Assembly: GCF_014193375.1 (NCBI RefSeq)
Contig: NZ_JACHZF010000012.1
Location: 62,001-126,000, forward strand
Reading direction: 5' to 3'
Source: Halomonas campaniensis
Lineage (GTDB): Bacteria; Pseudomonadota; Gammaproteobacteria; Pseudomonadales; Halomonadaceae
DNA: 64,000 nt
The notes below the pieces were generated by a model that saw nothing but the letters and a program-made list of their open reading frames with translations, did no database searches and was not told where the DNA came from. Below, piece after piece: positions 1 through 64,000 of this stretch. The translations under genes were made by a program, and so were the position numbers. Position 1 is the first letter of the stretch, and every line of letters starts with the position of its first letter.

Positions 1-444
1 CATCGCCAGGAACAGGCCGATACCGGCGGCGATCCCCAGGCGCAGGGAGAGCGGGATCGAGTTGATGATCCACTCGCGCACCCGGAAGATGCTCAGCAGG
101 AAGAAGCAGAAGCCCGAGAAGAAGACCGCACCGAGGGCCGCCTCCCAGGTGTAGCCCATGCCCAGCACCACGCCGTAGGTGAAGAAGGCATTGAGGCCCA
201 TGCCCGGGGCCTGGGCGATCGGGTAGTTGGCCCACAGCCCCATGATCAGGCAGCCCACGGCCGCCGCCAGGCAGGTGGCGACGAAGACCGCGCCGTAGTC
301 CATGCCCGCCTCGGAGAGGATGCTGGGGTTGACGAAGATGATGTAGGCCATGGTCAGGAAGGTGGTGATCCCGGCGATGACCTCGGTCTTGATGCTGGTG
401 TTGTGCTCGGTCAGCTTGAACTGCTTGTCGATCAGGCTCTTCAT
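1..444 (-). CDS. NCS2-family purine permease, N-terminal part (gene runs off the left edge)
   Basis: Inner-membrane transporter, probably a proton symporter for adenine, guanine or hypoxanthine of the AzgA/PbuG/GhxP branch. About 148 N-terminal residues are visible. They begin MKSLIDKQFKL and continue with hydrophobic segments containing TEVIAGITTFLTMAYI and ANYPIAQAPGMGLNAFF, the segments conserved in this branch. The start at 444 is preferred because AGGA lies nine bases upstream; an ATG at 453 sits directly against that AGGA and would leave no spacing. The remaining transmembrane segments lie outside the window. Purine specificity is inferred from family resemblance only. Confidence 0.85.
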   Translation of the reverse strand, partial: MKSLIDKQFKLTEHNTSIKTEVIAGITTFLTMAYIIFVNPSILSEAGMDYGAVFVATCLAAAVGCLIMGLWANYPIAQAPGMGLNAFFTYGVVLGMGYTWEAALGAVFFSGFCFFLLSIFRVREWIINSIPLSLRLGIAAGIGLFLAM

Positions 445-526
445 GGGGCTCATTCCTGCGCGCGTGGACGTTGCGACGGTCCCTGGGGGGCGAGAAGGGT
501 CACGAGAAAAGCGGCCTATGGTACCC

Positions 527-544
527 GCATCCCCGACGGGATGC
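527..544. terminator. Short perfect hairpin downstream of ribE
   Basis: GCATCCC and GGGATGC form a 7-bp stem around a CGAC loop. It lies in the 215-bp gap between ribE and the purine permease gene, both read leftward. No U-tract follows on either strand, so it is only a weak candidate for a terminator or processing site. Confidence 0.3.
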
Positions 545-659
545 GAGGGACCGGAAGGCCGCCGATTCAGACGCTTCCCCCTGTATAAGCAAAGGCCGGG
601 CCAGGCGCCAGCCGGGCCGCCAACGCAGACTTGACGAAGCGGTCAACCACCCGCTGCGT

Positions 660-1289
660 TCAGATGCCCCGCGCCGCCAGTACCCGCTCGACGGTCTCGA
701 CGATGGCCTGGGTCTGGGGGTCGATCTCGATGTTCACCCCATCCCCCGGCACCCGGTCCACCAGGGTGGTGCGCGCCAGGGTCTCGGGGATCAGGTTGAC
801 GCAGAACCGCGGCCCGTGGGCCGCGGTGGCCGGACGCACCTCGCCGATGGTCAGGCTGATGCCGTCGACGCCGATGTAGCCCTTGTCGAACAGGAAACGC
901 CCCAGCGCATGGGGCAGCTCGAACCACAGCCGGCGGTTGTTGGGCGCCTCGTCGAGCTCGACCAGTTCGGCCACCGCCATCACGTGGCCCGACATGGCAT
1001 GGCCGCCGATCTCGTCACCGAAGCGGGCCGCCCGCTCGATATTGACGCGGCTGCCCACCTCGACTGCACCAAGGTTGGTCACCCGCAGGGTCTCGCGCAT
1101 CAGGTCGAAGCTGACCCGCTCACCGTCGATGGCCGTGACCGTGAGGCAGACCCCGTTGTGGGCCACCGAGGCCCCGATCTCGAGCCCCTGGCGCAGCGCC
1201 TCGGGCAGCGCGATCACATGGGTACGGAAGGCCTCGGCCTCCTCGATGGCGACCACCTCGGCGGTGCCCTGCACGATGCCTGTAAACAT
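660..1289 (-). CDS. ribE: Riboflavin synthase, alpha subunit
   Basis: Catalyses the dismutation of two 6,7-dimethyl-8-ribityllumazine molecules to riboflavin in the cytoplasm. The 209-residue protein is the normal size for the family. It has the expected N-terminus [10 protein letters not shown] and the internal duplication of the lumazine-binding fold: first half with [10 protein letters not shown] and GHAMSGHV, second half with [10 protein letters not shown] and [16 protein letters not shown] lies five bases before the ATG. It stands alone here, not joined to ribBA or ribH. No recognisable FMN riboswitch is present in the upstream 210 bases. Confidence 0.95.
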
Positions 1290-1502
1290 GGCGTCTCCTC
1301 GACTGACCGGTGCCCCGGCACGGGGCACGAAGGGAGAACAGTGTAGGGAATCCGCGCCGACCGCGTCCACGACGACCCCGGAGAGGCGCCCCCCGGGCGA
1401 CCCGCCCGGGCAGACAGGGCAGTCTTGCCAACTGACCAAGGGCAATGAAACAGGAAATATTGCTGAATCACCGCGCCGGGTCGACAGCATGCACCATCGA
1501 GA

Positions 1503-1531
1503 TTGACTTGCCCCCGCACGCACCCTATCAT
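1503..1531 (+). promoter_or_regulatory. Sigma-70 promoter for the metN leader
   Basis: TTGACT (1503-1508) and TATCAT (1526-1531) are separated by exactly 17 bases, a near-consensus housekeeping promoter. Transcription should start near 1538 and run toward metN. It is one of the best-matching promoters in the window. Confidence 0.75.
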
Positions 1532-1537
1532 TTCGCG

Positions 1538-1672
1538 CACATTTTGACGGCGCCGATTTGACCCCGGATTGCGGGCGCCAGCGCCGTGGCTCCCTCGGGA
1601 TGTCACGGCGCGAAGTGCAGCTAAAAGGGTGTGTCCAGCGTTGATGGCCACCCGCAAGGGTGGCCTTTTTTT
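1538..1672 (+). ncRNA. Structured leader or small RNA ending in an intrinsic terminator, upstream of metN
   Basis: The predicted transcript folds at GCGCCGTG (1581-1588) with CACGGCGC (1604-1611). It then reaches a textbook terminator: GGCCACCC, GCAA loop, GGGTGGCC (1646-1665) and seven T residues (1666-1672). metN starts 50 bases further on and I see no promoter in between. Two readings are possible: an attenuation or riboswitch-type leader controlling metNI, or an independent RNA of about 135 nt. It matches no riboswitch class I can recall by eye. Confidence 0.5.
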
Positions 1673-1722
1673 GTGCGCCCTGCCCTGCACGGCCCGCCAC
1701 GGCGCCCCCTGCGGTGGCTTCC

Positions 1723-2788
<1,066 letters not shown>

Positions 2789-2808
<20 letters not shown>

Positions 2809-3442
2809 CCTGATCCTGCGGGCCACCCTCGACACCCTCTACATGGTGGCGGTGTCGGGCGTGATCTCCGCCCTGGTCGGCATCCCGCTCGGGGTGCTGC
2901 TCTATGTGACCCGCCCCGGCCAGGTGCTGGCCCAGCCGGTGGTCAGCGGCGTGCTGGGGGTGATCACCAACATCGGCCGTTCGATCCCCTTCATCATCCT
3001 GATGGTGGCGATCATCCCCTTCACGCGCATGCTGGTGGGCACCTCCATCGGCACCAACGCCGCCGCCGTGCCGCTCACCATCGCCGCGATCCCGTTCATC
3101 GCCCGCCTGGTGGAAGGCGCGCTGAACGAGATCAACCCGGGTCTGGTCGAGGCCGCCCAGTCCATGGGCGCCACCCCCTGGCAGATCATCACCCGGGTGC
3201 TGCTGCCGGAGGCGCGCGGCGGCATCTTCACCGCGCTCACCGTCACCGTGGTCACCCTGGTCAGCTACTCGGCCATGGCCGGCGCGGTGGGCGGCGGCGG
3301 CCTCGGCGACCTGGGCATCCGCTACGGCTACAACCGCTTCAACCCGACCATCATGCTGATCACCGTGGCGATCCTGGTGGTGATGGTGCAGGGCTTCCAG
3401 AGCCTGGGGGATTACTTGGTCCGCAAGAGCGATCACAAATGA
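2789..3442 (+). CDS. metI: Methionine ABC transporter permease
   Basis: Membrane subunit of MetNIQ. The 217 residues match the usual MetI size and contain about five hydrophobic segments. The EAA coupling loop that contacts MetN is visible as EAAQSMGATPWQIITRVLLPEA. The start at 2789 is set by GGAGGT eight bases upstream; a longer in-frame start at 2762 would add nine residues unlike the family. It is translationally coupled to metN by a 20-base overlap. metQ follows only after a 238-bp gap filled by a repeat-like element, so metQ may have its own promoter. Confidence 0.95.
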
Positions 3443-3599
3443 AAAGACACCGATTTCCTGCTGCGCTCGACATCCCGGCCGCCGGCGCTGCCGGTGCGCC
3501 GGCCCGGTCGCTGTCCTCATGTAGCGGGCTACATTCCGGAAGCTGCGCTGCGGCGGCAGCCGGCCTGACTTCGCTCGCAACGTAAATCGGTAGCTTTTC
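3441..3599. repeat. Long imperfect inverted repeat, MITE- or REPIN-like
   Basis: The left end GAAAAGACACCGATTT (3441-3456) pairs with the right end (3584-3599) at 14 of 16 positions. The arms continue inward as a weaker GC-rich inverted repeat. The centre is the palindrome ATGTAGC-GG-GCTACAT (3519-3534). The whole 159-bp unit could fold into one long hairpin. It begins inside the metI stop codon and fills most of the metI-metQ gap. No ORF of interest is inside. It may be a miniature non-autonomous element; copy number in the genome would decide. Confidence 0.5.
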
Positions 3600-3680
3600 C
3601 GCCACCATTAATAGCTTTTTTATATTTAAAATATTATTTTTATTCCATTAGTATCGCAGCATCATTACAGGAGACCCGTC

Positions 3681-4475
3681 ATGCGCAAGACACTGATCAG
3701 CACCCTGCTCGCCTCCAGCCTGGCCCTGGGCGCCGGCAGCGCCCTGGCCGACGAGCACCGCATCAAGGTGGGTACCGTGGCCGGCCCCGAGACCGACGTG
3801 ATGCAGGTGGCCGCCGAGATCGCCCAGCGCGAGTACGGCCTGACCGTGGAGATCATCGAGTTCACCGACTACGTGACCCCCAACGCCGCCCTGGCGGACG
3901 GCAGCCTGGACGCCAACGCCTACCAGCATGAGCCCTACATGCAGGCCATGGTCAACGACCGCGGCTACGACTTCGCCATCGCCGGGCGCACCTTCGTCTA
4001 CCCCATCGGCGCCTACTCTGAAAAGTACGCAAGCATCGACGAGCTGCCCGAGCGCGCCCAGATCGCCCTGCCCAACGACCCCTCCAACGAGGGTCGCGCG
4101 CTGATCCTGATGCACAACGAGGGGCTGATCGAGCTCGATGACCCGACCAACCTCGAGGCCACCCCGCTCAACGTGGCGGAGAACCCGCGCGGCTTCCGCT
4201 TCCGCGAGATCGAGGCCGCCCAGCTGCCCCGCGTGCTTCCCGACGTGGACATGGCCTTCATCAACAACACCTTCGCCCAGCCCGCCGGCCTGAGCCTGGA
4301 CGACGCCCTGATCAAGGAGGGCCCGGAGTCGCCCTACGTCAACCTGATCGTGGTGCGCGGCGGCGACGAGGAGCGCGAGGCGATCCAGCAGCTGGTGCGC
4401 AGCTACCAGACCGAGGAAGTGAAGGCCAAGGCGGCCGAGCTGTTTGGGCCGGCGGCGGTGCCCGGCTGGGAGTGA
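3681..4475 (+). CDS. metQ: Methionine ABC transporter substrate-binding protein
   Basis: Periplasmic methionine receptor of MetNIQ, NlpA/MetQ family, 264 residues. A signal peptide ends near ALA-DE (about residue 24). There is no cysteine lipobox, so it should be a soluble periplasmic protein, not the lipoprotein found in Escherichia coli. Family segments seen include KVGTVAGPETDVMQVAAE, DANAYQHEPYM and DMAFINNTFA. AGGAGA lies before the ATG. The upstream 60 bases are strikingly AT-rich (3605-3650) for this genome and probably carry a separate promoter. The free methionine sulfoxide reductase gene follows 72 bases later. Confidence 0.95.
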   Translation: MRKTLISTLLASSLALGAGSALADEHRIKVGTVAGPETDVMQVAAEIAQREYGLTVEIIEFTDYVTPNAALADGSLDANAYQHEPYMQAMVNDRGYDFAIAGRTFVYPIGAYSEKYASIDELPERAQIALPNDPSNEGRALILMHNEGLIELDDPTNLEATPLNVAENPRGFRFREIEAAQLPRVLPDVDMAFINNTFAQPAGLSLDDALIKEGPESPYVNLIVVRGGDEEREAIQQLVRSYQTEEVKAKAAELFGPAAVPGWE

Positions 4476-4506
4476 GGCTTTTTCTTGATTACCTATCGAG
4501 AAATGT

Positions 4507-4528
4507 GAGGCCGGCCTCAGCCGGCCTC
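4507..4528 (+). terminator. Hairpin between metQ and the sulfoxide reductase gene
   Basis: GAGGCCGGC and GCCGGCCTC form a perfect 9-bp stem with a CTCA loop. No U-run follows, so it is more likely an mRNA 3'-end stabiliser or partial terminator after metQ than a full stop. Confidence 0.45.
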
Positions 4529-4547
4529 TGCTATATCAGGAGCCCCC

Positions 4548-5015
4548 ATGACCGTTGACTATGCCCTGCTCGCCCGCCAGCTGGCGGCGCTGCTCGACAC
4601 CCGCGACTGGCTGACCAACAGCGCCCAGACTACCGCCTTCCTGATGCAGGCGCTCCCCGAGCTGAACTGGGCCGGCTTCTACCTGCAGCGCGAGCCGGAG
4701 ACGCTCTGCCTGGGCCCCTTCCAGGGCAAGCCCGCCTGCCACCCCATCCCCTTCAGCAAGGGGGTGTGCGGCGCCGCGGCGCGCACCCGCACCACCCAGC
4801 GCATCGACGACGTCCACGCCGTGGCCGACCATATCGCCTGCGATGCCGCCTCCAGGGCCGAACTGGTGGTGCCCATCCTGGTCGCGGATCGCCTCTGGGG
4901 CGTGCTGGACCTGGACAGCCCGGTGAAGGGGCGCTTCAGCGAGGCCGACCAGGCCGGCATCGAGTCGCTGGTGGCGGTGTTCTTGGCGCAGACCGACCTG
5001 GCCGAGCGGCCCTGA
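4548..5015 (+). CDS. msrC: Free methionine-(R)-sulfoxide reductase (GAF domain)
   Basis: Reduces free L-methionine-(R)-sulfoxide to methionine in the cytoplasm using thioredoxin. The 155-residue single GAF domain keeps the three cysteines of the YebR/fRMsr family in PACHPI, KGVCGAAA and HIACDAAS, and the core RIDDVH, ELVVPI and GVLDLDS. AGGAG lies five bases before the ATG. Its place directly after metNIQ suggests that imported oxidised methionine is repaired at once. A generic GAF sensor role is unlikely because the catalytic cysteines and length match the enzyme closely. Confidence 0.9.
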   Translation: MTVDYALLARQLAALLDTRDWLTNSAQTTAFLMQALPELNWAGFYLQREPETLCLGPFQGKPACHPIPFSKGVCGAAARTRTTQRIDDVHAVADHIACDAASRAELVVPILVADRLWGVLDLDSPVKGRFSEADQAGIESLVAVFLAQTDLAERP

Positions 5016-5026
5016 CCCTGACGAGG

Positions 5027-5047
5027 CCCATAGCCCATAGCCCATAG
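5027..5047. repeat. Three tandem copies of CCCATAG
   Basis: A perfect 7-bp tandem repeat sits just after msrC and before the tRNA terminator. It is one of three unrelated intergenic repeats with a 7-bp period in this window. Confidence 0.85.
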
Positions 5048-5050
5048 CAA

Positions 5051-5081
5051 GACGCCCCCGCAGCAGGGCTGCGGGGGCGTC
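5051..5081 (-). terminator. Strong hairpin downstream of the tRNA-Val genes
   Basis: A perfect 14-bp stem, GACGCCCCCGCAGC with its complement, encloses an AGG loop. It lies immediately 3' of the leftward tRNA genes and 3' of the rightward msrC, so it can serve both strands. The U-tract is missing on both sides. Confidence 0.6.
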
Positions 5082-5089
5082 TCGGGATC

Positions 5090-5166
<77 letters not shown>

Positions 5167-5187
5167 GTGGTGATGCCTTCTGCGTGC

Positions 5188-5264
<77 letters not shown>

Positions 5265-5345
5265 GTTTCAGCAGCAGATTGCCGACGCTTGCTGGCGCCG
5301 GCAACGGATGCATATATTACCGATTCCGCCGGGTTTTGCAAGCCT

Positions 5346-6833
5346 TCAGCGATCACTTTTGACCCGTTCCACCGCCTCCTGCCAGCCGGCGTAGAGCCGC
5401 TCGCGCTCCTTCTCCGGCATCTGCGGCGTGAAGCGCCGCTCGCACTGCCAGAGCTCGGCGATCTCGTCCAGGTCGCGGTACCAGCCGAGGCGCAGCCCGG
5501 CCAGGTAGGCGGCCCCCAGGGCCGTGGTCTCCAGCACCGTGGGGCGGTCCACGGGCTGCCCCAGCATGTCGGCGAGGAACTGCATCACCCAGTTGTTGGC
5601 CACCATGCCGCCATCGACGCGCAGGGTGTCGGGCTCGGCGGCCATGTCGTCGCTCATGCAGGCCTGCAGATCGCGGGTCTGGTAGCAGACCGCCTGCAGC
5701 CCGGCGGCGACGATCTCGGCGATACCGGTGTCGCGGGTCAGCCCGAAGATGGCCCCGCGGGCCTTGGGATCCCAGTGCGGCGCGCCGAGCCCGGTGAAGG
5801 CGGGCACCAGGTAGACGCTGTGGCCGCTGCGGGTGTTGCGCGCCAGTGCCTCGGTCTCGGCGGCATCGGCGAACAGCTGCAGGCCGTCCCGCAGCCACTG
5901 CACCGTGGCGCCGGCCACGAAGATGCTGCCCTCCATGGCATAGGTGGTGCGACCATCGATGCGATACCCCACGGTGGTCAGCAGCCGGTTGCGCGACAGC
6001 TCGGCCTTGTCGCCGGTATTGACGATCATGAAGCAGCCGGTCCCGTAGGTACTCTTGCCCATGCCCGGCGCGAAGCAGGCCTGGCCCACCAGCGCCGCCT
6101 GCTGGTCGCCGGCCACCCCGGCGATGGGCAGCTCGCCACCGAGCCACTCGGCGTCGATCATGCCGAAATCGTCGCTGGAGTCCTTCACCTCGGGCAGCAG
6201 CGACTCGGGTATCCCGAACAGCTCGAGCAGCACCGGATCCCAGCACTGCTCATGGATGTTGAACAGCGCGGTGCGCGACGCATTGGTGGCATCGGTGGCA
6301 TGCACCCTGCCCCCGGTGAGCTTCCAGATCAGGAAGGTATCGACGGTGCCGAAGGCCAGCTCGCCGCGCTCGGCCCGCTCGCGGCCCCCCTCCACATGGT
6401 CGAGGATCCAGGCCAGCTTGGTGGCCGAGAAGTAGGGGTCGATGAGCAGCCCCGTTCGCGCCTGCACCTCCTCCAGGTGGCCGGCCTCCCGCAGCTGCTG
6501 GCAGGTATCGGCGGTGCGGCGGTCCTGCCAGACGATGGCGTTGTAGAGCGGCTCACCGGTCTCGCGGTCCCACACCAGGGTGGTCTCGCGCTGGTTGGTG
6601 ATGCCCGCCCCGATGACGGCGTCGAGGCCGACGCCGGCCCGTTCGATGACCTCGCGGCAGGTGGTCAGCACACTGGACCAGAGGGCGGCGGGGTCATGCT
6701 CGACCCAGCCGTCGCTGGGGAAGATCTGGGGGAACTCCCGCTGGGCGGAGGCGATGTTGTGGCCCTCGCGGTCGAAGAGGATGGCGCGCGAACTGGTGGT
6801 GCCCTGATCGATGGCAAGCAGGTAGTCGGCCAT
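5346..6833 (-). CDS. glpK: Glycerol kinase
   Basis: Phosphorylates glycerol to sn-glycerol-3-phosphate with ATP in the cytoplasm. The 495 residues match the family. FGGY-kinase motifs visible are [16 protein letters not shown] at the N-terminus, TNQRETT, the YGTGCFMI phosphate-binding segment and [13 protein letters not shown] near the C-terminus. AGGAG lies five bases before the ATG. It is transcribed divergently from glpR, and an ATGTTCG-type operator lies between them. No glpF facilitator gene is in the window. Confidence 0.97.
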
Positions 6834-6871
6834 GGAGGCTCCTGTCGTTTTATCGTTGTCGATGCGATGAC

Positions 6872-6888
6872 ATGTTCGTTTGTGATCA
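6872..6888. promoter_or_regulatory. Probable GlpR operator in the glpK-glpR gap
   Basis: ATGTTCGTTTGTGATCA carries the ATGTTCG half-site typical of GlpR operators, with a degraded second half. It lies about 40 bp upstream of glpK. Confidence 0.5.
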
Positions 6889-7004
6889 CCAAGAGTACTG
6901 CAGCGTGTTCGGAATGCTCTACTACCTTGGTCGAATGCCGCCCCGCGGGCGACTGCCGGACGCGGCCTTCATCGCCTACAATGGCATGATCACAAGGAGC
7001 CAGC

Positions 7005-7766
7005 ATGAACCAGCAACAGCGACAGGAAGCCATCGTCGACCTGGTCCGCCGCCAGGGCTATGCCAGTATCGAACAGTTGACCGAGCACTTCACGGTCACC
7101 CCCCAGACGATTCGCCGCGACCTCAACGCCCTGGCCGAGGAGGGGCGGATCCGCCGGGTCCATGGCGGCGCCGGCCTGGAATCGAGCACGGTCAATACCG
7201 CCTACAGCACCCGCAAGACCCTCAACCTGGATGCCAAGCAGCGCATCGCGGCGCTGCTGGCCCGACAGATTCCCGACGGCAGCTCGCTGTTCATCAACAT
7301 CGGCACCAGCAACGAGGTGGTGGCCGAGGCCCTGCTGGAGCACCGCGACCTCGAGGTGATCACCAACAACCTCAACGTGGCCGCCATCCTCCAGCACAAG
7401 GAGGACTTCAACGTGATCATCGCCGGCGGCCAGGTGCGATCCCGCGACGGCGGCATCATCGGCGAGGCCACCATCGACTTCATCAACCAGTTCAAGGTCG
7501 ACTACGGCATCATCGGCATCAGCGGCATCGACGAGGACGGCTCGCTGCTGGAGTTCGACTACCAGGAGGTGCGCGTCGCCCAGGCGATCATCCGCAACTC
7601 CCGCCAGGTCTACCTCGCCGCCGACCACTCCAAGTTCCACCGCAACCCGTCGGTACGCCAGGGCAACATCGCCCAGATCGACGCCCTGTTCACCGATCGC
7701 CGACCGCCCCAGGCGATCTGCCAGCTGATGGCCAGCCACGACGTGGCGCTGCATATCGCCGAGTGA
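7005..7766 (+). CDS. glpR: DeoR-family repressor of glycerol-3-phosphate metabolism
   Basis: Cytoplasmic repressor that releases DNA when it binds glycerol-3-phosphate. The 253-residue protein has an N-terminal DeoR helix-turn-helix ([20 protein letters not shown], then [24 protein letters not shown]). A DeoRC sugar-phosphate sensor follows, with [22 protein letters not shown] and [15 protein letters not shown] precedes the ATG by five bases. Its position between glpK and glpD, each with ATGTTCG motifs upstream, makes the glycerol assignment firm compared with other DeoR members. Confidence 0.92.
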
Positions 7767-7824
7767 CCCCGCCAGGCCCCGGATCGCCCTCTCCGCCATC
7801 CGAGGTGATCACCATCGCCCCTTG

Positions 7825-7861
7825 ATGTTCGGTTTCGAATAATCTATGTTCGTATTCAACC
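7825..7861. promoter_or_regulatory. Two GlpR-type operators upstream of glpD
   Basis: ATGTTCGGTTTCGAATAAT (7825-7843) resembles the GlpR palindrome with inverted TTCG/CGAA cores. A second half-site, TATGTTCGTATTCAA, starts at 7845. They lie 45-80 bp before the glpD start, where a repressor would cover the promoter. Confidence 0.6.
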
Positions 7862-7904
7862 AACCCTGGCCGCGGGCCGGGGTTCATGCACTCTGGAGCG
7901 AGAC

Positions 7905-9434
7905 ATGGCAACGACCCGGCAGACAGCGCTTCTCGACCTCTTCGTGATCGGCGGCGGCATCAACGGCGTGGGCATCGCCAACGATGCCGCGGGCCGGGGC
8001 CTCTCGGTGGGGCTCTGCGAGCAGGGTGACCTGGCGAGCGCCACCTCCTCGGCCAGCAGCAAGCTGATTCACGGCGGGCTGCGCTACCTGGAGCACCGCG
8101 AGTTCCGCCTGGTCGGCGAGGCGCTGCGCGAACGCGAGGTGCTGCTGGCCAAGGCGCCCCACATCATCTGGCCGCTGCGCTTCATCCTGCCCCACCGCGC
8201 CCACCTGCGCCCGGCCTGGATGATCCGCGCCGGGCTCTTCCTCTATGACCACCTGGGACGCCGCGACCGGCTGCCGGGCTCCAGGGGCGTGAGGCTCGAG
8301 GCCTCGCAGGGGCTCAACCCGGACATCACCCGGGGCTTCGAGTACTCCGACTGCTGGGTGGACGACGCCCGCCTGGTGGTGCTCAACGCCCTGCAGGCCC
8401 GCCAGCAGGGCACCGAGGTGCTGGTGCGGACCCGCTGCGTGGGCGCCCGGGAGGTCGACGGCCAGTGGGAGGTCGAGCTCGAGGAATCCGGCAGCGGCCG
8501 GCGCTTCATCCGTCGCGCCCGGGTCCTGGTCAACGCCGCCGGCCCCTGGGTCGAGCAGGTCGTTCGCCGGCAGGCCGGGCGCGACTCCCGCTACGCCATC
8601 CGCATGATCCAGGGCAGCCATCTGGTGGTGCCCCGCCTGAATCACGACGACCGCGCCTACATCCTGCAGCACACCGACCGCCGCATCATCTTCGTGCTGC
8701 CCTGGGAGGAGGACTACAGCCTGGTGGGCACCACCGACCGCCGCTACGAGGGCGACCCGGCCCGGGTCACCGCCAGCGACGAGGAGATCGCCTACCTGCT
8801 CTCCGTGGTCAACGACCATTTCCGGGCCCGGCTCACCTCGGACGACGTGCTCCACACCTTCGCCGGCGTGAGGCCGCTGTGCGATGACGAATCGGCAGAC
8901 CCCTCGGCCATGACCCGGGACTACACCCTGGACCTGGACACCCGCGGCGCGCCGCTGCTCTCGGTGTTCGGCGGCAAGATCACCACCTACCGCAAGCTCG
9001 CCGAGGCGGCCCTGGCCGAGCTCGCGCCCCACCTGCCCGCCATGGGGCGCCCCTGGACCGCAACGGCACCGCTGCCCGGCGGTGACATCGAGAGCCAGGA
9101 GGCCTTTGCCGAGCGCCTGCTCGCGGCCTATCCCTTCCTCGAGCCCGGGCAGGCCCGGCGCTATGCCCGTAGCTACGGCTCGCTCTGCCTGGCCTTCCTG
9201 GACGGCAAGCGGTCCCGCGAGGCGCTCGGCGAGGCGTTCGGCGCCGGCCTCACCCGGGCCGAGGTGGACTACCTGGTCACCCGGGAGTGGGCCACCACCG
9301 CCGAGGACATCCTGTGGCGGCGCACCAAGCTCGGCATCCGGCTCGACCCGCCGGCCCGTCGGCGGCTGGCCGACTACCTGGCCACCCTGCCGACGGCGGC
9401 GACGTCGGCGACGGCCCCCGCCACGGCGGCATGA
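7905..9434 (+). CDS. glpD: Aerobic glycerol-3-phosphate dehydrogenase
   Basis: Membrane-associated FAD enzyme that oxidises glycerol-3-phosphate to dihydroxyacetone phosphate and passes electrons to ubiquinone. It has 509 residues. The N-terminal dinucleotide fold is VIGGGINGVGIANDAAGRG. Next come SSKLIHGGLRYLE, NAAGPW and the C-terminal FAD contact FGGKITTYRKLAE. A signal peptide is absent, as expected. GGAG lies before the ATG. The last 15 residues are Ala/Thr-rich and low complexity. Together with glpK and glpR it forms a glycerol catabolism locus. Confidence 0.96.
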   Translation: MATTRQTALLDLFVIGGGINGVGIANDAAGRGLSVGLCEQGDLASATSSASSKLIHGGLRYLEHREFRLVGEALREREVLLAKAPHIIWPLRFILPHRAHLRPAWMIRAGLFLYDHLGRRDRLPGSRGVRLEASQGLNPDITRGFEYSDCWVDDARLVVLNALQARQQGTEVLVRTRCVGAREVDGQWEVELEESGSGRRFIRRARVLVNAAGPWVEQVVRRQAGRDSRYAIRMIQGSHLVVPRLNHDDRAYILQHTDRRIIFVLPWEEDYSLVGTTDRRYEGDPARVTASDEEIAYLLSVVNDHFRARLTSDDVLHTFAGVRPLCDDESADPSAMTRDYTLDLDTRGAPLLSVFGGKITTYRKLAEAALAELAPHLPAMGRPWTATAPLPGGDIESQEAFAERLLAAYPFLEPGQARRYARSYGSLCLAFLDGKRSREALGEAFGAGLTRAEVDYLVTREWATTAEDILWRRTKLGIRLDPPARRRLADYLATLPTAATSATAPATAA

Positions 9435-9511
9435 CAGCCGCAGCCGGCGCCTCGCCGCAGGCGGGTGAGACGCACGGTACGCCGGCCATCCTGACCGGTC
9501 GGGTAAAGTGT

Positions 9512-9541
9512 TTGACATCGCTTTGGCACAAAACCTAGATT
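9512..9541 (+). promoter_or_regulatory. Sigma-70 promoter of the phn-type transporter operon
   Basis: TTGACA (9512-9517, perfect -35) and TAGATT (9536-9541) are 18 bases apart, about 100 bp before the phnD start. A perfect inverted repeat begins at the next base. Confidence 0.65.
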
Positions 9542-9570
9542 GGAGTGCGTCTTTCGAATGCACGCACTCC
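9542..9570. promoter_or_regulatory. Inverted repeat at the phn transcription start
   Basis: GGAGTGCGT and ACGCACTCC form a perfect 9-bp inverted repeat around 11 bases. It starts directly after the -10 element, so it covers the transcription start. It could be a repressor operator or a 5' mRNA hairpin. I see no PHO box. Confidence 0.5.
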
Positions 9571-9637
9571 CGTGCCGTGCTTGTCGAGTTTCGCGCATCA
9601 TCCTGTCGTCAATACAACAACAAGCGAGAGGCACGCC

Positions 9638-10672
9638 ATGCAGACCGATCCCGTAGTGACAAGCCCCGTTTCTGATGCGGCCCCGGCAAGGGCGTCGAGA
9701 CGGCTTCCCCTGGCTGCCCTGGCCGCCTCCTCCCTGCTGCCGCTGTCGATGCTGGTGGCGGCACCGGCCCTGGCCGACTGCCCCCGCGGCGACCTGGACG
9801 CCATCTTCTGCGACGAGGACGGCGACATGGTGGCCGACCTGCCCGCCGACGAGTCCCAGTGGGCCAACCCCGATACCCTGATCTTCGCCTACACCCCGGT
9901 GGAGGACCCGGCCATCTACTCGGATATCTGGCAGCCGTTCATCGACCACCTCGAGGAGGTGACCGAACGCAACGTGCGTTTCTTTGCCGTGCAGTCCAAC
10001 TCGGCCCAGGTCGAGGCCATGCGCAGCGGCCGCCTGCACATCGCCGGCTTCTCCACCGGTCCGACCCCCTTCGCGGTGAACCTGGCCGGCGCCGTCCCCT
10101 TCGCCCTGATGGGCTCCGACGACGGCCAGTTCGGCTACACCCTGCAGCTCTATACCCACGTCGACTCGGGGATCGACGATATCGAGGATCTCAAGGGCAA
10201 GCGGGTGGCCCACACCTCGCCGACCTCCAACTCCGGCAACCTGGCCCCGCGGGCGCTCTTCCCTGAACTCGGCATCGTCCCCGACGAGGACTACGAGGTG
10301 GTCTACTCCGGCAGCCACGACCAGTCGATGCTCGGCGTGGTGGCCCGCGACTATGACGCGGCCCCGGTGGCCTCCGAGGTGGTCGAGCGCATGGCCGCCC
10401 GTGGCCTCTACGACGAAGAGGACGTCAAGATCATCTTCGAGACCGACGCCTTCCCCACCACCTCCTACACCCACGCCCACAACCTGCATCCCGACCTGGT
10501 CGAGAAGATCAAGGAAGCCTTCTTCAGCTTCGACTTCGTCGGCACCGCGCTCGGCGACGAGTTCGAGGGGGTCGAGAAGTTCGTCCCGATCAACTACCAG
10601 CAGCACTGGCAGGTCATCCGCACCATCCAGGCGGCCAACGACGTCCGCTATACCCGCGAGAACCTGGAGTGA
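9638..10672 (+). CDS. phnD: PhnD-type phosphonate/phosphate/phosphite ABC transporter substrate-binding protein
   Basis: Periplasmic binding protein of the PhnD (type II) family, 344 residues. A long signal peptide ends near ALA-DC after a hydrophobic stretch (about 25-46). Family segments are FAYTPVEDPAIYSDIWQPF, VEAMRSGRLHIAGFSTGPT, KGKRVAHTSPTSNSGNLAPR and TDAFPTTSYTHAHNL. The STGPT and TSPTSNSG loops supply the anion-binding hydroxyls in this family. The start at 9638 has GAGAGG upstream; an earlier in-frame ATG at 9545 lies inside the promoter-proximal inverted repeat. Ligand (phosphonate, phosphite or phosphate) cannot be fixed from sequence. Confidence 0.88.
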   Translation: MQTDPVVTSPVSDAAPARASRRLPLAALAASSLLPLSMLVAAPALADCPRGDLDAIFCDEDGDMVADLPADESQWANPDTLIFAYTPVEDPAIYSDIWQPFIDHLEEVTERNVRFFAVQSNSAQVEAMRSGRLHIAGFSTGPTPFAVNLAGAVPFALMGSDDGQFGYTLQLYTHVDSGIDDIEDLKGKRVAHTSPTSNSGNLAPRALFPELGIVPDEDYEVVYSGSHDQSMLGVVARDYDAAPVASEVVERMAARGLYDEEDVKIIFETDAFPTTSYTHAHNLHPDLVEKIKEAFFSFDFVGTALGDEFEGVEKFVPINYQQHWQVIRTIQAANDVRYTRENLE

Positions 10673-10678
10673 GGCCCG

Positions 10679-10702
10679 GCGCCCCCGGCCAGCCGGGGGC
10701 GC
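10679..10702 (+). terminator. GC-rich hairpin between phnD and phnC
   Basis: An 11-bp perfect stem (GCGCCCCCGGC and its complement) with a CA loop follows phnD by a few bases and has no U-run. It probably stabilises the phnD transcript or attenuates the distal genes; similar hairpins follow urtA and tctC. Confidence 0.5.
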
Positions 10703-10735
10703 ACCGCCCGCCAACCCGATCCTCGAGGGGGATGC

Positions 10736-11554
10736 ATGCTGGAAATCTCGAAACTGGTGAAGCGCTACGGCCGTGACGAGCCGGTCCTCAAGGAGCTCGA
10801 CCTGACGGTGGAGGGCAGCAGCGTGGTCTCCATCGTCGGCGCGTCCGGGGCCGGCAAGAGCACCATGCTGCGCTGTATCAACCGCCTGGTGGAGCCCACC
10901 TCGGGATCGATCCGGCTCAACGGCACCGAACTGGTGGCGCTCAAGGGGGCGGCACTGCGCCGCGCCCGCCGCAAGATCGGCATGGTCTTCCAGGGCTTCA
11001 ATCTGATCGATCGCCTCACGGTGATGGAGAACGTACTGGCCGGCCGGCTCGGCTACGTGAACCTCTATCAGGCGATCTCGCGTCGCTACCCCCGCGAGGA
11101 CATCGAGCGGGCCTTCACGCTGATGGAGCGGGTCGGCATCGCCCACTATGCCAACAAGCGCGCCGACGCCCTCTCCGGGGGCGAGCGCCAGCGCGTCGGC
11201 GTGGTGAGGGCGCTGATGCAGGAGCCGGAGGTGCTGCTCGCCGACGAGCCCACCGCCTCCCTGGATCCGCGCACCTCCGAGCAGATCATGATCCTGCTGC
11301 AGAGCCTGGCCAGCGAGCTGTCGCTGCCGGTGCTGATCAACATCCACAACGTGGCCCAGGCCAGGACCTACACCGAGCGGATCGTCGGCCTGCGCCACGG
11401 CAAGATGATCTTCGACGGCGCCCCCGATGACTTCACCCGGGACGCCCTGGACGCCATCTACGGCGGCATCGAGTCGCCCGAGGAGGAGCCCGTGGCGCCG
11501 GCCAACCCACCCCCTGCCCAGCGCGATCGAGGCCTGCCCCATGACGCGACCTGA
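10736..11554 (+). CDS. phnC: Phosphonate-type ABC transporter ATP-binding protein
   Basis: Cytoplasmic ATPase of the importer, 272 residues. Walker A is GASGAGKST, the signature LSGGERQR, Walker B VLLADEPTASLD and the switch histidine is in NIHNV. The segment LAGRLGYVNLYQAI between Walker A and the signature is typical of PhnC. The C-terminus ends in a Pro/Glu-rich tail that overlaps the start of the first permease gene by 14 bases. Confidence 0.93.
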   Translation: MLEISKLVKRYGRDEPVLKELDLTVEGSSVVSIVGASGAGKSTMLRCINRLVEPTSGSIRLNGTELVALKGAALRRARRKIGMVFQGFNLIDRLTVMENVLAGRLGYVNLYQAISRRYPREDIERAFTLMERVGIAHYANKRADALSGGERQRVGVVRALMQEPEVLLADEPTASLDPRTSEQIMILLQSLASELSLPVLINIHNVAQARTYTERIVGLRHGKMIFDGAPDDFTRDALDAIYGGIESPEEEPVAPANPPPAQRDRGLPHDAT

Positions 11555-12353
11555 GCGCGGGGCCACCGCTCCCCGGACCTGGCGCAAGCCGCCCTTCATC
11601 GCCAACCCCTGGCTGCGCTACGGCGCCTGGCTGCTGCTGGCGGGCTACCTGGTGTGGGCCTTCGGCACCCTGCCCTTCAACTGGGAGCGCATCGGCGAGG
11701 GGCTGCCCCGGGCCGCGCGCATCTTCGGCGGCGGCTTCCCGCCCAGCTTCCAGCGGGCCGACCTGCTGCTGACCGGCTTCAAGGAGAGCTTCCAGATCGC
11801 CATCCTGGCGACCCTGCTCGGGGTGCTGCTGTCGATCCCCTTCGCGGTGATGGCGGCGAAGAACATCGTGCCCCGGCCGGTCTATCTGGTCGGCCGCGCG
11901 GTGATCATCGTCTCGCGCAGCTTCCACCCGGTGATCGTCGCCATCCTCTTCGTGGCCGCGGTGGGTTTCGGCCCCCTGGCGGGCATCCTCACCCTGACCG
12001 TCTACTCCATCGGCTTCGTCGGCAAGCTGCTCGCCGAGGAGATCGAGGAGATCGACTGGGGCCAGGTGGAGGCGATGCGCGCCACCGGCGCCGGCTACCT
12101 GGCGACGCTGTTCTACGCGGTCTTCCCGCAGATCCTGCCACGCCAGGTGGGGCTTTCCATGTACCAGCTGGACAGCAACCTGCGCGCCTCGGCGGTGGTG
12201 GGGATCGTCGGCGCCGGCGGCATCGGCGGGACCCTGATGAACGCCTTCGGCCGCTACGACTACGACTTCGCCTTCGCCATCCTGCTGATCATCATCGCGG
12301 TGATCCTGGTCAGCGAGGGCATCAGCGGCTGGGTAAGGAAGAAGATATGGTAG
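11541..12353 (+). CDS. phnE: Phosphonate-type ABC transporter permease, first copy
   Basis: Inner-membrane permease of 270 residues with about six hydrophobic segments. The EAA-loop region is EEIEEIDWGQVEAMRATGAGYLATLFYAVFPQ. The start MTRPERG is chosen because GAGG lies upstream and the 14-base overlap with phnC suits coupled translation; a longer frame back to 11427 lies wholly inside phnC and is not protein-like. It forms a heterodimer with the second PhnE encoded next. Confidence 0.9.
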   Translation: MTRPERGATAPRTWRKPPFIANPWLRYGAWLLLAGYLVWAFGTLPFNWERIGEGLPRAARIFGGGFPPSFQRADLLLTGFKESFQIAILATLLGVLLSIPFAVMAAKNIVPRPVYLVGRAVIIVSRSFHPVIVAILFVAAVGFGPLAGILTLTVYSIGFVGKLLAEEIEEIDWGQVEAMRATGAGYLATLFYAVFPQILPRQVGLSMYQLDSNLRASAVVGIVGAGGIGGTLMNAFGRYDYDFAFAILLIIIAVILVSEGISGWVRKKIW

Positions 12354-13156
12354 ATCACTCCCAGGCCCTGGCGGATCGCGTCTGGCGGCGCTACGACAGG
12401 AAGCAGCGCCTGACCCGCTATGCCGTCATGCTGGTGACCCTGATGGTGGTCGTCTGGGCCGTGCGCGACATCGACATCTTCTGGCCCTGGGTGTGGGACG
12501 CGCCCAACCAGATCTCCAGCCTCGGCGCGCGGATGTGGCCCCCGGACCCGAGCGGCCTCGGTCAGATCCTCGCCGCCATGGTCGAGACGGTGCACATCGC
12601 CACCCTGGCCACCCTGCTGACGATCCTCATCGCCCTGCCGGTCTCCTACATCGCCGCCCAGAACACCACGCCCAACCGCGCCTGCCTGTGGCTGGGGCGC
12701 TTCATCCTGGTGTCGAGCCGCTCGGTGAACACCATCATCTGGGCGCTGCTGTTCGTGGCGATCTTCGGCCCCGGGGTGCTGGCCGGAATTCTCGCGATCA
12801 TGTTCCGGTCGATCGGCTTCATCGGCAAGCTGATGGGCGAGGCGATCGAGGAGATCGACCGCCGCCCGGTGGAGGCCATGGAGGCCACCGGGGCCTCGAA
12901 GCTCAAGGTGATCGCCTATGCCGTGGTGCCCCAGGTGATGCCGGCGTTCTTCGCCATCGTGATCCTGCGCTGGGACATCAACATCCGCGAGTCCACGGTG
13001 CTGGGGCTGGTGGGTGCCGGCGGCATCGGGGTGATCCTGCAGGGGGCCATCGACACCTTCGCCTGGCCGACCGTGGCCACCATCCTGATCGCCATCATCG
13101 CCCTGGTGCTGATCGGCGAGGCGATCACCGGCCTGCTGCGCCGCAAGGTGATCTGA
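12347..13156 (+). CDS. phnE: Phosphonate-type ABC transporter permease, second copy
   Basis: Second permease of the importer, 269 residues, with its own EAA loop GEAIEEIDRRPVEAMEATGASKLKVIAYAVVPQ. It is related to the first permease but clearly diverged, as in other PhnE1/PhnE2 pairs. The ATG overlaps the stop codon of the preceding gene, with AAGGAAG upstream. No C-P lyase genes (phnG-M), phosphonatase or phosphite dehydrogenase follow, so the operon supplies transport only. Confidence 0.9.
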   Translation: MVDHSQALADRVWRRYDRKQRLTRYAVMLVTLMVVVWAVRDIDIFWPWVWDAPNQISSLGARMWPPDPSGLGQILAAMVETVHIATLATLLTILIALPVSYIAAQNTTPNRACLWLGRFILVSSRSVNTIIWALLFVAIFGPGVLAGILAIMFRSIGFIGKLMGEAIEEIDRRPVEAMEATGASKLKVIAYAVVPQVMPAFFAIVILRWDINIRESTVLGLVGAGGIGVILQGAIDTFAWPTVATILIAIIALVLIGEAITGLLRRKVI

Positions 13157-13227
13157 GGCTTCATTACCGGTGGGCGCAGGCGTAGGCTGGAGCCTCTACG
13201 TCACCGCGACCACCGGGAGGCCATCCC

Positions 13228-14292
13228 TTGCTCTCCATCCTGCCGGCCATGCTCGCCATCGCACTGCTGGCGGCCACCCTGATCGCCCGCTCGCCGCTCA
13301 CCTGGTGGTGGATACGCGCCTGCGAGTTCCCGCGCCTGCAGATTGCCGCGCTGGCGGTGCTGACCGCCCTGCTGGCCCTGGCGGCCGAGCCGCCCTGGTC
13401 GTGGCTGGCCCTGGCGGCGAGCCTCGCCACCCTGGGCCTCCAGGCGGCCCGCATCCTGCCCTGGACCCCGCTGTGGCCGGTGCAGGTGCAGCGTGCCGAA
13501 CCGGGACAGGAGCCGCGCTGTGTGACGCTGCTGATCGCCAATGTGCTGACCACGAACCGCAATGCCGAGACGCTCATCCGGCTGATCCATGAGCATCGAC
13601 CGGATCTGGTGCTGACCCTGGAGTCCGACGCCTGGTGGCAGGCCCGGCTCGATGCGGCCCTGGGGGATGGCTGGCCCCACGCGGTGCGAGTCCCGCTGGA
13701 CAACCTCTACGGCATGCACCTCTACGCCCGGCGGAGGCTGGTCGACCCCGAGGTGAGGTGGCTGATCCAGGAGGATATTCCCTCGATCCACACCGGCATC
13801 ACGCTGCCCAGCGGCGACGTGATACGCCTGCATGCCCTGCACCCTCGCCCGCCGGCCCCCAACGAAAGCGAGGAGTCGCTGTGGCGCGATGCCGAGCTCC
13901 TGCTGGTGGGCCGGGCGATCCACGAGGACCCGGTCCCGACGCTGGTGGCCGGTGACCTGAACGATGTGGCCTGGTCACGCACCACCCGGCTCTTCTGCCG
14001 GGTCAGCGGCATGCTCGACCCGCGCCGCGGGCGCGGCATGTTCAGCACCTTCCACGCCGACTATCCGCTGCTGCGCTGGCCCCTGGACCACGTCTTCAGC
14101 AGCGAGCACTTCACCCTGGCCCGCCTGCGACGCCTGCCGCACATCGGCTCCGACCACTTCCCGATGCTGGTCACGCTCTGCTACCGGCCCTCCCGCGCCG
14201 ACGAGCACGAGACGCCCGAGGCCGACCGGGAGGAGCGCCGCGACGCCCGGGAGACCATCGCCGAAGGCAGGGAGCGGGACCAGGCGGGCTGA
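13228..14292 (+). CDS. Endonuclease/exonuclease/phosphatase-fold membrane protein
   Basis: 354 residues. The first ~90 residues hold three hydrophobic segments, and a soluble EEP-fold domain follows. EEP catalytic elements are LLIANVLTTNRN near 100, DLVLTLESDAWW (metal-binding Glu), VAGDLNDVAWS (the GDxN pair) and the terminal GSDHFPM (catalytic SDH). The substrate could be a nucleic acid, a phospholipid or another phosphodiester and cannot be told. Translation appears to start at TTG: GGGAGG lies seven bases upstream and no ATG fits. The C-terminal 35 residues are charged and low complexity. It lies 71 bp after the phn permeases and may share their transcript. Confidence 0.82.
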   Translation: MLSILPAMLAIALLAATLIARSPLTWWWIRACEFPRLQIAALAVLTALLALAAEPPWSWLALAASLATLGLQAARILPWTPLWPVQVQRAEPGQEPRCVTLLIANVLTTNRNAETLIRLIHEHRPDLVLTLESDAWWQARLDAALGDGWPHAVRVPLDNLYGMHLYARRRLVDPEVRWLIQEDIPSIHTGITLPSGDVIRLHALHPRPPAPNESEESLWRDAELLLVGRAIHEDPVPTLVAGDLNDVAWSRTTRLFCRVSGMLDPRRGRGMFSTFHADYPLLRWPLDHVFSSEHFTLARLRRLPHIGSDHFPMLVTLCYRPSRADEHETPEADREERRDARETIAEGRERDQAG

Positions 14293-14295
14293 ACG

Positions 14296-15675
14296 TTACC
14301 CCGGGATCCCGCCCCGGGTCAGCGCCGCCGGGTCCAGCAGCCGTTCGAGCTCCGCCCGGGAGAGGTCGGTCTCCTCCTCGGCCACGTCGATGATCGGCTG
14401 CCCCGCCTGGTAGGCCCGCTTGGCGATGGCCGCCGCGGCGTCGTAGCCGATCACCGAGTTGAGCGCGGTGACCAGGATGGGGTTGCGCGACAGCGGCCCC
14501 TGCAGCTGCTCCTCGCGCACCCGGAAGGTGGCGATGGCCCGGTCGGCCAGCAGCCGGGAGGTCGTGGTCATCAGGCCGATGGCGGTGAGCAGGTTGTGGG
14601 CCACCAGCGGTAGCATGACGTTGAGCTGGAAGTTGCCGCTCTGCCCCGCCACCGTGACCGCCGCGTCGAGGCCGATCACCTGGGCGGCGGCCTGGGCGGC
14701 GGATTCGGGAATCACCGGGTTGACCTTGCCCGGCATGATCGAGCTGCCCGGCTGCAGCGCCTCGAGCTCGATCTCGCCCAGCCCGGCCAGGGGGCCGGAA
14801 TTCATCCAGCGCAGGTCGTTGGCGATCTTCATCACCACGCAGGCCAGCCCCCTGAGCTGCCCGGAGAGCTCCACGGCGGCGTCCTGGGAGGCCAGGCCGG
14901 CGAAGAAGCTGTCGTTGGGCGCGAGCGCCAGGCCGGTCTGGGCGGCAAGGTCGGCCGCCATGCGCGCGGCGAATTCGGGGTGGGCGTTGATGCCGGTGCC
15001 CACCGCCGTGCCGCCCTGGGCCAGGCGGCAGAGGCGCACCAGGGCACTGTCCAGGCGCTCGATGGCCTGGCCCACCTGGCTCGACCAGCCCCCCAGCTCC
15101 TGGCTCATGCGCAGCGGCATGGCATCCATCAGGTGGGTACGCCCGGTCTTCACCACGCCGTCGAGCTCGGCGGCCCGCGCGTCGATGGTCTCGCGAAGGT
15201 GGAGCAGCGCCGGACGCAGCCGGCCGGTCACCTCCAGCGCCGCCGACAGGTGGATCGCGGTGGGAATCACGTCGTTGCTGGACTGCCCCATGTTGACGTG
15301 GTCGTTGGGCCCCACCGCCACGCCCCGGCGGCTGGCCAGGTTGGCCAGCACCTCGTTGACGTTCATGTTGCTCGAGGTGCCGGAGCCGGTCTGGAAGACA
15401 TCCACCGGGAACTGGTCGTCGTGGTGGCCGTCGATGACCGCCTGCGCCGCCGCCACGATCGCCTCGGCCCGCTCGCCATCGAGCAGGCCAAGGTCGCGGT
15501 TGACCCGGGCCGCGGCCAGCTTGATCCGCGCGATGGCGTGGATGAAGGGCAGCGGCATCGCCTGGCCCGAGACCGGGAAGTTGTTGACGGCACGCTGGGT
15601 CTGGGCCCCGTAGAGGGCCTCGGCCGGCACCTCCAGCTCGCCCATGCTGTCGCGTTCGATGCGTTTGTCGCTCAT
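14296..15675 (-). CDS. fumC: Class II fumarate hydratase
   Basis: Oxygen-stable fumarase of the TCA cycle, 459 residues, converting fumarate to malate as a homotetramer. The family signature GSSIMPGKVNPVIPE is present, together with SGTSSNMNVNEV, MGQSSNDVIPTA and GRTHLMDAMP. The start MSDKRIERDSMG is used because GAGGAG lies seven bases upstream; a frame extending to 15711 adds 12 residues without family similarity. It converges with the EEP gene with only three bases between stops. Confidence 0.97.
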   Translation of the reverse strand: MSDKRIERDSMGELEVPAEALYGAQTQRAVNNFPVSGQAMPLPFIHAIARIKLAAARVNRDLGLLDGERAEAIVAAAQAVIDGHHDDQFPVDVFQTGSGTSSNMNVNEVLANLASRRGVAVGPNDHVNMGQSSNDVIPTAIHLSAALEVTGRLRPALLHLRETIDARAAELDGVVKTGRTHLMDAMPLRMSQELGGWSSQVGQAIERLDSALVRLCRLAQGGTAVGTGINAHPEFAARMAADLAAQTGLALAPNDSFFAGLASQDAAVELSGQLRGLACVVMKIANDLRWMNSGPLAGLGEIELEALQPGSSIMPGKVNPVIPESAAQAAAQVIGLDAAVTVAGQSGNFQLNVMLPLVAHNLLTAIGLMTTTSRLLADRAIATFRVREEQLQGPLSRNPILVTALNSVIGYDAAAAIAKRAYQAGQPIIDVAEEETDLSRAELERLLDPAALTRGGIPG

Positions 15676-15859
15676 GGTCGGCTCCTCGTCGGCCGTGTCG
15701 GAAGGGTTCACGCGTCACTGCCCTCACCATGGTGGCGCCACGGCGACTCTGCAAGCCTGCGCCTGCTCCCCATGCCGCACGCCCCGCACCGCACCCGCTC
15801 GGATATCAACGGCCGGGAGGCCGGCCTCCGACCGCCGAGAAAAATGGCACGACTGCATG

Positions 15860-15897
15860 TTGCACTGCACAAAGTGCTCTGCTATTGTGCATTGCAA
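15860..15897 (+). promoter_or_regulatory. Phasin promoter with overlapping inverted-repeat operator
   Basis: A -35 TTGCAC (15860-15865) and -10 TATTGT (15883-15888) are 17 bases apart. Two arms of an inverted repeat, TTGCACTGCACAA (15860-15872) and TTGTGCATTGCAA (15885-15897), differ by one base and cover the -35 and the -10/start. TGCA-rich sites of this kind are bound by the PhaR repressor in other PHA producers, so PhaR control is a reasonable inference. Confidence 0.65.
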
Positions 15898-15947
15898 CAG
15901 GGCAGGCTTCCTGCTCCTCAACACCAGATGAACCAGGAGGTTCCACC

Positions 15948-16334
15948 ATGATGAACGCCTTCAACTTCGACACCAAGCAGTTCGACACCAAGCAGTTCGA
16001 GTCCATCTTCTTCGGCCCGGCTCGTGCCTACGCTTCCCTGTCCGTGGACTACGCCGAGAAGCTGGCCCACGCCCAGCTCGACGCCACCAAGGCCTACACC
16101 GATACCGGCCTGGCCCAGCTGCGCACCCTGATGAACGTCAAGGATGCCGAAGGCCTGAAGAGCTACATGGAAGGCCAGCAGAAGGTCGCCAAGGACCTGG
16201 CCGAGCGCCTGAAGGGCGACGCCGAGAAGGTCGTGGCCCTGCAGCAGGACTTCGTCCAGCAGAGCCAGAAGCTGACCGAAGAGAACGTCAAGCAGGCCCA
16301 GGCGACTGCCACCAAGGCTACCGCCCAGCAGTAA
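15948..16334 (+). CDS. phaP: Phasin (polyhydroxyalkanoate granule protein)
   Basis: A 128-residue, mostly helical amphipathic protein of the phasin_2 family, which coats PHA storage granules and controls their size and number. It has the typical features: FGPARAYASLSVDYAEKLAHAQLDATKAYTDTGLAQLRTL, no cysteine, and an Ala/Gln/Lys-rich tail. AGGAGG lies seven bases before the ATG. The N-terminus carries a short internal duplication (FDTKQFDTKQF). Codon choice is highly biased, suggesting strong expression. No phaC synthase gene is in the window. Confidence 0.9.
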   Translation: MMNAFNFDTKQFDTKQFESIFFGPARAYASLSVDYAEKLAHAQLDATKAYTDTGLAQLRTLMNVKDAEGLKSYMEGQQKVAKDLAERLKGDAEKVVALQQDFVQQSQKLTEENVKQAQATATKATAQQ

Positions 16335-16376
16335 GCCCCCGCGCCGCCGGCACCCGCCGGCGACCGGAGCCTGAAC

Positions 16377-16404
16377 GAAGCCGCCGACGCCTGTCGGCGG
16401 CTTC
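16377..16404 (+). terminator. Hairpin after the phasin gene
   Basis: GAAGCCGCCGAC and GTCGGCGGCTTC form a perfect 12-bp stem with a GCCT loop, 43 bases after the phasin stop. Only scattered T residues follow. It is the likely terminator. Confidence 0.65.
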
Positions 16405-16495
16405 GTCGTGTCAGGATGCCGGGTTTCACGCCGCGCGGTTTGCGTTACTCTTCCCCTGGCACAGGGCGCCGACGATTCCCACAGGGAGTGATGCG

Positions 16496-17050
16496 ATGAA
16501 ACGCTGGATGATGATGGTGCTTCCGGGACTGCTGCTGGCCGGCTGCGAGATCATGCCGCCCGCCCCCGCCCCGGGCGAGCGCATCGAGGTGATCGACCGC
16601 GAGGTCACGCCAGGGGTCGAGAGAGAGGCCGAGCGGGTCGAGGAGGCCCCGGCCCCGGGGCGGGTCGCCCGGCAGGTCGCCTTTCCCGAGGCCGAGTACG
16701 CCGCCCTGGAGACGTCGGGCAGCGCCGTGATCAGCGGCCAGCTGACCATCGGCGGGCGCCCGGTGCCCAACGCCGGCGTCTCGGCCGCGCCGGTGACCAC
16801 CTACTCCGCCGAGGCCGCGGAGCAGGCCCTGGCCGGCCGCGCGGTGGAGCCGGCCGACCCGCGAGCCCGCAGGTACACCCATACCACGCGCACCGACGGC
16901 AACGGGCGCTTTCGCCTGAGCGGCCTGCCCGCCGGCCACTTCTATGTCTCGGGCAGCGGCCCCGACCCGCGCACCGGCAATGTCCGGGTGGTCATCCGCC
17001 AGGTCATCCTGGGAAACGGCCAGCAGCTCGGCGTCGACCTGAGCCGCTGA
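16496..17050 (+). CDS. Putative lipoprotein with a carboxypeptidase-regulatory-like beta domain
   Basis: 184 residues. The N-terminus has a lipoprotein signal with lipobox LLAGC (Cys17). A charged linker rich in Glu/Val/Arg follows (about 25-60). The C-terminal half contains AVISGQLTIGGRPVPNAGVSAAPVTTYS and DGNGRFRLSGLPAGHFYVSG, the pattern of the transthyretin-like CarboxypepD_reg/DUF4198-type beta sandwich. It should sit in the outer or inner membrane facing the periplasm. Function is unknown. It stands alone on the plus strand, convergent with hda. Confidence 0.72.
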   Translation: MKRWMMMVLPGLLLAGCEIMPPAPAPGERIEVIDREVTPGVEREAERVEEAPAPGRVARQVAFPEAEYAALETSGSAVISGQLTIGGRPVPNAGVSAAPVTTYSAEAAEQALAGRAVEPADPRARRYTHTTRTDGNGRFRLSGLPAGHFYVSGSGPDPRTGNVRVVIRQVILGNGQQLGVDLSR

Positions 17051-17056
17051 GGCTCC

Positions 17057-17758
17057 CTACCACCCCAGCGCCTGCTTGACGAAGGGAATGGTCAGCCGGC
17101 GCTGGGCCGACAGCGAGGCGCGGTCCAGGGCCTCGAGGACATCGAACAGCTCCTCCAGGCGCCGCGGGCCGCGGTGGAGGATATAGCGTGCCACCTCGTC
17201 GGCGAGCAGCATGCCCCTGACCCGGGCGCGCAGCTGCAGGGCGGCCAGCCGACCGGCATCGTCGAGCCCCTGCACGTGGAAGGTCACCCCCCAGCTCAGC
17301 CGCGAGGCCAGGTCGGGCAGCTTCACCGGCAGCTGGCGGGGCGGCGCCTCGGCGGCCACCAGCAGCCGCTTGCCGGCATCCCGCAGGCGGTTGAAGGCGT
17401 GGAACAGCGCCTCTTCCCAGCGCTTGCGCCCCACTACCCGCTCCAGGTCATCGATGGCCACCAGGTCGAGCCGCTCGATCTCCTCGAGCATCAGCGGCGG
17501 GAAGTGGCCCAGCTCCTCCAGGGGCAGGTAGAGGCTGCGCAGGTCACGGTCCGAGGCGGCATGGCAGGCCGCCTGCAGCAGGTGGCTGCGGCCGACCCCG
17601 GGCCTGCCCCAGAGGTAGAGGAAGGGCTCCCCCTGGTCGTCGAACTGGTGGACCAGGCGGTCGACCAGGCTGGCGTTGGGCCCGGGCAGGAAATTGACGA
17701 AGGTGGCGTCGTCGCGCAGCCCCACGCCCAGCGGCAGCTGCGCCGGCGTGCGGCTCAT
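17057..17758 (-). CDS. hda: DnaA regulatory inactivator Hda
   Basis: Binds the sliding clamp and stimulates ATP hydrolysis by DnaA, preventing re-initiation of replication. At 233 residues it has the normal length. The clamp-binding peptide QLPLGV lies at the N-terminus. The AAA+ elements are GRPGVGRSH (Walker A with Arg for Lys, normal for Hda), VAIDDLERV (Walker B) and DLASRLSWG (arginine-finger region). Its ATG overlaps the TGA of the upstream permease gene, so the two are translated together, as in other gammaproteobacteria. Confidence 0.95.
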   Translation of the reverse strand: MSRTPAQLPLGVGLRDDATFVNFLPGPNASLVDRLVHQFDDQGEPFLYLWGRPGVGRSHLLQAACHAASDRDLRSLYLPLEELGHFPPLMLEEIERLDLVAIDDLERVVGRKRWEEALFHAFNRLRDAGKRLLVAAEAPPRQLPVKLPDLASRLSWGVTFHVQGLDDAGRLAALQLRARVRGMLLADEVARYILHRGPRRLEELFDVLEALDRASLSAQRRLTIPFVKQALGW

Positions 17759-18846
17759 GGCGACTCCTCGTCCTGACGGCGGTCAAGCGGGCGGTGTGAG
17801 AGCGTCTCGTCGTACAAGGTGCTGTTCTTGTAGCGGTCGTTGAGTTCGCGCAAGAGTACCATGATCACCGCCGCCGCCGGCAGCGCCAGCAGCACCCCGG
17901 TGAAGCCGAACAGGTTGCCGCCGGCCAGCACGGCGAAGATCACCGCCACCGGGTGCAGGCCGATGCGATCGCCCAGCAGCTTGGGCTGCAGCACGGTACT
18001 CTCCAGCGTCTGGCCGACGCTGAACACCGCCACCACCCCGAGCAGCGCCAGCCAGCTGCCGAACTGGAAGAAGGCCACCACCAGCGCGATGCCGAGGCCG
18101 ACGATGAAGCCCAGGAAGGGCACGATGCTGGCCAGGCCAGAAATCAGCCCGATCAGCACCCCGAAGCGCAGCCCCATCAGCGACAGGCCGATCCCGTAGA
18201 CCAGGCCCAGGCTCAGCATCACCAGCAGCTGGCCACGCAGGAAGGCCGACAGCACTTCGTCGCAGCGCCCGGCCAGGCGCAAGGCATCGTCTTCCCAGCG
18301 GCGCGGCAGCAGGTCGCGCAGACTCGCCATCAGGTGGTTCCAGTCGAGCAGCAGGTAGAAGGTCACCACCGGAATCAGGGCCACGTAGGTGATCCAGGTG
18401 ACGAAGGCCATGCCCGAGCGGCCGACCTGGCCGAGCACCTGGGTCAGGTAGCCCCCGGCATCCTGCCAGTGTTCCGCCAGCGTCGCCTGGACGTTGTCCA
18501 GCTCGGCGGCCACGTCGAAGCCCGTCCAGGCCTGGATCTGTGGGGCCAGCACCGTCTGCACCCAGTCGAAGATACCGGGGATCATCTCGCCGAACTGGCG
18601 AAGCTGCTGGACCAGCAGCGGGATCAGCACCAGCAGGGCGACCGCCAGCACCACCAGCAGCACCAGGAACACGGCCGACACCGCCAGCGGGCGCGACACC
18701 CCCCAGCTCACCAGCCGCTTGGCCAGCGGGTCGGCCAGGTAGGCCAGGATCATGCCGGCGATGAACGGCATCAGCATCGCCTCGAGCCGGAACAGCAGCC
18801 ACACCAGGGCCACCACTCCCGCCAGGACCCACCACTCTCTGCGCAT
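17755..18846 (-). CDS. AI-2E family (PerM-like) membrane permease
   Basis: 363-residue inner-membrane protein with about eight hydrophobic segments. Family hallmarks are [36 protein letters not shown], the Pro/Gly-rich [18 protein letters not shown] and [25 protein letters not shown]. Members export small molecules or act as Na+/H+ antiporters; the substrate here is unknown. GGAGAGGAG precedes the ATG at 18846; the open frame extends upstream to 18939 but those 31 residues overlap the purM promoter and look unlike the family. It is followed by hda with a 4-base overlap and is divergent from purM. Confidence 0.9.
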
Positions 18847-19000
18847 CTTCTCCTCTCCCTGTCTCGGCCGTTGCTGGCGCTTCCACGGCTGCCAGTCCGG
18901 CGTCTTGATGCTACAATCCTGCACCCGAATCTTGCCCACCGCCCGTCGGCCCGCCCGAGCGCGCCGATCCCATGCCGACGACCTATCGACAGGACCCGAG

Positions 19001-20068
19001 ATGACCGATTCCCCCTCCTCCCGCCCCTCGCTCAGCTACAAGGATGCCGGCGTCGACATCGATGCCGGCAATGCCCTGGTCGACCGTATCAAGGGCGTCG
19101 CCAAGCGCACCGCTCGCCCCGAGGTGCTGGGCGGTCTGGGTGGCTTCGGCGCGCTGTGCCAGCTGCCGAGCGGCTACCGGGAGCCGGTGCTGGTCTCCGG
19201 TACCGACGGCGTAGGCACCAAGCTGCGCCTGGCCATGGACCTCGGCCGCCACGACACCATCGGCATCGACCTGGTGGCGATGTGCGTCAACGATCTGGTG
19301 GTCGCCGGCGCCGAGCCGCTGCTGTTCCTCGACTACTATGCCACGGGGAAGCTCGACGTGGACATCGCCGCCGATGTGGTCACCGGCATCGGCGAGGGCT
19401 GCGAGCAGGCCGGCTGCGCCCTGGTGGGCGGCGAGACCGCCGAGATGCCCGGCATGTACGAGGGCAGCGACTATGACCTGGCCGGCTTCTGCGTCGGCGT
19501 GGTGGAGAAGGCCGAGATCCTCGACGGCAGCCAGGTGGCCGAGGGCGACGTGCTGCTGGGTATCGCCTCCTCCGGGCCCCACTCCAACGGCTATTCGCTG
19601 ATCCGCAAGATCCTCGAGGTGAGCGGGGCCGACCTCGCGACCGCCATCGACGGCGTGCCCCTGGCCGACGCCCTGATGGCCCCGACCCGGATCTACGTCA
19701 AGCCGCTGCTGTCGCTGATCCGCGAGAGCGGCGTGCCGGTCCACGCGCTGTCGCACATCACCGGCGGCGGCCTCACCGAGAACCTGCCCCGGGTGCTGCC
19801 CGAGGGGCTCGCCGCCCGGGTCGACGTGGCCAGCTGGAAGCGCCCGGCGGTGTTCGACTGGCTGCAGCAGCAGGGCAACGTCGACGAGCACGAGATGCAC
19901 CGCGTGCTCAACTGCGGCATCGGCATGGTGGTCGTGGTCCCGGCCGAGAAGGCCGACCAGGCCCGCGCCCACCTGCAGGCCCAGGGCGAGACGGTCCATC
20001 GCATCGGCGAGATCATCGCCCGCCCGGGTGACGGGGAGCAGGTCCAGCTGGAGAACCTGCCGGCATGA
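19001..20068 (+). CDS. purM: Phosphoribosylformylglycinamidine cyclo-ligase (AIR synthetase)
   Basis: Fifth step of purine biosynthesis: ATP-dependent ring closure of FGAM to AIR. The 355 residues contain [18 protein letters not shown] at the N-terminus, the ATP-binding [52 protein letters not shown] and [13 protein letters not shown]. The start gives the normal family N-terminus. A TACAAT -10-like element lies at 18912-18917. The last four bases overlap the purN start. Confidence 0.97.
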
Positions 20069-20796
20069 CCGACACCCGTTACCAGAGCGACACCCTCAGG
20101 GAGATCACCCCGGAGCCCGGCGAGACCCGGCGGGTGGTGGTGCTGATCTCCGGCAACGGCAGCAACCTGCAGGCGCTGATCGATGCCCAGGCCCATGACG
20201 AGCTGGGCGGCGAGATCGTCGCAGTGGTCTCCAACGAGCCCGACGCCTACGGCCTGCAGCGCGCCCGGGAGGCCGGCATCGATGCCGTTGTGCTGCCGCA
20301 CCGCGAGTACGACAGCCGCGAGGCCTACGACGGCGCCCTGATCAAGGTGATCGAGCGCCACGAGCCCGACCTGATCGTGCTGGCCGGTTTCATGCGCATC
20401 CTGACGCCCCGCTTCGTGCAGCGCTTCCTGGGCCGCATGCTCAACATCCACCCGTCGCTGCTGCCGGACTACCAGGGGCTGAACACCCACGCCCGCGCCC
20501 TGGCCGACGGCGTGGCCGAGCACGGCTGCAGCGTGCATTTCGTCACCGAGGAGCTCGACGGCGGGCCGGTGGTGATGCAGGCGGTGGTCGAGGTTGCCGA
20601 GGGCGAGACCGAGGCGACGCTGAAGGAGAAGGTGCACGCCCGCGAGCACCTGATCTACCCCATCGCGGTGAAGTGGTGCCTGGAGGGTCGCCTGCAGTTC
20701 GGCAGCGAGGGCGCCACCTTCGACGGCATGCCGCTGCCGCCCCACGGCCTGCGCATGTCCCACGCCGATGCCGCCGAGGAGCTGGACGAGGACTGA
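20065..20796 (+). CDS. purN: Phosphoribosylglycinamide formyltransferase
   Basis: Third step of purine synthesis, transferring formyl from 10-formyl-tetrahydrofolate to GAR. 243 residues, about 30 longer than the enteric enzyme because of short extensions at both ends. The phosphate-binding [13 protein letters not shown] and catalytic Asn-His ([10 protein letters not shown]) with the downstream Asp (EELDGGPVV) are intact. The ATGA overlap with purM gives translational coupling. The upstream 20-residue extension belongs to the same frame and the ATG at 20065 is the only coupled start. Confidence 0.96.
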
Positions 20797-20831
20797 CAGC
20801 GACAAGCGACAAGCGACAAGCGACAAGCGAC
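20797..20831. repeat. 7-bp tandem repeat (AAGCGAC), about five copies
   Basis: AAGCGAC is repeated in direct tandem immediately after the purN stop; the first unit reads CAGCGAC. The reverse complement of the unit reappears at 21116-21127. Confidence 0.85.
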
Positions 20832-20924
20832 ATGTACAGCCTACGCTCAAACGAAAGGTTCATCGCACATTCGCGTGAAGCTGTCTGATAGGTGTCGTAA
20901 CCACCATTGGGTGGCGACATCATG

Positions 20925-21045
20925 GTAGGAGGGAGGCTCCGCCTCGCGACTGGCGCCGCCAGGCGCCCTGGCGGTTTGCCAATCCTGGTGGCTTCACCTG
21001 GGGAGTCCTTCGGCCTCCCGTCGCGATGCAAAGCATCCCTCCTAC
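20925..21045. repeat. REPIN: two inverted REP sequences
   Basis: The left REP (20925-20950) begins GTAGGAGGGAGGCT and ends GCCTCGCGAC. The right REP (21020-21045) is the same sequence in opposite orientation, starting GTAGGAGGGATGCT and ending GCATCGCGAC. Each has its own small internal palindrome. The 69-bp spacer contains another hairpin, CCGCCAGG/CCTGGCGG. This is the layout of REPIN elements mobilised by RAYT (TnpA-REP) transposases. No RAYT gene is in the window. Confidence 0.8.
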
Positions 21046-21081
21046 AACCTGAATCACGCCAAAGTGCGAAGATCCACACGA

Positions 21082-21119
21082 AAGGAGCAAGCCAGGGGTT
21101 TCCTTGAAGCTTGCTCCTT
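21082..21119. terminator. Hairpin downstream of dcd
   Basis: AAGGAGCAAGC (21082-21092) pairs perfectly with GCTTGCTCCTT (21109-21119) over a 16-base loop. It lies 25 bp beyond the dcd stop and could terminate or protect that leftward transcript. Confidence 0.4.
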
Positions 21120-21143
21120 GTCGCTTGACGCTGGCCAAGTCCC

Positions 21144-21710
21144 TTATGTCCTCGGCAATGTCACCCCGCGCTGCCCCATGTACTTCCCGCCGCGGTCCTT
21201 GTAGGAGATGTCGCACACCTCGTCGGACTCCAGGAACAGCATCTGGGCCACGCCCTCGTTGGCGTAGATCTTGGCCGGCAGGTTGGTGGTGTTGGAGAAC
21301 TCCAGGGTCACGTGCCCTTCCCACTCCGGCTCCAGCGGCGTCACGTTGACGATGATGCCGCAGCGCGCATAGGTGGACTTGCCCAGGCAGATGGTCAGCA
21401 CGCTGCGCGGGATGCGGAAATACTCCACGGTGCGGGCCAGGGCGAAGGAGTTGGGCGGGATCACGCAGACGTCGCCCTTGATGTCGACGAAGCTCTTCTC
21501 GTCGAAGGCCTTGGGGTCCACCACCGCGGAGTGGATGTTGGTGAACACCTTGAACTCGTCGGCGCAGCGCACGTCGTAGCCGTAGCTTGAGGTGCCGTAG
21601 GAGATCACCCGACGATCGTTCACATAGCGTATCTGGTCGGCCTCGAAGGGCTCGATCATGCCTTCCCGCTCGGCCATGCGGCGGATCCACTTGTCGGATT
21701 TGATGCTCAT
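21144..21710 (-). CDS. dcd: dCTP deaminase
   Basis: Deaminates dCTP to dUTP, feeding dTMP synthesis. The 188 residues equal the usual proteobacterial length when translation begins at [14 protein letters not shown]. The active-site region [57 protein letters not shown] and EGVAQMLF is well conserved, including the catalytic Glu of LEPEWEG. A 28-residue upstream extension of the frame lies in a terminator hairpin and is rejected. It is 103 bp downstream of the Mrp-type ATPase gene on the same strand. Confidence 0.96.
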
Positions 21711-21753
21711 CGGGGGAGTGTCCTGCTGGAGTCTGGGGTGAAGGGCTGCACGA

Positions 21754-21782
21754 GCCGGGGCCGCCATGATAGCGGCCCCGGC
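21754..21782 (-). terminator. Hairpin between the Mrp/ApbC gene and dcd
   Basis: GCCGGGGCCGC and GCGGCCCCGGC form a perfect 11-bp stem with a CATGATA loop, directly after the Mrp gene on the minus strand. No U-tract is present. Confidence 0.5.
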
Positions 21783-21813
21783 GCCGAGCGTCACGGTCGG
21801 GCGACCGGCGACC

Positions 21814-22620
21814 TCAGTCGCTGAAGGAGATGCTCGGCCCCGAGTCGGCGGCCTGGCCCTCGAGCTGCTCGGCCACCTGCCGGGCCATCTCGCGGAAGGT
21901 CGCGGTCACCTCGCCGTCGGGCTCGGCGACCACCGTGGGACGCCCGCCGTCGGCCTGCTCGCGAATGGCCAGGGTCAGCGGCAGGCGGCCCAGCACCCGG
22001 GTCTCGTACTCGGTGGCGATGCGCTCGCCGCCGCCCTCGCCGAAGATCGGCTCGGCATGGCCGCACTGGGAGCAGACATGCAGGCTCATGTTCTCCACCA
22101 CCCCCAGCACCGGCACGTTGACCTTGCGGAACATCTCGATGCCCTTGCGGGCGTCCAGCAGCGCGATGTCCTGGGGCGTGGTCACGATCACCGCCCCGTC
22201 CACCGGCACCTTCTGGGCCAGGGTGAGCTGGATGTCGCCGGTGCCCGGCGGCATGTCGATGAACAGCACGTCCAGGTCCTCCCAGGCGGTCTGGGTCAGC
22301 AGCTGCTGGAAGGCGCCGGCCACCATGGGCCCCCGCCACACCATGGGTTCGCGGACGTCGACCATGAAGGCCATGGACATGGCCTGCAGGCCGTGGGCCT
22401 CGAGCGGCAGGAAGCGGTTCTCGCCGGCCGCCTGAGGGCGTACCCCCTCGCCCACGCCGAGCATCTGGGCCTGGCTGGGACCGTAGATATCGGCATCCAG
22501 GATGCCCACCCGGTACCCCTCGGCGGCCATGGCCAGCGCCAGGTTGACGGTCACGGTGGACTTGCCCACCCCGCCCTTGCCGGATGCCACGGCGACGATA
22601 TGCTTGACCCCTTCGATCAC
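21814..22620 (-). CDS. apbC: Mrp/ApbC family iron-sulfur cluster carrier ATPase
   Basis: P-loop ATPase thought to hold and transfer [4Fe-4S] clusters. It has 268 residues. The deviant Walker A is [12 protein letters not shown]. Other elements are [38 protein letters not shown] and the cluster-binding pair HVCSQCGH. It lacks the N-terminal MIP18/DUF59 domain of the longer Mrp proteins. Translation appears to begin at GTG (22620), because AAGGAG lies six bases upstream and no ATG is available; the protein then begins directly with (M)[16 protein letters not shown]. Confidence 0.92.
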
Positions 22621-22717
22621 ATCCTGCTCCTTCGCTTGTCCTGCGGGCGCATCCTGACGATGCGGTGTCAGCCCAGTATACGCGCCATGGCCATCGCCGG
22701 CACGGGGTGCCAGACAC

Positions 22718-22747
22718 GACGACGGCGGGCCGAAGCCCGCCGTCGTC
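22718..22747 (-). terminator. Terminator-like hairpin downstream of the coiled-coil gene
   Basis: A 13-bp perfect stem, GACGACGGCGGGC with its complement, closes on a CGAA loop. It lies 21 bp beyond the stop of the coiled-coil gene and upstream of the Mrp gene. The U-run is missing. Confidence 0.55.
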
Positions 22748-22768
22748 ACTGAGGTGTCCGGGCGCTGA

Positions 22769-23788
22769 TTACTGCCCGTCGCCCTCCTCGGCGCTCTCAT
22801 CCTGATCGGCGCCCTGGTCCTGCTCGGCGGTAACGCTGGCCTCGAGATCGGCCAGTTCGCTGCGCCAGCTGGCCAGCTGGGCCTCGAGCCGCTCGAGCTG
22901 GTTCTCGCGACGCTCGACCTCGCCCTCGATGGTGGCCACCTCGTCGCGGCCGATACCGATGGCGATCATCAGGTCATCGCGCTCGGCGCGGGCCTCCTGG
23001 ACCTCGGCCTGGACCTCCTCGCGGGTCTGGCGGGCCGCGTCGACCTCCGCCTCGACCTCGTCACGCCAGATCTCCAGCGCCTCGATGTCGCTCTCCAGGG
23101 CATCACGCTGCGCCTGGCGCTCGTCGATCTCGCTGCCGAGTGTCTCGAGACGGCCCTCGGCGGTGGCGATCTCCTCGTTGAGCGCGGCCAGGTCGGACTC
23201 GGCCTGCTCGCGGGCGGCCTCGGCCTCCTGGCGAGCCGCCTCGGCGTCCTGGCGCTCCTGCTCGGCCGCCTGGCGGGCCTGCTCGGCATCCTGGCGAGCG
23301 GCCTCGGCGTCCTGGCGGGCCTGTTCGGCCTCCTGGCGCGCCTCGGCCACGGCGTCGTGCTCCTCCTGCAGTGCCGCCAGGGCCGCTTCGGCCTCGGCCT
23401 GCTCGCCCTGCAGGGCCTCGATGCGCGCCTCCAGGGCAGAGCGGGACTCGCGCCGCTCCTCGAGCTCGGCGCCGGTCTCCTCGACCTGGGACTGGAGCCC
23501 CTCGAGCTCGCCGCGGGCCGCCTCCTGCTGCGTCTCGAGCTCGGCCAGCTGCGCCTCCAGGGCCTCGATCTCCTGGCCGGCCTCGTCGCGCTCGTCCAGC
23601 TGGCTGACCAGCGCCTGGTTGCGTGACTCCAGCGCGGCGAGCTCGGCCTCGGCGGCCTCCCGCGCTTCCTTCTGGCTGCTCGAGCCGGACTGGGCAACGA
23701 TCGCCCAGATCACGGCGACGGCGGCCACGGCGGCCAGTCCCTTGACCCGATTGTCCTTGAACGGTGAAGTCTGCGAGGTTTCCGACAT
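22769..23788 (-). CDS. Membrane-anchored long coiled-coil protein, unknown function
   Basis: 339 residues. A short cytoplasmic N-terminus is followed by one membrane segment (GLAAVAAVAVIWAIVA, about 18-33). About 270 residues of almost unbroken coiled coil come next, and the acidic tail ends EESAEEGDGQ-like. Residues ~165-215 are a strict heptad repeat (QDAEAAR, QDAEQAR, QAAEQER, QDAEAAR, QEAEAAR). Glu, Ala, Gln and Arg dominate and there is no cysteine after the anchor. The start MSETSQTSPFKDNRV is used; the frame extends upstream without support. It could be a periplasmic spacer or envelope scaffold. No homologous named family can be assigned by eye. Confidence 0.8.
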   Translation of the reverse strand: MSETSQTSPFKDNRVKGLAAVAAVAVIWAIVAQSGSSSQKEAREAAEAELAALESRNQALVSQLDERDEAGQEIEALEAQLAELETQQEAARGELEGLQSQVEETGAELEERRESRSALEARIEALQGEQAEAEAALAALQEEHDAVAEARQEAEQARQDAEAARQDAEQARQAAEQERQDAEAARQEAEAAREQAESDLAALNEEIATAEGRLETLGSEIDERQAQRDALESDIEALEIWRDEVEAEVDAARQTREEVQAEVQEARAERDDLMIAIGIGRDEVATIEGEVERRENQLERLEAQLASWRSELADLEASVTAEQDQGADQDESAEEGDGQ

Positions 23789-23923
23789 GGGGGCTTGTCC
23801 TCTCTGGTTCAGGCGGGGGTACGGTGCCGACCGGCAGGAGCCGCACGGCGCAGGTGCATCCTCGACCAGCATACATAGCGCCAACGGGGAGGGAAAGGCG
23901 GGCTCCCGCTCCCCGGCCGCGCC

Positions 23924-24634
23924 TCAGAACCGCTCGTCGGCCCGCAGGTAGCGCCACTGCCCGGGCGGCACCCGCGCCAGGGAGACCCCACCGATCCGCA
24001 GCCGCTTGACCGAGATCACCTCCAGCCCCAGCGCCTCGCACATCGCCGACAGCTGGCCCGGCACCATCCCCTTCAGGGCGAAGCGCAGGCGCTGCTCGCT
24101 CTGCCAGCTCACCTTGCCGGGCGCCAGGCGCCGACCGGGGACCGCCGTGCCTTCACGCAGTCTCGCCAGCTGGGCGTCGTCCAGGCTGCCGGCCACCTCC
24201 ACCAGCCACTCCTGCTCGAGCCGGGCACGGTCCTCGTCCAGGCGCCTGGCCACCCGCCGGTCCTGGGTCAGCACCAGCAGTCCCGCCTCGCCCCGCTCCA
24301 GCGGCAGCTTCACGGCCTGGCCGCGAAAATGGGCCTGGAGGAGGCGCCGATCGTCCGGGTCCTCGAGCCAGTGGGTGTCGGCGGCCAGGCGCGACAGCGC
24401 CGCTTCCGCCGACAGCCCCGCCTCGGCGTGGTAGAGCAAGGTACACGGCGGGATCTCCTCGGCGCGCGCCCCCGACGCCAGCTCGACGCGCTGGTCGGCG
24501 ACCCGGAACTGCGGCGTCTCCACGGTCCGGCCATCGACGCGCACCCAGCCGCCGGCGATGTAGCGCTCCGCCTCGCGGCGGGAGCAGCCCAGCTGGCGGG
24601 CGAGGCGCCGGGAAAGGCGCTCGGTGTCGCTCAC
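23924..24634 (-). CDS. RsuA/RluF-family pseudouridine synthase-like protein lacking the catalytic Asp
   Basis: 236 residues. An N-terminal S4 RNA-binding domain ([32 protein letters not shown]) is followed by a RsuA/RluF-type fold ending in [28 protein letters not shown]. Active family members have the catalytic Asp in a GRLDxxSxGLLLLTND motif. Here the equivalent segment reads [16 protein letters not shown], with Glu in place of Asp and the preceding Gly-Arg lost. It may therefore bind RNA without making pseudouridine. Translation starts at GTG (24634), which overlaps the arfB stop in the arrangement GTGA. Confidence 0.82.
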
Positions 24635-25044
24635 AGGTCCACCTTCCCGCGCAGCGCCTTGTGCTGGCCACGCTTCTTCTTGCTCTCCAGCCGGCGGCGC
24701 TTGGCGCCCTTGCTCGGCCGGGTGGGAACCCGCTTCTTCGGCGCGTACATCACACCCTTGATCAGCGCCTTGAGCCGCGCCAGCGCCTCGGCCCGGTTGC
24801 GCTCCTGGGTGCGATGGTTCTGGGCCTTGATGATCACCACCCCGTCCTGGCTGATCCGCCGGTCGCCCAGCGCCAGCAGCTTCTCCTTGAAGCCCTCGGG
24901 CAGGCTGGAGGCGCGGATATCGAAGCGCAGATGGATCGCCGAGGACACCTTGTTGACGTTCTGGCCGCCGGCGCCCTGGGCGCGGACCGCCTGCATCTCG
25001 ATCTCGTGGTCGGGGATGACCACCTGGCGGGAGAGTTCCAGCAT
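24631..25044 (-). CDS. arfB: Alternative ribosome-rescue factor B (peptidyl-tRNA hydrolase)
   Basis: Releases nascent peptides from ribosomes stalled on mRNA lacking a stop codon. The 137-residue protein has the catalytic GGQ in [23 protein letters not shown] and a basic C-terminal tail ([27 protein letters not shown]) that enters the mRNA channel. The start [12 protein letters not shown] matches the family and has AAGG upstream; an in-frame ATG at 25074 has none. It overlaps the S4-domain gene downstream, so two RNA-acting proteins are translated together. Confidence 0.93.
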
Positions 25045-25125
25045 GCTGTCTGCCTTGTGAAGAAAGTGGAACATCGGGGTCAGGCGCCAGCGCTGACGCG
25101 TGCGCCGGTCGCCGCGGGCGGCCCC

Positions 25126-25800
25126 TCAGCCGGCCAGCCAGATGCAGTGCCTGGCGCCCTTGCCGGGCCGGTGGGCCCGCACCGTGACCGTCTCGACCAG
25201 GAAGCCGACCCGGCGCAGCCGCTCGGTGAAGGCCGGGTCCTGGCCGGCCGACCACACCGCCAGCACGCCGTCGGGGCGCAGCGCCTCCTGGGCGGCGGCC
25301 AGCCCCTTGGGGGAGTAGAGCCAGTCGTTCTCGCGGCGGGTCAGCCCCTCGGGGCCGTTGTCCACGTCGAGCATGATGGCGTCGAAGCCACCGGGCTCGC
25401 GGCGCAGCAGCTCGCCCACGTCGCCCACGCTGACCCGGGTGCGCGGGTCGTTCAGCGGATAGCCGGCGGCGGCGCCCAGCGGCCCCCGGTTCCACTCCAC
25501 CACGCCCGGCACCAGTTCGGCGACCACCACCTCGGCATCCTCGCCCAGGGCGGCCAGCGCCGCGGCGAGGGTGAAGCCCATGCCCAGGCCACCGACCAGC
25601 ACCCGGACCCCGGGCCGATCGGCGACCCGCTGGCAGGCCAGCTCGGCCAGGGCATCCTCGGAGCCGTGCAGGCGGGTGTTCATCAGCTCGCCGGGTGCCC
25701 CGACGATGCGAATCGAGAACTCGTCGTTGCGCTGCAGCAGGCGCAGCTCGGTGCCCTTGCCGGGAATGCTGGCGGTGCCGATCGTTTCGAACTTGGCCAT
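25126..25800 (-). CDS. Spermidine synthase-like methyltransferase-fold protein
   Basis: 224 residues with a Rossmann-fold core of the SpeE type: LVGGLGMGFTLAAALAAL (nucleotide-binding loop), VVVAELVPGVVEWNRGP and FDAIMLDVDNGPEGL. The aspartates that bind the polyamine in true spermidine synthases are not evident and the N-terminal tetramerisation domain is short. It is better described as a fused-type SAM-dependent or aminopropyl-type transferase of unknown substrate. It lies 81 bp upstream of arfB on the same strand. Confidence 0.75.
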   Translation of the reverse strand: MAKFETIGTASIPGKGTELRLLQRNDEFSIRIVGAPGELMNTRLHGSEDALAELACQRVADRPGVRVLVGGLGMGFTLAAALAALGEDAEVVVAELVPGVVEWNRGPLGAAAGYPLNDPRTRVSVGDVGELLRREPGGFDAIMLDVDNGPEGLTRRENDWLYSPKGLAAAQEALRPDGVLAVWSAGQDPAFTERLRRVGFLVETVTVRAHRPGKGARHCIWLAG

Positions 25801-25914
25801 GGTCTCTCGCTGGCTATGGAAAAAGAGGGGGGAACCCGGCCGCCGCCGGCGCCTCGAATATCAGGCGCTCGCCGGCCCGAGCGAACAACCCACTGGAGTG
25901 GACAAGGAGTCCCG

Positions 25915-26958
25915 ATGCCGAACCTGCATCTCTTGAATCCCCTTCGCCCCCTGCTGGGGGGGCTCATTATGCTGGCTGTCGCCGCGGCATGCCATGCGCA
26001 GGCCGCCGAGACGTCACCCCTGCCCCTCGACCCGGCCGCTCTGGAGCGCCTCGACGCCCAGGCCGCGGGCCTCGACCGGCTGCATGCGGTGGTGGTGGCC
26101 GAGCAGGGCGAGATCCGCTTCGAGCGCGCCTACGGCGGCCCCGGAGTCGATCGGCCGACCAACATCAAGTCGCTCTCCAAGACCGTGCTGGCGGCGCTGG
26201 TCGGCGCCGCCATCGAAGCCGGGGTGATCGACTCCCCCGACCGGTCGGTGGCCGACCTGCTCGGCGACCGGGTACCGGCCGGGGCCGACCCGCGGGTCCG
26301 GGAGATCACCGTCGGCCACCTGCTGTCGCTGCAGGCCGGGCTTCAGCGCACCTCCGGCGCCAACTACGGGAGCTGGGTGGCCAGCGCCGACTGGGTGCGT
26401 GACGCCCTCTCACGCCCCTTCGTCGACGAGCCGGGCGGGCGCATGCTCTACTCCACGGGCTCGAGCCACCTGCTCTCGGCGGCGCTGACCCGCGCCGGCG
26501 GCGAGAGCACCCTGGCCCTGGCTCGGCGGCTGCTGGGGGAGCCACTGGGCATCACCATCCCCGCCTGGCCCCGGGACCCCCAGGGCGTCTACTTCGGCGG
26601 CAACGACATGCGGCTCTCGCCCCGGGCGCTGGTGCGGATCGGCGAGCTCTATCGGCTGGGCGGGGTCATCGACGACCGGCGCGTGCTGCCCGAGGGCTGG
26701 GTCGAGGCCTCCTGGCAGCCGCGGGGCACCTCGCCCTGGACCGGCGACGGCTACGGCTATGGCTGGTTCGTCACCGAGCTCGCCGGCGAGCGCGTCTACT
26801 ACGGCCGCGGCTTCGGCGGCCAGGCGCTCTTCGTGATCCCCGCCCGGGCGCTGACCGTAGCGATCACCGCGGACCCCACCCCACCCTCCCCCGGCGGCGC
26901 CTTCCAGCAGGAGCTCAATGCCCTGGTGGCGACGCTGCTGGGCGAAGAGCGCGGGTGA
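25915..26958 (+). CDS. Exported serine hydrolase of the beta-lactamase/class C family
   Basis: 347 residues. A signal peptide ends around AAACHAQA, where Cys26 could be a lipobox. The active-site SxxK is SLSK (Ser86, Lys89), the second element is YSTGS (near 180), and the C-terminal GRGFGGQALFVIP replaces the KTG motif as in esterase-type members. It probably cleaves esters or D-amino-acid peptides in the periplasm; resistance to antibiotics cannot be claimed. AAGGAG lies before the ATG at 25915. It is divergent from the spermidine synthase-like gene and ends exactly at the glycosyltransferase gene on the other strand. Confidence 0.85.
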   Translation: MPNLHLLNPLRPLLGGLIMLAVAAACHAQAAETSPLPLDPAALERLDAQAAGLDRLHAVVVAEQGEIRFERAYGGPGVDRPTNIKSLSKTVLAALVGAAIEAGVIDSPDRSVADLLGDRVPAGADPRVREITVGHLLSLQAGLQRTSGANYGSWVASADWVRDALSRPFVDEPGGRMLYSTGSSHLLSAALTRAGGESTLALARRLLGEPLGITIPAWPRDPQGVYFGGNDMRLSPRALVRIGELYRLGGVIDDRRVLPEGWVEASWQPRGTSPWTGDGYGYGWFVTELAGERVYYGRGFGGQALFVIPARALTVAITADPTPPSPGGAFQQELNALVATLLGEERG

Positions 26959-28380
26959 TCACTGCCCCCACTGGCCCGAGCGCTTCATGGCACCCCACTG
27001 GTGCTTGCGCCGGGCGAACCACTGCCACATGCCGCGGCAGCGCCACAGGGTGTTGAGCTGGCGATAGCCGAAGTTCTCGAGGATCGCCACCAGGAACAGG
27101 CGGAGCATGTCGCGGCGGCGGCGATAGACACGGAACGACAGGGTCTCCAGCAGCAGGCCGTTGACCGACAGCAGGATGCCCATGCCGATGGCCACCAGCA
27201 GGAAGGCGGTCAGCGCCGCCGGCGACACCACCCCGAAGGCGAAGCCCCAGATCATGAAGAGGTAGCCGGCCAGCTCCACCAGGGGCCCGAGCCACTCGAA
27301 GAGCGTCATGAAGGGCCAGGCCAGGTGCCCCGCCGCTCCGCCCCTGGGGCTTGCCGCCAGACGTGCATGGCGGCTCAGGCTCTCGGCCAGGCCGCGCTGC
27401 CAGCGGCTGCGCTGCTTGCCCAGGGTGGCCAGGTCCTCCGGCGCCTCGGTCCAGCAGATCGGGTCGGGCAGGTAGCGGATGCGATAGGGCAGCCGCTTCT
27501 CGCGGTGATAGCGATGCAGCCTGACCACCAGCTCCATGTCCTCGCCCACGGTGGCGGTGCTGTAGCCGCCCACCGCGATCACCCGTTCGCGGTCGAAGAG
27601 ACCGAAGGCCCCGGAGATGATCAGCACGGCGTTCATCGGCGACCAGCCGAGGCGACCGAACAGGAAGGCGCGCAGGTACTCGACGATCTGGAAGCGCGCC
27701 AGCAGGCTCTTCGGGATGCCTGCCTCCAGCAGGAAGCCGCCCTGGACCCGGGAGCCGTTGGCGATCCGCACGGTGCCGCCGGCCGCCACGGTGCGCTCAT
27801 CCTCGAGGAAGGGCTGGACCACCCGCAGCAGGCTGTCGCGCTGCAGGATGGAGTCGGCATCCACGGCGCAGAAGAGCCCGTGGCGGGCGGCGTTGATGCC
27901 GGCATTGAGGGCATCGGCCTTGCCGCCGTTGCGCTTGTCGATCACCCGCAGGTTGGCGTGGCGCCGCGAGCGGTAGAGGCCAAGGACCTCCTGGTGGGGG
28001 ACGCCGAGCCGCAGCGGCTCCGGATGCGCCTCGAGGTCGAAGGCCTCGCGCAGCACCTCGAGGGTCTCGTCCTTCGAGCCGTCGTTGATGACCACCACCT
28101 CATAGTCCGGGTACTGCAACTGCAGCAGCGAGAGCACGGAGGTGCGGATCGTCGCCGCCTCGTTGTAGGCGGGTACCAGCAGCGACACCGAGGGCTCGAT
28201 GCCCAGGTAGGGGGCCTCGGCGCCCAGCTCGGCACGCAGCCGCATGTAGCGGCGCAGGCTGACCATGGAGAGCAGGTTGAGCAGCAGGTAGCCGCCGTTG
28301 AGCAGCAGGAAGTAGCCGATGAAGCCCACCTGGGCCCACCAGGCCCAGTCGATGGCCAGCACGCCCTCGAGAAGGCTCAT
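26959..28380 (-). CDS. Processive family-2 glycosyltransferase, membrane-embedded
   Basis: 473-residue inner-membrane polysaccharide synthase resembling PgaC/IcaA and cellulose-synthase-type enzymes. An N-terminal membrane segment (about 15-40) is followed by a cytoplasmic GT2 domain. All catalytic elements are present: Asp100 in VVINDGS, the DAD at 174-176, Glu-Asp at 280-281 in TVGEDMEL and QRSRW at 323-327, the motif of processive enzymes. Three further membrane segments lie at about 355-415. No PilZ c-di-GMP domain is fused. It is the last gene of a five-gene operon; its ATG overlaps the stop of the HEAT-repeat gene. Sugar donor unknown. Confidence 0.93.
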   Translation of the reverse strand: MSLLEGVLAIDWAWWAQVGFIGYFLLLNGGYLLLNLLSMVSLRRYMRLRAELGAEAPYLGIEPSVSLLVPAYNEAATIRTSVLSLLQLQYPDYEVVVINDGSKDETLEVLREAFDLEAHPEPLRLGVPHQEVLGLYRSRRHANLRVIDKRNGGKADALNAGINAARHGLFCAVDADSILQRDSLLRVVQPFLEDERTVAAGGTVRIANGSRVQGGFLLEAGIPKSLLARFQIVEYLRAFLFGRLGWSPMNAVLIISGAFGLFDRERVIAVGGYSTATVGEDMELVVRLHRYHREKRLPYRIRYLPDPICWTEAPEDLATLGKQRSRWQRGLAESLSRHARLAASPRGGAAGHLAWPFMTLFEWLGPLVELAGYLFMIWGFAFGVVSPAALTAFLLVAIGMGILLSVNGLLLETLSFRVYRRRRDMLRLFLVAILENFGYRQLNTLWRCRGMWQWFARRKHQWGAMKRSGQWGQ

Positions 28381-29501
28381 GGGCGCGCCCCCTCGGCCAT
28401 GGCGCGCCGCAGGGCGTCGCGTCCGTAGCGGTCGCCGCAGGCCTCCAGCAGCGCCTCGAGACGCTCCCGGGTGATGCCGGGCAGCGCGACCAGGGAGTCC
28501 GCCGCCGCCTGGCGCACCCACCAGTCCCGGTCCCCGAGGTGCGGTGTCAGCAGCGCCTCGTCATCGCGACGGGCCTGTCGCCGCAGCGCCTTGAGGGCGG
28601 CGAAGCGTACCCGTGGTGCATCGACGTGGAGGGCGTCGCTCAGCAGGGCGTGATCCCGGGGATCCCCGAGCTCCCCCAGGCAGGCCAGCGCCGCGCAGTG
28701 GAGTGCCTCGCTCTCGCCGCCTTCCGCCAGGCAGCGCCGCACCCAGGGCGCCACCCGGGCCGGGTCGGCGGTGCCCAGCAGGGCCGCCAGGCGCTCCCGG
28801 TGTGCCGGGGCAGCGGCGTCGAGCCCCTCCAGCAGCGGCGGCGTCACCGCGGCGGGTCCCGCCTGGCGGCACAGCGCCTGCAGGCGCGGCATGGCCAGGT
28901 CGCGACGCCGGGCCACCAGCGGCACCAGCCGGGCCATGGCGCGCCGGGCGTCCATGGCCACCAGGGCCTGGGCGGCGGCCAGGGCCACCAGGGGGTTACG
29001 GGCCTCCAGCAGCGGCGAGACGTCCGACCAGAAGCGGTCGCTGGCCAGGTGACCCAGGCAGGCCAGGCCCACCAGCCGTCGGTGCGTCCGGCGCGAGTCG
29101 AGCATCGCGAGTACCGCGCCGGTCATGTCCATGGAGAAGAACAGGGTGTTCAACCGCTCCCGGGCCACACCGCGCAGCTGGCGATGAAGCCGCGTCCAGA
29201 GCAGCAGGAACCACAGCATCTCGCGACGGCGAAGGGGCGGGGCCGTCGCCGGCGCCTCCTCGGCCAGGGTCCAGCCCACCAGGCGCGGCCGCCATTCGGC
29301 CACGAAGGCGACCTGGCGCCGCTCGCGCCGGGCAGCCAGTTCGGAGACCACCAGCACCTGGACCATGATCAGCAGGGTCAGGCCGCCCAGCGACATGGCG
29401 GAGTAGACGGCGAGGCGCAGCACCGGGTCCTCCGGCAGGCTGGCGACGCCCCGGACCCACTCGAGCCAGGTCAGACCGAGGGGCAGCCACTCAGAAGGCA
29501 T
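28377..29501 (-). CDS. Membrane-anchored HEAT-repeat protein
   Basis: 374 residues. One membrane segment lies at about 30-52 (VYSAMSLGGLTLLIMVQVLV). A basic stretch follows, and then about 260 residues of helical HEAT repeats recognisable as LVGLACLGHLASD, LVALAAAQALVAMDA, LHCAALACLGELGDP, VRFAALKALRRQA and WVRQAAADSLVAL. It should present a protein-binding solenoid to the cytoplasm beside the glycosyltransferase. A role as adaptor between the receiver protein and the synthase is inference from gene order. It overlaps the upstream barrel gene by 11 bases and the downstream glycosyltransferase gene by four. Confidence 0.88.
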   Translation of the reverse strand: MPSEWLPLGLTWLEWVRGVASLPEDPVLRLAVYSAMSLGGLTLLIMVQVLVVSELAARRERRQVAFVAEWRPRLVGWTLAEEAPATAPPLRRREMLWFLLLWTRLHRQLRGVARERLNTLFFSMDMTGAVLAMLDSRRTHRRLVGLACLGHLASDRFWSDVSPLLEARNPLVALAAAQALVAMDARRAMARLVPLVARRRDLAMPRLQALCRQAGPAAVTPPLLEGLDAAAPAHRERLAALLGTADPARVAPWVRRCLAEGGESEALHCAALACLGELGDPRDHALLSDALHVDAPRVRFAALKALRRQARRDDEALLTPHLGDRDWWVRQAAADSLVALPGITRERLEALLEACGDRYGRDALRRAMAEGARP

Positions 29502-30285
29502 GGCGTATACCGAGCTGGACCCCGTGACGGTCGTAGAGATCGCCCTGGCTCAGGGTGCCGACCTCCCAGCTCAGCGCCCAATCGGGGCGCCACCAGTGTC
29601 GGCCGCGCAGGGCGACGGCGGTCACCTCGGAGGTGACCACCTCACCGCCCGGCAGCCCCTCCTCCTCACGGCCCAGGCTGGCACGCAGACCGATGACGCT
29701 GCGCTCGCCGTAGTAGTGGTCCAGCGCCAGGGCATGGCCCACCGGGGTGCCCGCAGAGGAGACATCGCTGACATTGAGGGTATAGCCGGCGCGCCAGGGG
29801 CCCCAGTAGCGCTCCATCCCCAGGGCCAGCCGGTCGACCCGCGAGGCCTCATACTCGGTGCGACGCAGGCTCAGCGCCCCCACCAGGCCATGGGGCAGCC
29901 GCCGCTGGAGCCTCAGGTCGGCATACCAGCGCGGCAGGAAGTCGGCACCGAAGGTGCGCCCCGCCTCGGGCTGGAGCACCCAGTCGGCATCGAGGGGCAG
30001 CGCGGCGCCCAGCTCCACGCCTTCATCGCGTTCGCCATAGCGACGGTCGCGGGTCGCGGCGCCGTACCAGGTGGGGGCATCCGGGCGCGTGGACTGTAAC
30101 TCGAGACGCTGTCCCTGCCAGTTAGAGAAGCCACTATCCAGCTGGTCGAAACGCTGGGACAGCTCCACCTCGAGCCGCCGCGGCTCGGCCGCCGCGGGCT
30201 GGGCCACCACCAGGCCGAGGCCCATCAGCAGGCAGGCGAGGCCGGCCAGCCGCCGGTCGGATCGAGTCATCACACTCCCTGGCAT
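29491..30285 (-). CDS. YaiO-family outer-membrane beta-barrel protein
   Basis: 264 residues with a signal peptide ending near PAAAEPRR. Alternating aromatic/hydrophobic beta strands follow, and the C-terminal strand ends in Phe (GVQLGIRHAF), the outer-membrane insertion signal. Segments such as WYGAATRDRRYGERDEGVELGAAL, LPHGLVGALSLRRTEY and RHWWRPDWALSWEVGTLSQGDLYDRHG match the YaiO/NfrA-type barrel. It probably forms the export pore or anchor for the polysaccharide. The ATG at 30285 overlaps the receiver-gene stop (TGATG) with AGGAGG upstream; a second ATG at 30270 also has a ribosome-binding site. Confidence 0.87.
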   Translation of the reverse strand: MPGSVMTRSDRRLAGLACLLMGLGLVVAQPAAAEPRRLEVELSQRFDQLDSGFSNWQGQRLELQSTRPDAPTWYGAATRDRRYGERDEGVELGAALPLDADWVLQPEAGRTFGADFLPRWYADLRLQRRLPHGLVGALSLRRTEYEASRVDRLALGMERYWGPWRAGYTLNVSDVSSAGTPVGHALALDHYYGERSVIGLRASLGREEEGLPGGEVVTSEVTAVALRGRHWWRPDWALSWEVGTLSQGDLYDRHGVQLGIRHAF

Positions 30286-30674
30286 CAACGCCTCCTCATC
30301 AAACGGCGCAGGCGCGCCAGCAGCTCATCCGGCTGAAAGGGCTTGGTCACGTAGTCATCCGCGCCCAGCTCCAGGGCGCGCACCACGTCCGCCTCGCGGG
30401 CCTTGGCGGTGAGCATCAGCACCGGCACCGCCTGCCAGGCGGGCCGCTGGCGCAGCTGCTCGACCACTTCCAGGCCGTCATGGTAGGGCAGCATGACGTC
30501 CAGCAGCACCAGGTCGGGCGGGGTCTCCTGGTCCAGCGCCTCAAGCGCCTGGCGACCATCGGCCGCATGCCGGACCGTGAAGCCATGTCGCTCGAGCAGG
30601 AAGCGGATCAGGAAGGCGATATCCTCCTCGTCCTCCACCATCAGGATGCTCGGCTGGCGGTCGGAATCGCTCAT
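30285..30674 (-). CDS. Stand-alone receiver-domain response regulator
   Basis: 129 residues, a single CheY-like receiver with no output domain. The acidic pair is in VEDEED (14-18), the phosphoacceptor is Asp59 in LVLLDVMLP, the switch Thr is Thr89 in LMLTAK and the conserved Lys is Lys111 in VTKPFQPDEL. With no DNA-binding domain it must act by protein contact, plausibly on the HEAT-repeat or glycosyltransferase proteins encoded next. The ATG overlaps the kinase stop (ATGA). The start MSDSDRQPS is chosen for this coupling. Confidence 0.93.
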   Translation of the reverse strand: MSDSDRQPSILMVEDEEDIAFLIRFLLERHGFTVRHAADGRQALEALDQETPPDLVLLDVMLPYHDGLEVVEQLRQRPAWQAVPVLMLTAKAREADVVRALELGADDYVTKPFQPDELLARLRRLMRRR

Positions 30675-32212
30675 GGTGTCTCCTCCTTGATCGACTCGAA
30701 TGGCGGTTGCCAACGGGGCCACCATACGCGAAACCGGGTTCCCTCCCCAGGCACGGAGACGAAATCGATCTCGCCCTCCATCAGCTCGACCAGGCGTCGG
30801 GTGATGGCCAGGCCCAGCCCGGTGCCACCGGTTCGGCGACGGTCCGATCCGTCGGCCTGGGCGAAGCGCTCGAAGACCCGTGGCTGGAACGCCAGGGGGA
30901 TCCCCTGCCCCCGGTCGACCACCGACACCTCGAGCCCCTCGCGCCCGGCCCGGACGTCGGGCGTCACCGCCACGGTGACCTCCCCGCCTGCCGGCGAATG
31001 CTTGATGGCATTGGAGATCAGGTTGGCCATCACCTGGGCGAAGCGTTCGGGATCGACGCTGATCCGCTCCGCCTCCGGCAGCGGCCCCGCCAGCGCGAGC
31101 TCGACGGAGAAGCTCTCGGCAAAGGGGGCGTTGTCGGCGATCGCCTGCTGCACCAGCTCGAACAGTGAGACCCGCCTGGGCTGCATGACCAGCTGCCCGG
31201 CCTCGAGCTTCTCCATGTCGAGGATGTCATCGATCAGCCGCGCCAGCCGCTCGCCGTTCCGGTCGGCCACCGTCACCAGCGAGCGGGCGTCGCCGGGCAG
31301 CGCACCGGCCATGCCCTGGGCCAGCATGCCCAGCGCGCCGCGAATCGCCGTCAGGGGGGTGCGCAGTTCGTGGCTGACCGTGGAGACGAACTCGGCCTTC
31401 ATCCGCTCTACCTGGCGCCGCTCGGTGACGTCACGGGCGATGGCGAGGTGCTCGCCATCCTGGGTTGGCAGGAGTCGTACCTCGAAGATGACGTCCGCCT
31501 CCTGCCAGGAAAAGGTGCGAACATCGGAGGCCCTGTCAGAGGGGGCGCGCTGTTTCCTGAGCGCATCGGCAAAGGCTTCGCTCACCGGAAGGTCACCGTC
31601 CAGACGTGCCACACCCCCTGAAGCATCCACCACATAGAGGGCATCGGGAATCGCCCGCAGCAGCGCAGCCAGCCGCTGGGACGTACTGGCCAATACGCGT
31701 TTCTGCTCAAACAGCTGCACTCGTAACTGGTGTTCACGGAGCAGCTCCTCGGCCTGGGATGCCAGCAGGGATAGCCGCCGCTGATCATCGGCGGAAAAAG
31801 TGCGGGGCCTGGGATCCAGCAGGCATAGGGTACCCAGGGCGTGACGGCCATCTGGCCGGAGCAGCTGACCGGCATAGAAGCGAATATGGGGAGGAGCCGT
31901 CACCAGGGGGTTGTCGCAGAAGCGGTGATCCTGCAAGGCATCCTCAACTACCAGGGTCCTGTCGTTGGCCACCGCGTGGGCACAGAAGGAAATATCCCGC
32001 GAGGTTTCGCGAGGCCCGAGACCATGGTGTGACTTGAACCACTGACGATGCTCATCCACCAGGGAGATCAGGGCGATGGGCACATCGAAGAGGTCGCTGG
32101 CCAGTGCCGTCAGGCGATCGAAGCCAGGATCCGAAGGAGTGTCGAGTATCTGGAACTCATACAGGGCATTAAGCCGATGGAGCTCACCGCCGGGCCTGGC
32201 TGCTGTTCGCAT
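30671..32212 (-). CDS. Soluble hybrid-free sensor histidine kinase with GAF and PAS domains
   Basis: 513 residues, no membrane segment. An N-terminal GAF domain (about 20-160) contains DISFCAHAVAND and FYAGQLLRPDGRHALGTLCLLD, typical of cytosolic GAF kinases. A short PAS-like region (about 180-265) and the HisKA box with His281 (STVSHELRTPLTAIRG) follow. The ATPase domain has N-box NLISNAIKHSP, G1 DRGQGIP and G2 GTGLGLAI. It begins the operon receiver - barrel - HEAT - glycosyltransferase and should phosphorylate that receiver. The signal sensed is unknown; a redox, ligand or light cue could bind the GAF domain. Confidence 0.93.
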   Translation of the reverse strand: MRTAARPGGELHRLNALYEFQILDTPSDPGFDRLTALASDLFDVPIALISLVDEHRQWFKSHHGLGPRETSRDISFCAHAVANDRTLVVEDALQDHRFCDNPLVTAPPHIRFYAGQLLRPDGRHALGTLCLLDPRPRTFSADDQRRLSLLASQAEELLREHQLRVQLFEQKRVLASTSQRLAALLRAIPDALYVVDASGGVARLDGDLPVSEAFADALRKQRAPSDRASDVRTFSWQEADVIFEVRLLPTQDGEHLAIARDVTERRQVERMKAEFVSTVSHELRTPLTAIRGALGMLAQGMAGALPGDARSLVTVADRNGERLARLIDDILDMEKLEAGQLVMQPRRVSLFELVQQAIADNAPFAESFSVELALAGPLPEAERISVDPERFAQVMANLISNAIKHSPAGGEVTVAVTPDVRAGREGLEVSVVDRGQGIPLAFQPRVFERFAQADGSDRRRTGGTGLGLAITRRLVELMEGEIDFVSVPGEGTRFRVWWPRWQPPFESIKEETP

Positions 32213-32382
32213 GGCATATCCTTTGTCATCATGGTCAAGCGGTTGAAGTCTCCATGACAGATAGTATCAAGCCCAACCGCCTCCCCAAAAATCGCTGATT
32301 CAACTGCACAGACTCTGACTCCCTCCCCTCCACACGCTGCTCACTCGATGCCAGTCGCACGGGCTATGTGGCCCTGCTTCGC

Positions 32383-32427
32383 TTGACCCTTATCGATGCC
32401 TGAAGACTATCATGAACGATATTCATG
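32383..32427 (+). promoter_or_regulatory. Possible promoter and palindromic operator of the YihY gene
   Basis: TTGACC (32383-32388) and TATCAT (32408-32413) are 19 bases apart, slightly long. The -10 runs into a perfect palindrome, CATGAA-CGATA-TTCATG (32411-32427), a likely operator. Confidence 0.45.
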
Positions 32428-32439
32428 AAAGGCCCTGCC

Positions 32440-33372
32440 ATGAAACTCGCCCGCCGAATGCTATCGCGCCAAGCGTTCTTGACTCTTCTGCCGCGGGTGG
32501 GACGCTTCCTGTGGCGGGTGATCACGGCCTTCCTGCGCAACCGCGGCATCCTGCTGGCCGGCGGCGTGGGCTACAACATCCTGCTCTCCATCGTGCCGCT
32601 GTTCGCGCTGCTGGTGGTGCTGCTGGCCCGGGTGGTGGACGAGGCCCACCTGCTCGGCGTGCTGTCGGTCCAGGCGCGCCACCTGGCGCCGGCCCATGCC
32701 GAAGTGCTGCTGGAGGCGGTACGAGCGCTGCTGGACTCCCGCGAGGTGATCGGCATCCTCGGCTTTCCGGTGCTGCTGCTGTTCAGCTCCTTCGCCTTCC
32801 GCATGCTGGAGGACGCCCTGGCGATCATCTTCCATGCCCCGGACACCCATCCCCACGGCCGCAGCGCCTGGGTCTCGGTGCTGATGCCCTACGCCTTCAT
32901 GCTGGTGCTGGGGGCGGGGCTGATGGCGCTGACCCTGCTGGTGACCCTGGCCAGTTCGCTCAATGCCCTGTGGCTGGCACTGTTCGACCGCGAGCTGCCG
33001 CTGGCCGGATTCTCGGAGACCGCGCTCAACCTGACCAGCTTCCTCGGGGTCTTCCTGCTGTTCAGCGCCATCTACAAGGTGCTGCCGGTGGTGAAGGTCG
33101 CGCTGCGGCGGGCGATCGTCGGCGGCCTGGTGGCCGCCCTGCTGTGGGAGGGGGTGCGCCTGCTGCTGGTCTACTACTTCGCCAACATCTCCTTCGTCAA
33201 TGCCGTCTACGGGTCGCTGGCCACCCTGATCGTGGTGCTGCTGAGCCTGGAGGTGGGCGCCATCATCCTGCTGCTGGGCGCCCAGGTGATCGCCGAACTG
33301 GAGCGCAATGCGCGGCTCGGCCTGGCCTGGCACGTCGACCCGCGCCGCCAGGCGGTGACGCACGTCGATTGA
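32440..33372 (+). CDS. YihY/BrkB-family inner-membrane protein
   Basis: 310 residues with about six hydrophobic segments. Family features are ILLAGGVGYNILLSIVPLFALLV near the N-terminus, FSSFAFRMLEDALAIIFH, FLGVFLLFSAIYKVLP and the C-terminal YGSLATLIVVLLSLEVGAIILLLGAQVIAELER. The function of the family is not settled: it was once called RNase BN in error, and members are linked to virulence and envelope lipid transport. The start at 32440 has AAAGG seven bases upstream; the in-frame ATG at 32425 falls inside the palindromic operator. Confidence 0.9.
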   Translation: MKLARRMLSRQAFLTLLPRVGRFLWRVITAFLRNRGILLAGGVGYNILLSIVPLFALLVVLLARVVDEAHLLGVLSVQARHLAPAHAEVLLEAVRALLDSREVIGILGFPVLLLFSSFAFRMLEDALAIIFHAPDTHPHGRSAWVSVLMPYAFMLVLGAGLMALTLLVTLASSLNALWLALFDRELPLAGFSETALNLTSFLGVFLLFSAIYKVLPVVKVALRRAIVGGLVAALLWEGVRLLLVYYFANISFVNAVYGSLATLIVVLLSLEVGAIILLLGAQVIAELERNARLGLAWHVDPRRQAVTHVD

Positions 33373-33386
33373 CCCCGGGAGGCGTC

Positions 33387-33617
33387 TCAGGGGCGCTTCT
33401 CGTGCCCTTCGCCACGGCGGCCCAGCCTGCGCACCAGGCCCATCAGGCTCCTGCCGCTGACCATCCCCAGCAGGTAGATCACCACCAGCAGCAGGGCCAG
33501 GGGCAGCGACAGGCTCCAGGTCAGGAAGCGCACCTCCACCACGGCGATGTTCTGCACGAAGAGGATCAGCACCAGAGCCGTGATGATCAGCTTCACGGCC
33601 AGCAGCAGCTTGTCCAT
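33387..33617 (-). CDS. Small LapA-domain (DUF1049) membrane protein
   Basis: 76 residues with two membrane segments (about 7-25 and 38-56) separated by VQNIAVVEVRFLTWSLSLP, the conserved loop of the lipopolysaccharide-assembly protein A domain. A basic tail follows (LVRRLGRRGEGHEKRP). GGAG-like bases precede the ATG. It converges with the YihY gene, 14 bp apart. Full-length LapA/YciS proteins also contain this domain, but here only the domain itself is present. Confidence 0.85.
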   Translation of the reverse strand: MDKLLLAVKLIITALVLILFVQNIAVVEVRFLTWSLSLPLALLLVVIYLLGMVSGRSLMGLVRRLGRRGEGHEKRP

Positions 33618-33685
33618 GCCCGTTCTCCTTGTCGAATCGGCCCTTCCAAGCTGGCCGGCGGCCGGGGCGCTGTCAAGGCGCGCCC

Positions 33686-35110
33686 TCAGAAGGTGGAGAG
33701 CCCGGTGGCCTCCATGATCCGGTAGCGCAGCCGCTGCCAGGGGGTGGCGTCATCGAAGGCCGCGAAGGGTTCGCTGGTGGTGCGCTCGGGGGAGCTCTGC
33801 CAGCGCCGCTCGAAGAACGCCGCGGCATCCTGGATCGCCGGCGCGTCCAAGGGGCCGGCCAGGCGCACGCTGGTCTCCAGGTTGAGGTCGTCGAGGTTGC
33901 GCCGGGTGAAGTTGGCCGAGCCGAGGAGCAGCTCGGCCTCCCCGCCGTCGGCGGGACGGCGCAGCATCAGCTTGCTGTGGCACTGCTCGCCGCGGGTGGC
34001 ACACCAGCGCACCTCGATGCCGGCCGCGACGAGCTCGCGGGCCACCGGCCGGTTGGGAATGCCGCCCTTCTCCAGGCCGAAGGCATCGCGGTTGGGATCG
34101 AGCAGCGCACGCACCCTCACCCCTCGTCCGCTGGCCGCCTGGAGCGCCTCGATCACCTGGCGATGGGCGAGATAGAACACCGCCAGGTCCAGCCGGTCGC
34201 CCTCGCCGCTGGCGTCGATGGCAGCCAGCAGGGCATCGCGGATGGCGCTCTCGGTGAGCAACTGCAGGCGCGAAGCGTCGTCATCGGCGGTGGCATCCCG
34301 CTGCGCCGGTGCCGGCAGCGCCACGCCCGACCAGCCGGCCACCGCCCGCTCGGAGGCCAGCAGGTCCAGCGCCGCCGCCCCCTCGAAGCGCAGCGCCACG
34401 TTGCCATGGAGGCTGCTGGCGTCGTGGGGGTTGGCCGAGGTCACCAGCCCCGCCCAGCCGTCGCCACGATCCACCACCAGGGTCTTGCGATGGTTGGCAT
34501 TGAAGTTGAGCAGCGCCAGGTAGCTGCGCAGCGAGACCTGCCCGGGCCCCAGGGCGTTGGGCAGCCAGCCCGCCCGGGCGCTGTTGCCGAGCCAGCGCGG
34601 CCCCAGGTGCCAGACGCCCGACCATAGCGGGTTGGAGGCACGCAGCCGGTTGAGGTCGGTCAGCACCACGGTGATGCCGGCCCGGCGCAGGGCCTCCAGG
34701 TGGTCGAGCTCGAGGCCCCCGTAGAGGGTGTTGAGCGGGTCGGTGATCACCACCGCCTCGAGGCCGGGATGGCGCCGTTTCTGCTCGACCAGGGCGTCGG
34801 TCAGCTCCGTGGAGAGCGGCCGGAAGTCGTCGCCCTCGCTGCCCCCGGCGAAGTCGTTGAAGAGGAACATGTCCAGCACCACCAGGCGCCGGGCCTGCCC
34901 CACCAGCGCCAGCACCTCGTCGAAGATGGCCTGGTCCAGGTGGCGCTCGCCCTCGGCGTCGAACCAGGACTCGTCGGCCAGGAAGCGCACCTCGCCGGCG
35001 GGACGCTCCGGCCAGGCCCGCCCCACCCCCTCCGGCAGCGGCTTGTAGCGCTGCCAGGCGCCCATGGCGACCCAGGCCACCAGCAGCAGCGTCACGATCC
35101 ATGGCCACAT
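33686..35110 (-). CDS. Membrane-anchored phospholipase D-like protein
   Basis: 474 residues. An N-terminal membrane segment (MWPWIVTLLLVAWVAMGAW) precedes two PLD half-domains. The catalytic HxK motifs are NHRKTLVVD with TSANPHD in the first half and CHSKLMLRR with LLGSANFTRRNLDD in the second. Each half also has its family Asn/Ser. It may be a cardiolipin-synthase-like or phosphodiesterase enzyme facing the periplasm; the substrate is unknown. The start at 35110 is set by GGGAGG six bases upstream; the frame extends to 35140 without support. Confidence 0.88.
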   Translation of the reverse strand: MWPWIVTLLLVAWVAMGAWQRYKPLPEGVGRAWPERPAGEVRFLADESWFDAEGERHLDQAIFDEVLALVGQARRLVVLDMFLFNDFAGGSEGDDFRPLSTELTDALVEQKRRHPGLEAVVITDPLNTLYGGLELDHLEALRRAGITVVLTDLNRLRASNPLWSGVWHLGPRWLGNSARAGWLPNALGPGQVSLRSYLALLNFNANHRKTLVVDRGDGWAGLVTSANPHDASSLHGNVALRFEGAAALDLLASERAVAGWSGVALPAPAQRDATADDDASRLQLLTESAIRDALLAAIDASGEGDRLDLAVFYLAHRQVIEALQAASGRGVRVRALLDPNRDAFGLEKGGIPNRPVARELVAAGIEVRWCATRGEQCHSKLMLRRPADGGEAELLLGSANFTRRNLDDLNLETSVRLAGPLDAPAIQDAAAFFERRWQSSPERTTSEPFAAFDDATPWQRLRYRIMEATGLSTF

Positions 35111-35224
35111 GCGTCGCCTCCCCTGCACTCTCTGTCCCATGCGGGCCCACTCCCTGCCGTGAACGATCGCCGTGGTCCGCGGCGTCGGAAGGGCAGCATA
35201 GCGCCTGGCGAGCCGAAACGCAGC

Positions 35225-35246
35225 GCGCCCGGCCGAGGCCGGGCGC
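35225..35246 (-). terminator. Hairpin downstream of the urease operon and its last small gene
   Basis: GCGCCCGGCC and GGCCGGGCGC form a perfect 10-bp stem. It lies 24 bp after the stop of the 79-residue gene on the minus strand and is the likely end of the ure transcript. The U-tract is poor. Confidence 0.45.
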
Positions 35247-35269
35247 TTGGGACGGGAAGGCGGCTGGCG

Positions 35270-35509
35270 TCAGCGGCTCAGGCGCGGCTTACGGCGCCGC
35301 CGCACCAGGCGCGCCAGGGGCACCAGCGCCACCAGGCCGAGCAGCGAGATCGCCAGCACCGCCAGCATCACCGGGCTGCCGGTATGGGCATGCACCGCGG
35401 GGGCGTCGTGGCCGGGGTGAGCCATGGCCGCTCCCGCTGTCAGCAGCAGAGGCACGGTCACGACAGCGCGAGCCGCTGCCGATACGCGAGGGGTCGAGGA
35501 TGTTTTCAT
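35270..35509 (-). CDS. Small His-rich membrane protein downstream of ureG
   Basis: 79 residues. A predicted signal peptide (about 10-30) ends AMA and would leave a mature N-terminus HPGHDAPAVHAH, rich in His and Asp. One membrane segment (about 47-66) and a very basic tail (RRRRKPRLSR) follow. The HPGHD start resembles the metal-binding N-terminus of HupE/UreJ nickel permeases, but the remaining membrane helices of that family are absent. With 40 bp to ureG it is probably cotranscribed and could handle nickel at the periplasmic face. This is inference; the gene is otherwise unknown. Confidence 0.65.
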   Translation of the reverse strand: MKTSSTPRVSAAARAVVTVPLLLTAGAAMAHPGHDAPAVHAHTGSPVMLAVLAISLLGLVALVPLARLVRRRRKPRLSR

Positions 35510-35549
35510 GGGGCGATCTCCTGGATGATGGCAGTCGGGGGAAAGGGGC

Positions 35550-36218
<669 letters not shown>

Positions 36219-36259
36219 GGTCGTATCTCCTGGTTGTACATTGTTCACTTCTGAACACG

Positions 36260-36955
36260 TCAGCTTCTGAACAGGCGCGAATACTGGGTCTCGTGCAGGG
36301 CGCTGGCCAGCGCCAGGCCGTGCAGCGCCGGGCCGAGGGCGTCGTCATCGAGAGTGAGGGCCTCATCCACCGCGGCGACCAGCGCCGGGCGAAGCTGCTC
36401 GACGAGGCGCTGGGCGGCGGTGTGGCCCAGGGGCAGCGCCTTGCAGGCGACGGCCAGCTGGTTCTCCAGCCAGGCCCAGGCGAAGCCGAGCAGCGCCTGG
36501 CGCACGGGAATGCCGCGCACCCGGGCTGCCCAGGCAAACACCGTCACATAGCCCGCCCCCTCCGGCAGCGCCGGCAGATCGCCTGAGCGATCCGGGGGCA
36601 GCAGCGCGAGGCTGCCCAGCAGACGCGTCAGCGATGCCCCGAGGCGCGCATCCTCGGCGGCGAGCTCCGCCGTCTCGCGGTTGGCGGCAAGCCAGGCGTC
36701 CCACTCGGCCAGGGCCTCGCCGTCGCCTTCCGACCAGGCGGCATGCAGGCGCGCCAGCGCCGGCAGCTCGCAGCGGGTCAGGCCATCCTCGAGCACGCCT
36801 TCCAGCCAGTCGCCGAGGCTCACCTCGTCGGTCACCCAGCCCAGCTCGAAGGCGCTCTCCAGCCCCTGGGAGAAGGCGAAGGCGCCGATGGGCAGCGCGG
36901 GGCTGACCCACTGCAGCAACCCGAGCAGGGCCAGGTCGTCGGGCTCAGTGCTCAT
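36260..36955 (-). CDS. ureF: Urease accessory protein UreF
   Basis: Helical chaperone that bridges UreG and UreD on apo-urease and acts as a GTPase-gating factor. 231 residues with [21 protein letters not shown] at the N-terminus, the most conserved part of the family, and [28 protein letters not shown]-like helices in the second half. The ATG lies inside the 3' end of ureE (11-base overlap). Confidence 0.94.
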
Positions 36956-37481
36956 GCGCGTGGCCATGGGCATGGGAGTGGCGGTGGTCGTGGCTATGTG
37001 AATGGCCATGTCCATGGCCGTGCGAGTGGCCGTGCCCGCCCAGCTGCTGGTAGGCGCCGGGCTCCGGGTCGAATCGGGCCTGGTGGTGCTCCAGCCGCGC
37101 GCCGAGCCGTTCGGCCAGCTCCTCCAGCACATGGTCCGGCGGAAAGCGCACGTACCCACCTTCCTCGTCCTCGCCCAGCGACAGCTGCACATGGCGGTTG
37201 CCCAGGTGGTAGGCGAGCCGCGCCAGGGGCAGGCCGGCGGCGATGCGGGCGGTGACCACCGGCTCCGCGGCGGCACGGATGCGCACCACCTCGCCGCTCT
37301 CGGCGCGCAGCCCCTCGCCGTCGCGCAGCACCGGGCCGCGGTCCAGGAAGAGGCCGAGGTCGCGGCCGGCGTCGCTCGTCGCCTTGAGGCGGCCGCGAAT
37401 ACGTAGCTCATAAGGCAGCGTCAGGGTGTCGGTGGCCCGGTCTGCCTCGATGGGGCCCAGGCGTTCGGTCAGTGTCAGCAT
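36945..37481 (-). CDS. ureE: Urease nickel metallochaperone UreE
   Basis: Delivers Ni2+ to the UreDFG complex. 178 residues. The N-terminal peptide-binding and central metal-binding domains contain LGLFLDRGPVLRDGEGL and AYHLGNRHVQLSLGED, the latter including the interfacial His. The C-terminal 31 residues are alternating His with Gly/Ser/Ala, 15 histidines in all, giving a nickel-storage tail. The start at 37481 (MLTLTERL) gives AGAGG an eight-base spacing; the ATG two codons upstream at 37487 is also possible. Confidence 0.95.
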   Translation of the reverse strand: MLTLTERLGPIEADRATDTLTLPYELRIRGRLKATSDAGRDLGLFLDRGPVLRDGEGLRAESGEVVRIRAAAEPVVTARIAAGLPLARLAYHLGNRHVQLSLGEDEEGGYVRFPPDHVLEELAERLGARLEHHQARFDPEPGAYQQLGGHGHSHGHGHGHSHSHDHRHSHAHGHAHEH

Positions 37482-37549
37482 TGGCATCGCCTCTGGTGTC
37501 TTTTGCGGCTGATCCGGCGCCGCTCGCCTCGGTTGTCATGGCCTGCGGC

Positions 37550-39261
<1,712 letters not shown>

Positions 39262-39265
<4 letters not shown>

Positions 39266-39588
39266 GACGCGTCTCCCTTGCCTTCCAGCGCACCCATCAC
39301 CTCGCCCCGGAAGCCATAGACATGGCGACGGCCGGCATAGGGAATCAACGTGACCTCGCGGGTCTGGCCCGGCTCGAAGCGGATCGCGGTGCCGGCGGCC
39401 ACATCGAGGCGATGCCCCCGCGCCCGGTCGCGATCGAAGGTGAGCGCCGGGTTGGCCTCGGCGAAGTGGTAGTGGGAGCCGACCTGGATCGGCCGGTCGC
39501 CGGTGTTGGCGACCTCGAGGGTCAGGCGATCACGCCCCTCGCAGAGCGCGATCTCGCCCTCCTTCAGCTGGTATTCGCCAGGAATCAT
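39262..39588 (-). CDS. ureB: Urease beta subunit
   Basis: Structural subunit, 108 residues when begun at [19 protein letters not shown]. Conserved [28 protein letters not shown] and [18 protein letters not shown] are present. GGAG precedes the ATG by about six bases; the 17 extra residues upstream in frame are not family-like. It is ten bases downstream of ureA and overlaps ureC. Confidence 0.97.
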
Positions 39589-39598
39589 CGCAAGCTCC

Positions 39599-39901
39599 TC
39601 AGACAATCGGACCATGAACGGTGACCAGCTTGGTCCCATCCGGGAAGGTGGCCTCCACCTGTACCTCGTCGACCAGCTCTGCCACCCCCTCCATGACGTC
39701 GTCGCGGGTCAGGATCTCGCGGCCGGCGCTCATCAGCTCGGCCACCGTGCGGCCGTCCCGGGCCCCCTCGAGGATCTCGAAGCTGATCAGCGCCACCGCC
39801 TCGGGGTAGTTGAGCTTCAGGCCCCGGGCGCGGCGGCGCTCGGCCAGCTGGGCCGCCATGAACAGCAGCAGCTTGTCCTTGTCTCTGGGGGTCAGTTCCA
39901 T
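39599..39901 (-). CDS. ureA: Urease gamma subunit
   Basis: Structural subunit of the urease trimer, exactly 100 residues as usual. [35 protein letters not shown] and [20 protein letters not shown] are the conserved ends. It follows ureD by 27 bp. Confidence 0.98.
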
Positions 39902-39928
39902 GGCGTGGTCTCCGTCGAAGGTGAGTGG

Positions 39929-40822
39929 TCAGGTCAGCCAGATACGCGGCACCTGGGCCGGAAGGCCCAGCAGCCGGGGGCGAAGCACCCGCCAGGCGGC
40001 CTCGCAGAGCGCCCAGGCCTCGCGGCACTCCTGGCCCAGGTAGCGCAGCAGCAGCACGCCGTGGCGCACGGTCACCGCCCAGCGAGTCGAGGTGGGAAGC
40101 GCTTCACGCAGTGCCTCGATGGCCTCGCCCTCGTCATCGAGCCCCACCGCCCAGAGGGTCGCCTGTACGCTGGCACCGCCCTGCCCCCAGCGCCCCGTGA
40201 AGCGCGGGTGGGCGGGGTCCAGCGGCTGGCGCTCGAGCCACAACGGCTTGCCGTCGCGAGTGAGTCGGAAGCACTGCTCGATGCGACCCGAGGCATAGGG
40301 CAGCCGGCTTGCCGGACGCCCCAGGGCCATGACCTCCCAGCCCAGGCAGCGGGCGCTGCCGGCCAGCTCGATGGTGGTCCGCTGCTCGCCCCGGGCCCCG
40401 TCGAAGGCGATGGTCTCCTGAGGCAGCCACTCGAGGGTGGCACCCTCCTCCACCCGCAGGTGCGCCTGCTGCCGCCAGGCCACGCCGTGGCTGTCGGCGC
40501 GATAGAGCTTGTTGGCGGCGGGCGTGGTCAGCAGCGCCCGGGCGCCGCTCTCGACGCCGACATCGATGCTCAGGGCGTCGCCGCTGACCAGGCCACCCGG
40601 CGGGTGGAGCAGGTAGAGGTGGCAGGTGCCCTGCGGGCCCTCCGGGTAGAAGGGCCGCTGCACCCGCAGTGGGCCTTGATGGCGGGCATGAACCAGGCGG
40701 GTCACCGCATGGCGGGAGGCGAAGCCCAGATCCAGGGAGGACTCCCAGCGGCGCCCCGCATCGAAGCGATGGCCGGAATCCGTCGGCGGAGTGGCATCCA
40801 GGGAGGTCTCGAAGGCGGTCAT
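39929..40822 (-). CDS. ureD: Urease accessory protein UreD
   Basis: Scaffold on apo-urease that conducts nickel to the active site, 297 residues. Typical segments are LYLLHPPGGLVSGDALSIDV, ALLTTPAANKLYRA and LEWLPQETIAFDGA. It is the first gene of the operon and lies about 25 bases from a predicted sigma-54 start site. Its ribosome-binding site is weak, which may keep accessory protein levels low. Confidence 0.95.
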   Translation of the reverse strand: MTAFETSLDATPPTDSGHRFDAGRRWESSLDLGFASRHAVTRLVHARHQGPLRVQRPFYPEGPQGTCHLYLLHPPGGLVSGDALSIDVGVESGARALLTTPAANKLYRADSHGVAWRQQAHLRVEEGATLEWLPQETIAFDGARGEQRTTIELAGSARCLGWEVMALGRPASRLPYASGRIEQCFRLTRDGKPLWLERQPLDPAHPRFTGRWGQGGASVQATLWAVGLDDEGEAIEALREALPTSTRWAVTVRHGVLLLRYLGQECREAWALCEAAWRVLRPRLLGLPAQVPRIWLT

Positions 40823-40859
40823 CGGCGGCTCGTGGTCCAGCGGGTCTGATCAGTTTTCA

Positions 40860-40874
40860 GCAAGGGGCGTACCA
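40860..40874 (-). promoter_or_regulatory. Sigma-54 promoter of the urease operon
   Basis: Read leftward, TGGTACGCCCCTTGC has the GG and GC of the -24/-12 elements exactly ten bases apart and matches TGGYACG-N4-TTGC. Transcription would start near 40848, about 25 bases before ureD. NtrC-like TGCACC half-sites lie upstream (41026-41031 and 40962-40967, minus strand). Confidence 0.7.
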
Positions 40875-41065
40875 GAATGGGGAGGGAGATATTTTTCTTA
40901 ATATATTCAGTAATTTGAAATATATCCCGAAGCCAGGCCGGCGGCGCCCTCGCCCTCTCGCGGTGCATCAGGGCGGGCCGCCACGCACCTCGCGAGTGCG
41001 GGCGCACGGGCGGGCAGGCCATAAAGGTGCAAGGCGCCACCTGCGAATCACGGGGGCGCCTCGAT

Positions 41066-41093
41066 GCTCGGCGCTCGGCGCTCGGCGCTCGGC
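41066..41093. repeat. Four tandem copies of GCTCGGC
   Basis: A perfect 7-bp tandem repeat directly beyond the urtE stop, in the 280-bp gap before ureD. Otherwise this gap holds only the ureD promoter region and an AT-rich patch (40888-40928). Confidence 0.85.
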
Positions 41094-41102
41094 GCTTCAA
41101 GC

Positions 41103-41800
41103 CTAGACCGTCAAGTGCTCCCTGATCAGCGCATCGGTCAGCTCGCCGATCGGCCCCCTGGCCACCGGCCGTCCGCGGTCCATGATCACGAAGCGGTCGG
41201 CGTACTTGCGGGCGAAGGGCAGCTTCTGCTCCACCAGCAGCACGGTCAGGCCGTCCTCCTGGATCAGCCGGCGGATCACCTCGCCGATCAGGGTGACGAT
41301 ATTGGGCTGGATCCCCTCCCCCGGCTCGTCGAGGATCAGCAGGCGCGGCTCGAGCACCAGCGCCCGGCCGATGGCCAGCTGCTGCTGCTGGCCACCGGAG
41401 AGGTCGCCGCCGCGGCGATGCCTCATCTCCTCGAGTACCGGGAAGAGCTCATAGATGCGTTCGGGAATGCGCTTCAGGCCATCGCTGCGGGCAGCCAGGC
41501 CCGTGCGCAGGTTCTCCTCCACGGTGAGCAGCGGGAAGATCTGCCGCCCCTGGGGCACGTAGCCGATGCCCAGCCGCGAGCGCGCCTCCACCCGCTGGCG
41601 GGTCAGCTCCACGTCGTCGGCGAAGCGGATGCTGCCGGAGGCGATGCCCACCTCGCCCATGATCGCCTTCATCAGGGTGGTCTTGCCCACCCCGTTGCGG
41701 CCCATCACGCAGGTGCACTCCCCTGCCGGCACCTCGAGGTCCAGGTCCCACAGGGTGTGGCTCTCGCCGTAGTACTGGTTGAGCGTGTCGATGGTCAGCA

Positions 41801-41801
<1 letters not shown>
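41103..41801 (-). CDS. urtE: Urea ABC transporter ATP-binding protein UrtE
   Basis: LivF-type ATPase of the urea importer, 232 residues. Walker A is GRNGVGKTT, signature LSGGQQQQLAIGRAL and Walker B LLILDEPGEGIQPN; the GEGIQPNIV segment is diagnostic for UrtE. Its ATG overlaps the urtD stop (TGATG). It is the last gene of urtABCDE, directly before the urease operon. Confidence 0.96.
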
Positions 41802-42633
<832 letters not shown>

Positions 42634-42637
<4 letters not shown>

Positions 42638-43779
42638 GCGGATACCTCACTGCCGGTGGGTTCGTCATCATCCGGCCGTCGCCGACGCCTGATCCGCCAG
42701 GCGAGCAGGCCGGCCACGCCCCTCGGCAGGAACACCGTGACCAGCACGAAGAGCCCACCCAGGGCGAACAGCCAGGCGTCGGGCATCACCCCGGTGAACA
42801 CCGTCTTGGCGTAGTTGACGAGTATCGCCCCGATCACCGCGCCATAGAGGGTCGCGCGCCCGCCCAGCGCCACCCAGAGCACGATCTCGATGGAGAACAG
42901 CGGCGAGAACTCGCTGGGGTTGATGATGCCCACCTGGGGCACGTACAAGGCGCCGGCGACCCCCGCCAGCATCGCCGAGACCACGAAGACGAACAGCTGG
43001 ACGCGCTCGACCCGGTAGCCGAGGAAGCGGGTGCGCGCCTCGGCATCGCGGGTCGCCACGCAGACCCGCCCCAGCTTGCTGCCGACGATGGCGCGGCACA
43101 GCAGATAGCCCAGCGCCAGGGCCACGCCGCTGGCCAGGAAGAGCCCGAGGCGAGTCTGGTCACTGCGCAGGTTGAAGCCGAGGATGTCGCGGAAGTCGGT
43201 CAGCCCGTTGTTGCCGCCGAAGCCCATCTCGTTGCGGAAGAAGGCCAGCATCAGGGCGAAGGTCAGCGCCTGGGTGATGATCGAGAGGTAGACCCCGGTG
43301 ACCCGGGAGCGGAAGGCCAGGAAGCCGAACACCAGCGCCAGCGCGCCCGGGGCCAGCAGCACCATCAGGAAGGCGAACCAGGCCATGTCGAAGCCGGCCC
43401 AGTACCAGGGCAGCGCATCCCAGTTGAGGAACACCATGAAGTCCGGCAGCTCCGGGTGGCCGTAGACCCCGCGGTCGCCGATCTGGCGCATCAGGTACAT
43501 GCCCATGGCGTAGCCGCCCAGGGCGAAGAAGGCGCCGTGGCCGAGGCTCAGGATGCCGAGATAGCCCCACACCAGGTCCACGGCGACGGCGAGCAGCGCG
43601 TAGCTCAGGTACTTGCCGAAGAGGTTGACGGTATAGGCGTTGACGTGGAGCGGATGGCCCTGGGGCAGGGCCACATGCAGCAGCGTCACCAGGGTCATGG
43701 CGGCCAGCAGCACGGCCAGGAACAGCTGCGTCGAGCGCTCCGCGAAGGGGCGCGTCAGCCAGAATCTCGAAGCCTGCAT
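42634..43779 (-). CDS. urtC: Urea ABC transporter permease UrtC
   Basis: LivM-type inner-membrane permease, 381 residues, with about eight to ten hydrophobic segments. Characteristic parts are DLVWGYLGILSLGHGAFFALGGYAMGMYLMR, FGGNNGLTDFRDILGF and EIVLWVALGGRATLYGAVIGAILVNYAKTVF. It starts four bases after the urtB stop. Confidence 0.95.
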
Positions 43780-43782
43780 GGG

Positions 43783-45381
43783 TCAGCCCTCCGCCGCGCG
43801 GCCCTTCTGCGGAAAGAGTCCGCGGGGGCGTTTCTGGATGAACAGGATGATGAAGACCAGCACGATGATCTTGGCCAGCACGGCGCCGGCCCAGGGCTCC
43901 AGCACCTGGTTGATCACGCCCAGCGACAGGCCCGCCACCAGGGTGCCCCAGAGGTTCCCGACGCCGCCGAACACCACCACCATGAAGGAGTCGATGATGT
44001 AGTTCTGGCCCAGGTTGGGCCCGACGTTGGTGAGCTGGGAGAGCGCCACCCCGGCCAGGCCCGCGACCCCGGAGCCCAGGGCGAAGGTGAGGATATCGAC
44101 CCGGGTCGCGCGGATGCCCATGGAGCGCGCCATGGCGCGATTCTGGGTCACCGCCCGCACCTCGAGCCCGAGCCGGGTGCGGCGCATGATCAGCATCAGG
44201 CCGGCGAACACCGCCAGGGCGAAGCCGATCACCACCATGCGGTTGAGCGTCAGCGACAGGGCGTCGTTGATGGCGATGGAGCCGCTCATCCACTCCGGCG
44301 AGACCACCGTGCGGTTCTGCGGCGAGATCACCGTGCGCACCAGCTGCTGCAGGATCAGGCTGATGCCGAAGGTGGCCAGCAGGGTCTCCAGCGGCCGGCC
44401 CTTGAGGAACTGGATCACCCCGCGCTCGATGGCGATGCCGGCCAGCGCCGCCACCAGGAAGCCGGCGGGGACCGACAGCACCAGCGCCAGGCCCGGCTGG
44501 CCGGGCAGCAGCTGCTGCATGGCCCAGGTGGTGTAGGCGCCGAGCATGATCAGCTCGCCGTGGGCCATGTTGATCACCCCCATCACGCCGAAGGTGATGG
44601 CCAGGCCGATGGCCGCCAGCACCAGCACCGAGCCCAGCGACAGGCCGAAGTAGAGGGTCTCGGCGGCGCGGTTGACCTTGATCATCTGCTCGATGCCGTT
44701 GAGGGCGCTTCGGGCGGCATCAACCAGCACCGGGTCGTCGCCCGAAGCCGCACGGGCAAGTGCCACCCGCACGCGAGGATGCAGGCTGCCCTCGAGGTCC
44801 GCCACCGCGGCCACCTCGCCCTGCTCCAGGCGGTGGATGGCCAGTGCCTGGCTCAGCCGCTGGCGTACCCGGGCGTCCTCCTCGCCCTCGATCACCTCGG
44901 CCAGGGGACCGGCCAGGTCGGCGTCCACCTCGCCCAGCAGCCGCTCGGCGGAGGCGCGGCGCAGCGTGAGGTCCGGTGCGTAGAGGTCCACCACGGCGAT
45001 GGCGCTGCGCAGCTGGTTGCGCAGGGCATTGTTGATGCCGATGCGGTCCAGGTCGCGGCGCGACATCTCGCCGAGCGGCTCGCCGGTGAGGGCATCCTCC
45101 ACCGGCCAGTCGCGGCCGCGGTTGTCGAGCACCACCACGAAGCGGCCGTCGTCGGCGCGCTGCAGTCGCCCGTCGAGCAGGGCCTGCAGCCAGCCGCGGG
45201 CCCGTTCGTCGTCGCTCTGCACGATGGCTTCGATGCCGGCGGCCTTGTCGGCAAAGGAACCGACGTCCAGCGCCTCGAGCAGCGCGATGGCGGCCGAGTC
45301 GTCGTCGGCCGAGGGCTGCGCCTGGGCGCCCAGGGGCACGGCCAGCAGCGACAGCAGCCAGAAAAAAAGGAGACGCCTCAT
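43783..45381 (-). CDS. urtB: Urea ABC transporter permease UrtB, with large N-terminal domain
   Basis: LivH-type permease, 532 residues. A signal sequence (MRRLLFFWLLSLLAVPLGAQA) is followed by a ~210-residue helical domain with HEAT-like units (LRRASAERLLGEVDADLAGPLAEVI, VRQRLSQALAIHRLEQ) that would face the periplasm. The C-terminal ~300 residues form the membrane permease (GVMGVINMAHGELIMLGAYTTWAM, FGGVGNLWGTLVAG). The long form is usual for urea-type transporters. The start at 45381 has AAGGA upstream. Confidence 0.94.
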   Translation of the reverse strand: MRRLLFFWLLSLLAVPLGAQAQPSADDDSAAIALLEALDVGSFADKAAGIEAIVQSDDERARGWLQALLDGRLQRADDGRFVVVLDNRGRDWPVEDALTGEPLGEMSRRDLDRIGINNALRNQLRSAIAVVDLYAPDLTLRRASAERLLGEVDADLAGPLAEVIEGEEDARVRQRLSQALAIHRLEQGEVAAVADLEGSLHPRVRVALARAASGDDPVLVDAARSALNGIEQMIKVNRAAETLYFGLSLGSVLVLAAIGLAITFGVMGVINMAHGELIMLGAYTTWAMQQLLPGQPGLALVLSVPAGFLVAALAGIAIERGVIQFLKGRPLETLLATFGISLILQQLVRTVISPQNRTVVSPEWMSGSIAINDALSLTLNRMVVIGFALAVFAGLMLIMRRTRLGLEVRAVTQNRAMARSMGIRATRVDILTFALGSGVAGLAGVALSQLTNVGPNLGQNYIIDSFMVVVFGGVGNLWGTLVAGLSLGVINQVLEPWAGAVLAKIIVLVFIILFIQKRPRGLFPQKGRAAEG

Positions 45382-45430
45382 GGGTTCATCCTTCACGGTA
45401 GGGAGAAGCGAAAAGGGTCAAGCGGGCGTG

Positions 45431-45452
45431 CGCCCCGCCGGACGGCGGGGCG
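45431..45452 (-). terminator. GC-rich hairpin between urtA and urtB
   Basis: CGCCCCGCCG and CGGCGGGGCG form a 10-bp stem with a two-base loop, 10 bp beyond the urtA stop on the minus strand. No U-run. It probably allows more UrtA than permease to be made. Confidence 0.5.
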
Positions 45453-45462
45453 GGTGAGGGCG

Positions 45463-46806
45463 TTACTCGGCCAGGGCGGCCTCGGCCTCCTCGGCCGCGG
45501 TGCTGCCGCCGCAGGAGCCGCTGGCGACGTTGTAGTTGCCGCAGCGCATCGGGGCGCGCCAGTCGGCAATCAGGTCGCGGGACCCCGGCAGGTAGTCGGA
45601 CCAGGCGTCGCCGACCACGGTGGAGGGCGTCTGCCAGACGATGTCGAACTGGCCGTTGTCCTGGACCTCGCCGATCAGCACCGGCTTGGTGATGTGGTGG
45701 TTGGGCATCATCGCCGCATAGCCGCCGGTCAGGTTGGGCACGGCCACGCCGATGATCGCGTCCTTGACCGCATCCACCTCGGTGGTGCCGGCCTTGCGCA
45801 CCGCTTCCGCCCACATGTTGAAGCCGATGTAGTGGGCCTCCATGGGGTCGTTGGTCACCGCCTCCTCGTCGCCGGTCCACTCGATCCAGGCGTCGATGAA
45901 GTCGTAGTTGGCGTCGGTGTCGACGCTCATGAAGTAGTTCCAGGCGGCCAGGTGGCCGACCAGCGGGCCGGTGTCGATCCCGGTCAGCTCCTGCTCGCCC
46001 ACCGAGAAGGCCACCACCGGGATATCCGCGGCGTCGATGCCCTGGTTGGCCAGCTCGCGGTAGAAGGGCACGTTGGCGTCGCCGTTGATGGTGGAGACCA
46101 CCGCGGTCTTCTTGCCCTCGGAGCCGAAGCGGCGGATCTCGGCGACGATGTTCTGCCAGTCGGAGTGGCCGAACGGCGTGTAGTTGACCAGGATGTCCTC
46201 CTCGGCCACCCCGAACTCCTCCTGAAGGTAGGCCTCGAGGATGCGGTTGGTGGTGCGCGGATAGACGTAGTCGGTGCCGGCCAGCACCCAGCGCTCCACG
46301 CCGACCTGGTCATGCAGGTAGTTCACCGCCGGGATGGCCTGCTGGTTGGGCGCCGCCCCGGTATAGAAGACGTTCTCGGAGGACTCTTCCCCCTCGTACT
46401 GCACCGGGTAGAAGAGCAGGCCGTTGAGCTCCTCGAAGACCGGCAGCACCGCCTTGCGCGACACCGAGGTCCAGTTGCCGAAGACCACGTCCACCTCGTG
46501 CTGGGCGAGCAGCTCCCGGGCGCGCTCGGCGAACAGCGGCCAGTTGGAGGCCGGGTCCACCACCACTGCCTCGAGCTGGCGGCCGAGCAGGCCGCCCTCC
46601 TCGTTCTGCTTCGCGACCAGCATCTCCACGGTGTCCTTGAGCACCGTCTCGCTGATGGCCATGGTGCCGGAGAGCGAGTGCAGGATGCCGACCTTGATGG
46701 GATCCTCCTGGGCAAGGGCCTGGCCACCGGCCCCCAGCAGGGAGGCGGTCAGCAGCGCAGTGGTCAGGGGGCGCAGTCGCAGCGTCTTGCGATGGGACAG
46801 GGTCAT
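45463..46806 (-). CDS. urtA: Urea ABC transporter substrate-binding protein UrtA
   Basis: Periplasmic urea receptor, 447 residues. A signal peptide ends at ALAQEDP. UrtA-specific segments include KVGILHSLSGTMAISETVLKD, NWTSVSRKAVLPVFE, LLFYPVQYEGEESSENVFYTGAAPNQQAIPA and GTDYVYPRTTN. AAGGAG lies upstream of the ATG at 46806. A C-terminal CGNYNVASGSCGG pair of cysteines may form a disulfide. It is the first gene of the urt operon. Confidence 0.96.
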   Translation of the reverse strand: MTLSHRKTLRLRPLTTALLTASLLGAGGQALAQEDPIKVGILHSLSGTMAISETVLKDTVEMLVAKQNEEGGLLGRQLEAVVVDPASNWPLFAERARELLAQHEVDVVFGNWTSVSRKAVLPVFEELNGLLFYPVQYEGEESSENVFYTGAAPNQQAIPAVNYLHDQVGVERWVLAGTDYVYPRTTNRILEAYLQEEFGVAEEDILVNYTPFGHSDWQNIVAEIRRFGSEGKKTAVVSTINGDANVPFYRELANQGIDAADIPVVAFSVGEQELTGIDTGPLVGHLAAWNYFMSVDTDANYDFIDAWIEWTGDEEAVTNDPMEAHYIGFNMWAEAVRKAGTTEVDAVKDAIIGVAVPNLTGGYAAMMPNHHITKPVLIGEVQDNGQFDIVWQTPSTVVGDAWSDYLPGSRDLIADWRAPMRCGNYNVASGSCGGSTAAEEAEAALAE

Positions 46807-46861
46807 GAGAATCTCCTTGCTCCCCGAGGGGGGGGTCGTTGTTGTGTGGCAACAAGACAAA

Positions 46862-46876
46862 GCAAGGGCTGCGCCA
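46862..46876 (-). promoter_or_regulatory. Sigma-54 promoter of urtABCDE
   Basis: Read leftward, TGGCGCAGCCCTTGC has GG and GC exactly ten bases apart, as in -24/-12 promoters. The start would be near 46850, about 45 bases before urtA. Confidence 0.7.
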
Positions 46877-46952
46877 TCAGGCGACATTCCCACGAAAGAT
46901 TCGATATAACAGCAGGTTGCTTGACGGGACCGGCGGCTCGTCGGCGCCGGGC

Positions 46953-47043
46953 TGCACCCGTCCGGTGCAGGAGACCCGGGGGCGCGGCCGTCCCGTGCAC
47001 CGCGCCTGCCGCACCGCCCGCCCCGCTGCACTCCCGCGGTGCA
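46953..47043. promoter_or_regulatory. NtrC-type enhancer sites upstream of urtA
   Basis: TGCACC-N5-GGTGCA at 46953-46969 is a perfect match to the NtrC palindrome. TGCACT-N5-GGTGCA at 47027-47043 differs by one base. Their centres are 74 bp apart, seven helical turns, so they lie on one face of the DNA. A half-site TGCACC lies at 46996-47001 between them. They sit about 100-180 bp upstream of the sigma-54 promoter. Confidence 0.72.
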
Positions 47044-47111
47044 CGCCCCGGCCCGGAGCGATGCAACCGGGGCCCTGGCGCTCGAGGCCACCTCCCGGCC
47101 CACCATGCAAC

Positions 47112-47138
47112 AGGGGCGCCGACGGTAGCGGCGCCCCT
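47112..47138 (-). terminator. Hairpin downstream of tctA
   Basis: AGGGGCGCCG and CGGCGCCCCT form a perfect 10-bp stem with a 7-base loop, 26 bp after the tctA stop. It should separate the tct transcript from the urt control region. Confidence 0.55.
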
Positions 47139-47163
47139 GTCGAGGGTCACGGCAGGCGAAGGC

Positions 47164-48654
47164 TCAGGCCAGGGCGCGCTGCAGGGCCTTCCTGGCCAGC
47201 GGCAGCGCCAGGGAGAGCAGCGCGATGACCAGCAGCACCAGGGAGATCGGCTTCTCGACGAAGATCATCCAGTCGCCGCCGGAGATCTGCAGGGCCCGGC
47301 GCATGGACTCCTCCATGATGTTGCCGAGGATCAGCGCCAGGATCAGCGGCGCGGCCGGGAAGCCGAACAGGCGCATGCCCAGGCCCAGCAGGCCGAAGCC
47401 GAGCAGCAGCAGCAGGTCGAAGACGCTGAAGCTCATGCCGTAGACGCCGATCATGCAGAAGATCAGGATCAGCGAGAGCAGCAGCGGGCGCGGCAGGTCG
47501 AGGATCCTGGCGATCAGCGGGATCAGCGGCAGGTTCAGCACCAGCAGGAAGATGTTGCCGATGTACATGCTGGCGATCACCCCCCAGAACACGTCCGGGC
47601 GCTGCTCGAGCATCATCGGCCCGGGGGTGACCCCCATCACCAGCAGCGCGCCGAGCAGCACCGCGGTGGTGCCCGACCCGGGCACGCCCAGGGTCAGCAG
47701 CGGCACGAAGGAGCCGGTACAGGCGGCGTTGTTGGCGGACTCCGGCGCCGCCACGCCCTTGATGTTGCCCTTGCCGAAGGTGTCGCCGTCCTTGGCCAGG
47801 CGCTTCTCCATGCTGTAGCCGAGGAAGGAGCCGATCGTCGCGCCGGCCCCGGGCAGCACCCCGGTGAAGAAGCCCAGCACCGAGCTTCTGCCGATGGGCC
47901 CGGCGATCTCCTTCACCTCGCCCCGCGTCAGCCTGAGCGAGCCGATGGCGTTGCGCGGCTGCTCCTTGCCACCGCCGCCGCGCAGCAGCATGACGAACAC
48001 CTCGGCCAAGGCGAAGATGCCCAGCGCCACCACCAGGAAGTCGATGCCGTCGAGCAGGTGGGCCGAGCCGAAGGTGAAGCGCTCGGTGCCGGTCTGCAGG
48101 TCGATGCCCATGATCGAGATCATCACCCCGACCACCGCGGCGATCAGCCCCTTGACCAGCGACTTGTCGGAGAGCGAGACCACCGCGGTCAGGCCCAGCA
48201 CCATGAGGGCGAAGTACTCGGCCGGACCGAAGCTGACCGCCACCTTCGACAGCAGCGGGGCCACCAGCATCAGGAAGACGATGGAGATGGTGCCACCGAT
48301 GAAGGAGGCATAGGCGGCGATGGCCAGGGCCTTGCCGGCCATGCCCTGCTTGGCCATGGGATAGCCGTCGAAGGAGGTGGCCACGGTGCCTGCCACGCCC
48401 GGCGCGTTGAGCAGGATCGACGAGGTGGAGCCACCGAAGATCGCGCCATAGTAGACCCCCGCCATCAGGATCAGGCCCGACGAGGGCTCCATGGCGAAGG
48501 TGATGGGGATCATCAGCGCCAGCGCGCTGATCGGCCCCAGGCCGGGGAGCATGCCGATGATGGTGCCGGCGAAGACGCCGAAGAAGACGTAGGCGATATT
48601 CATGGGCTCCAGCGCGATGCCGAAGCCGTACATCAGGTTGTTCAGGGCTTCCAT
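47164..48654 (-). CDS. tctA: Tripartite tricarboxylate transporter, large permease TctA
   Basis: 496-residue inner-membrane protein with about eleven hydrophobic segments. Family signatures are GMLPGLGPISALALMIPITF near the N-terminus and GFFTGVLPGAGATIGSFLGY in the second half, the internally repeated GxLPGxG motif that forms the substrate path. It works with TctB and TctC to import a carboxylate by Na+/H+ symport. Substrate may be citrate or another di/tricarboxylate. Confidence 0.95.
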   Translation of the reverse strand: MEALNNLMYGFGIALEPMNIAYVFFGVFAGTIIGMLPGLGPISALALMIPITFAMEPSSGLILMAGVYYGAIFGGSTSSILLNAPGVAGTVATSFDGYPMAKQGMAGKALAIAAYASFIGGTISIVFLMLVAPLLSKVAVSFGPAEYFALMVLGLTAVVSLSDKSLVKGLIAAVVGVMISIMGIDLQTGTERFTFGSAHLLDGIDFLVVALGIFALAEVFVMLLRGGGGKEQPRNAIGSLRLTRGEVKEIAGPIGRSSVLGFFTGVLPGAGATIGSFLGYSMEKRLAKDGDTFGKGNIKGVAAPESANNAACTGSFVPLLTLGVPGSGTTAVLLGALLVMGVTPGPMMLEQRPDVFWGVIASMYIGNIFLLVLNLPLIPLIARILDLPRPLLLSLILIFCMIGVYGMSFSVFDLLLLLGFGLLGLGMRLFGFPAAPLILALILGNIMEESMRRALQISGGDWMIFVEKPISLVLLVIALLSLALPLARKALQRALA

Positions 48655-48675
48655 GGGATCACTCTCTCCGGCCGG

Positions 48676-49158
48676 TCAGAACGGCAGCACGCCGGTGGGC
48701 AGGTAGACGTCCATGACCCGGGTCATGGTCAGGTAGAGGGCCAGCACCACCCCGAGGATGGCGGCCAGGTTGACCCCGTGACGGCGATAGCCGTAGTAGG
48801 CGGTCAGGCCGACACCCAGCAGGGTGGAGGCCAGCACGAAGCCCACCGGCACCAGCAGCAGCGCATAGGCGGCGATCGCCAGGGCGGTGACCACCACCCG
48901 GGACCAGGGGCGCAGCAGCAGCGGCCGGGCCTGTTCCTCGGGATCGGGCGCCGGCGGTGCGTCCTGGGCCTGGGGGCGCTCGAGGAACAGCAGCAGCGAC
49001 AGCCCCAGCAGGGTGAAGCCGAGCACCTTGGGAAAGAGGTCGGAGTCGATGGGACGCGGCAGCGGGAAGGCCGGGATCTGCCAGGCCATGGCCAGGTAGC
49101 CCAGTGCCACCAGCGCCAGGAGCAGCGCCAGGATCTGGTTGGAATTGAGTCGTGTCAT
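48676..49158 (-). CDS. tctB: Tripartite tricarboxylate transporter, small permease TctB
   Basis: 160 residues with four hydrophobic segments and a Pro/Glu-rich central loop (ERPQAQDAPPAPDPEEQARP). Size and layout match TctB, the small membrane subunit that partners TctA. It sits 21 bp before tctA and 109 bp after tctC. Confidence 0.9.
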   Translation of the reverse strand: MTRLNSNQILALLLALVALGYLAMAWQIPAFPLPRPIDSDLFPKVLGFTLLGLSLLLFLERPQAQDAPPAPDPEEQARPLLLRPWSRVVVTALAIAAYALLLVPVGFVLASTLLGVGLTAYYGYRRHGVNLAAILGVVLALYLTMTRVMDVYLPTGVLPF

Positions 49159-49219
49159 GGGAATCGTTCCCGGCCCCCGCCCAGGCGGGACGGGGGACCA
49201 AATGGCTGAGGTCGGGTGG

Positions 49220-49245
49220 CCCGCCCCGGGGAGACGGGGCGGGCG
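49220..49245 (-). terminator. GC-rich hairpin between tctC and tctB
   Basis: GCCCGCCCCG and CGGGGCGGGC form a perfect 10-bp stem with a 6-base loop after tctC, with no U-run. Placement suggests partial termination or mRNA protection that favours the receptor over the permeases. Confidence 0.5.
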
Positions 49246-49267
49246 GGGATCGCGGGGTCAGGGAGGC

Positions 49268-50263
49268 TCAGTCGCCGAGCAGGCCGAGATCGCCGAGCAC
49301 GCCGCTGAACTGCGCCTGCTGGGCGTCGAGGAAGTCACCGAAGGCCTCGCTGTCCTGGTAGGCGTCGAGCCAGCCGAGCTGGTCACGGGCCTGCTGCCAG
49401 CCGTCGGTCTCGAGCATCCGTGCGAAAAGATCCTCGTAGTAGGCCACGGCCTCGGCGGGCATGTCGGGGGTGCCCATCACGCCGCGCCAGATGTCGAAGG
49501 TGTAGTCGATGCCCTGCTCCTGGTAGGTGGGCACCTCGGCCAGCGGGCCGCCCATGCGCTCCGGTGCCGAGACCCCCAGGGCGCGCAGCTGGCTGCCCTC
49601 GCCGAGCTGGCCGGCCGCCTCGCCCGCCCCGGTGATCACCGCCTCGACGTGGCCGCCCATCAGGCTGGTCATGGCCTCGCCGCCCCCGGAGAAGGGGATG
49701 TAGTTCACCTCGGCGGCGTTCAGCCCGGCGGCCGAGGCCAGGCCGGCGATGGAGATATGGTCCATGGAGCCCGGGGCACTGCCGCCGCCGACGCTCAGGC
49801 CCGGGTCCGCCTCGAGGGCGGCGAACAGATCGTTGAGGTCCTGGTACTCGGAGTCGGCCGGCACCAGCACGATGGAGTAGTCGGTGATCAGGCGCGCGAT
49901 CGGGGTGAAGTCGGTGTGGTCGTAGCGCGAGGTGCCGGCCAGCGGCACCAGGATGATCGGCGGGCTGGTGGCGAAGAGCTTGTGAGGGTTGCCGCTGTCG
50001 CGGGCGATCTGGGCCCAGGCCACCGCGCCGCCGCCGCCCGGCACGTTGATGGCGGCAAAGCTGCGCTCGGCGAGCCCCTCCTCCTGGATCACCCGCGAGG
50101 TAGTGCGCACCAGGGTATCCCAGCCGCCGCCGGGGTTTGCCGGGGCGATGAACTCGATATTGCGGGTCGGGGTCCACTCCTCGGCCTGGGCGGCGCCACT
50201 CAGGCCGGCCAGGGCGGCGATGGGCAGGACGAGGGCGGCAAGGCGTGTGGTCTTGACGGTCAT
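49268..50263 (-). CDS. tctC: Tripartite tricarboxylate transporter substrate receptor TctC
   Basis: Periplasmic Bug-family receptor, 331 residues, with signal peptide ending GAAQAEEW. Typical segments are RNIEFIAPANPGGGWDTLVRTTSRVIQEE, NVPGGGGAVAWAQIA and GSAPGSMDHISIAGLASAAG. The PGGGWD loop and the later SAPGS loop bind the carboxylate. GGAG precedes the ATG at 50263. First gene of tctCBA. Confidence 0.94.
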   Translation of the reverse strand: MTVKTTRLAALVLPIAALAGLSGAAQAEEWTPTRNIEFIAPANPGGGWDTLVRTTSRVIQEEGLAERSFAAINVPGGGGAVAWAQIARDSGNPHKLFATSPPIILVPLAGTSRYDHTDFTPIARLITDYSIVLVPADSEYQDLNDLFAALEADPGLSVGGGSAPGSMDHISIAGLASAAGLNAAEVNYIPFSGGGEAMTSLMGGHVEAVITGAGEAAGQLGEGSQLRALGVSAPERMGGPLAEVPTYQEQGIDYTFDIWRGVMGTPDMPAEAVAYYEDLFARMLETDGWQQARDQLGWLDAYQDSEAFGDFLDAQQAQFSGVLGDLGLLGD

Positions 50264-50331
50264 GGCGTTCTCCGGACGATTCACTGTTGTTGTCTCGGCT
50301 CGATGCGTCGGGGCACCGGCATGCGTCAGGA

Positions 50332-50376
50332 ACGTTAGAAGAGCCGAACGGTCACCACAAGTTTATGACCATAAAC
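50332..50376 (-). promoter_or_regulatory. tctC promoter with adjacent perfect palindrome
   Basis: GTTTATG-AC-CATAAAC (50361-50376) is a perfect palindrome. Directly beside it, read leftward, is TTGTGG (50360-50355) and, 17 bases on, TAACGT (50337-50332). An activator bound at the palindrome would touch the -35, the position expected for the response regulator encoded just upstream. Confidence 0.6.
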
Positions 50377-50413
50377 GATAAAAAGGTCGTTCTGGTCATT
50401 GTGTTCATTCTGC

Positions 50414-51181
50414 TCACGCCCCGCCCTCTCCCCGCCAGGGCCCCGCGTCGCCGGTCAGCCGGTAGCGGCGCTCCGGCCGCCCCACATCACCATAGCCCAG
50501 CTCGGCGGAGGCCACCTGTACCGAGACCAGGAACTCCAGGTAGCGACGGGCCGTGGAGCGGCTGGCGCCGATGTGGCGGGCCACCTGCATGGCGGAGAGC
50601 GCGGCCCCGGCGGTCTCGATGGCCGCGACCACCGCCTCCAGGGTCAGCCGGTCGATGCCCTTGGGCAGGCTGCGGGAGTCCGCGGCCGGCCTGGCCTCCG
50701 GCCGCAGCCGGGCCAGGGCGCGATCCAGCTCGTCCTGGCTCATCTCCCCCTGGCCCGCCAGGGCCGTGCGCTCGCGGCGGAAGCGCGCCAGCATCTGGGC
50801 CATGCGCGAGGCCTCGGTGGGCTTGATCAGGTAGTCGAAGACGCCGCCGCGCAGCGCCTCGCTGATGGTATCCACCTCCCGGGCCGCCGTGACCATCACC
50901 ACGTCCATGTGCAGGTGGTCGCGGCGCAGCATCCACAAAAGCTCCAGCCCCTCCACGTCCGGCAGGTAGGCATCGAGCAGCACCAGCTGGATACGCTCGG
51001 CATCCCGGGCCAGCAGCGCCCGGGCCTCGGCGGCGGAGCGCGCCATGCCCACCACGCGGAAGCCCTCGCTCTGCTCGATGAAGGCGCGGTGGATCTCGGC
51101 GATGCGGAAGTCGTCCTCGATGATCAGGACCCCGTACTCCGCGGGGGATCGGTCTCCGGCGTCATGGCCGTCGTGTCGCAT
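50414..51181 (-). CDS. DcuR/CitB-family response regulator
   Basis: 255 residues. A receiver domain holds the acidic pair IIEDDFR, phosphoacceptor Asp in LVLLDAYLPD, VTAARE and KPTEASR. A C-terminal winged-helix output follows (DRLTLEAVVAAIETAGAALSAMQVARHIGASRSTARRYLEFLVS). It pairs with the sensor kinase encoded upstream and probably activates tctCBA, 150 bp downstream, through the palindrome there. Confidence 0.9.
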   Translation of the reverse strand: MRHDGHDAGDRSPAEYGVLIIEDDFRIAEIHRAFIEQSEGFRVVGMARSAAEARALLARDAERIQLVLLDAYLPDVEGLELLWMLRRDHLHMDVVMVTAAREVDTISEALRGGVFDYLIKPTEASRMAQMLARFRRERTALAGQGEMSQDELDRALARLRPEARPAADSRSLPKGIDRLTLEAVVAAIETAGAALSAMQVARHIGASRSTARRYLEFLVSVQVASAELGYGDVGRPERRYRLTGDAGPWRGEGGA

Positions 51182-51231
51182 CGGCTCTCCCCTGGTGTCG
51201 TGATTGTCGTGTCGGCATGCCCGCGTCCCGC

Positions 51232-52926
51232 TCAGGGCTTGCTGGGCAGCGGGGGGCGGCACAGCGAACGGTCGAGCACCACCGTGAAGCAGGCACCGCC
51301 CAGCTCGCTCTCCTCCAGGGTGATCGCGCCGCCATGCTCCCGGCAGAGCCGCGCCACCAGCGCCAGGCCGATGCCGCGGTGCTTGCCGGGCTTGGTCGAG
51401 AAGCCCTCGGTGAAGATCGCCTCGACGTGCTCGGCCGCTACCCCGGGGCCGTTGTCCTCCACCTCGATCAGCAGCTGTTCGCCGAGGTCGGTGAAGAAGA
51501 GCCTTACCCTCGCCCCCTCCCCGTCGTCGCGGCGTTCCTGAAGGGCGGCGTGGCAGGCGTTGTCGAGCAGGTTGCCGATCACCGTCATCAGCACCTCCTG
51601 GCCGGTGGCGGTGAGCGGGGTGGAAAGCGAGCTCTGGTCGTCGATCTCCAGCCGCACCCCGAGCTCGCGGGCGCGGGTCAGCTTGCCGAGCAGGGTACCG
51701 CTGATCACCGGATCCGCCACGTGGCCCATCAGGAAGCTCATCTGCGCCTGGGCCCGCTCGCTCTCCTGATGGATCAGCGCCAGCGCATCGGCCACGCGGC
51801 CGAGCTGCAGCAGGCCCGAGATGGTATAGAGCTTGTTGGAGAACTCGTGGGCCTGGGCGCGCAACATGTCCACGTCGCGGCTGGCGGCGCTGAGCGCATT
51901 GGAGAGGTCGACGATCTCGCGACGGCTGCGGAAGGTGGCCACCGCCCCCTCCACCTCGCCGCCGTGCATCACCGGCACCCGGTTGACCACCACCGGGTGA
52001 TCGCCCAGCCACATCTGCTGGTCGAACTGCTGCTCGCCGCGCTCGAGCACCTCGAGCAGCCGCGAGTTGGGGACCACCTCGTGGATCGGATTCCCCAGCA
52101 CCTCGCGCTCGGCCGGCAGGTCGAGGAAACGCCGCGCCTGCTGGTTGACCAGGGTGATCGCCCCCTCCCGGTTCACCGCCAGGATGCCCTCGTGGATCGA
52201 CTGCAGGATGGCCTCCTTCTCCATGGCCAGGCGGGCGATCTCGTGGGGCTCCAGCCCCAGGATCACCCGCTTGAGGTGGCGGGACAAGCCATAGGCGCCG
52301 GCGAAGCCCAGCAGGATCATCGCCGCCACGAGCCACCAGCCGAGGCTGGTATGGCGGCCCACGTCCATGGCGACCCGGTCGAGCATGAAGCCCACCGAGA
52401 CGATGCCGATGATCCTGCCCTCGGCGTCGACCACCGGCGTCTTGCCACGCACCGCCTCGCCCAGCGAGCCCACGGCCTCGGAGACGTAGGACTCCCCGTG
52501 CAGCAGGGCACGGTCGTTGTCACCGCCGACCATGGGCAGGCCGAGGCGCTCGGGCAGCGGGTGGGAGTAGCGGATGCCGTCGGTATTGCCCACCACCACG
52601 TAGCGCGCCCCGGTCTGGCGACGGATGCGCTCGGCGATGGGCTGGATGGTGGCCGCGGGATCCTCGTCGGCGAAGGCCGCGACCAGTTCAGGAATCGCCG
52701 CCACGGACGTCGCCACCGCCAGGGCACGCTCGCCCATCTGGTCGGCGATGATCTCGGCCTTGCGGTGGTTGAGGTAGGCCCCCTGGGCCAGCAGCATGGC
52801 GGCCAGCAGCACGCCCACCAGCAGCATCACCTGGAGGCGGAAGCTGCGGGTCAGCCAGTGGCGGCGCGCCCGGGGGCGACGCAGCCGCCTGACCTCGGCG
52901 ATGGGGTCGGCGGGTCGGGACGGCAT
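51232..52926 (-). CDS. DcuS/CitA-family membrane sensor histidine kinase
   Basis: 564 residues. Two membrane segments (about 33-52 and 180-200) flank a periplasmic PASc/Cache domain containing RRQTGARYVVVGNTDGIRYSHP and GKTPVVDAEGRIIGIVSVGFMLD, the carboxylate-binding fold of this family. A cytoplasmic PAS domain, the atypical H-box AQAHEFSNKLYTISGLLQLG and a HATPase with NLLDNACHAAL and HRGIGLALV follow. The likely signal is external citrate or a related acid. The start at 52926 is uncertain: no strong ribosome-binding site, and a GTG at 52962 is also in frame. Confidence 0.92.
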   Translation of the reverse strand: MPSRPADPIAEVRRLRRPRARRHWLTRSFRLQVMLLVGVLLAAMLLAQGAYLNHRKAEIIADQMGERALAVATSVAAIPELVAAFADEDPAATIQPIAERIRRQTGARYVVVGNTDGIRYSHPLPERLGLPMVGGDNDRALLHGESYVSEAVGSLGEAVRGKTPVVDAEGRIIGIVSVGFMLDRVAMDVGRHTSLGWWLVAAMILLGFAGAYGLSRHLKRVILGLEPHEIARLAMEKEAILQSIHEGILAVNREGAITLVNQQARRFLDLPAEREVLGNPIHEVVPNSRLLEVLERGEQQFDQQMWLGDHPVVVNRVPVMHGGEVEGAVATFRSRREIVDLSNALSAASRDVDMLRAQAHEFSNKLYTISGLLQLGRVADALALIHQESERAQAQMSFLMGHVADPVISGTLLGKLTRARELGVRLEIDDQSSLSTPLTATGQEVLMTVIGNLLDNACHAALQERRDDGEGARVRLFFTDLGEQLLIEVEDNGPGVAAEHVEAIFTEGFSTKPGKHRGIGLALVARLCREHGGAITLEESELGGACFTVVLDRSLCRPPLPSKP

Positions 52927-52988
52927 GGGGTGGACTCGATGACGAAAGCCCCAGTATCGCACGTCCTCCGGCGGATCGGCATCCGCCC

Positions 52989-53843
52989 TCAGCCGCGCCG
53001 CCCGGTGTCCCAGCCTTCGGCCATGGCACGTTCGGCATCGAACCAGGCCAGGCGATCATGGAGGGCCACCACGCCACCGACGATGATCAGGGTGGGCGGC
53101 TGGAGGGTTTCGCCGCCCAGCGCCGCCGGCATCCCGGCCAGGGTGCCGCGGTGCACGCGCTGGCGCGCCGTGCTGCCCTGCTCGATCAGGGCCACCGGGG
53201 TGTCGGGCGCGAGCCCATGCGCGACCAGCTGGCGACAGATCTCCGGCAGCCCGTGCAGCCCCATGTAGAAGACCAGCGTCTGGCCGGGGCTGGCCAGGGC
53301 GGGCCAGTCCAGGTCGGCGCTGCCGTTCTTGAGGTGGCCGGTGATGAAGCGCACGGACTGGGCGTGGTCACGGTGGGTCAGGGGGATGCCGGCATAGGCC
53401 GCACACCCCGAGGCCGCGGTGATGCCGGGGATCACCTCGAAGTCGACCCCCGCCTCGGCCAGGGTCTCGAGCTCCTCGCCACCCCGGCCGAAGATGAAGG
53501 GGTCCCCGCCCTTGAGGCGCACCACCCGCTTGCCCGCGCGGGCCCAGTCGACCAGCGCACGGTTGATGTCCTGCTGGGGCAGGCTGTGGTCGGAACGCGC
53601 CTTGCCGACATAGAGTCGCCAGGCATCGGGGTTGGCCAGGGCCAGCACCTCCTGGCTCACCAGGCGGTCATGCAGGATCACCTCGGCCGCCTGCAGGCGA
53701 CGCAGCGCCTTGAGGGTCAGCAGCTCCGGGTCGCCGGGACCGGCCCCCACCAGGCTGACCCGGCCAGGGGGCATGGCCGTCCCCGCTGGCAGATCGCCGG
53801 GCCTCTCCCCCCGGCCCGGGTGTCGCTGCGAATCGCGCTGCAT
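52989..53843 (-). CDS. cobA: Uroporphyrinogen-III C-methyltransferase (SUMT)
   Basis: SAM-dependent methylation of uroporphyrinogen III to precorrin-2, for siroheme or cobalamin. 284 residues with the CysG/CobA core: [51 protein letters not shown] and [23 protein letters not shown]. The siroheme-synthase N-terminal domain (CysG-A) is absent. Start at 53843 has AAGGA two bases upstream; a later ATG at 53774 gives a standard N-terminus and is also possible. Confidence 0.93.
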
Positions 53844-54000
53844 ATTCCTTAAACCTCAAAAATCACTTTCTCGTTATTCGACAAGGTAATTTAACAGGGG
53901 CGCGTTTTCCACTCGCCGCTGGGCACAAGGATATAACGAACACCCGGAACGAGCTCGCCCCCGGCGGCGGGGGCGAGTCGAGGGCATGGCAGCGTGTCGA

Positions 54001-55461
54001 TCAGCCGTGGCGGGGACGCCTCAGGCGCGGGCTGGCCATCTCCCCCGCCAGGGTCAGCACCACCAGGGCGCCCAGCAGCCAGGGCCAGTGCAGGGCGAAC
54101 TCGACCCGGGCGATGCCCAGCGCGTCGATGAACACCACCAGGATTCCCAGCGGGCTGACATAGCGCACCATGAACAGCCAGAGCGCATACCAGGCCGGTG
54201 ACAGGCCGAGCTCCTCGCGGAAGATCTCGCTTCTGACCACGAAGCCGGCCAGCAGCGCCATGCCCAGGCCGCCCAGCGGCATCATCCAGCGCGAGGTCAG
54301 GTAGTCCAGCCAGTCGAAGGCATGCTTGCCGGCCAGCGTCCAGTCGGCGCCCAGGTTGAAGGAGAGCATGGCCAGGGTGCTGATCAGCCACAGCACGATG
54401 CCGGTTCCCCAAGCCGCGGCACGGCGTGTGAACCCCTTGCTGTCGCAGAGCCAGGAGACGGTTGCCTCGACCATGGAGATCGACGAGGTCAGCGCCGCCA
54501 TGGAGAGCATCACGAAGAACAGGATGCCGAACAGGGTCCCCAGCGGCATCGCCTGGAAGGCCAGCGGCAGGCTCATGAAGATCAGCCCCGGCCCCTCGCC
54601 CGGGTCCATGCCGTTGGCGAAGATCACCGGGAAGATCGCCAGGCCGGCCATCAGTGCAACCAGGGTGTCGGCCAGCGCCACGCTCAGGGTGGTGCGGGCG
54701 ATGGAGGCCCTGGCCGGCAGGTAGCTGCCGTAGGTGAGGATGGCACCGGAGGCCAGCGACAGCGTGAAGAAGGCGTGCCCCAGCGCCGCCAGCATGCCGT
54801 CGCTGGAGAGGCTGCCGGCATCGAAGACGAACAGGAAGCGCAGCGCCTCCCCGAAGCCGCCGGAGAAGACGCCGTAGACGATCAGCACCAGCAGCATCAC
54901 CACCATGCCGGGCATCATCCAGCTGACGCTCTTCTCGATGCCGGCCTGTACCCCCCGGCCGACGATGAACATGGTGGCCAGGGTCACCAGGGTGCTCCAG
55001 AAGCCGAGGTTCCAGGGGTTCTCGTTGTTGGCGACGAAGATCGCCACCATGTCGTCCACCCCGCTGCCGGCCAGGCCGCCGGTGAGCATCTTCCACAGGT
55101 AGGAGAAGGACCAGCCGGCCACCACCACGTAGAAGGAGAGGATCATGAAGCCGCACAGCATGGCCATCCAGCCCAGCAGCGACCAGGCCGAGGTGCGGCC
55201 CGACTCGGTCACCACCCGGCGCACCGCATCGATGGGGCTGCCGCGTCCGCGCCTGCCGAAGGCGATCTCGGTCATCATCACCGGGACCCCGACCGCGAGG
55301 ATGCAGGCCAGGTAGACCAGCACGAAGGCACCGCCGCCGTACTCGCCGGTCATGTAGGGAAACTTCCAGATGTTGCCGAGCCCCACCGCGGAACCGGTGG
55401 CCGCCAGCACGAAGCCCCAGCGGCCCAGCCACTGGGTACGGGATTGTGTGTTCGTTGTCAT
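54001..55461 (-). CDS. Sodium-dependent transporter of the SNF (neurotransmitter:sodium symporter) family
   Basis: 486-residue membrane protein with about eleven hydrophobic segments. The LeuT-type first helix AATGSAVGLGNIWKFPYMTGEYGGGAFVLVYL carries the Na+-site and unwound GxGNxWxFP motif. Helix 6 reads HAFFTLSLASGAILTYGSYL. Members import amino acids or betaine-like compounds. Substrate is unknown. It stands alone between SUMT and hppD, 157 bp and 180 bp from its neighbours; neither gap shows more than the hairpin noted near hppD. Confidence 0.93.
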   Translation of the reverse strand: MTTNTQSRTQWLGRWGFVLAATGSAVGLGNIWKFPYMTGEYGGGAFVLVYLACILAVGVPVMMTEIAFGRRGRGSPIDAVRRVVTESGRTSAWSLLGWMAMLCGFMILSFYVVVAGWSFSYLWKMLTGGLAGSGVDDMVAIFVANNENPWNLGFWSTLVTLATMFIVGRGVQAGIEKSVSWMMPGMVVMLLVLIVYGVFSGGFGEALRFLFVFDAGSLSSDGMLAALGHAFFTLSLASGAILTYGSYLPARASIARTTLSVALADTLVALMAGLAIFPVIFANGMDPGEGPGLIFMSLPLAFQAMPLGTLFGILFFVMLSMAALTSSISMVEATVSWLCDSKGFTRRAAAWGTGIVLWLISTLAMLSFNLGADWTLAGKHAFDWLDYLTSRWMMPLGGLGMALLAGFVVRSEIFREELGLSPAWYALWLFMVRYVSPLGILVVFIDALGIARVEFALHWPWLLGALVVLTLAGEMASPRLRRPRHG

Positions 55462-55606
55462 TTCACACCAGAGGGATCAGGGATGCCTTGCCGTCGCCGA
55501 CACGAGGTTACGGCGGTGAAAGCCGCCTATTCTGACGGATCCTGTGGCGACTTGGCAGTCAGGCAAGGGATTATTGTTGTGTCTGTCCGGTATCGCAGGG
55601 CATCCT

Positions 55607-55627
55607 GGGAGCCCCTCGCGGGCTCCC
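55607..55627 (-). terminator. Hairpin downstream of hppD
   Basis: GGGAGCCC and GGGCTCCC form a perfect 8-bp stem with a CTCGC loop, 15 bp beyond the hppD stop. No U-tract. Confidence 0.45.
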
Positions 55628-55641
55628 GGGACGCCTGTTGA

Positions 55642-56745
55642 TCAGTCGGCCTTGAGCACGCCGCGGCGTATCTGGTCCTCCTCGATGGATTCGAACAGGG
55701 CCTTGAAATTCCCCTCGCCGAAGCCGTCATTGCCCTTGCGCTGGATGATCTCGAAGAAGATCGGCCCGATCACCGTCTCGGTGAAGATCTGCAGCAGCAC
55801 CCCCTCGTCGGGCCCGCCGTCCACCAGCAGGCTCAACTCGCGCAGGTCCTCCAGCCGCTCCTGGTGGTTCGGCACCCGCTGGTCGACCTTCTCGTAGTAG
55901 GTGTCCGGCGTGGTCAGGAAGGCGACCCCGTTGGCCTTGAGGGCACGGACCGTGGCGTAGATGTCATCGGTGGCCATGGCGAGGTGCTGAATCCCCTCCC
56001 CGTTGTACTCGCGCAGGAATTCGGCGATCTGGGAGGTGTCGTCCGCGGACTCGTTGATCGGGATGTGCATCTTGCCACAGGGCGCCGTCATGGCCCGGGA
56101 GTGCAGCCCGGTCATCTTGCCCTCGATATCGAAGTAGCGGTTCTCGCGGAAGTTGGCGATACGGGTATAGAAATCGGCCCATACGTCCATCTGGCCACGG
56201 TCGACGTTGTGGGTGAGGTGGTCGAGAACCTTCAGGCCAACGCTGTTGTCCTGCGGCGTGCGCCCCTCGTGGGCCACGAAGTCGATGTCGTAGATCGTGC
56301 GACCCTGGTCATCGACCCGGTTGTCGACGAAGTAGAGCAGCGAGCCGCCGATCCCCTTGACCGCCGGGATTCCCACCTCGCCGGGACCGACCGGGTTCTC
56401 CACCGGCTCGGCGCCATTGGCGACCGCATGCTCGAAGGCCTGCCGGGCATCGGCTACCCGCCAGGCCATGGCACAGGCGCTGGGGCCGTGCACGCGACCG
56501 AACTCGGCGGCGTGGCTGCCCGGTTCGGCGTTGAGCACGAAGTTGACGCCCTCCTGCTGGAACAGGAAGACCTGCTTGGAGCGGTGCCGGCGGGTCTCGG
56601 TGAAGCCCATCTGGCGGAAGAGGCGCCGCAGGGCCTCGATGCCTTCGGCGGTCGGCGCGGTGTACTCGACGAACTCGAAGCCATCGGTACCGATGGGGTT
56701 GGCCGGTCCCAGGGAGGTGCGAGGCTGGTGTGCGGGAGCATTCAT
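55642..56745 (-). CDS. hppD: 4-Hydroxyphenylpyruvate dioxygenase
   Basis: Fe(II) enzyme of tyrosine catabolism that converts 4-hydroxyphenylpyruvate to homogentisate. 367 residues. The three iron ligands are visible: His in LDHLTHNVDRG, His in GIQHLAMATDD and Glu in IFFEIIQRKGNDGFGEGNF. The paired vicinal-oxygen-chelate folds start with NPIGTDGFEFVEYTAP. The homogentisate genes hmgA and fahA are not in the window. A TyrR/PhhR-like box lies about 140 bp upstream. Confidence 0.96.
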   Translation of the reverse strand: MNAPAHQPRTSLGPANPIGTDGFEFVEYTAPTAEGIEALRRLFRQMGFTETRRHRSKQVFLFQQEGVNFVLNAEPGSHAAEFGRVHGPSACAMAWRVADARQAFEHAVANGAEPVENPVGPGEVGIPAVKGIGGSLLYFVDNRVDDQGRTIYDIDFVAHEGRTPQDNSVGLKVLDHLTHNVDRGQMDVWADFYTRIANFRENRYFDIEGKMTGLHSRAMTAPCGKMHIPINESADDTSQIAEFLREYNGEGIQHLAMATDDIYATVRALKANGVAFLTTPDTYYEKVDQRVPNHQERLEDLRELSLLVDGGPDEGVLLQIFTETVIGPIFFEIIQRKGNDGFGEGNFKALFESIEEDQIRRGVLKAD

Positions 56746-56882
56746 GTCGGGTCTCCAGGGGTTGTTGTTGTGGACGTGTCGTCGCCTGTTGCAACTGTCC
56801 TCAGCCTAGGGCCCCGCGGCCGCCTCCGGAACCGCTCTCAAGGCCACCCGGGGCCGCTGCCCCGAGCGCCTCCCCATCCTGG

Positions 56883-56900
56883 CGTAACGTTTTCCTTACA
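56883..56900. promoter_or_regulatory. TyrR/PhhR-like box upstream of hppD
   Basis: Read toward hppD, the site is TGTAA-N8-TTACG, one base from the TGTAA-N8-TTACA palindrome bound by TyrR and PhhR. It lies in the 261-bp gap between hppD and the UPF0045 gene, which holds nothing else I can identify. Confidence 0.55.
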
Positions 56901-57006
56901 TACCCTCTCCGCCTCAGCGATGTCGCCACGGAAGTGGCAAGAAATCCTGACACCCCGTCACGAAAGCCTGACACAGGATCGCCTCGTCATGCGGCGCCGG
57001 AACGCC

Positions 57007-57318
57007 CTAGGAGGACTCGCCGCCGAGCAGCGCCTCCACGCTGGCCACCTTGTCATCCATGTGCTGCTCCCGGTCGGTGCGGGTGCCGAGCTTGATCGTG
57101 GTGGTGATGCGAGGCGCCCCCATCTCGTGCACCACCTCGTGACAGCGCTTGACCACCGCCATCACCTCGTCCCAGGGACCCTCGAGATTGGTGCCGTAGG
57201 CGTGCATGCGGTGCTCGAGCCCCGAGGCCCGGATCACCTCCTGGCAGGCGGCGATCTGCGGCGAGACCGAGACGCCCACGCCCAGCGGGACGACGCAGAG
57301 ATCGATGATGACGTGCAT
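57007..57318 (-). CDS. MTH1187/UPF0045 family thiamine-binding protein
   Basis: 103 residues, a small ferredoxin-like alpha/beta protein. Conserved parts are IDLCVVPLGVGVSVSPQIAACQEVI, MHAYGTNLEGPWDEVMAVVKRCHE and RITTTIKLGTRTDR. Family members bind thiamine and have been linked to the thiamine pool; no enzyme activity is established. GGAG precedes the ATG by about eight bases. Confidence 0.88.
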   Translation of the reverse strand: MHVIIDLCVVPLGVGVSVSPQIAACQEVIRASGLEHRMHAYGTNLEGPWDEVMAVVKRCHEVVHEMGAPRITTTIKLGTRTDREQHMDDKVASVEALLGGESS

Positions 57319-57487
57319 GGCGTTGACTCCTTTGCCGGATGGCAGGTGACGACAGGGGGAGGCATTTCTCCCCGTCTTTTTGGCTGGTCTATGCTCAAGG
57401 TTAACCGCGCAGGGGCACCGAGCGTACCCTCCGGCGGCGGCACCAGCCATAGAGGACGCGACAGACCTGCTGGACCAGGAGGACTCC

Positions 57488-58639
57488 ATGACCAGTGACA
57501 CCCGCATCGGCCCCATCGCCCTGCCCGACACCCGCGCCCGCCATGTCATCCAGCAGCTGCTCGAGGGTTCCGGTGTCGCCCTCAACGGCGACGCCCCCCA
57601 GGACCTGCGGATCTACCACCCGGAGTTCTTCTCCCGGGTGCTGCGCCAGGGCACGCTCGGCCTGGGCGAGGCCTACATGGATGGCTGGTGGGAGTGCGAG
57701 CGGATCGACGAGATGGCCTGCCGGCTGCTGCGCCACGGCCTCGGCGAGCGTGCCCACACGACCACCGAGCGGCTGAAGTATCGCCTGCAGTCCGGCTTCT
57801 TCAACCTGCAGAGCAAGGCGCGCGCCTACATCGTCGGCGAGGCCCATTATGACCTCGGCAATGACCTCTTCGAGCGGATGCTCGACCCCACCATGTGCTA
57901 CTCCTGCGGCTACTGGAAGCAGGCCGAGACGCTCCACCAGGCGCAGCTGGCCAAGCTGGAGCTCGCCTGCCGCAAGCTCCAGCTCAGCCCTGGCATGCGG
58001 GTGCTGGATATCGGCTGCGGCTGGGGAAGCTTCGCCGAGCATGCCGCCCGCCATCACGGCGTCGAGGTGACCGGCATCACCATCTCCCGGGAACAGGCGG
58101 AACTCGCCCGGCAGCGCTGCCACGGGCTGCCCGTGGAGATCCGGCTGCAGGACTACCGCGACCTGGAAGGGCACTACGACCGCGTGGTCTCCATCGGCAT
58201 GTTCGAGCATGTGGGGCACCGCAACTACGCCACCTACTTCCAGACCATCGAGCGGCTCCTCGACGAGACGGGACTCCTCCTGCTGCATACCATCGGCTCC
58301 AACAGCTCGGAGATCAGCGCCGACCCCTGGGTGAACAAGTACATCTTCCCCAACGGGGTGCTGCCCTCGGCCATGCACATCGCAAGGGCCAGCGAGGACT
58401 TCCTGCTGATGGAGGACTGGCAGAACCTCGGCCCCGACTACGACCCCACCCTGATGGCCTGGCTCGAGAACTTCGACGCCCGCTGGAACGAGGTGGCGGC
58501 GAACTACAACGAGCGCACCCGGCGGATGTTCCGCTACTACCTGTCGGTCTGCGCCGGCGCCTTCCGCTCACGGGACCTCCAGCTCTGGCAGGTGGTCTTC
58601 TCTCGCGGCCGCCGCGGCCGCTACGACGCCCCGCGCTGA
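57488..58639 (+). CDS. cfa: Cyclopropane-fatty-acyl-phospholipid synthase
   Basis: Adds a methylene from SAM across double bonds of membrane phospholipids, typically in stationary phase or under acid and salt stress. 383 residues, one more than the enteric enzyme. The N-terminal helical domain includes GLGEAYMDGWWECERIDE. The SAM-binding motif VLDIGCGWGSFAEHAARHHG, the catalytic region ISREQAELA, SIGMFEHVGHRNY and DPWVNKYIFPNGVLPS follow. Divergent from the thiamine-binding gene. Confidence 0.95.
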   Translation: MTSDTRIGPIALPDTRARHVIQQLLEGSGVALNGDAPQDLRIYHPEFFSRVLRQGTLGLGEAYMDGWWECERIDEMACRLLRHGLGERAHTTTERLKYRLQSGFFNLQSKARAYIVGEAHYDLGNDLFERMLDPTMCYSCGYWKQAETLHQAQLAKLELACRKLQLSPGMRVLDIGCGWGSFAEHAARHHGVEVTGITISREQAELARQRCHGLPVEIRLQDYRDLEGHYDRVVSIGMFEHVGHRNYATYFQTIERLLDETGLLLLHTIGSNSSEISADPWVNKYIFPNGVLPSAMHIARASEDFLLMEDWQNLGPDYDPTLMAWLENFDARWNEVAANYNERTRRMFRYYLSVCAGAFRSRDLQLWQVVFSRGRRGRYDAPR

Positions 58640-58890
58640 TCCCTTCCTTCCCCCACCGAACCGCAACGGCGGATGCATCAGCTCGCATGGCCGCGCGCCC
58701 CTGAACGATGCCAGGCCTCAGCCGCCCTTGTCGGCGATGTCCTACACCGCTGGAAGGATATGACTGACGGGTCAGACGGCGTATCATGAAGCGCTTAATA
58801 AGGGCAGAAGCCCAGCGCCCGCCGAACAGCCATGGCGGGGGCGAATAACGAGAACAGACCTGTACGCAGCAGGGAACATAGGACACCCGC

Positions 58891-59805
58891 ATGACGTCAC
58901 GACATGTCATGCCGGGTGGGGGAATGGCAGCCGCCGGCATACCGGCCGAACTGGCCGACCGCCTGCCCGGCGTGATCTTCCAGTTGCACCGTCGTCATGA
59001 CGGCCACCTGCACTTCCCCTATCTGGCCGGCAGCGGACTCCGCCTGATCGGCATCTCTCCGGAGCGGCTTGCCGAGGATGCCAGGCCCGCCCTCGAACGC
59101 CTCGACGACGCCGACTTCCCCCGGCTGATGGCGGCCATCGAGCGTTCCGTCAACGGCATGACCCCCATCGCTACCAAGTTCCGGCTGCGCGTCAAGGGAC
59201 ATGGCGTGAGCTGGATCGCCATGCGGGCCCAGCCCGGCCCGGTCGCGACCGGCGTGCTCTGGCACGGCATGCTGCTCGATGTCTCCGAGCAGGTCGCCGA
59301 GGAGGCTCGCCTGCGCCGTCTCTCCGACACCGATGACCTGACCGGCAGCGCCAACCGTCGCAAGCTGATGGACCGGCTGGACGAGGAGATCTCGCTGAGC
59401 AACCGGCACGGTACGCCACTGTCGCTGATGATGCTCGACATCGACCACTTCAAGCGGATCAACGACACCCATGGGCACCTGCAGGGCGACGAGGTGCTCA
59501 AGTCCCTGGCGGAGACCTGCCGCCAGGCACTGCGCGAGGAGGACCTGGTGGCGCGGCTCGGCGGCGAGGAGTTTGCCCTGCTGCTGCCGCTGACGCCCCA
59601 GTCGCGCTGCCATGGCCTCGCCGAGCGGCTTCGTCGGCGCATCGCCCAGCACGACTTCGGGCTCGAGGGCACGCCGGTGACGGTCAGCATCGGCATCGCC
59701 GAACATCGGATCGGCGACAGTCGCGACGCCCTGATCGCCCGCGCCGACCTCCACCTCTACGCTGCCAAGCGTGGCGGCAGGAACCGGGTCATCGCCATGG
59801 ACTAG
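58891..59805 (+). CDS. Diguanylate cyclase with N-terminal PAS domain
   Basis: 304 residues, no membrane segment. A PAS-like sensor region (about 20-130) ends in VLWHGMLLDVSEQ. The GGDEF domain follows from DLTGSANRRKLMDRL. The active-site motif is GGEEF, which is catalytically competent. The inhibitory I-site RxxD (REED) lies exactly five residues upstream, so product feedback is expected. MLDIDHFKRINDTHGHLQGDEVL holds the metal Asp. It should make c-di-GMP in response to an intracellular cue. A TATCAT at 58785 may be its -10. Its stop overlaps the next gene on the other strand by four bases. Confidence 0.93.
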   Translation: MTSRHVMPGGGMAAAGIPAELADRLPGVIFQLHRRHDGHLHFPYLAGSGLRLIGISPERLAEDARPALERLDDADFPRLMAAIERSVNGMTPIATKFRLRVKGHGVSWIAMRAQPGPVATGVLWHGMLLDVSEQVAEEARLRRLSDTDDLTGSANRRKLMDRLDEEISLSNRHGTPLSLMMLDIDHFKRINDTHGHLQGDEVLKSLAETCRQALREEDLVARLGGEEFALLLPLTPQSRCHGLAERLRRRIAQHDFGLEGTPVTVSIGIAEHRIGDSRDALIARADLHLYAAKRGGRNRVIAMD

Positions 59806-60470
59806 GAGGCGTCGGGGCGCCCGGCCAGATGCCGTAGGAACCACCTCGCCGCCTTCGCCTCCACCGTCTCCAAAGTGCCGGGCTCCTCGAAGAGGTGCGT
59901 GGCACCGGGCACAATCAGCAGTTCGCAGGCGCAGCTCATGCGCGCCATGGCCGCCTCGTTCAGTGTGATCACCTGGCCATCCCGGCCACCCACCAGCAGC
60001 AGGGTCGGCGCCCGTACTTCGGGCAGGGCCTCATCGGCCAGATCCGGCCGCCCACCCCGTGAGACCACCGCCCCGACGCGTTCCGGCCGGCGGGCCGCCG
60101 CGACCAGCGCCGCCGCCGCGCCGGTGCTGGCGCCGAACAGGCCGATGGGCAGGCCACGGGTGAGTGGCTGCTCCGCCACCCAGTCCACGGCCCCGGTCAT
60201 GCGGGATCCGATCAGCGGGATATCGAAGCGCAAGGCACGGGTCTGCTCGTCGATCAGGCTCTCCTCCGCCGTCAGCAGGTCGAACAGCAGGGTGGCCAGC
60301 CCCTGCTGGGCCAGGTGCAGGGCCACCCGGCGGTTGCGCACGCTGAACCGGCTGCTGCCGCTGCCATGGGCAAACACCACGATACCCGCGGCGGCCTCGG
60401 GCAGCAGCAGGTCGCCCTCCAGGCGGACACCGGCGGTAGACACCTCCACGGCATGCTGGACCAGCGACAT
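59802..60470 (-). CDS. Dienelactone hydrolase-like alpha/beta hydrolase
   Basis: 222 residues with an alpha/beta-hydrolase triad: nucleophile Ser in LFGASTGAAAAL (GxSxG), Asp in LLLVGGRDGQV and His in VPGATHLFEEPG. VVFAHGSGSSRFSVRNRRVA provides the oxyanion loop. Cytoplasmic, with no signal peptide. The physiological ester substrate is unknown. The ATG at 60470 gives the expected family N-terminus. Confidence 0.85.
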   Translation of the reverse strand: MSLVQHAVEVSTAGVRLEGDLLLPEAAAGIVVFAHGSGSSRFSVRNRRVALHLAQQGLATLLFDLLTAEESLIDEQTRALRFDIPLIGSRMTGAVDWVAEQPLTRGLPIGLFGASTGAAAALVAAARRPERVGAVVSRGGRPDLADEALPEVRAPTLLLVGGRDGQVITLNEAAMARMSCACELLIVPGATHLFEEPGTLETVEAKAARWFLRHLAGRPDAS

Positions 60471-60623
60471 GGCAGCCCCTCCCGTTGGCACCGGCGGGCG
60501 CCGGTGATCTGCTGAAGTGTAGCCAGCCGCGATGACGCCGCGCCAACCCACGGGACAGGGAGCCGCCCGGCGGCTACACTGGACAGCCAACCAGTACCCC
60601 AACCCGGCAGGGAGCGCCACGCC

Positions 60624-62582
<1,959 letters not shown>

Positions 62583-62594
<12 letters not shown>

Positions 62595-63221
62595 GCCCCG
62601 GCGCTGCAGCCGGCGCATCAGCAGGTGCACGGGCAGGTAGAGCAGCACGGGCCAGAGGCCCATCAGCGCGACCAGGTAGAGCAGCGGGTCCAGCAGCGTC
62701 TGTGGCTCGCTGCCGAAGGGGCCCTGCACCCAGTTGATGTTGCGCTGGGGGTCGGTCAACAGGAAGCTCGCCGGCACCACCAGCCAGGTCAGCCCGGCCT
62801 GGCAGGCCAGCGCCCGCCGGTCATAGCCCAGCCGCCACACCGCAAGCCCCGCCACCGGTGGCAGGATCAGGTGATAGAGGGACAGCAACCGGGTCAGCAG
62901 CGGCTGGCCCGCATCGAACATGTACTCGGTGCCACCGATGGGGTGCCAGCCGGTCAGGGCCGCCGTGCCCACGTCCAGCGCCCACAGCGTCCCGACCACG
63001 GCCACCGCCAGCCACTGCATGGAGAGCAGCAGGCGGCTCTCCCGCCACAGGCCGACCAGCAGCAGGAAGTTGGCCAGGTTGCACAGCCAGAAGTAGTTCT
63101 GGGGCCCCAGCAGGAGCCAGAAGGTGGGCGCCCAGGCGACGATCCAGCCGGTGAAGGCAAGCTTGAGCCAGAGGGGCAGGGCCGCGGATGGCAGGCCTTC
63201 CCGGGACAGGCGCTGCTTCAC
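62583..63221 (-). CDS. Unknown multi-spanning membrane protein coupled to the TyrR-like regulator
   Basis: 212 residues with six to seven hydrophobic segments, for example FTGWIVAWAPTFWLLLG, NYFWLCNLANFLLLVGLW, WLAVAVVGTLWALDVG and LYHLILPPVAGLAVWRLG. Aromatic- and Trp-rich; ends in a basic tail (LLMRRLQRRGLLR). Translation starts at GTG (63221), with GGAGGGAG upstream, and overlaps the regulator stop as GTGA. I do not recognise the family. Coupling to a TyrR-type regulator hints at a role in aromatic amino acid metabolism or transport, but it resembles no known permease. Confidence 0.7.
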
Positions 63222-64000
63222 GCTCCCTCCCCGCCGATCCCGTGGCGCCTCAGCTTGTTGGCAATGGTGGTATGGGAGACCCCCAGTCGCCGGGCGAGCT
63301 GGCGACTCGAGGGGGTGCTGCGGATAGAGCGACTCGAGCACCCGCCGCTCCACCTCGCCGAGGATCTCGGCCAGCGACCCCTCGAGGGGGAGGCCGGCCA
63401 GGCACGCGGCCTCACCGGCATCGGGCAGGCGCAGGTGCCCGGGGTCGATGACCCCGCCCTCGCACAGCGAGACGGCCTGGAAGAGCACGTTCTCCAGCTG
63501 GCGGACATTGCCCGGCCAGGAGTAGGCGCCCAGTCGAGCCAGGGCCGCGCCCGAGAGGGCCGGCAGCTCGCAGCCGATCTGGCGAGCCGCACGATCGACG
63601 AAGTGCTCGGCCAGGGCGGGGATGCCGTCGCGGCAATCCCGCAGCGGCGGCACCATCAGGGAGAGGACGTTGAGGCGATGGAAGAGATCCTGGCGGAAGC
63701 GCCCCTCGGCACACAGCCGCGGCAGGTCCTGCTGGGTCGCGCAGATCACGCGCACGTCGAGCCACGTCTCCTCGTCGCTGCCCACCCGCCGGAAGCCGCC
63801 ATCCTGCAGGAAGCGCAGCAGCTTGACCTGCAGCCGCGGGCTCATCTCGCCCACCTCGTCGAGGAAGATGGTGCCCCCGGCGGTCAGCTCCAGCAGGCCG
63901 AGCTTGCCCTCGGGGCGGGCTCCCTCGAAGGCCCCGGGCGCGTAGCCGAACAGCTCGGTCTCGGCCATGGATTCCGGCAGCCCGGCACAGTTGAGCGCCA
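63218..64000 (-). CDS. TyrR/PhhR-family sigma-54-type regulator, C-terminal part, frameshifted (runs off the right edge)
   Basis: Regulator of aromatic amino acid genes. The AAA+ domain is visible: FGYAPGAFEGARPEGKLGLLELTAGGTIFLDEVGEM, FRRVGSDEETWLDVRVICATQQ, the sensor NVLSLMVPPLRD and SWPGNVRQLENV. GAFEGA stands where sigma-54 activators have GAFTGA. The helix-turn-helix SSRQLARRLGVSHTTIANKL is intact but in another frame: a C5 run (63311-63315) holds one base more than needed after QHP. Read literally, the regulator loses its DNA-binding helix and fuses to the next membrane protein. The frame is restored by removing one base, and the stop then overlaps the next GTG. Upstream portion is outside the window. 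Confidence 0.85.

Follow-up and report, generated by a model that had tools for sequence, protein, structure and literature searches.

Five Overlapping Genes in the Window

The window, i.e., the whole stretch of 64,000 nucleotides of Halomonas campaniensis DNA that was analyzed, contains a cluster of five genes on the minus strand (positions 26959–32212), the ends of which all overlap or abut. In the order of reading, these minus-strand genes encode a histidine kinase of 513 amino acids (30671–32212), a receiver-only response regulator of 129 amino acids (30285–30674), an outer-membrane barrel of the YaiO family of 264 amino acids (29491–30285), a membrane-anchored HEAT protein of 374 amino acids (28377–29501), and a processive-type GT2 synthase of 473 amino acids (26959–28380). 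The junctions were read from the sequence and agree with the preliminary description, which had claimed that all five genes are overlapped or coupled. The kinase and receiver genes share an ATGA (4-bp overlap), the receiver and YaiO genes have 1 bp in common within a TGATG, and the overlaps amount to 11 bp between the YaiO and HEAT genes and to 4 bp between the HEAT and GT2 genes. An alternative YaiO start is found at position 30270, with AGGGAG just 5′ of it, which would leave a gap of 14 bp. A promoter scan of the operon yielded no sigma-70-like site, and the single terminator-like site of a terminator scan was not above shuffled sequence; thus it is the gene overlap that suggests a single transcript. 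The GC content of the operon was 0.66–0.75 per kb and was not distinct from that of the surrounding DNA.

Properties of the Encoded Proteins

Profile searches revealed GAF (1.4e-14), HisKA and HATPase_c domains in the kinase. It had been described as a soluble GAF/PAS kinase; the GAF domain was recovered, but PAS stayed below the cut-off (PAS_4, E = 0.05, 14.3 versus 23.1 bits). Its single hydropathy peak (residues 34–52) lies inside the GAF domain, and the kinase is classed as soluble. The receiver matched Response_reg (4.1e-33) and contains the phosphorylation residues E14, D15, D59, T89 and K111 as well as a conserved W80; with no output domain it is a single-domain response regulator.

The barrel protein was assigned to the YaiO family by PF19413 (4.8e-27) and TIGR04390 (176.7 bits), membership being defined by a TIGR04390 score of at least 32, the cut-off, together with a barrel fold. 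Its AlphaFold2 model (mean pLDDT 89.2) has 14 predicted strands; the underlying alignment had 54 rows, eight near-duplicate Stutzerimonas/Pseudomonas loci and L046 having been left out. OmpG was among the Foldseek matches of the model (TMq 0.64), while no PDB sequence was matched up to E = 1. The N-terminus is hydrophobic and signal-peptide-like according to hydropathy, and the barrel corresponds to the outer-membrane pore of synthase-dependent exopolysaccharide systems.

The HEAT protein matched HEAT_2 (5.8e-16). It begins with a helix (residues 26–79) including a hydrophobic stretch at about 27–52 in the hydropathy plot, followed by a HEAT solenoid that carries a conserved WWVR repeat. The AlphaFold2 model (mean pLDDT 94.6, pTM 0.86) was based on an alignment of 69 rows, from which the same eight near-duplicates and L075 had been left out. 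A fold search led to solenoids of the HEAT, ARM and alphaRep types, the best match having a Z of 17.1 and an rmsd of 5.0 across 264 residues, and the matching PDB sequences were alphaRep, the PP2A scaffold and other repeat proteins.

The GT2 protein has hydropathy peaks and matched GT2 families down to 3.2e-25. Among PDB sequences it matched other GT2s, including cellulose, hyaluronan and chitin synthases, mostly over short stretches. The claim that the synthase keeps all catalytic residues was confirmed: D100, the DxD of 174–176 (D174, D176), the ED of 280–281 (E280-D281) and the QRxRW of 323–327 (Q323, R324, R326, W327) are present and identical in 81 of 81 aligned GT2s, i.e., the window protein and those of the 80 loci described below. 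All 81 thus carry D, DxD, ED and Q(Q/R)xRW, the motifs of processive membrane GT2s. The best NCBIfam match was PgaC_IcaA, yet the score for the PgaC/IcaA equivalog TIGR03937 was 147.1 bits, versus a cut-off of 422.3. Adjoining genes give hints at the product: a CE4-type deacetylase is encoded in 10 of the 80 loci (7 of 7 aligned members matched PF01522) and a glycosidase-like protein in 25, and in Halosolutus glmS and a sugar nucleotidyltransferase gene lie downstream of the GT2 gene. The polymer is most likely built from N-acetylhexosamine.

Conservation of a Receiver–(YaiO)–HEAT–GT2 Unit

Eighty loci, retained on GT2 similarity alone, were compared; they are not independent, 14 of them being from Stutzerimonas or labeled Pseudomonas. 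A HEAT gene was present in 77 of the 80, and in 73 it was immediately upstream of the GT2 gene. A stand-alone receiver gene was found upstream of the HEAT gene, within 3.5 kb, in 75 of the 76 loci that had both HEAT and upstream sequence, whereas the flanking DNA of these loci contained 23 stand-alone receivers in 924 kb, a background of 0.087 per 3.5 kb. The adjacency of receiver and HEAT exceeds chance. The preliminary description had set conservation of gene order in related species as its own test, and the order held well beyond them. The receiver was missing in five loci, four of which have little upstream sequence (L068, L071 and L073, where HEAT was missing too, and L075); in the fifth, L115, its absence was verified by tblastn. 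No fusion of any two of the receiver, HEAT, GT2 and YaiO was found in the ORFs of 91 loci, hybrids of kinase and response regulator being set aside.

The other two genes were more variable. No YaiO gene was found in 18 of the 80 loci, and it was undetectable in nine Massilia-type loci; some other loci encode TPR proteins, which were annotated as such or recognized by eye. A kinase gene lies at most 6.5 kb away in 47 of the 80 loci, and the kind of kinase differs, although it is directly upstream of the receiver gene in all five Halomonadaceae loci (L042–L045, L059). The conserved core is therefore the receiver–(YaiO)–HEAT–GT2 unit and excludes the kinase, in contrast to the five-gene unit that had been proposed. 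The window kinase is probably the input of this copy of the module.

Wider Distribution of the Module

Receiver, HEAT and GT2 were also common to records labeled Bacillota, Cyanobacteria and Nitrospira and to three haloarchaeal plasmids; many of the non-proteobacterial loci come from MAGs. In a sample across phyla, 10 of 11 new loci had the receiver upstream. The HEAT profile missed divergent alphaproteobacterial HEAT proteins: in this sample HEAT was recognized by profile in six loci and by eye in the other five (clear in L169, L170, L172 and L174, short and weak in L173). The haloarchaeal plasmids keep the order of the three genes, which in Salinirubellus overlap by 4 bp.

We infer that the receiver controls the synthase directly. 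It could instead regulate another function of the operon, e.g., YaiO export, HEAT-GT2 being a general polymer synthase. Distant GT2 loci would fit this, as HEAT was kept in six of six and an adjacent receiver in none, and so would plasmids: 14 records were found at E up to 1e-50, 12 of them were inspected, the remaining two being other Mesorhizobium records, and five of the 12 had no receiver within 5 kb (a looser search gave 19 records, of which the five extra are excluded from these counts). But the receiver is kept where YaiO is absent, namely in four Bacillota loci (L076, L094, L118, L120), which retain receiver–HEAT–GT2, and in the three haloarchaeal plasmids, in which no YaiO was found within 5 kb. 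Moreover, the receiver is cytoplasmic and YaiO lies outside. Regulation of another function is accordingly regarded as very improbable.

The Receiver and Its Probable Inputs

As had been claimed, the receiver has no output domain: in 75 of 75 loci only 1–16 residues follow the receiver domain, and a C-terminal output domain was found in none of the 75 adjacent receivers. Phosphorylation is not universal, however, because position 59 is Glu in three of 76 aligned receivers (L078, L088, L102) and, as read by eye, Asn in Emticicia. In a tree of 160 of 177 receivers (identical ones removed), 79 of 81 module receivers were on one side of a split, together with two of 79 other receivers, at a support of only 0.24. 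Receiver ORFs were taken as stop-to-stop frames with starts not fixed, and the inspection of N-terminal extensions covered the Bacillota loci together with L116. The receivers of the four Bacillota loci have an N-terminal extension of roughly 180–270 amino acids that is DivIVA-like in part; the L118 protein scored above the DivIVA cut-off.

Alternatively, the receiver could be a phosphorelay intermediate or a phosphate sink like Spo0F: it would carry phosphate among a kinase, an Hpt protein and a distant regulator or a diguanylate cyclase, and would be in the operon only for co-expression. Hpt genes adjoin the module in Mesorhizobium and Devosia, and the Stutzerimonas loci have hybrid kinases and GGDEF-like genes. 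Nevertheless, such a role is considered unlikely. Of the 33 loci in which no kinase lies within 6.5 kb, some of them short, 28 have the receiver, the three Glu59 receivers retain K111 and W80, which makes a phosphate relay unlikely, and the DivIVA match of L118 suggests a cellular location rather than a relay step.

It had been suggested that the HEAT solenoid may be where the receiver docks, and this was not specifically supported: judged by distances, the receiver is linked to GT2 and not to HEAT in particular. The partial distance correlations were 0.09 for receiver and HEAT given GT2, 0.42 for receiver and GT2 given HEAT, and 0.62 for HEAT and GT2 given the receiver (computed on the 52 loci that were left when the set had been thinned at a GT2 distance of 15%, without a species tree as control).

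Possible Control of the Synthase

The five proteins had no match to PilZ or MshEN at E up to 0.1, in line with the earlier observation that PilZ is missing, and other c-di-GMP-binding domains or co-polymerases were likewise absent from them. c-di-GMP could still act in trans as the main control, with the receiver and HEAT merely localizing or assembling the complex. Three PilZ matches elsewhere in the window's own genome, GGDEF-like genes in 18 of the 80 loci (found by pattern, not profile; 13 of the 18 from Stutzerimonas or labeled Pseudomonas) and the DivIVA-like portion of the L118 receiver protein would be compatible with this. The lack of a c-di-GMP receptor domain in the operon speaks against it, as do the haloarchaea, which have the receiver–HEAT–GT2 set and are generally not known to use c-di-GMP signaling. 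Control in trans thus appears improbable, slightly more so than the Spo0F-like role.

Direct control by the receiver leads to the following model. GT2 would polymerize a sugar polymer and move it through the inner membrane, with the HEAT protein as its inner-membrane/cytoplasmic partner, corresponding to PgaD in PgaCD. In most cells having an outer membrane, the polymer would leave through the YaiO barrel, whether or not TPRs are present. A linked kinase would phosphorylate the receiver on Asp59, and the phosphorylated receiver may bind the HEAT-GT2 complex directly and switch synthesis without a transcriptional step, acting on a PgaC-like synthase as the counterpart of c-di-GMP on PgaCD; the kinases would be interchangeable inputs. 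Gene content and order, their conservation, the key residues, the lack of C-terminal output domains and the predicted folds were established in this analysis, whereas complex formation, the on/off direction and the identity of the polymer are those parts of the model that we infer. On balance, it is somewhat probable that the genes encode a synthase-dependent polysaccharide machine with such a built-in phosphorelay switch. The broader view, with a chance a little short of even, is an undescribed class of synthases across bacteria and archaea, in which HEAT would be an obligate GT2 co-subunit, the phosphorylated stand-alone receiver an allosteric switch and, in Bacillota, the DivIVA-like part a means of siting the receiver.

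Discussion

In known systems, c-di-GMP is frequent in the post-translational control of synthase-type surface polymers, and BcsA, Alg44 and PelD belong to c-di-GMP-gated synthases. The present cluster would share with them a membrane synthase under an allosteric switch, whereas no c-di-GMP-binding domain was found in its proteins. The PNAG system PgaABCD is similar in combining a processive GT2, an inner-membrane partner and a barrel in the outer membrane (TPR present or not), and also in the deacetylase and glycosidase-like genes of some loci. It differs in that the partner is a HEAT solenoid and not PgaD, that the receiver stands instead of c-di-GMP, and that the YaiO barrel is 14-stranded, while the barrel of PgaA is 16-stranded. 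Escherichia coli YaiO belongs to the same barrel family (TIGR04390).

According to PMC12802240, a single-domain response regulator of Myxococcus xanthus, EpsW, activates EpsZ post-translationally when phosphorylated, and thus also controls a polysaccharide enzyme at this level. In contrast, EpsZ is the phosphoglycosyl transferase that initiates synthesis in a Wzx/Wzy pathway, while the enzyme gene of the operon encodes a GT2 of the synthase type, accompanied by a HEAT protein, and not the large monotopic phosphoglycosyl transferase that is the EpsW-type partner. A word search of the main text of PMC12802240 found "heat" only for heating and no GT2, and the main text of PMC7112194 contains none of the terms HEAT, YaiO and response regulator. 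A text search for literature pairing "HEAT repeat" with "YaiO" found none among the papers covered. By title and start of abstract, a receiver–HEAT–GT2 or YaiO–HEAT cluster was undescribed among the matches listed, subscription journals being mostly outside the scope.

The module offers a concrete gene set for testing, and it is a likely setting for annotated HEAT and YaiO proteins of poorly understood role. If the model is true, many bacteria and some archaea would gate the synthesis of matrix polymers by phosphorylation, via a conserved and portable module that would be a phosphorelay counterpart to the c-di-GMP-gated synthases.

Five overlapping genes in the window

The minus strand at 26959-32212 carries five genes, which encode, in this order, a soluble GAF histidine kinase, a stand-alone receiver of 129 aa, a YaiO barrel, a HEAT protein and the polysaccharide synthase GT2. 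As the preliminary description had stated, the junctions read from the sequence (ATGA, TGATG, 11 bp and 4 bp) overlap or abut, and another possible YaiO start leaves a 14 bp gap to the preceding gene. The kinase had been described as GAF/PAS, but only GAF was upheld, and PAS scored below the cut-off. In an alignment the receiver was found to contain E14, D15, D59, T89 and K111, and the GT2 carries the D, DxD, ED and QRxRW residues typical of processive enzymes. The predicted structure of the HEAT protein (pLDDT 94.6) comprises a single helix (26-79), the first half of which is hydrophobic according to its hydropathy, followed by a HEAT solenoid. The YaiO model has 14 strands (pLDDT 89.2), and OmpG is among its Foldseek matches (TMq 0.64). 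A YihY/BrkB-like gene was seen near the module at 32425-33372 (identified by eye) and also near that of a Halosolutus plasmid (L177, near 10625), which may be a coincidence.

A receiver precedes HEAT far more often than chance would give

Genome contigs were scanned with a GT2 alignment, and the best 80 of at least 546 relatives were retained by GT2 similarity with their neighbours ignored, which is a fairer test than HEAT-based samples. Among these best 80, HEAT was found in 77 loci and immediately preceded GT2 in 73, a stand-alone receiver was present upstream of HEAT in 75, and YaiO was located between the two in 55 and anywhere in the locus in 62. HEAT was not found in three Nitrospira-type loci (L068, L071, L073), where the upstream sequence is short; the related loci L069, L074 and L111 have receiver and HEAT at a greater distance upstream. 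L075 is truncated 971 bases ahead of GT2, and no receiver was found in L115, direct tblastn of the locus included. The flanks of the same loci contain 23 stand-alone receivers in 924 kb, i.e., 0.087 per 3.5 kb (0.047 once the Stutzerimonas group is left out), and compared with 0.087 the presence of a receiver upstream of HEAT in 75 of 76 loci is far beyond chance. The 80 loci are not independent, as 14 are Stutzerimonas or labelled Pseudomonas; the pattern recurs under the labels Pseudomonadota, Nitrospira, Bacillota, Cyanobacteria, Sericytochromatia and Armatimonadetes, many of the non-proteobacterial records being MAGs.

The five genes had been regarded as one unit. All five are present in the window, and all five Halomonadaceae loci retain a kinase upstream. 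A kinase was found within 6.5 kb in 47 of the best 80 loci and would be a plug-in input. In Stutzerimonas-type loci (L046, L049-L050, L052-L057, L060-L062, L065) receiver and GGDEF-like genes (GGDEF by pattern only) were observed near the module, mostly upstream of a hybrid kinase.

HEAT-GT2 as the putative older pair

Close relatives rarely carry the HEAT protein: among 58 genomes searched, including 36 others of the genus, it was found only in the window's own. Of 369 genomes in a class sample, 41 gave a match at E <= 1e-3, and only 11 matches, the window's own included, reached 2e-22 or better. Most weaker matches fall within long open frames and probably represent generic HEAT. Eleven stretches (L031-L041; the ten other strong matches and one weaker match) were examined, and receiver, YaiO, HEAT and GT2 were present in order in eight. 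A receiver adjoining HEAT was not found in L036 and L039, nor GT2 on the contig of L038; in L035 YaiO is a 64-aa piece. In the phylum sample 14 of 398 genomes (E <= 1e-100) yielded 11 new loci, in ten of which a receiver directly preceded the barrel gene; L175, the one exception, has a distant GT2.

In each of six distant GT2 loci (E 6e-152 to 8e-109) an ORF of the HEAT family precedes GT2, once only as a piece in a disrupted reading frame. No receiver adjoins the genes in any of the six; L152 has one a few kilobases off on the opposite strand. Of 14 plasmid records 12 were examined, and HEAT, annotated or by profile, preceded GT2 in all 12. A receiver was located upstream in seven (Mesorhizobium, Halosolutus, Salinirubellus, Haloarcula, Erythrobacter, Devosia and, weakly, Emticicia), and none was found within 5 kb in Deinococcus, Paenibacillus, Planococcus, Bacteroides and Legionella. 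Because HEAT-GT2 occurs without the receiver in both sets, it looks like the older pair, with the receiver a frequent addition.

YaiO was not found in 18 of the best 80 loci. Its absence from four Bacillota loci, as well as from three haloarchaeal records outside the 80, is expected, since these organisms have no outer membrane. A missing outer membrane does not account for L079, L082, L116 and L119, nor for nine Massilia-type loci (L066, L070, L081, L085, L089, L091, L096, L097, L110), which carry receiver-HEAT-GT2 and come from bacteria that possess an outer membrane. The remaining locus, L075, is incomplete.

Features of the receiver

In 75 of 75 loci (of the best 80) only 1-16 residues follow the receiver domain. 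In the aligned receivers Asp59 is conserved in 73 of 76, Trp80 in 73 of 76 and Lys111 in 76 of 76. In L078, L088 and L102 Glu replaces Asp59, the acid pair is also altered, and no kinase was found within 6.5 kb; these receivers are unlikely to be ordinary phospho-acceptors, and nonetheless they are retained in the operon. By eye, the Emticicia receiver (L181) has Asn at the phosphorylation site. Four Bacillota loci (L076, L094, L118, L120) encode a long N-terminal extension ahead of the receiver. In a DivIVA scan of the latter three, the L118 protein exceeded the cut-off (32.8 versus 28 bits), while the receiver family was the sole match in L094 and L120, which look DivIVA-like by eye; a small upstream protein passed the cut-off in L094 (30.3) and failed in L118 (15.7) and L120. 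A tree, weakly supported at this split (0.24), separated 79 of 81 module receivers from all but two of 79 others.

The polymer

The neighbouring genes suggest that the product is probably an N-acetylhexosamine polymer. In Halosolutus GT2 is followed by genes for a sugar nucleotidyltransferase and glmS. A complete or partial CE4-like deacetylase occurs in 10 of the best 80 loci (L068, L069, L071, L073, L074, L077, L082, L093, L107, L111), and seven of seven aligned members matched PF01522; in L082 it was seen between HEAT and GT2. A secreted TIM-barrel-like protein is encoded near the module in 25 of the best 80, in Massilia, Nitrospira and others (e.g., L066:5415-7067, L074:6281-7957; also L187, near 16-1692). 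Its profile matched one solved chain, named putative GH97 (E 4.2e-9), and no Pfam family above cut-off. Neither gene was found beside the module in the window (22-38 kb read). One distant locus carries nucleotide-sugar dehydrogenase and epimerase genes and may make a different polymer.

The putative partner of the receiver

In 52 thinned loci the pairwise distances correlated for all six protein pairs, and none of 300 permutations reached the value. The partial correlations (HEAT-GT2 0.62, receiver-GT2 0.42, receiver-HEAT 0.09) favour HEAT-GT2 and receiver-GT2 over receiver-HEAT, and the earlier proposal that HEAT is the docking surface of the receiver is thus not favoured. GT2 would polymerise and translocate the polymer, HEAT, almost always adjoining it, would be a likely co-subunit, and the receiver the likely switch, with the GAF kinase of the window as one of several possible inputs.

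In two reports, c-di-GMP is described as frequently involved in post-translational control of synthase systems (PMC12802240; PMC7112194), and the former describes a precedent for a receiver acting directly on a polysaccharide enzyme, EpsW on EpsZ, which belongs to a Wzx/Wzy pathway. A literature search for papers that mention "HEAT repeat" together with "YaiO" retrieved none. For the present module we infer that the receiver acts as the switch.
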